From a virus, in IMG/VR virus record IMGVR_UViG_3300042938_002758, positions 1 through 22,992 of that record: 22,992 nt of DNA; one strand, given 5' to 3'. The number at the start of each line of letters is the position of its first letter. Position 1 is the stretch's first letter. Made by a program: the position numbers and the translations under genes. Positions 1-22,992 of this stretch are shown here, in pieces. A model generated the notes under the pieces. It was not told the DNA's origin. It saw only the letters and a program-made list of their open reading frames with translations, and ran no database searches.

Positions 1-2
1 AT

Positions 3-1466
3 CCTCGTTTCAGAAAGCTGAATGAAAAACTCGGTCTCAATGAAAAGGATTTAAGAAAAGCCGCCAAAGCGCAGAACATGGTCACATTTTACGGTGCAGG
101 TGAGAAGACAGGTATTATGAGTGTTGAAGGTAAGCTTGCCAAAATACTCGGTAAAGATACCGACACATTGGTTGTCAAAGCTTCAGATCGTGATATTGTC
201 CTCAATGAAGTGTCAGCAAGAATTGCTCGTGTCGAAAGATATGACCCTGAAGGTGGAGCGGAACTTAGAGTACTTAGAGAAAATATTAAAAATGTTTTCA
301 ACAAAGGCTTAGATCCGGGTGATGATATTATGGAACAATTATTTTTCTTAGATCCAAAGACAAAAGATTTAGTTGAAAAGATGTCACGATCTTATGAAAG
401 AATAGTTACCCCTGAAGACTTCAAGACTATCGCCAAAATAATGAGTGAGAACCTTAGAGATCAAGTACCGATACTTAAAGACTTTACTAAGTATTTCGGA
501 AGACTCGCTGAAGACTTTTTGAATAATGCCAGACCATCATCAAGTGATTTCGATTGGAAATCTATAGCTAAGGGTCAAGTACTCGGAGATCGCAAAAGAG
601 GTTATATACTGCCTGACAGGATAAGTGAAATATTAGGATTGAAGGCCGGTGAGCCTGTGAGTGAGAAGCTTATCAAGCGATTCGGTTTTTGGAAACCCAA
701 TGGAACTATGGCGGATATTATATATGGTGTTAAGGCTCCAGATAATAGACGTACAGGATTTACAACGCTTAAGCTTGATGTTGCTCAGATAGATATCACT
801 AAGGGTATTGAAGTATTCACAGCAAACAAAATGCCGAAGAGTTGGACAAATGCACCTTCGGTAAACTTTGATGGCAAGGTCATTGAACAGAATTTTACAC
901 AAAATTTTGAAGAGAGACTCACCTACAAAGACAAAGATGGTAAATGGGTTACAAACATTCTTCAAATACCGCAGAAGACTGAAGCAACATGGTGGGAACA
1001 AGTCATAAACAAATCTGGAAAGATCAATGATATTGTTGATGCCACTCGTGCCAGAACAGCTTTTGGAGTAAACATGAATCATTCCAATGATGCCACTCTC
1101 GTTAAGAAGTTCCACTTATGGGGTAAGGAGAATAATGTTCCTACTTCAACAATTCATGATGCATTCTTCGCAAATGCGGCTGATATGTTAAAAGCTCGAA
1201 AAGCTCTTAGAGAAATATATTCAACTGTATTGGAAAGAAATGTAATTCAAGATACACTTAATGAGATGAGGTCTAGAGGCTTACCTAAAGAGCTTTACGA
1301 TAAGTATTTGAATGAAGCTAAGGATATAGGGTTAATCCCTATCCCTGGCAGGTCTGTCGTTGGAGGTAAAGTTTTGGAAGAAAAGGATATCTTGAAATTT
1401 GAAGATATTATAAAAGAAATTCCGGAAGGATTTAAAGATGACTATGGGTGGTATGGTATTGGGTAA
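3..1466 (+). CDS. Single-subunit (T7/N4-type) DNA-dependent RNA polymerase, C-terminal part (5' partial)
   Basis: The reading frame is open from base 3, so the gene continues off the left edge; the ATG at 78 lies inside motif B and is not the start. Numbering codon 1 at base 3, 487 residues are visible. Motif B of T7-family polymerases (R-x3-K-x7-Y-G; T7 R627, K631, Y639, G640) is met by R18, K22, Y30 and G31 (bases 54-95). HSND at 360-363 (bases 1080-1091) matches the HSQD of T7 and HSLD of mitochondrial polymerase. It is followed 25 residues later by the motif C HD pair (385-386, bases 1155-1160), whose Asp is the second catalytic metal ligand (T7 D812). Motif A and the DxxGR motif must lie upstream. 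About 100 residues follow motif C, against 71 in T7. The B-to-C distance (356 residues) is about twice that of T7, which is closer to N4-type virion polymerases. The family call is firm. Packaging in the virion and fusion to a head protein are inferred only from its place upstream of the scaffold. Confidence 0.9.
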   Translation, partial: PRFRKLNEKLGLNEKDLRKAAKAQNMVTFYGAGEKTGIMSVEGKLAKILGKDTDTLVVKASDRDIVLNEVSARIARVERYDPEGGAELRVLRENIKNVFNKGLDPGDDIMEQLFFLDPKTKDLVEKMSRSYERIVTPEDFKTIAKIMSENLRDQVPILKDFTKYFGRLAEDFLNNARPSSSDFDWKSIAKGQVLGDRKRGYILPDRISEILGLKAGEPVSEKLIKRFGFWKPNGTMADIIYGVKAPDNRRTGFTTLKLDVAQIDITKGIEVFTANKMPKSWTNAPSVNFDGKVIEQNFTQNFEERLTYKDKDGKWVTNILQIPQKTEATWWEQVINKSGKINDIVDATRARTAFGVNMNHSNDATLVKKFHLWGKENNVPTSTIHDAFFANAADMLKARKALREIYSTVLERNVIQDTLNEMRSRGLPKELYDKYLNEAKDIGLIPIPGRSVVGGKVLEEKDILKFEDIIKEIPEGFKDDYGWYGIG

Positions 1467-1507
1467 TATAAAGACCCCGTTAAATTAACCCATATTTTAA
1501 ACAGTTC

Positions 1508-1589
1508 TGTGTAGTATTCTTGCTACACAAAACTTATTACAAATTTAATAAGAATTGTATTCTTATTCATTTTATTGAGTTGTACTCAA
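1508..1589 (+). promoter_or_regulatory. Cluster of three perfect hairpins between polymerase and scaffold genes
   Basis: The 133-nt gap between the polymerase and the scaffold holds three perfect inverted repeats in a row. The first has a 7-bp stem (TGTGTAG, 1508-1514, with CTACACA, 1523-1529) and an 8-nt loop. The second has a 9-bp stem (AATAAGAAT, 1547-1555, with ATTCTTATT, 1559-1567) and a TGT loop. The third has a 6-bp stem (TTGAGT, 1575-1580, with ACTCAA, 1584-1589) and again a TGT loop. It ends just before the scaffold ribosome-binding site. The second is followed by a T-rich stretch (CATTTTATT), so it could act as a weak terminator or RNA-processing site. Promoter hairpins for the neighbouring polymerase are a speculative alternative. 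The repeats are directly visible; the function is not. Confidence 0.6.
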
Positions 1590-1599
1590 AGGAAAACAC

Positions 1600-2244
1600 A
1601 TGTCTGAAGAAATTATAGATCCTACTACATCTGAAACTGTTATTGTACCTCCCGCTAAAAAGGAAGACGAGGACTTGGTTACAAAGTTAGTTGAGGAACG
1701 TATTAATGAGAATCTTAAGCCTATAAAAGACAAACTGGACAGTGCCTATGCAGCCAGAGATGAGGCACTCAAAAAGATTGCTGAATATGAACAAAAAGAT
1801 AGAGAAGCGGAACTAAAGAGACTACAAGATGAAGGTAAGCACAAGGAAGCATACGAAATTCAACTGGCCGAAGAGAAAGCTAAAAGAGAAGTGCTTGAGA
1901 AAAGAAATGTAGAATTAACAAGAGATATCGGATTAAAGACCATATTGACAGGATATACATTTAGAAGCACAACAGCGTCAGAGATGGCTTATAAGGAAGT
2001 TATTGGGCAACTTATCCAAAATGAAAATGGAAACTGGGTACATCGTTCAGGCATTTCAGTTGAAGATTTTGTAAAAACCTTTGCTGAAAATGAAGAAAAT
2101 TCTTTCTTATTTCAACCTAAAATCTCTTCAGGATCTGGCAGTTCAGGTATAACAACAACAAACACAAAAGAAGCACCTAAATCTATATTTGACCTTTCAC
2201 AAGATGAAGTCTTAAAAAGAATTAGAGAAGGGAAACTTCGTTAA
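1600..2244 (+). CDS. Capsid scaffolding protein
   Basis: This 214-residue acidic and lysine-rich protein is expected to guide assembly of the major capsid protein into a procapsid and then leave the shell. Residues 1-30 are a disordered-looking acidic head. Residues about 35-105 are a long charged coiled coil, with heptad-like E/K/L patterns around 'LKRLQDEGKHKEAYEIQLAE', which is the classic look of phage scaffold proteins. A Ser/Gly/Thr-rich linker lies near residues 175-190. The C-terminus is a short basic amphipathic helix (DEVLKRIREGKLR), the usual coat-binding element of scaffolds. The ATG is preceded by AAAGGA at a good distance. The gene lies immediately 5' of the capsid gene, as scaffolds do. 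I see no protease motif, so a protease, if present, is encoded elsewhere. Confidence 0.85.
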   Translation: MSEEIIDPTTSETVIVPPAKKEDEDLVTKLVEERINENLKPIKDKLDSAYAARDEALKKIAEYEQKDREAELKRLQDEGKHKEAYEIQLAEEKAKREVLEKRNVELTRDIGLKTILTGYTFRSTTASEMAYKEVIGQLIQNENGNWVHRSGISVEDFVKTFAENEENSFLFQPKISSGSGSSGITTTNTKEAPKSIFDLSQDEVLKRIREGKLR

Positions 2245-2272
2245 ATAAACAAATAAATTTTAAGGAATAAAA

Positions 2273-3457
2273 ATGACTATAAAGTCTTATACAGGCGCAC
2301 TTGGTGATACTCATGTATTACAAGAAGCAATCAGTGCATATTCAGATGAAGCTTATTCAAATGCGAAAAAGTTATCTGGAACAGGTATTGTTGGTAATAA
2401 CCCTTTAATCAATACTGATACAGAAACCTTTATTGGTCAAGTTCGTTGGTTAAAACCTTTAAATCCAACTATCAATGTAGCGTCTTTAACTGATTCTGCT
2501 GCAGGTGATAAAACTACTTTTGCATCTGACTTTTTACGTTATGTCAAAAGTGTTCGTACTCACGGTGCTGAAAAGATTAATATGCAACAAATTGTTACTC
2601 AATCAGATGGTCTTGCTAAAGTAGGACGTGATTTGGGCGAAACTCGTAGCCAAGATGAGCATGACGCAATTCTTGCTGTATTGAAAGGTGTTGCGATTTC
2701 TGAAGTACTTAATGGTGCTGGCACAGGATCAGGTGCTACAGGTCTTGGTGGTCAATCTTTTGATAATGATCCTACAGATAAGAAATATGGCTTTTATGTT
2801 GATCTTGGTGCAGCAAAACCTGTTGTTGATGCAACTGTTTCTGTTCAAGGCGCAGCTCGTGCTGAAGGCTTTTTACAAGCTATTGGTAAAGCATTCAAAG
2901 ATTATGAGCCTGAATATGCTTATTTAGTAACTTCTCCTGAAGTTTATGCATCTTTGCGTTCAGCAAATTTAGTTGATGAAATTGTTGTTGTTGATGGTAA
3001 CATTAATTTCAATACTATTTTCAACGGTAAATTCCGTATAATTCAAACTCGTGCAAGCCAAGGCTTCACAACTGCTGAATTGGCTAAATTAAATACTGGT
3101 AACGGTGTTGATATTGTTGGTACTAAAACTAGCTTTATCGTATTGCCAGGTGCTATTGCTCTTGAATCATTAATGGTTCCTGATCAAGTTGAAATTTATC
3201 GTAATGCCAATTCTTATAAAGGTGGCGGTGCTACTTCTATTTGGTATCGTTGGGGTTATGTACTTGCTCCTGCAGGTTATGATTGGAACGGTTCACAAGA
3301 AAAATTCGTCAGCAATGATGAATATAAATCTGTAATTGAAGGTGGTACAGCTAAAGCTGTAACTGCAGCTACTTCTATCACTGCAAGTACAGGTACTTGG
3401 ACTCGTAAAGTTGCCTCAGCTCTTTCTTTAGGTATTTTGCCAGTATTCCATTCTTAA
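2273..3457 (+). CDS. Major capsid protein
   Basis: This 394-residue protein is called as the main shell subunit from its place directly after the scaffold and before the neck genes, its typical size, and its codon use. All 12 arginines are CGT and Gly/Ala/Val codons favour GGT/GCT/GTT, a sign of strong selection for expression that its neighbours do not show. It has an alpha/beta composition with a Gly/Ala-rich central loop (GAGTGSGATGLGG, about residues 148-160). No membrane segment or signal peptide is seen. The ATG at 2273 follows TAAGGA. I expect the HK97 fold because all known tailed-phage capsids have it, but I did not recognise a specific subfamily. No N-terminal cleavage site or separate decoration protein is apparent. 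Confidence 0.85.
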   Translation: MTIKSYTGALGDTHVLQEAISAYSDEAYSNAKKLSGTGIVGNNPLINTDTETFIGQVRWLKPLNPTINVASLTDSAAGDKTTFASDFLRYVKSVRTHGAEKINMQQIVTQSDGLAKVGRDLGETRSQDEHDAILAVLKGVAISEVLNGAGTGSGATGLGGQSFDNDPTDKKYGFYVDLGAAKPVVDATVSVQGAARAEGFLQAIGKAFKDYEPEYAYLVTSPEVYASLRSANLVDEIVVVDGNINFNTIFNGKFRIIQTRASQGFTTAELAKLNTGNGVDIVGTKTSFIVLPGAIALESLMVPDQVEIYRNANSYKGGGATSIWYRWGYVLAPAGYDWNGSQEKFVSNDEYKSVIEGGTAKAVTAATSITASTGTWTRKVASALSLGILPVFHS

Positions 3458-3466
3458 GGATTAGCC

Positions 3467-3940
3467 ATGGCACTCGTGAAAGGTACAAACTCTTATGCAA
3501 CGATTTTAGAAGCTGATGCATATTTTTCAGATAGATTAGATGTTGCCGCATGGACTTCTGCTACTGAAGCTCAAAAGTCTCAGGCTTTAATTACAGCAAC
3601 ATCAATGCTAGATGATTTGGCCTGGACAGGGGTTGCTACAGACTCTTCTCAACTTCTAGCTTTTCCAAGAATAGGTTCATATTTTGATCCGAGGCTCGGT
3701 ATTACAGTAGAAATTTCAAATGTACCTTTAAGAATTTTAACAGCAAGTTTACAGTTGGCATATCATTTATTAAACAATGACGGATTATTGGATGATACAG
3801 GCTCAGCTTTAGATTTAAATATTGGTGGTATTTCTCTTACAAAAATAAGGAATCCAGGAAAGATACCATCAGTGGTTAAAAGACTTATAAGACCTTTGTT
3901 ATTAAACACTGCAACTAATACTTGGTGGCGGGCAAACTAA
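3467..3940 (+). CDS. Head-tail connector/adaptor protein (DnaT-like family of phage neck proteins)
   Basis: This 157-residue protein begins with a motif typical of a widespread phage neck family (VKGTNSYATILEADAYFSDR, then W...A..QKSQALITATSMLDD). The family is often labelled 'DnaT-like' in databases but lies at the adaptor position between capsid and tail genes. Helical segments at about residues 12-60 and 80-110 would form the ring under the portal. The start ATG is 9 nt after the capsid stop, with AAGGA 6 nt upstream. Its stop overlaps the next ATG by one base. None of its 8 arginines is CGT, in sharp contrast to the capsid gene next door. The adaptor role comes from family resemblance and gene order; a DNA-binding role is unlikely. 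Confidence 0.7.
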   Translation: MALVKGTNSYATILEADAYFSDRLDVAAWTSATEAQKSQALITATSMLDDLAWTGVATDSSQLLAFPRIGSYFDPRLGITVEISNVPLRILTASLQLAYHLLNNDGLLDDTGSALDLNIGGISLTKIRNPGKIPSVVKRLIRPLLLNTATNTWWRAN

Positions 3941-4293
3941 TGAGTTATGCTAAAATTATTGATAACAATCTTACTCGTGCTTTTAATCTTATTAAAGATT
4001 TAGCCGATACAGCAATATTCACCAAAAAAGGTGGAGTATCTTTTGATTTTACAACTCGTGAGGTTACTAATACAACTTCTGATACTATTACTGCAAAGAT
4101 AATTCTTATGGATGAGAAAAAATCTTCTAAAGATAGAAATACAAAAGAAAAACAAATAATGTTTAAAACACAAGATGTTGGTGATATCTCCTTATACACC
4201 ACAGTAACAATCAATAGCGTTGTATGGAAAATAGGCTCATCAATAAAAAATGATGGATTTATTTCTGTTACAAGTATTTATTTGGAGGGATAA
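3940..4293 (+). CDS. Head-tail stopper / head closure protein
   Basis: This 117-residue, mainly beta protein (MSYAKI...) is read from the ATG that overlaps the adaptor stop (TAATG). An upstream in-frame GTG at 3922 would add six residues but lies inside the adaptor gene without a better ribosome site. The sequence matches small neck proteins: an N-terminal helix (NNLTRAFNLIKDL), then alternating strands (TKKGGVSFDF, TREVTN, KIILMDE, QIMFKTQDVGDISLY, SVVWKIGSSI, GFISVTSIYLEG). Such proteins close the portal channel after DNA packaging and receive the tail. The position between adaptor and tail terminator fits. I infer function from order and fold-like pattern, with no catalytic motif expected. 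Confidence 0.65.
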   Translation: MSYAKIIDNNLTRAFNLIKDLADTAIFTKKGGVSFDFTTREVTNTTSDTITAKIILMDEKKSSKDRNTKEKQIMFKTQDVGDISLYTTVTINSVVWKIGSSIKNDGFISVTSIYLEG

Positions 4294-4700
4294 TGGGAAA
4301 ATATACAAATCTTGAAAAAGATATCTTTTCATTATTTTCAAATATTACATGGACCGAAGAAGTTATAAAGACTTTTCCATCTAATTTTGTAACTGTAAAT
4401 GCGGGTGAAGAGTTTATCAGGATAAATATCTTACCGAAAGGATTTGGAATTAATTTAAATTCAACATCAGGTGTTCTATTAATAGATATATTTACACTTG
4501 CAGGAAATGGAACTAAAAGAACATCTCTTATTGCAGACAAGCTAGACTCTTATTTGGTCGGTAAATCATTATCAACAGAATCAAAAGCTGTAACACAATT
4601 TGCTAACAGCTCTTTAGATTACTCTGGAAATGATAAAGACAATCCAACCTTATTCAGAGCAACTTACTCAATCCCTTTTAATTTCTTCGGAGCTTTATAA
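4293..4700 (+). CDS. Tail terminator protein
   Basis: This 135-residue protein resembles the gpU-type tail terminators that cap the growing tail tube and bind the neck. Visible features are an N-terminal helix (LEKDIFSLFSNI), a strand segment IRINILPKGFGINLNSTSG followed by VLLIDIFTLAG, then GNGTKRTSLIADKLDSYLVGK, a pattern common to phage terminators with a beta sheet flanked by helices. The gene starts one base into the preceding stop (TAATG), with GGAGG 4 nt upstream, a strong ribosome site. It stands directly before the major tail protein gene, the usual place. Confidence 0.7.
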   Translation: MGKYTNLEKDIFSLFSNITWTEEVIKTFPSNFVTVNAGEEFIRINILPKGFGINLNSTSGVLLIDIFTLAGNGTKRTSLIADKLDSYLVGKSLSTESKAVTQFANSSLDYSGNDKDNPTLFRATYSIPFNFFGAL

Positions 4701-4702
4701 AA

Positions 4703-5317
4703 ATGGCACATATTTCTTCTATTGGCGCTGCAATGTTCACAGATCTTTCTGTAATCACAGGTACTGTTACTTCTGGTAAAGCAGAGTCAGCACCAACTCA
4801 ACCGGCCACTAAAGATGCTACAGGTTTTCAAGCATTGTTTGTAACCGCCACTTCTATTTCAAAATATGCTAAAGTAAGTAATGTTAGAGAGTTTCCAGCT
4901 ATTGGTACTCCTGCTAATATCGTTAGTGTACCTGTATACGGTCAAAAGCAAGGCCAAAGTATCGGTGGACAATCTGATGCACCATCTTTAGAAATCACAA
5001 TCAACTATGTACCAAGTGATTGGGCAAAAGGAACTTCAGGTAGTACTCCTGAATCTTCTTTAGCTAACATGGTGGGTGACGGTGTTTCTCGTGTTTGGCG
5101 TTTCACTTTGTTAAATGCAGATTCAACAGCAACTGCTGGTGCTTCTTTGGGCAAATATGATTCTATTGTTGGCGGATTAGGTACTGTTCAAAACAGTCAG
5201 TACTATTTCTTCGGTAAATTAGAATCTTTATTGGTAACTCCATCATTGACTGATGCTACAACTGCAACAATTGCAATCTCTGTACAATCAGATTTCTATG
5301 GTGCTTATACAATCTAA
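4703..5317 (+). CDS. Major tail (tube) protein
   Basis: This 204-residue Ser/Thr/Gly-rich beta protein should build the tail tube as stacked hexameric rings. Features fitting tube proteins are a small N-terminal region, a central segment KYAKVSNVREFPAIGTPAN leading into SVPVYGQKQGQSIGGQSDAPS, then SLEITINYVPSDW, where short strands alternate with loops, and a closing beta segment LLVTPSLTDATTATIAISVQ. It lies after the tail terminator and before the tail assembly chaperone, the standard site. Arginine codons are mainly CGT (2 of 3), as expected for an abundant protein. The start is 2 nt after the previous stop. No tail sheath gene is seen, so the tail is non-contractile. Confidence 0.8.
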   Translation: MAHISSIGAAMFTDLSVITGTVTSGKAESAPTQPATKDATGFQALFVTATSISKYAKVSNVREFPAIGTPANIVSVPVYGQKQGQSIGGQSDAPSLEITINYVPSDWAKGTSGSTPESSLANMVGDGVSRVWRFTLLNADSTATAGASLGKYDSIVGGLGTVQNSQYYFFGKLESLLVTPSLTDATTATIAISVQSDFYGAYTI

Positions 5318-5331
5318 ATAAATTGATAGGG

Positions 5332-5352
5332 GTGTTCCTCGGTTAAGAACAC
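5332..5352 (+). promoter_or_regulatory. Hairpin after the tail tube gene
   Basis: A perfect 6-bp inverted repeat (GTGTTC, 5332-5337; GAACAC, 5347-5352) with a 9-nt loop lies in the 86-nt gap between the tail tube gene and the next small gene. There is no immediate T-run, so it is not a classical terminator. A processing or mRNA-stability site behind a highly expressed gene is possible. A TTTTTA tract follows about 30 nt later. Confidence 0.4.
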
Positions 5353-5403
5353 TTAAACAATCGTGGCCAATAACGGTGCCCTACTTTTTAATTAAGGATA
5401 ATT

Positions 5404-5640
5404 ATGACAGACGAATTACAAAAACCATTCAGTACAAGTTATGTACTAAAAACTACGGCTAAACATATGCGTAAAAGCATTGATATTAGTATACGTAAAA
5501 CATTTGAAAGAGTTAAAGAGTTTCAGCCGGACACAGACAAGGCAAAAGAAGTTTTTATAACTCTATCAATATTACATCAAATGCGTAAAAATCTTGATGA
5601 TTTTCAAGCTTTGAATTCAGATAATTTTAAAGGTGAGTAA
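5404..5640 (+). CDS. Small unknown phage tail-region protein
   Basis: This 78-residue basic and mostly helical protein starts at an ATG with AAGGA 5 nt upstream. A first half rich in K/R (KTTAKHMRKSIDISIRKTFERVKEF) is followed by a second helix (KAKEVFITLSILHQMRKNLDDFQAL). I do not recognise a family. It sits between the tail tube and the gpG-like chaperone, so a role in tail assembly is plausible but unproven. It has no membrane segment, cysteine or known motif. The strong ribosome site and the open frame between well-placed neighbours argue that it is a real gene. Confidence 0.7.
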   Translation: MTDELQKPFSTSYVLKTTAKHMRKSIDISIRKTFERVKEFQPDTDKAKEVFITLSILHQMRKNLDDFQALNSDNFKGE

Positions 5641-5693
5641 TCACTCATCAATAATGGAATTATAAAATGGTCCCACAAATAAAGGTAAATAGT

Positions 5694-5996
5694 ATGTCAG
5701 GTATTAAAAGTTTAGTAGGTCGTAAGATGACTAAGTCTGTAAAATTTATGGGCGAAGATATTAAAATCTCAAAATTGAGTGTTGCTGAAGTTATGGACAT
5801 TCAAGTCAAAGCTAAAGAAATAGAATCGGATGAATCTGCGGGTCTTGCATTATTACAAACAGTGATTCGTTCAGCTGTTGAGGGTGCTGAAGATTTGGCC
5901 GATGAAGACTTTCAAACATTTCCTATGGATGAGTTATCAAAACTTTCCAATGAAATTATGAAATTTTCAGGTATTGGTGCAGATCAGGGAAAGTAA
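5694..5996 (+). CDS. Tail assembly chaperone (lambda gpG-like)
   Basis: This 100-residue protein is read from the ATG at 5694, which has AAAGG 8 nt upstream. The in-frame ATG at 5667 would add nine residues but has no good ribosome site. The protein has a short basic head (KSLVGRKMTKSVKFMGEDIKI), a VAEVMDIQVKAKEIE helix and an acidic tail (EGAEDLADEDF, MDELSKLSNEIMKF), the composition expected of gpG-type chaperones that coat the tape measure during tail assembly. It ends with GGA-AAG-TAA, where a -1 slip produces the longer gpGT-like form. Its place between tail tube and tape measure genes is characteristic. Confidence 0.75.
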   Translation: MSGIKSLVGRKMTKSVKFMGEDIKISKLSVAEVMDIQVKAKEIESDESAGLALLQTVIRSAVEGAEDLADEDFQTFPMDELSKLSNEIMKFSGIGADQGK

Positions 5997-6325
5997 TTCT
6001 CACTGATGAAGATTTGGCAATTTATGAATTAGCATTTCATTTACATCTTCCGATATATAAACTAGAATCTGAAATGACATATGAAGAACTTCTAGGTTGG
6101 TTTTCATATTTTGAACAAAGGCCTGTGGGTTGGCGTGAGGACGACAGGACAATGAAGTATTTACAAACACAAGGCGTTAAAGAAAAACCTTGGAATATAT
6201 TTGCTTCACTTGACCCTATCTATAATCGCAACAAATCTGAAGGATTTAATGTTTCAAACTTTAAACATTCTGGATTATTTCAAAAGCTTTTGGGAGCTGG
6301 TGGAGGAGACAGATTAGATTTATGA
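5694..6325 (+). CDS. Tail assembly chaperone frameshift product (gpGT-like)
   Basis: The fusion is read as 5694-5993, then -1 shifted from 5993 to 6325, about 210 residues in all. The shifted part (VILTDEDLAIYELAFHLHLPIYKLE...) contains GWFSYFEQRPVGWREDDR followed by TMKYLQTQGVK. This 'RP.GW..DDR' block is typical of T-domains of tail chaperones, in which T recruits the tail tube protein while G binds the tape measure. A free T-like product could start only at a TTG (6014) without a convincing ribosome site, so frameshifting is the better explanation. The C-terminus is Gly-rich (LLGAGGGDRLDL) and its stop overlaps the next gene's ATG (ATGA). Confidence 0.75.
5987..5993 (+). other. Programmed -1 ribosomal frameshift site (GGGAAAG)
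   Basis: The heptamer G-GGA-AAG has the X-XXY-YYZ form in the frame of the gpG-like gene, and that gene's stop codon TAA follows directly. This is the same heptamer as at the lambda G-T junction. After a -1 slip the next codon is GTA (5993-5995), and the frame is then open to the TGA at 6323-6325. The -1 frame is closed upstream by a TGA at 5951-5953, so the slip must happen in about the last 40 nt, and this is the only good heptamer there. Confidence 0.85.
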
Positions 6326-6618
6326 TTAAAATAAAAAAGAATTTAAATTTTAAAAAAGAAATAGATGAACAAGCAAATCTTGCCAAAGATATCATAGTGA
6401 AAAAGCTCATTAAAGATTTGAAAGAAGAAACACCTGTAGATTCGGGTGCAGCAAGAGATGGGTGGAAATATACTGGAACTTCAATTATAAATAAAATTCC
6501 ATATATTGATGATTTAAATAGAGGAACTTCAAAACAAGCGCCTTCTTATTTCATTGAAAAGACTCTTCTGAAAAGTTTAGCAGTAAAACCAAACGGTGTA
6601 ATTGTTAGTAACTTATAA
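6322..6618 (+). CDS. HK97 gp10-like / tail-completion small protein
   Basis: This 98-residue basic protein has the pattern EETPVDSGAARDGWKY, I-N-KIPYIDDLNRGTSKQAP and YFIEKTL. The 'TPVDTG.AR.GW ... YI..LN.GTS.QAP..FIE' series is the signature of HK97 gp10-like neck or tail-completion proteins. In many phages such a gene stands before the tail terminator; here it lies between the chaperone and the tape measure. The start overlaps the previous stop (ATGA), suggesting translational coupling. An N-terminal lysine-rich helix precedes the motif. Assignment to the family is good; the exact structural position in the particle is inferred. Confidence 0.65.
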   Translation: MIKIKKNLNFKKEIDEQANLAKDIIVKKLIKDLKEETPVDSGAARDGWKYTGTSIINKIPYIDDLNRGTSKQAPSYFIEKTLLKSLAVKPNGVIVSNL

Positions 6619-6627
6619 TTTAACAAT

Positions 6628-6654
6628 ACCCCACTTGTAATTGAGTGGGGTTTT
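6628..6654 (+). terminator. Intrinsic terminator-like hairpin before the tape measure gene
   Basis: ACCCCACT (6628-6635) pairs with AGTGGGGT (6644-6651) around an 8-nt loop, and the stem runs straight into TTTT. The stem is much more GC-rich than the surroundings. It lies in the 50-nt gap between the gp10-like gene and the tape measure gene, ending before the AAGGA ribosome site. In the middle of a same-strand gene run it probably works as a partial terminator or an mRNA-end/processing signal that lowers tape measure expression relative to the tube genes. Confidence 0.75.
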
Positions 6655-6668
6655 AAACAAGGATATTT

Positions 6669-9600
6669 ATGTCTGGTATTATAATTGATGTAAACGCCAA
6701 AACTGCGCAAGCTGAAAAAGACTTACAAAGTATAAATAAGTCGATTAAAAATATCGAGACAAGTACCAAAGGAGTTTCAGATTCTCTCAAACAAATGTTT
6801 GTCAGTATCGGAGGTTTAGCTGCGCTGGGTGGTTCATTGGCGTACGTAAAGAACATTTCAACAGAGTTTAAACAACTTGAGAATAAAATAGCAACAGTTA
6901 CAGGTAGAACAAAAGAACTTGTTGCGGTACAAACAGGACTCTTAGATATCGCAAAGGCGACAAGAGGTTCTGTTGCAAACACTGTACAAACATATACAAC
7001 ATTCGGTAGAGCTTTAAAAAATACTCATCAATCTTCTCGAGATATTTTGACAGTAACAAAAGCGATACAACAATCATTTGCAATCTCAGGAACTGCGGCA
7101 GAATCTGCGAACAGCGCCATTATCCAACTGGGTCAAGGTTTATCTTCAGGCACATTAAGAGGAGATGAATTTAACAGTGTAATGGAACAAGCCCCTGGAT
7201 TGATTGAAGCAATTACAAAAGAATTAAAAGTTACGCAAGGTGAATTGCGTGCAATGGCTGCGGAAGGCAAGGTTACGGGAGATATTGTTTTTAAATCTCT
7301 ACTTGCACAGGCCTCGAACATTAATAAAGAATTTTCAGTGTTAGCTCCGACTCTAGCAGAAGCATCACAAGCAACAGCACAAGCTTTTAAAGTACTTGTC
7401 AACGAACTTGATAAGGGCGTTGGCTTAACAGATGCCATGGGTTTGAGATCTTTCAACATTGCAAGAAAAATAGAAGAAGCATCAAAAGGTGCTTTCGAAT
7501 TCGGTATAAATATCGCATTGGCCTATTATGAATTAAAGGCAAAAATTTTAGGGATTGTTGGTGAAATAAAACAATCCTTCAACACAATAAAGAATAGCGT
7601 AATACAAGCTTTCCCTCCAAATTTGATCGATAATCTTTTGGCTAAAGACTTTGGAAAGGTTCTATCTCAGCTCAAAGATTTATTCATATCGGTATTTAAT
7701 TCGATTTCAGGTGAAGTTGGAAGAATTTCCAAAGAGATCTTTTATAAGATGTCAGGTAAGACTGAATTTGTGATGATACTGTTAAGTATACGTTCTTTCG
7801 CAGTTGCTGTTATCGATATGTTTAAAGATCTTTTCAAAATAGTCACTGGCAGTGACGGTTGGACAGGATTGGTTGACACTATTACAGGAACTTCCAATAA
7901 CCTTTGGTCTTTGACCGTTGCAGGATTTACTCGTTTTAAGGATAACTTTATTAACCTATTCGAAGATATTCTCGATAAGGTTAAAGTTACCTATGGAAAG
8001 ATAATAGAATTCTTTAAAGAATTAGTTTCTGGAGTTTTTGAAGGAGACTTTTCTTCCAAATTTAGTTTCACGGTGGATATTGATAAAGCTGTAGCAAATA
8101 TAAAACAAGCATATGAAACAATAAAAGCTAAGATATTTAAAACCACGGAATTTCCGCTGCCTGTACAAGCTGGAGTTCTCGAGGCACCTCCAAGTCTTAT
8201 GGAAAGGCTCATCAGCAGTGTAAACAATAATGCTACTTTAAATTCTGTATTGAGCACATTGGATACTTTCGGTAAAAAGGTTATTGATATATTTTATCAA
8301 ATCTATGACCAAGTAATTGGACACTCATGGTGGACGGATACTATAGGAGAAGTCGTAGGAACATCGAATACTCTTTGGTCAAAAGTTTCTTCAGGATTGA
8401 TAGCTTTCAAAGCAAATATTATAGGAATCTTTAAAACAATCCACGATACCATAGCACCTTACGCAGAAGGGTTGAGTGGTTTATTTGAAAGTATTTCGAG
8501 CAAAGGTCCAACCAGTTTTAAAGTAAATATTGATTTTGATAAGATACAAACAGACTTTTTATCATTCATTGAAAAGGTCAAAGGTAATATGTCTGAGTTG
8601 GGGGATAAGTTTCCTTCAATATTAAAGACCGTAACTTACGGTTTGGGCTTTCTTCTTGTTAAGAATTTGTTTCCTGTTCCTGCGATTGAGGGTGCTTTGT
8701 TGGCTGCTTTCGCAACAAGTGGTGTATTTCTTTTAGATAACTTATCTCAAGTATTGACCGATAGAGGTTTGTTATCAGCGCTCGGCAAAACATTGGGCGA
8801 AGGTGCTGTGTATTTTGCAAAGACTTTCATTGCCGAAATTCCAAACATCTTAAGCTCTTTACTGGGTTTGATAACTTCCTTCACTGAAGGTTTCTTAACC
8901 AACTTACCGATAATCGGTGGTGCAATAAAGGCTCTCTTCAGTTTCTCAGATATGTTCGGTTTAAGCGGTATACTCGGTCTTGTCGGTACAGTACTGTTCG
9001 GAACAGGAGTTGTATCCCTGCTCAAAGGCTTCGGTATTATTGAAAGTGCAGCAATGTTATTCGGAACAAAGATGACAAAGCTAGCAACATTTTTCATGGG
9101 CAAGGGCGGATTAGTTTCCTCGGCTCTTTTTGGTGGTCCAAATACTGTAAGGATAGTTGCGACGTTACTGAGTGTCATTGATGCTTTTGGTGGGTTCAGA
9201 TCTTTATTTGATGACTCGACAATAGGACATACAATCGCTCAAGGTGGGTTATTCTATCTGATGCTGACAGGTAAAACAGGTCTTTCAAATATTGTCGGTA
9301 ACTTCCGTACATCTGTATTGGAACCGATAACATCAGGAATCCACAGGACTCTTAAAGATTTTGAAAAGCTTGGACCGAAACAATCAGATTTGTTCGGCAA
9401 GACACCGTTTCCTCCTTCAGGTCAAGTGGATATGTTTGGAGCATCGGGCGGAAAAGCTGATATGCGTTCCATGAAAATAGATTCATTACGTATTGCACGT
9501 TCAAAGATAGATGATTTTATCGGATTTGCTTCGACAAAATTTCAAGCCTTTGATGTAGGGGTTAATGCGTTTGTCAACAAGACAGCATCTTCGACCAAAC

Positions 9601-12600
9601 AAATGTTTTCAACAATTGCTCAAGCGTCTTCAACAGCATTGAGTACAGGAAATTTCAAAGGTGCCTTAGCTTCAATAACTTCAGCAAGTAGTGCTTTCAT
9701 AACTTCCATGACAACAATGGGCGGTACTCAAGGTGCTATCGGTAGATTGGTGTTCGGTAAAGTCGGCATGCTCACTTGGCTTGCTTTGTTGGCCATTTTC
9801 TTTGCAAAGTCGGCTTCCGCCAGTGATGAGTTTCACAGTAAATTGGAAGTTAAGAAAAACCCTTTCGATCAGATAAAGGGGTATTTCGGTGAATTGAACT
9901 TAGGATTTAAAGAAGGTTGGGGACAAAACGTAGTCTACGGTACACTTGCGATTGCTGCCATAACTGCGGCAATAGTTGTTTTTAAGTCGATAGCATCAAA
10001 TGTATTTTCTATTGAAGTTCCAAAAGCTGTCGGAATAGGTGCGGCAAAATCTGCAGTAAGTTTTTCTGAAATGCTTTCATTACTTGTGACAAGATCTAAA
10101 ATGGCAGGTATCGGCATTACAGCTGCATTGAGTAGTGTTGCTGCCACAACAGCACCTATCTTAGGAAGTGCCGTTACAAAACTCGGTTCATTTACAGGCT
10201 CAATCGTTAAGGCTTTCAGCGGTATCGGTGTGATTGCTGGCGGTGCATTTTTGGGAGCAATTGCCGGAAGAATGATGGGCGGTAATGAGCTTGCCTCGAT
10301 AGGTTTTGCGATGGGCGGTATGCTTGCGTTCAGTATGGCAAGTGCAATCACATCTGCTGTATCAGCCTTTCTGATCGGCTTGGGTGTCACACTTTCGGGC
10401 GTGGGGTTGTTTGCTATCGGTGCTGCGGTTGTCGGTGCAATAGGTTTATGGTTATTCGGAGATTCAGGAAACTTGTTCACTGAATTGGATCTTGTGATCG
10501 ATAAGTTGAAAGAAATTTCAGGTTTCGGGAAAGATAAGACATTATCATCAACAACAGGACTCTCGAAAGAAGCTGAAGCTTTAGCAAAAAGTTTACCTTT
10601 GGAATTGAAATATAATTTGGAAGATATAAATTTTGAGTTATTGTCCGACCGAGAGAAAGAAAGAACTAAAGATGCAATAAAAGAACTTCAAGATGCCTTG
10701 GACTCTGCGGCAAAAGATTTTGAAAAAGGTCTTCAACCGACACCTGAAACAGTAAACACAATAACCGCATTGGCAAAACGGGCTAATCTGTTGGGTGAAA
10801 AAGCTTCCGCAAAAACACAAGTGGATGCCACAAATCTTCCGAAAAGTCTGTTACAACTCAGGAATATGGATCCGACCGATACATTCGGGAAGGTTGAAAA
10901 ATATATTAAGCAATCCGCCATTTCTTTACAATATTATAATCAAGTTGCCGGACAAACAGTGTTGTCTTGGTTTGCGATGACAGATGCATCGAAAGAATAT
11001 TTTGCCGGAAGAAAGAGAGGATTGGCGGAAGATGTTGCCGCAGGAAAGTTCACTATCGGAGGACAAGCTCCAAGTGAACGCGAAAGCGCTTTAATGTTCC
11101 AACTTGCACAGTTAAAAGAGCTGACCATTGATCCCTCAATCGAAAGAGACTTGAACAGACTTACTGACGCTTATTATAATTTATTTAAAGAAGTTGAAGT
11201 GTCCAAGATAGGTGAATCTGTAACCAGACTTAAAGCACCGTTGGAAGAGGTTACAACTGCATTCTTGAATCAAATTGAAGCTCAACTACGTTGGGCAAGA
11301 TTGAATGATGCACAAACCAAGGGCATTGACAAGTTTCAGAAAAGACTATTATCCATTTCAGCTAATTTTAAGAAACTTGATATAACTTTCGATGCAAGTA
11401 AAATGCTTATCAAAGATGATGAGACTTTGAATAGACTTGACATGTTATCGAAGGAAGCGAAAAGACTTGCTGAGCAATGGCTTAAGACTGCGGGTACCGC
11501 TGAACAAAATAAAGTGTTACTTCAAATCGAAGAAGTCAAAACTCTTATTACAAGATATTCCACCGAGATAGTCGGCTTGGACAATACAAGAAAACAATTT
11601 AAACTTGTTGAGTTGGCCGCCAAAATCGGTATCACAGGTATCACTGAAGAAATGGCATTGACATTCTCGGACGCTGAAGCAGATGCTTATTTTCAAAAAT
11701 GGAATGCTTTGTTCTTGAGGATGGAAGACCTAAAAACCAAGGCTGTTAAAGACTTAAATACGATCGGCACTTCTTTGTTCATTTCTCAAGATGCCTTGCA
11801 ATCAAGTCAAATGGATTTTCAACCCAGACTGGGTACTTTGGAAGATATGTGGGGGATACAAAAAGGAGACTACTTACCCGCATCGAAAGCCAACTTAGCT
11901 GAACAAAAGAAGCTTCAAGAAGAGCTTGATACAAATGCCGCCAAAGGTGCAGCAAGCACACTTGCTCTTAAGGCTCAAGCTGAAAAAGCCAATGTCGGTC
12001 TTTATGATGCTGTCGGCAGAGTTGGTCTTGATACCGCCACAGCCACAATTACTCAGATTAACAAACTCAAACAGAGTATTATTGACTTTGAGAAAGAAAA
12101 TAAGAATCTTGAAGCAATTCCGGGTATTGAAGAACAAATAAATCAACTTCAAACATCTCTGAAGAAACTTGACCCTGAAACATTCAGTAACTTGATCGGT
12201 CGACTCGGTTTAAATCTGGCACCACAAGATATCCAATTGTTAAGCCCCTCTGCATATGATAGTATATTGGCCGCAGGAAATGCCGTCAGATTACTTGATA
12301 TGCAAGTCGAGGAAGCTAAAGATAAATTATCTAAAACAGAGCTTGATGCTATTATTAAAAAGAAAATGGAACTTGTTGAAAGTGCCATGATCAGTGCAAG
12401 TGAAGTTGCGTATTCTACAGGAGATAAGATCAAACAAGCTTTATCAGATTTTGGCATATCATCGGCTGAACAAATAAGTTTACTTCCTGACAATGCAATA
12501 CAAGATTTACTTGATACTCAAAAAAGCATAGGTGTTCTTAAAGCTGAATTGGCTAAACCGACTGACTTGAAAACATTTAAAGATCTTAATCATGAACTTG

Positions 12601-14927
12601 ACCTTATTGAGAAACAAGGGAAAAGTATTGTCGATGAATATGGTTCTTTGGAAACTGTTATTGGAAATATTAATAGTATTTTCAAAACAAATCTTTCTTT
12701 GATAGACTTGTCAAATTTTTCAACAGGATTTATAGCGGCAATAAAAGATACAGCTGAAGAACTTAAGCTTGAATTACAATCAGCAATTAATAGTGGCGAA
12801 TTGACCGATGCAACAAGAAATCTTTTAGCTAAAATGAAAGAGATTATGTTACAGGGTGAGTTTATTTCTATATTTTCGGACTTAGGTAAAAGCTTAGAAT
12901 CGGCTCTTGTCGGTGGTGCCAAAGCGGGTTTTGATAAGTTTAAAAGTATCTATGCTGATAGTCAAGCATCGTTCAGACAATATGCAATGTTGCCTCCAGA
13001 AGCAAGACGTGAACTTACTCAAAAAGCAAGTTATCAAGAAGCTTTTCAAAAAGCATCAAACTTACAACTTACTCCTGAGCAAGCTGATATTCTTAACCGA
13101 GTAGGTAAAGGTGAAGATATTCAAAAAGTTATGGAAGACTTTCAAACACAATTTAAAGGTATATTGGACGACAAAAATCCATTGGTTGTTTCTCAAGATA
13201 ATTTAAAAGAGTCTGTTGACGCTCTTAAAGAGTCTTTTGATAAATCGGTTGTTGATACTACAAAAACTCCTGAAATAGGAAAAGATATAGTTTCAAAAAT
13301 TAATGGCGGATTGAATTCTGAAAATGTTCCGAATTTACTTGCCAAACCCAAGTCTGATAAAAAGATTGGTGAGTTGTCTTCGGAAACTTTATTGAGTGGT
13401 GAATTGGCCGCCAAAAAGAGAGATTATGAAATAATAGGTAAGCTACTGGCCAAGAGTAATTTCAAAGGTGTTTTGGATGCTGCTGATGGTTTTGGTGAAG
13501 AGGTTAAGAATCTGGCAAGTAAATCTCAGCTTGAACAAGCGGCAAAAATCAAAATGAAGCTGTCGGAACTCCAAGTTAAACTTGAAGAAGCAAGATCAAA
13601 AGGTTTTGATACTGTAAATTTGCAAAAGAAAATTGACAATTATACCGATGAACTGGGTAGAATACCTTATGCTATTGACTATCTGCGTAATGCTATAAGA
13701 GAAGCCGGTGTAAATATGAGAGATACTGTTGATACAACATTCAGAGGAGCTTTTACCGATCTGTTAAAAGGTAAAGCTGCTGAAGGTGAATCTGCATTTT
13801 CAACATTCACAAGTACTCTTATGGAAGGTATAAGCAATTCTGTTGTGGATACTTTTGCCAAAGGAATAACCGATAGGATAACTGGACCCGGAAGCTTAAT
13901 TGCAGATGCTGCTCAATCAATGGGCGAAGGTATATATAACATATTTGGTAATGTTCTTGATGGATTGGGTTCAATGTTTTCAAGTGAATCTTCATCAAAA
14001 AGTGGCGGTATATTGGATTCAATAACAGGATTCTTTTCAAATATATTTTCCACATCCACATCGAAAGCGACTGCAGGGCAACCTGTGGGTGGTGGCTTCG
14101 GTGGCGGTGCAAGTGGTGGTCTTTTTGGCGGTCTGTCGGGCATTTTTGGTGGTGGCGATACTGGAGGCATGGGTGGCTCAAATGGTTGCTGTTGCGACAC
14201 AGGGACTGCAGGTGCGCTTGGAAAAGCTGGTGATTTGTTTAAAGGTGCTAATGGTGGATTAAATTCTGAAGGTATACCAAATCTACTTGCCAGACCTGAT
14301 GAAAGCATGTTCAGCGGTATCACAGATTCTTTGACTAAAACATTTTCAGGATTGTTTGGAGAAAATGGAACTATAGGCAAACTGCTTGATGGTTTTGGCG
14401 GCAATCTCATGGACATTTTTGGTGGTCTTTGGGACAGTCTTTCAGGCCTTTTTAGCGGAGGTAGTTCAGGAGGTGGTCTTAGTGGCCTTGCTGGTATAGG
14501 TGCTCTGTTTCTTGCCGATGGTGGTGTTGCTGGACAGGTAAAAGGAAAAGGTACAGGAACTTCAGATTCAATACCTGCTATGCTATCCAATGGTGAATTT
14601 ATCGTCAATGCAAAATCAACCAGAGAAAATTTGAAGTTATTGACAACTATAAATTCAGGTAGAATAAAGAAACTTGCTCAAGGTGGACTAGCTGATAACA
14701 TCAATATGCCGAGCATAGCTCCAATAAACAGCTCAAGCATGATGACTAATCCAACAAACTTGGAACCGATGAAATCAAACATTGGTAACTCGGGTAATAA
14801 TCAGACAATAAACTTATCAATTACAGGCGATATATCTCGTCAAACAAAATCGGAAATTTACAAAATGTTGCCGGTCATCGCCAATGGTGTAAATATGCAA
14901 AATAAAGAAAAAGGATATAAAGGATAA
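6669..14927 (+). CDS. Tail tape measure protein (2752 aa)
   Basis: The protein sets tail length and is threaded through the tube, leaving it during DNA ejection. The N-terminal ~250 residues carry the tape measure domain, with LRGDEFNSVMEQAPGLIEAI (about 163-182) and KELKVTQGELRAMAAEGKV as hallmark strings. A duplicated unit of about 155 residues follows (about 364-640, with GTSN.LW in each copy). Next is a long hydrophobic zone with several membrane-like segments (about 660-1275), then long helical or coiled-coil stretches to about 2400. A Gly/Ser-rich region (about 2440-2610) holds Cys2507-2509. The C-terminus has the conserved block FLADGG..(K)GTGTSDSIPAMLSNGEF (from 2614). The start has AAGGA upstream. 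At about 0.15 nm per residue the tail would be near 400 nm. No peptidoglycan-degrading domain was recognised. Confidence 0.93.
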   Translation: MSGIIIDVNAKTAQAEKDLQSINKSIKNIETSTKGVSDSLKQMFVSIGGLAALGGSLAYVKNISTEFKQLENKIATVTGRTKELVAVQTGLLDIAKATRGSVANTVQTYTTFGRALKNTHQSSRDILTVTKAIQQSFAISGTAAESANSAIIQLGQGLSSGTLRGDEFNSVMEQAPGLIEAITKELKVTQGELRAMAAEGKVTGDIVFKSLLAQASNINKEFSVLAPTLAEASQATAQAFKVLVNELDKGVGLTDAMGLRSFNIARKIEEASKGAFEFGINIALAYYELKAKILGIVGEIKQSFNTIKNSVIQAFPPNLIDNLLAKDFGKVLSQLKDLFISVFNSISGEVGRISKEIFYKMSGKTEFVMILLSIRSFAVAVIDMFKDLFKIVTGSDGWTGLVDTITGTSNNLWSLTVAGFTRFKDNFINLFEDILDKVKVTYGKIIEFFKELVSGVFEGDFSSKFSFTVDIDKAVANIKQAYETIKAKIFKTTEFPLPVQAGVLEAPPSLMERLISSVNNNATLNSVLSTLDTFGKKVIDIFYQIYDQVIGHSWWTDTIGEVVGTSNTLWSKVSSGLIAFKANIIGIFKTIHDTIAPYAEGLSGLFESISSKGPTSFKVNIDFDKIQTDFLSFIEKVKGNMSELGDKFPSILKTVTYGLGFLLVKNLFPVPAIEGALLAAFATSGVFLLDNLSQVLTDRGLLSALGKTLGEGAVYFAKTFIAEIPNILSSLLGLITSFTEGFLTNLPIIGGAIKALFSFSDMFGLSGILGLVGTVLFGTGVVSLLKGFGIIESAAMLFGTKMTKLATFFMGKGGLVSSALFGGPNTVRIVATLLSVIDAFGGFRSLFDDSTIGHTIAQGGLFYLMLTGKTGLSNIVGNFRTSVLEPITSGIHRTLKDFEKLGPKQSDLFGKTPFPPSGQVDMFGASGGKADMRSMKIDSLRIARSKIDDFIGFASTKFQAFDVGVNAFVNKTASSTKQMFSTIAQASSTALSTGNFKGALASITSASSAFITSMTTMGGTQGAIGRLVFGKVGMLTWLALLAIFFAKSASASDEFHSKLEVKKNPFDQIKGYFGELNLGFKEGWGQNVVYGTLAIAAITAAIVVFKSIASNVFSIEVPKAVGIGAAKSAVSFSEMLSLLVTRSKMAGIGITAALSSVAATTAPILGSAVTKLGSFTGSIVKAFSGIGVIAGGAFLGAIAGRMMGGNELASIGFAMGGMLAFSMASAITSAVSAFLIGLGVTLSGVGLFAIGAAVVGAIGLWLFGDSGNLFTELDLVIDKLKEISGFGKDKTLSSTTGLSKEAEALAKSLPLELKYNLEDINFELLSDREKERTKDAIKELQDALDSAAKDFEKGLQPTPETVNTITALAKRANLLGEKASAKTQVDATNLPKSLLQLRNMDPTDTFGKVEKYIKQSAISLQYYNQVAGQTVLSWFAMTDASKEYFAGRKRGLAEDVAAGKFTIGGQAPSERESALMFQLAQLKELTIDPSIERDLNRLTDAYYNLFKEVEVSKIGESVTRLKAPLEEVTTAFLNQIEAQLRWARLNDAQTKGIDKFQKRLLSISANFKKLDITFDASKMLIKDDETLNRLDMLSKEAKRLAEQWLKTAGTAEQNKVLLQIEEVKTLITRYSTEIVGLDNTRKQFKLVELAAKIGITGITEEMALTFSDAEADAYFQKWNALFLRMEDLKTKAVKDLNTIGTSLFISQDALQSSQMDFQPRLGTLEDMWGIQKGDYLPASKANLAEQKKLQEELDTNAAKGAASTLALKAQAEKANVGLYDAVGRVGLDTATATITQINKLKQSIIDFEKENKNLEAIPGIEEQINQLQTSLKKLDPETFSNLIGRLGLNLAPQDIQLLSPSAYDSILAAGNAVRLLDMQVEEAKDKLSKTELDAIIKKKMELVESAMISASEVAYSTGDKIKQALSDFGISSAEQISLLPDNAIQDLLDTQKSIGVLKAELAKPTDLKTFKDLNHELDLIEKQGKSIVDEYGSLETVIGNINSIFKTNLSLIDLSNFSTGFIAAIKDTAEELKLELQSAINSGELTDATRNLLAKMKEIMLQGEFISIFSDLGKSLESALVGGAKAGFDKFKSIYADSQASFRQYAMLPPEARRELTQKASYQEAFQKASNLQLTPEQADILNRVGKGEDIQKVMEDFQTQFKGILDDKNPLVVSQDNLKESVDALKESFDKSVVDTTKTPEIGKDIVSKINGGLNSENVPNLLAKPKSDKKIGELSSETLLSGELAAKKRDYEIIGKLLAKSNFKGVLDAADGFGEEVKNLASKSQLEQAAKIKMKLSELQVKLEEARSKGFDTVNLQKKIDNYTDELGRIPYAIDYLRNAIREAGVNMRDTVDTTFRGAFTDLLKGKAAEGESAFSTFTSTLMEGISNSVVDTFAKGITDRITGPGSLIADAAQSMGEGIYNIFGNVLDGLGSMFSSESSSKSGGILDSITGFFSNIFSTSTSKATAGQPVGGGFGGGASGGLFGGLSGIFGGGDTGGMGGSNGCCCDTGTAGALGKAGDLFKGANGGLNSEGIPNLLARPDESMFSGITDSLTKTFSGLFGENGTIGKLLDGFGGNLMDIFGGLWDSLSGLFSGGSSGGGLSGLAGIGALFLADGGVAGQVKGKGTGTSDSIPAMLSNGEFIVNAKSTRENLKLLTTINSGRIKKLAQGGLADNINMPSIAPINSSSMMTNPTNLEPMKSNIGNSGNNQTINLSITGDISRQTKSEIYKMLPVIANGVNMQNKEKGYKG
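7758..8590 (+). repeat. Internal tandem duplication in the tape measure gene
   Basis: Two units of about 125 codons (about 7758-8130 and 8225-8590) align at protein level: WTGLVDTITGTSNNLWS versus WTDTIGEVVGTSNTLWS, then GFTRFKDNFINLF versus GLIAFKANIIGIF, then FSFTVDIDKA versus TSFKVNIDFDK. The offset is about 155 codons. The DNA has diverged, so the duplication is old. Confidence 0.7.
13302..14297 (+). repeat. Repeated 16-residue motif in the tape measure C-terminal region
   Basis: NGGLNSENVPNLLAKP (13302-13349, residues 2212-2227) recurs as NGGLNSEGIPNLLARP (14250-14297, residues 2528-2543). Thirteen of 16 residues are identical although many codons differ, which suggests selection on the peptide. 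The two copies are 316 codons apart and flank the Gly-rich region. Confidence 0.75.
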
Positions 14928-14932
14928 TTTAT

Positions 14933-15532
14933 ATGTCGTACGGTATCTATGAAAACGGAAAAGTTATTGCAGCTTTCGTTGCTCCAATGAAAGTCATTAG
15001 CAATAAGCCAGTTTTTGTTTCAGATACCCTTTCTCTAAAAAGAGCAACATATGCAAGAACAGCTCAACGGTGGGAGATAGAAAGTAATCTAGAACCCCTC
15101 GTTGATTCTGCCAATGACTTGTTTGTAAATTTAGTAACAAAGGGTTTAACTGAAACAGTAACAATTTTAATGCCTCAAAATTATGGGGTTATAAAAAAGA
15201 GAACATCAACAGCAACACCCACAGCTGTTCAAGCAAGTAAGAATTCAAACAATGTTACAGTGACAGGTAATAATGGATTAATACCGAAAGGTACTTTTAT
15301 TAAGTTTGCCAATCATAGTAAAATATATATGTTGACAGAAGATTTTAAAAGTACTTCTTCAGCTTCTATGTATATTTATCCAAACCTTGTTGCCACTGTA
15401 AATGAAACTTTTAAATATTTAGATGATGTTCTTATGTCTGGATACTATGATACAACCAATATCGTTGGTATGTCATATACAGATGGTATAATGATGGACA
15501 TGGGTTCTGTAAAAATAGTGGAGAAATTATAA
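14933..15532 (+). CDS. Minor tail protein after the tape measure (distal tail / gpM-L-like position)
   Basis: This 199-residue beta-rich protein starts 5 nt after the tape measure stop, with AAGGA 7 nt upstream of the ATG. The N-terminal half (MSYGIYENGKVIAAFVAPMK, RTAQRWEIESNLEP) resembles tail-tip proteins that attach below the tube. The second half carries GLIPKGTFIKFANHSKIYMLTED, a 'G.FIKF..H.K.Y..T' pattern common in siphophage minor tail proteins. No catalytic motif or membrane segment is seen. Its order (tape measure, this gene, hub protein, J-like protein) matches the M-L-K/I-J section of lambda-like tails. The exact homologue is uncertain. Its stop overlaps the next ATG by one base. 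Confidence 0.65.
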   Translation: MSYGIYENGKVIAAFVAPMKVISNKPVFVSDTLSLKRATYARTAQRWEIESNLEPLVDSANDLFVNLVTKGLTETVTILMPQNYGVIKKRTSTATPTAVQASKNSNNVTVTGNNGLIPKGTFIKFANHSKIYMLTEDFKSTSSASMYIYPNLVATVNETFKYLDDVLMSGYYDTTNIVGMSYTDGIMMDMGSVKIVEKL

Positions 15533-16140
15533 TGTTGCCGTTCAGTACTAATATGCAAACAGTATTAAATTTTGGCCATATTGAAGGTTTTTATTTATTA
15601 AGAGTTGTTGACAGCACAGGTATTGTCATATTCTCAAGTACTACTCACTATACAGATATAACACTATCAAACGGTAATACGTATTATTTCGATGGAAAAA
15701 TAATAGCCGTTGATCCTCCACAATTGTCATCAACAGTTGATAGAGAACAATATAAAATAGTGTTGACTGATCCTTCATTTGCACTTTCTTCAAAACTTGA
15801 TTCAAATCTAATCGGTAAACAACTTGAAACACGAATAGGTTTTGTCGATTCAGATAGTTCGCTATCCAATACAAATTATGGAAAACCATATACAAATGTG
15901 GAAGACACTTTTATTATTTATAAAGGATTAATAGAAGCAGCCGCATATGAAATAGACACAAATACAATAGGTGAATCAAAAATTGCAATAAGCGGAGCAA
16001 GTCCATTATTAAGCTTAGATCAGAAAAATGGAATATATTTAAGTAAAGACTATATACGTAAAAATTCGCCAACAGATACCTCTTGTGATCAAATTTATCA
16101 AGGGTCTTTAGGCCTTGTATTAAAATGGGGTAGAACATAA
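15532..16140 (+). CDS. Tail hub / baseplate-type protein (DUF2163-like)
   Basis: This 202-residue protein contains the series YTDITLSNGNTYYFDGKII, VDREQYKIVLTDPSF, LIGKQLETRIGFVD and, near its end, DTSCDQIYQGSLGLVLKWGRT. These are hallmarks of a phage tail-tip family related to DUF2163 and hub proteins, in which the C-terminal 'SCDQ.Y.GS....KWGK'-like block is well kept. It would form part of the tip complex between the distal tail ring and the J-like protein. The ATG overlaps the previous stop (TAATG) with GGAGA upstream, and the next gene starts 1 nt after its stop. I am sure of a tail-tip role and less sure of the precise family. Confidence 0.65.
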   Translation: MLPFSTNMQTVLNFGHIEGFYLLRVVDSTGIVIFSSTTHYTDITLSNGNTYYFDGKIIAVDPPQLSSTVDREQYKIVLTDPSFALSSKLDSNLIGKQLETRIGFVDSDSSLSNTNYGKPYTNVEDTFIIYKGLIEAAAYEIDTNTIGESKIAISGASPLLSLDQKNGIYLSKDYIRKNSPTDTSCDQIYQGSLGLVLKWGRT

Positions 16141-16141
16141 A

Positions 16142-19100
16142 ATGACAATAGCTGTCTTTGCAATTATAAAAACAATAATCACAATTATCGAAATAGTTAT
16201 GGTATTAACATCTATAGCTATGACAATTGTTCAGTTAACAGCTTCAGCTAAAAAAGGCAAGGGTGCAAGCCAATCAGCTCAAGATTCTAAGAAAGGTTTT
16301 GAAGTAGTTGTTGAAGGCCAGCCAGATTATATAGGTAAGGTATATGGAAGAGCTAAAGTTGGTGGTACACGAGTTTATCACAATGTATGTAGTGATTTCA
16401 AATATGTAAGCCCTGAAGCTGATCAAGTTTATCAAACAGCCACACACGCAACAGCCGGAGGAACTTTTTCAAAAATAAAGTATAATGTTGCCGGTGATTT
16501 GTATAATGAAGTAACAAACTATAGTACTCAAGATGACGGATCATTGTCAAAAGATATTAAAGGACATAATAAAAATGAATTTTTATTCTTTCAACAAATA
16601 CTTTGTCAAGGACCGATAAATAACATCATTGACGTAATTATTGATGAAAGCCGTTATTTGGATGATCCTAATATTGGGGACTATGTAAGAAGAACGGAAA
16701 CTTCATCAAGTGATGGTACAACCTCTGTTGAGTGGAAAAAGGCTCATGCGGCAATGAGAATAAATACATTCAATTCAGGTGGAAAGGTTGATAAACTCAT
16801 TGCGGCAAATTTTTCTGACAGAGCCAACGCCAGTTTTGATAATATGGCTTATATTACTGCAGTTGTACGTCTTGACAGAGAAGCTCCTCAATTCTCATCG
16901 GTACCTTCTTTACAATTTTTAATTGAAGGTTCATTGGTAAGAACAGTCAGCAGTGTAATAGTTGGAGGTGTATCAACCCCAACATTATCAAGTCTTGTAG
17001 AGTATAGTGCAAATCCTACAGGATGGATATACTCAAATAATCCTGCATGGTGTTTATTAGACTATTTATTAGATAAAAGAATAGGTAAAGGGCTTTCTCC
17101 CTCAGACATTGACTTAGGTTCTTTTCAACTTGCGGCAGCTGTTTGTGCAAAGCCTGTTCAAACAAATGCTGTGGTTGCAGGTAAATTTTATAAACCTACA
17201 GATGGTTCTCGCAATATTGATACAGTTACTGTACCACTGTATGAATGTAACATAATCATAGACCCTAAAAGAACTATAAGAGAAAATATAGAGGCTATTC
17301 TCGAAACAATGGCGGATGCTCGTTTAATATGGTCGAATGGAAAATATAAACTAAATCTACAATATGTAACTCAAAATTCTGATTTACTTATTGCTGCAAC
17401 ATTGACTGATGATGATTTAGTGCTTACTCAAAATGTTACAATTGCTTGGCCTTCCGCTTCTCAAAGATTAAATTTTTGTACTGTAAGATATCATACAGAA
17501 TTTGATAATTTTAAAGAAGATTCTGTATCATGGCCTCCAAAATATACAACTTCTTATATGAAAGGTGTTGGCGGAAAGAGATATACACCAACGGCAGGCT
17601 CTTTTGCAAATTCAGCTGGTCGTGGTAGATTGCTTAATGACTATGGTGTTTGGTCAGGTGGTTCTCCAACAACTTTGAATTATAAGCTATTAGTTCCAAA
17701 AGAAAAAGCTGGTACATACACGCTTTCTTGTGGTGTACAAAAGTCAATGGTATTGACTATAACAGATAGTTCAAATCAAGCGTTGTCAATGGGTTATACT
17801 CCTGAATCCGCTCTTGATATGAGTTTGTTCAATAATAATGTAAATCTTAATAGTCTTGGTTCAACAACACCCGTTACTGTCACAAATGCGAATATACCTG
17901 AAGGAAGTGGTCTTCGTAAGTATACTGTAGTTTTAGGGACAGCTTTGACGGATCAGATATATAGCATATCAATCACAGCCACAGGTGGAACAGGTATAAG
18001 ATCTGTTGCAGCTAAGCTGGAAAATACAACAAACATATTGTGGACAACAAGAGATGTTGCGTATGATGCTTATGTTTTACAAAGCACCAATTCAGGCGTA
18101 TATGACACAATGCTGGGTGAAGATAATGGTGTTAAGTTAGAATTTGAAATGTTCTCTGAAGGTATTTCTGATCCTTATCATGCCATGGCAAAAGCTGAAG
18201 AGCTGGTAAGAACCAGTAGATCTGCATTTTCAATATCTTTTAAATACTTAGTTACAAAAATGTATTTAGAGCCTGGTGATTATGTTAAAATTCAAAGTGA
18301 AAGTTTATATATAGGTTCCACAACAAATCCTTTAATTATTAGAATTAATTCTATAAAAATGATTGAAGGCAATGAATGTGAAGTCACTGCAAGTCGTTTT
18401 GATTATACACAACTGGCTTGGAGTGTTAAAGACGATGTTTATACATTGCCACCTAATGTTTATACAACATTGCTTGCACCTCCTGAATGGTTATTGTATG
18501 TACATACAGCAGAGAACTTGGCAAATTCTTCAGGCACACTTACTTGGCCTCTTGCACCTTTAGCTGATGAGTACGTTTTATACACTCATACTGCAGAAGA
18601 TCCTATTGATGCTGATACAGGTTTACCTATATTCAGAGAAATTGGAAGAGCATCGAAAGATTCAACAACATTTAATTTACCACAAATGAGTACTTTAAGT
18701 GCTTATTTTGGAATAAAATCTTTTTATAATGGTTCTTATTCTGATATGACTTATACAAGTACTGACGCTCCAGTATTACTTGCCGATACTTCATATGAAA
18801 TTACAGGTCTAGTTTTTACTTATAATAGCCCAGGTGCTAATCAAGTATCTTGGTCTTCTTTTACAGTTACATTAAACGGAGTTACTGTTAAGACAGTGGC
18901 TACAGGATATGCGACTTGGTCTTTACTTGATCTTTATATATACTACGATCCAATAGCCAATGTTGTAAAATCAACAACAAATATTAATATTGCTTACCAG
19001 GGCAAATTATTGTTAATATATAAAGGTGGAAGTGATGGTATTGTGGAAACTTCAGACTTATTACCACCAATCAATTTTTATGTAAAAGGTACAATAGGCA

Positions 19101-21871
19101 ATATTTTTGCAACGAAAGATTTAGATCTTACTTGGGACTATAATCCTGCAAATAATTTGAAAAAATCTACAATTGCTTATTACTTGTTGGCAGTTATTAA
19201 TCCCGATACAAATGTTGTTATGACAACAGCACGAATTGAATTGGATACATTAAAGGGTGGAGCTTATACATTTACATATGCAGACAATACAGCTTCTTTC
19301 GGTACTGCCAAAAGATCTTTTATTGTTAAATTATATAGTGTAAGTACAACAGGAGCTTTATCAGATTCAACTTCATTAAATGTAAATAACCCTGCAATAG
19401 CTGCAATAAATTGGTCTATATCAGCAGTATTTAAAAGTGTGGTTGTTACTTTAACGCCTACAACTCAAAGTGATTTAGCTGAATATATTGTTTTCAGAGG
19501 ACTTACCGCCAATTTTGCGGTAAACGGTACTGTTGATTTATTGGCTTCTAATATTGTATATCGTGGTACACAAACTTATATAAATATTGATGCTGAAACC
19601 AGTAAAACATATTATTATGTGGTTGCTGCCATTGATACTTTTGGCACAGTTGGTGCAATATTATCAAGCAGTGTAGCTGCATCTGCAATACCGATAGATC
19701 CTGATACATATGTATATACAGGCTTGAGTTTTATCGCAAACCATAATGGACCGCAATCGGTAACAAATGGTGTTGATTCCGGTTATTTATTAAATAGTGT
19801 ATATTGGACAGCTGCAACAGCTTCTAAGAATGGTGAAACAGCTACAACAATAAATAGTGGTACTGCAGTATGGACAACAGGAACATTATATATTTACTAT
19901 ATTCCCGGGAACAGTACATTACAAACCAACACATCATTAGTTGCGGCAATAAATGCAAACGGAAGAGTTCTTGCAACGTATAAAGGTGGTGCGGATGTCA
20001 CAAGCGATGCCGGTAAATCTTTTATTTCAGGAGATCAAATACTCACTGGAAGTATTGGTGCAAATGCTTTAGTCACAAATACGGCAATAATAACCAATGT
20101 GGCTCAGTTTGGAAATATTCTTCAAAGTGATGGGTATGCAAATACTACAGGATCTTATGCAGGATGGCGAATTGATAAAACAGGTTGGGCGCAATTTAAT
20201 AATATAACTATTAAAGATAGTTCTGGTAATACGCTGATGAGTTCAAGTGGTGGTGTAGTATTAAATGCTGCTGATCAGGCTGCACTGGAAGCTGCACAAG
20301 CTGCCGCTGATGCCGCACAATTAACAGCAACTAACGCTCAAACAGCAGCAAATACAGCCCAAACAGCTGCTAATAATGCTGCAACTAATGCAACCACCGC
20401 AAACACTGAATTGGCAAGTCTTGTAACGGATAATAAATTAAGTCCTATTGAAAAGCAAGTTTTAATAAGAGATGTTGATGCTATAACTGGAGAATATACG
20501 GGAATATATAACAAAGGAGTTTCTGTAAATTCAACATTGGTTACAGCTTACACAACTGCTTATAATGCTTTAAATACATATTTGGCGACTTTAACTTCAG
20601 CTGTTTTATGGAATAATATAAGTGGTTATACAACTGTAGTCAGAGCAACATTCAAAACAAAATTTAGTGATTATTATACAGCACGTCAAAATCTTTTGAA
20701 TGATATTACTGCAATTGCTCAAGCGGCCGCGGCCACAGCTCAATCATCGGCCAATACTGCTTCAACAGCGGCAGGCAATGCACAAACAACTGCTAATAAT
20801 GCTGCAGCAGCAGCAGGCGTTGCTCAAACAAATGCAAATAATGCAAATACAACTTTAAGCGATATAACCACAGATACAAAATTAAGTATACCTGAAAAAC
20901 AAATTGTAATAAGACTGGTTGCTGATATTGTAAATGAAAAAACAGATATAACAGCTAAAGGTACAGCTTTAAGCGCCACTTTAATTACTGCTTACAATAC
21001 TGCTTATACAGCCTTAATAACTACTTATTTGGCAGGAAATCTTACTGTAGGTTCTGGAACAACTGCATCAGGTGTGACAAAATCATGGAATGATGTGAGT
21101 GGTGCGACAACAATTGTAAGATTAACATTCAAAACAAATTTTAATAATTATTATACAGCTCGTCAAAATCTTTTGAATGAAATTTCGGCAATTGCAGCAA
21201 CCAAGGCAAGTTGGTCAGAAGTATCCGGTACAGGAAAGCCTCAAGATTATGCAACATACGGAGCTTATCTCGGAGATACTGTAACGGGTGATGGAGGAAA
21301 TACAACAGGAAAAATAAATGGTAATATACAAATTGCAAATGCCTCAATTCAGACATTGCAAGTGGCAGGTGATGCCATAACTGCCATGGAATCTGTATTT
21401 CCTTTCCATTATTTTCTACCGGTGACTATAGATACAACACCTATAAATTCAAGCGTATCAGTTGATGGTCAGATTGGACCTATAGTTGTTATTGCAACAT
21501 TACCTATTGCTGTTGTCAGCCTTTCAACAAAAAGAATTATAAATTTTTCTTGTGTTGCCACAATTTTTGATCAGGCCGGTGCCATTAACTTTTATGTATC
21601 AGACGGTATACAAAGCTCAAATATTTTTAAATTTACTGTGAATAATAGTTTAGCTATATACAATGCTGACAGGGATGGTACACGTAGAACTTCTTCAATT
21701 ACTTCAATGAGTTTCACAACGGCACTGACAATTCCCGAAAGTACTGCCAGAACTTTATATATTTATGCTTATTTGGAAACAGGTCGTTATGATGGAACTA
21801 CCAACTGGAAATTTACTTATCCTCCAAAATTGTCAAGTATTTCATTAACATCAGTGACAGGGAAACGATAA
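16142..21871 (+). CDS. J-like tail tip / central fibre host-specificity protein (1909 aa)
   Basis: The N-terminus has a hydrophobic stretch (residues 3-34), then the typical J segment GFEVVVEGQPDYIGKVYGRA(K)VGGTRVYHN (about 55-80). It continues through hub domains to about 780 (WCLLDYLLDKRIGKGLSP; ECNIIIDPKRTIRENIEAIL; MAKAEELVRTSR). Fibronectin-like beta domains follow (about 780-870 and 1085-1185), with two copies of another beta domain (from 885 and from 1192). After GSIGANALVTNTAIITNVAQ and GWRIDKTGWAQFNNITI come Ala/Asn/Thr-rich coiled coils and a duplicated helical domain (from 1422 and from 1570). The beta-rich C-terminal ~160 residues are the best receptor-binding candidate. The length is well above lambda J (1132). 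Host binding is inferred from family. Confidence 0.88.
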   Translation: MTIAVFAIIKTIITIIEIVMVLTSIAMTIVQLTASAKKGKGASQSAQDSKKGFEVVVEGQPDYIGKVYGRAKVGGTRVYHNVCSDFKYVSPEADQVYQTATHATAGGTFSKIKYNVAGDLYNEVTNYSTQDDGSLSKDIKGHNKNEFLFFQQILCQGPINNIIDVIIDESRYLDDPNIGDYVRRTETSSSDGTTSVEWKKAHAAMRINTFNSGGKVDKLIAANFSDRANASFDNMAYITAVVRLDREAPQFSSVPSLQFLIEGSLVRTVSSVIVGGVSTPTLSSLVEYSANPTGWIYSNNPAWCLLDYLLDKRIGKGLSPSDIDLGSFQLAAAVCAKPVQTNAVVAGKFYKPTDGSRNIDTVTVPLYECNIIIDPKRTIRENIEAILETMADARLIWSNGKYKLNLQYVTQNSDLLIAATLTDDDLVLTQNVTIAWPSASQRLNFCTVRYHTEFDNFKEDSVSWPPKYTTSYMKGVGGKRYTPTAGSFANSAGRGRLLNDYGVWSGGSPTTLNYKLLVPKEKAGTYTLSCGVQKSMVLTITDSSNQALSMGYTPESALDMSLFNNNVNLNSLGSTTPVTVTNANIPEGSGLRKYTVVLGTALTDQIYSISITATGGTGIRSVAAKLENTTNILWTTRDVAYDAYVLQSTNSGVYDTMLGEDNGVKLEFEMFSEGISDPYHAMAKAEELVRTSRSAFSISFKYLVTKMYLEPGDYVKIQSESLYIGSTTNPLIIRINSIKMIEGNECEVTASRFDYTQLAWSVKDDVYTLPPNVYTTLLAPPEWLLYVHTAENLANSSGTLTWPLAPLADEYVLYTHTAEDPIDADTGLPIFREIGRASKDSTTFNLPQMSTLSAYFGIKSFYNGSYSDMTYTSTDAPVLLADTSYEITGLVFTYNSPGANQVSWSSFTVTLNGVTVKTVATGYATWSLLDLYIYYDPIANVVKSTTNINIAYQGKLLLIYKGGSDGIVETSDLLPPINFYVKGTIGNIFATKDLDLTWDYNPANNLKKSTIAYYLLAVINPDTNVVMTTARIELDTLKGGAYTFTYADNTASFGTAKRSFIVKLYSVSTTGALSDSTSLNVNNPAIAAINWSISAVFKSVVVTLTPTTQSDLAEYIVFRGLTANFAVNGTVDLLASNIVYRGTQTYINIDAETSKTYYYVVAAIDTFGTVGAILSSSVAASAIPIDPDTYVYTGLSFIANHNGPQSVTNGVDSGYLLNSVYWTAATASKNGETATTINSGTAVWTTGTLYIYYIPGNSTLQTNTSLVAAINANGRVLATYKGGADVTSDAGKSFISGDQILTGSIGANALVTNTAIITNVAQFGNILQSDGYANTTGSYAGWRIDKTGWAQFNNITIKDSSGNTLMSSSGGVVLNAADQAALEAAQAAADAAQLTATNAQTAANTAQTAANNAATNATTANTELASLVTDNKLSPIEKQVLIRDVDAITGEYTGIYNKGVSVNSTLVTAYTTAYNALNTYLATLTSAVLWNNISGYTTVVRATFKTKFSDYYTARQNLLNDITAIAQAAAATAQSSANTASTAAGNAQTTANNAAAAAGVAQTNANNANTTLSDITTDTKLSIPEKQIVIRLVADIVNEKTDITAKGTALSATLITAYNTAYTALITTYLAGNLTVGSGTTASGVTKSWNDVSGATTIVRLTFKTNFNNYYTARQNLLNEISAIAATKASWSEVSGTGKPQDYATYGAYLGDTVTGDGGNTTGKINGNIQIANASIQTLQVAGDAITAMESVFPFHYFLPVTIDTTPINSSVSVDGQIGPIVVIATLPIAVVSLSTKRIINFSCVATIFDQAGAINFYVSDGIQSSNIFKFTVNNSLAIYNADRDGTRRTSSITSMSFTTALTIPESTARTLYIYAYLETGRYDGTTNWKFTYPPKLSSISLTSVTGKR
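18794..19995 (+). repeat. Duplicated beta domain in the J-like gene
   Basis: Unit A (about 18794-19041) and unit B (about 19715-19995) share the frame Y..TGL.F......NG....V..G.A.W....LYIYY.P......T......A....G.LL..YKGG.D. A fibronectin-like stretch lies between them. The match is visible only at protein level. Confidence 0.65.
20405..21205 (+). repeat. Duplicated coiled-coil/helical unit near the J-like C-terminus
   Basis: Unit A (about 20405-20720) and unit B (about 20849-21205) both run from T.L...(V/I)T(D)..KLS..EKQ..IR to FK..F..YYTARQNLLN(D/E)I.AIA. Inside them 33 nt (20671-20703 and 21148-21180) differ at one base only, indicating recent exchange or duplication. Each unit is preceded by an Ala/Asn/Thr-rich coiled coil. 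Confidence 0.8.
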
Positions 21872-22263
21872 TGAATGATTATACTTTTTATGATATTAAC
21901 GGTAAAATCGTGTTTACTTATTCAGGCCAATGTATTTCTGAAATGTCAAGAATACATCCTGAGTTATCTTTTATAATTGGAATTTATGATTTTGAAAAAT
22001 ATTACATTTTAAATGATAACCCAATTGAAAGACCTGTTCAAGATACTAAACTTTCAAAGAAGATATTGAATGCTGATGGAATTGATGAAATTTTAATAAC
22101 GGATGCTCCAAATGGTATGTTCTCAGCTTTCACTGAAGATTATTCCATAAATGGTGAAATAAATGGTAATGATGCATTTTCCACAAATATTGTTGGAAGT
22201 TATGGCATCAGTATTGTTGCTTTCCCTTATTTGGACTTTTATGAAATTATTGAGGCAATATAA
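21871..22263 (+). CDS. Small unknown protein after the tail tip gene, possibly fibre-assembly related
   Basis: This 130-residue acidic protein (MNDYTFYDINGKIVFTYSG...) starts in the stop of the J-like gene (TAATG). Its N-terminal half reads like the 'Y.D..G.I......G' and 'YYILNDNPIERP' pattern often seen in small proteins encoded next to tail fibre genes. The second half (DEILITDAPNGMFSAF, SIVAFPYLDFYEII) is beta-like, perhaps a small immunoglobulin-type fold. No signal peptide or catalytic motif is seen. It may be a chaperone or an accessory of the tip protein. It overlaps the next gene by one base, so the two are probably coupled. Confidence 0.6.
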   Translation: MNDYTFYDINGKIVFTYSGQCISEMSRIHPELSFIIGIYDFEKYYILNDNPIERPVQDTKLSKKILNADGIDEILITDAPNGMFSAFTEDYSINGEINGNDAFSTNIVGSYGISIVAFPYLDFYEIIEAI

Positions 22264-22523
22264 TGGCATTTAGAATAATTAAGCCTATTGAAGAACAAAA
22301 GACTGAAGCAATAACTAAAATAAAACAGTTGTCGAGTGATAGAATATTATCAAATTATCCAATATATCGACAACTAAATATAAGCCGATTACCATATTCA
22401 GAAGAAGCGATTTTGATGTTTTCATTGATTGATGGTATCCGAAACGCTTCGAATACGGCTGAATCGGGAATAAACTCCGCCACAACTATCACTGAAATAA
22501 GAGGTATTGTGTCCGGATTTTGA
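22263..22523 (+). CDS. Small protein resembling the C-terminal part of tail fibre assembly chaperones
   Basis: This 86-residue helical protein has the pattern ...ILSNYPIYRQLNISRL... followed by LMFSLIDGIRNASNTAESGI and TEIRGI. The 'YP.(W/Y)RQ.N....' plus 'I..IR.AS..AE..I' arrangement is common at the end of tail fibre assembly proteins. With the upstream 130-residue gene it could be the two halves of such a protein encoded separately. The start overlaps the previous stop (TAATG) and has GAGG 6 nt upstream. The assignment rests on a short pattern and is tentative. Confidence 0.55.
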   Translation: MAFRIIKPIEEQKTEAITKIKQLSSDRILSNYPIYRQLNISRLPYSEEAILMFSLIDGIRNASNTAESGINSATTITEIRGIVSGF

Positions 22524-22528
22524 AAGAA

Positions 22529-22568
22529 TTTAGATAGTAATGTCTAAAGCGACACAGCGCAACTGTGT
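22529..22568 (+). promoter_or_regulatory. Two tandem hairpins before the last gene
   Basis: TTTAGA (22529-22534) pairs with TCTAAA (22543-22548) around 8 nt, and ACACAG (22552-22557) pairs with CTGTGT (22563-22568) around 5 nt. Both lie in the 70-nt gap between the chaperone-like gene and the gene at 22594. Neither is followed by a T-run. They could be processing or stability elements, or part of a promoter region. Confidence 0.45.
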
Positions 22569-22593
22569 ATGTAGTAAGAAATAGGAGACCAAT

Positions 22594-22992
22594 ATGGTTG
22601 ATCCAAATGAAGATACAGGTAGCATGCCTGAAAATACAATCGCTAAAGAAATCAAAACTATTTTAAAATCAATCGGAGAAAGTAACATGGGTAATTTATT
22701 GGGTGGTGCGGGTGCAGGTTCTGACGGTCTAGGCGGTGGAGTATTATTGGGTTTGCTTTTGGGCAGATCAGGTATACTCGGAGGTGAAGGTAATGTTGCC
22801 AGCGGTTCAGCGGCCATAGATGCTGCGGTTGCGGCAGCTCTGGCTTCAGCCAATCAAGCCAATAACAACTCAATGCTACTTTTGAAGGATATTCAAGACA
22901 GTTCACAGCAAGTTATAAACAACGTAACCGCAGGAACACAAACTGTTCTTACCACTTCACTTCAAGGTCAAATTGCGAATCTTCAAGGTCAA
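22594..22992 (+). CDS. Gly-rich phage protein of unknown function (3' partial)
   Basis: The ATG at 22594 has AGGAG 6 nt upstream, a strong ribosome site. The frame stays open to the window edge (133 residues seen). After a short polar head (MVDPNEDTGSMPENTIAKEI) comes a Gly/Leu-rich hydrophobic region (GGGVLLGLLLGRSGILGG, about residues 49-66), an Ala-rich helix (AAIDAAVAAALASANQANN), then a Gln/Asn/Ser-rich stretch ending LQGQIANLQGQ, which looks like the start of a repeating coiled region. Similar layouts (glycine-rich hydrophobic head, long Q/N-rich tail) occur in late-region phage proteins of unknown role. A minor virion protein is possible. I do not claim a function. Confidence 0.75.
   Translation, partial: MVDPNEDTGSMPENTIAKEIKTILKSIGESNMGNLLGGAGAGSDGLGGGVLLGLLLGRSGILGGEGNVASGSAAIDAAVAAALASANQANNNSMLLLKDIQDSSQQVINNVTAGTQTVLTTSLQGQIANLQGQ

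Follow-up and report, generated by a model that had tools for sequence, protein, structure and literature searches.

Why does a gene for a single-subunit RNA polymerase lie next to the head genes of a long-tailed phage, and what could the enzyme do there? The stretch of DNA that we analysed (the window) is a single IMG/VR record of 22,992 bases, and the start of this record cuts the polymerase gene. The remaining open reading frame (positions 3–1466, + strand) codes for 487 aa and is open at its 5' end in the list of open reading frames. This fragment alone matches PF00940 (RNA_pol; E 3e-8, above the Pfam cut-off) and the PHROG profile phrog_414 (RNA polymerase; 4e-10). The residues that the original prediction had read as polymerase motifs, i.e. 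R18, K22, Y30-G31, HSND and the HD pair, are all present. Motif B (RKAAKAQNMVTFYG, 54–95, +) contains the equivalents of T7 R627, K631, Y639 and G640, NHSND (1077–1091, +) corresponds to the region of T7 H784, and motif C (IHDAFF, 1152–1169, +) to T7 H811 and D812.

The polymerase stop is separated from the scaffold gene by 133 nt (1467–1599), in agreement with the prediction. It is followed by the genes for the head scaffolding protein (1600–2244, +; phrog_206, E 3e-9), the major head protein (2273–3457, +; phrog_247, E 1.4e-18), the head-tail adaptor Ad1 (3467–3940, +; phrog_477, E 1.6e-22), a tail terminator, a major tail protein, chaperones, the tail length tape measure protein (6669–14927, +; phrog_3336, E 4.6e-58), a pb9-like distal tail protein of a siphovirus tail tip (14933–15532, +; PF21430, phrog_1302) and a J-like tip protein. 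We thus conclude that the window contains the structural module of a siphovirus. As a rule of thumb, each residue of the tape measure protein accounts for about 0.15 nm of tail, and the 2752 aa observed here predict a long tail of near 400 nm. The J-like tail tip protein (16142–21871) has 1909 aa, and its C-terminal third matches phrog_38044 and phrog_31539, both of unknown function.

The complete gene encodes a MuF head domain and a polymerase

One contig (L002) shares 11,463 bp with the window at 100% identity, extends it to the left and comes from the window's own virus. Extending the contig leftward had been proposed together with the guess that a MuF domain is fused upstream, and both the whole frame and the domain are indeed found there. 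The full frame (L002:6839–11464) encodes 1541 aa, and the gene in the window is its 3' third (residues 1055–1541). PF04233 (Phage_Mu_F) covers residues 144–249 (E 1.2e-12; 49 bits vs a cut-off of 29.6) and PF00940 covers the C-terminal part (E 3.7e-13; 49.5 bits vs a cut-off of 22). The two domains also occur in one frame, both above the Pfam cut-offs, in the phage DSS3_VP1. Furthermore, phrog_241 (head morphogenesis) spans residues 1–347 of the full-length protein (4e-59), and all 48 homologues that have sequence there contain the PPxHxxCRS motif of MuF proteins. The protein is thus laid out as a MuF minor-head part (about residues 1–345) and a T7-superfamily RNA polymerase part (about residues 560–1541), and we here call it MuF-RNAP. 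A portal gene (phrog_145, 8e-56) lies upstream in L002, where the order is portal, two small open reading frames, MuF-RNAP, scaffold and major head protein. This places the fusion gene in the terminase-portal-head operon.

Motifs, fold and selection

Among 51 full-length homologues, the aspartate and arginine of DxxGR, Asp1010 of motif A, Lys1076, Tyr1084 and Gly1085 of motif B, His1414, and His1439 and Asp1440 of motif C are invariant. Motif A and DxxGR, whose presence in the full gene was to be checked according to the original prediction, are thus both there, the latter as DHRAR in the window's clade; it reads DxxAR in all of these homologues but one. The homologue in DSS3_VP1 carries an alanine in place of the motif B arginine (T7 R627). 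An alignment with T7 that also includes N4 shows all catalytic columns in register. Conservation along the protein peaks in the motif regions, where the mean identity is 0.73–0.75 vs 0.52–0.64 at the N-terminus.

A phmmer search of the PDB with the fragment found T7 at E 0.48 only, and a profile search at 0.04–0.06; therefore, we had to compare folds. Residues 342–1541 were modelled with AlphaFold2 (mean pLDDT 72, pTM 0.65), with parts at low confidence. The model matches the right-hand fold of T7 RNA polymerase (Foldseek E 1.7e-15; Z 21.6 to 1s76 over 523 residues at 4.6 Å) and mitochondrial RNA polymerases (Z up to 22.6), and the identity in the structural alignments is 11–17%, i.e. the protein is highly diverged from T7. 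The best viral fold match is an entry of 1463 aa, which is the length of the DSS3_VP1 homologue, YP_010105321.1. An isolated profile match to the transcription regulator 1uly (E 7e-4) falls in a linker region and was set aside. Judged by profile, motifs and modelled fold, the polymerase part is a T7-superfamily single-subunit RNA polymerase, and its sequence suggests that it is catalytically active. The dN/dS of this part is 0.034–0.059, which shows by computation that it is under purifying selection.

The gene is interrupted in some relatives. Group I introns (RF00028) were found in the MuF-RNAP genes of L026 and L063, and EBPR siphovirus 1 has an HNH-bearing insert; introns and insert share one codon boundary within motif B, V1081/T1082. 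The introns or insert at this site are located at L063:9128–9362, L026:4737–5029 and L082:15082–15931, and L009 has the same exon boundary near 666; a second break is found near residue 990 in L026. That several phages have group I introns at a single place in motif B fits a gene whose spliced product matters.

Distribution of the fusion

Scanning IMG/VR, we detected 371 relatives, and at least 543 in a second scan. At least 80% of the fusion is present in only four of 50,697 phage records, which belong to three named phages: DSS3_VP1 (two records), DSS3_PM1 and EBPR siphovirus 1. About 1200 other phage records match and, among the matches listed, only with the MuF part. The homologues of the full-length protein (1541 aa) share 28% (DSS3_VP1/DSS3_PM1) and 57% (EBPR siphovirus 1) identity with it. 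None of the three phages has an RNA polymerase annotation for the gene. In DSS3_VP1 and DSS3_PM1 (Naomviridae), it is annotated as 'head morphogenesis / minor head protein-like' with the polymerase unnamed, and the intron-split fusion of EBPR siphovirus 1 (gp47+gp49) is annotated only as head or hypothetical proteins.

The Pelagibacter siphophages Kolga and Aegir encode a related stand-alone RNA polymerase and a MuF protein of 633 aa. PHROG matches to the latter cover the MuF region only and include no polymerase family; thus, the fusion appears to have been added in one particular lineage. The MuF protein of Kolga (L162:6001–7902), a phage with a stand-alone polymerase, has about 290 extra C-terminal residues. 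A scan of genome contigs found only two contigs, from one metagenome-assembled genome (MAG) and one of them as long as an IMG/VR phage contig, and no prophage form was seen in it. JAOUJT010000001.1 (L140), a 74-kb phage contig of the MuF-RNAP group, is binned in a gammaproteobacterial MAG, which is a weak hint at the host. The replication module of another genome (G001) includes a dATP/dGTP diphosphohydrolase-like domain (PF18909; L146:9406–10011) and a B12-dependent ribonucleotide reductase (L146:16625–18529).

A second RNA polymerase and promoter-like motifs

All ten relatives of at least 60 kb encode a second, stand-alone canonical T7-like RNA polymerase, whose gene precedes the replication genes. 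The possibility that MuF-RNAP is a plain early T7-like polymerase was rejected, as this second enzyme fills that role.

Two classes of promoter-like motifs were found in the seven genomes scanned (G001–G007). The class I motif CCCGTTAAATTAACCC (at most two mismatches) occurs four to seven times per genome in six of them and once in the seventh, nearly always in intergenic regions and on the coding strand. In dozens of contigs, it is located a few nucleotides past the MuF-RNAP stop; in the window, this candidate phage-RNAP promoter lies 9 nt past the stop codon (1476–1491, +), where 0.02 occurrences are expected by chance. These 16 bp are near-invariant amid diverged intergenic DNA, and a short hairpin often follows. 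The counterpart in DSS3_VP1 is ATAGGTTACGTTAAAGAAGGGG, which has CGTTAAA in common with class I. The class II motif, GCGGAAA..GTATCTTATATGATA, occurs two to four times per genome, with at least one copy upstream of the second polymerase gene in all seven genomes. In G001, it is found at 43234, 43899, 59484 and 63410, with equivalents in the six other genomes, and one copy is often located 47–142 bp after a class I motif.

Compared to the hairpin promoters of N4, the class I core GTTAnnTTAAC is a dyad with a variable left arm (GTAAAATTAAC), and class II has no GC-rich hairpin. The class I dyad GTTA-3-TAAC was set aside as an N4-like hairpin promoter, since some relatives have a disrupted left arm but keep TTAACCC. 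A likeness of AATTAACCC to the T3 promoter was also set aside, because nothing is conserved downstream of it. Class II can also be read as a sigma-70 promoter (TTGCGG, 16 bp, TATGAT), with GCG and the spacer better conserved than TTG; if it were a host sigma-70 promoter, early transcription would fall to the host enzyme. In the phage P23-45, an AT-rich motif serves the virion RNA polymerase, which produces the non-virion RNA polymerase; the latter in turn uses a GC-rich motif (PMC10770324). By analogy, a virion polymerase may start at class II and the second polymerase at class I.

Proposed packaging and injection

The best explanation for this gene, and one that we consider probable, is that it encodes a virion RNA polymerase that is anchored by MuF, packaged and injected, and that starts early transcription. 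The gene lies with portal and scaffold and is therefore presumably expressed late. Given that a dedicated second polymerase exists, the best explanation for an enzyme produced at this stage is that it serves as cargo for the next cell. An enzyme encoded among terminase, portal and scaffold genes would be most useful if carried there. The class II copies upstream of the second polymerase gene in all seven genomes also count in favour. Two substitutions count against, the alanine of DHRAR in the window's clade and the alanine in motif B of DSS3_VP1. So do the possible sigma-70 reading of class II and the low-confidence parts of the fold model. Furthermore, MuF proteins need not exit the virion, which counts against injection.

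We infer packaging, injection and promoter use as follows. The MuF domain would bind the portal from within the procapsid, by which the polymerase would be packaged in few copies beside the DNA exit. During infection, the fusion would leave through the portal and the long tail, probably threaded unfolded, and refold in the infected cell. It would then transcribe the first phage genes, including that of the second, stand-alone T7-like polymerase, which would take over the replication and late genes. In a more detailed version, fusion to the portal-bound MuF protein would have brought a T7-type polymerase into the virion in a widespread group of siphoviruses, independently of N4. The enzyme would be injected through a tail of several hundred nanometres and transcribe from AT-rich class II promoters, which would yield the second polymerase, and the latter would then use the CCCGTTAAATTAACCC promoters. 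This version appears to us evenly balanced between true and false.

Alternative explanations

The late structural operon would also suit a polymerase that is made late and acts in the producing cell, for example in late transcription or packaging, with MuF only tethering it to the assembling head; it would then not be injected or not be used in the next cell. The phage-type promoter-like motif directly after the gene and the presence of a second polymerase agree with this scenario. However, the stand-alone polymerase already suits the late role, a tether in the capsid interior would take the enzyme out of the cytoplasm, and phiKZ, P23-45 and N4 each pair one virion with one non-virion polymerase. 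We therefore consider late action unlikely. Could the polymerase domain instead be catalytically dead and serve as a DNA-binding or structural protein of the head or of ejection? The change from G to A in DxxGR, the loss of the motif B arginine in DSS3_VP1 and the low identity to T7 in the structural alignments would be expected for such a protein, whereas all 51 homologues retain the two metal-binding aspartates, the two histidines and, in motif B, the lysine and YG, and the motif regions are more conserved than the N-terminus. A dead enzyme is thus improbable.

The protein might also be an N4-type virion RNA polymerase (vRNAP) that moved onto a siphovirus head protein. It belongs to the same superfamily, its model matches the N4 mini-vRNAP (Z 16.1) and the two-polymerase logic is shared with N4. 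Nevertheless, most N4 vRNAPs have T/S at D421, Q/H at Y427, G at H784 and F at H811, whereas the MuF clade has D, Y, H and H. The weak hhalign comparison, based on single sequences, gives a probability of 0.3% with N4 vs 38–66% with T7. A tree with N4 vRNAP and T7, as suggested in the original prediction, sets the MuF clade apart from the N4 vRNAPs with high support, based on 481 columns of very low identity and leaving out the intron-split gene of EBPR siphovirus 1; we do not trust the grouping of the MuF clade with N4 RNAPII (88) in this tree. Querying with the N4 mini-vRNAP yielded 377 phage records; a MuF fusion is absent from all 14 matches listed. In summary, T/SxxGR, an FD motif C and a position in the N4 vRNAP clade were not found; the protein has a DxxGR-type motif and HD and forms a separate clade. 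Thus, the claim of a T7/N4-family polymerase stands for the T7 superfamily (PF00940, motifs) but not for the N4 virion type, and we regard an N4-type origin as highly improbable.

Comparison to known systems

A packaged and injected MuF-RNAP would have several partial counterparts. N4 gp50 (Schitoviridae; PDB 2PO4, PMC12633501) shares the T7-superfamily fold and catalytic motifs, the location among virion genes, the second T7-like polymerase and the same working model. However, gp50 is a podovirus protein of 3500 aa with a C-terminal encapsidation region, TxxGR and an FD motif C, whereas MuF-RNAP is a siphovirus protein of 1541 aa with an N-terminal MuF domain, a DxxGR-type motif and an HD motif C on a separate branch of the tree. 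P23-45, a very long-tailed Thermus siphovirus, has its vRNAP fused to the tape measure protein (PMC10770324). Similarities are the polymerase on a structural protein of a siphovirus, the second non-virion polymerase, and two separate motifs, of which one is AT-rich and strongly conserved and lies at pre-early genes and the other contains GC; in contrast, both polymerases of P23-45 are two-barrel (cellular-type) enzymes, with the carrier being the tape measure protein, and here a T7-type enzyme is carried by a MuF head protein. Jumbo phages of the phiKZ type (PMC13282480) also inject a virion polymerase through a long tail and have a second non-virion polymerase, but these are multisubunit beta/beta'-like enzymes of a myovirus without a MuF fusion.

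The original prediction had also named crAss-like phages as carriers of packaged polymerases. Their vRNAPs are two-barrel enzymes, whereas the polymerase part of the window protein, being T7-type by profile, motifs and fold, falls outside this double-psi beta-barrel class. The same grouping of crAss-like vRNAPs as two-barrel is given in the literature (PMC10770324). Nor are virion polymerases limited to short-tailed phages, as had been assumed, since phiKZ-like jumbo phages (PMC13282480) and P23-45 (PMC10770324) are long-tailed. The passage of a polymerase through a narrow or long tail, which had been seen as an open question, therefore has precedents in these phages and in N4 (PMC12633501).

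SPP1 gp7, a prototype of MuF proteins, reaches the procapsid interior in few copies, targeted there by the portal, and helps infection to start (PMC6316719). In MuF-effector fusions (Iyer 2017, PMC5512222; SPP1 gp7, PMC6316719), a portal-adjacent MuF protein likewise carries a C-terminal enzyme. According to the portion of PMC5512222 covered here, the cargoes are different, namely toxins, RNases, 2H phosphoesterases, RelA/SpoT and similar; such fusions are proposed as carriers of injected enzymes, N4-like RNA polymerase modules are stated to occur only in N4-like phages, and no polymerase cargo on MuF is mentioned. In the part of the literature that we covered, we found no description of a T7-type, non-N4 polymerase on MuF in a siphovirus. 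Virion polymerases and MuF cargo are known separately; what appears new is their combination with a non-N4 T7-type enzyme in a siphovirus.

Implications

This architecture stands beside the giant N4 gp50, the fused crAss and tape measure-linked two-barrel enzymes and the multisubunit enzymes of jumbo phages. Hundreds of environmental contigs contain the gene without a name for it, and so does DSS3_VP1, a phage isolated on Ruegeria pomeroyi DSS-3; the gene is thus directly testable. The fusion also makes the passage of an enzyme of about 170 kDa through a siphovirus tail accessible to experiment. The genome of DSS3_VP1 is deoxyuridine DNA (PMC12697855), and among jumbo phages with such DNA, some bring their own polymerases (PMC13282480); MuF-RNAP may therefore bear on why these phages carry an RNA polymerase. 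If packaging and injection hold true, MuF-RNAP would add one more independent origin to those of the virion polymerases and would be the first RNA polymerase carried by the MuF route, which suggests that this route can deliver the transcription machinery itself.
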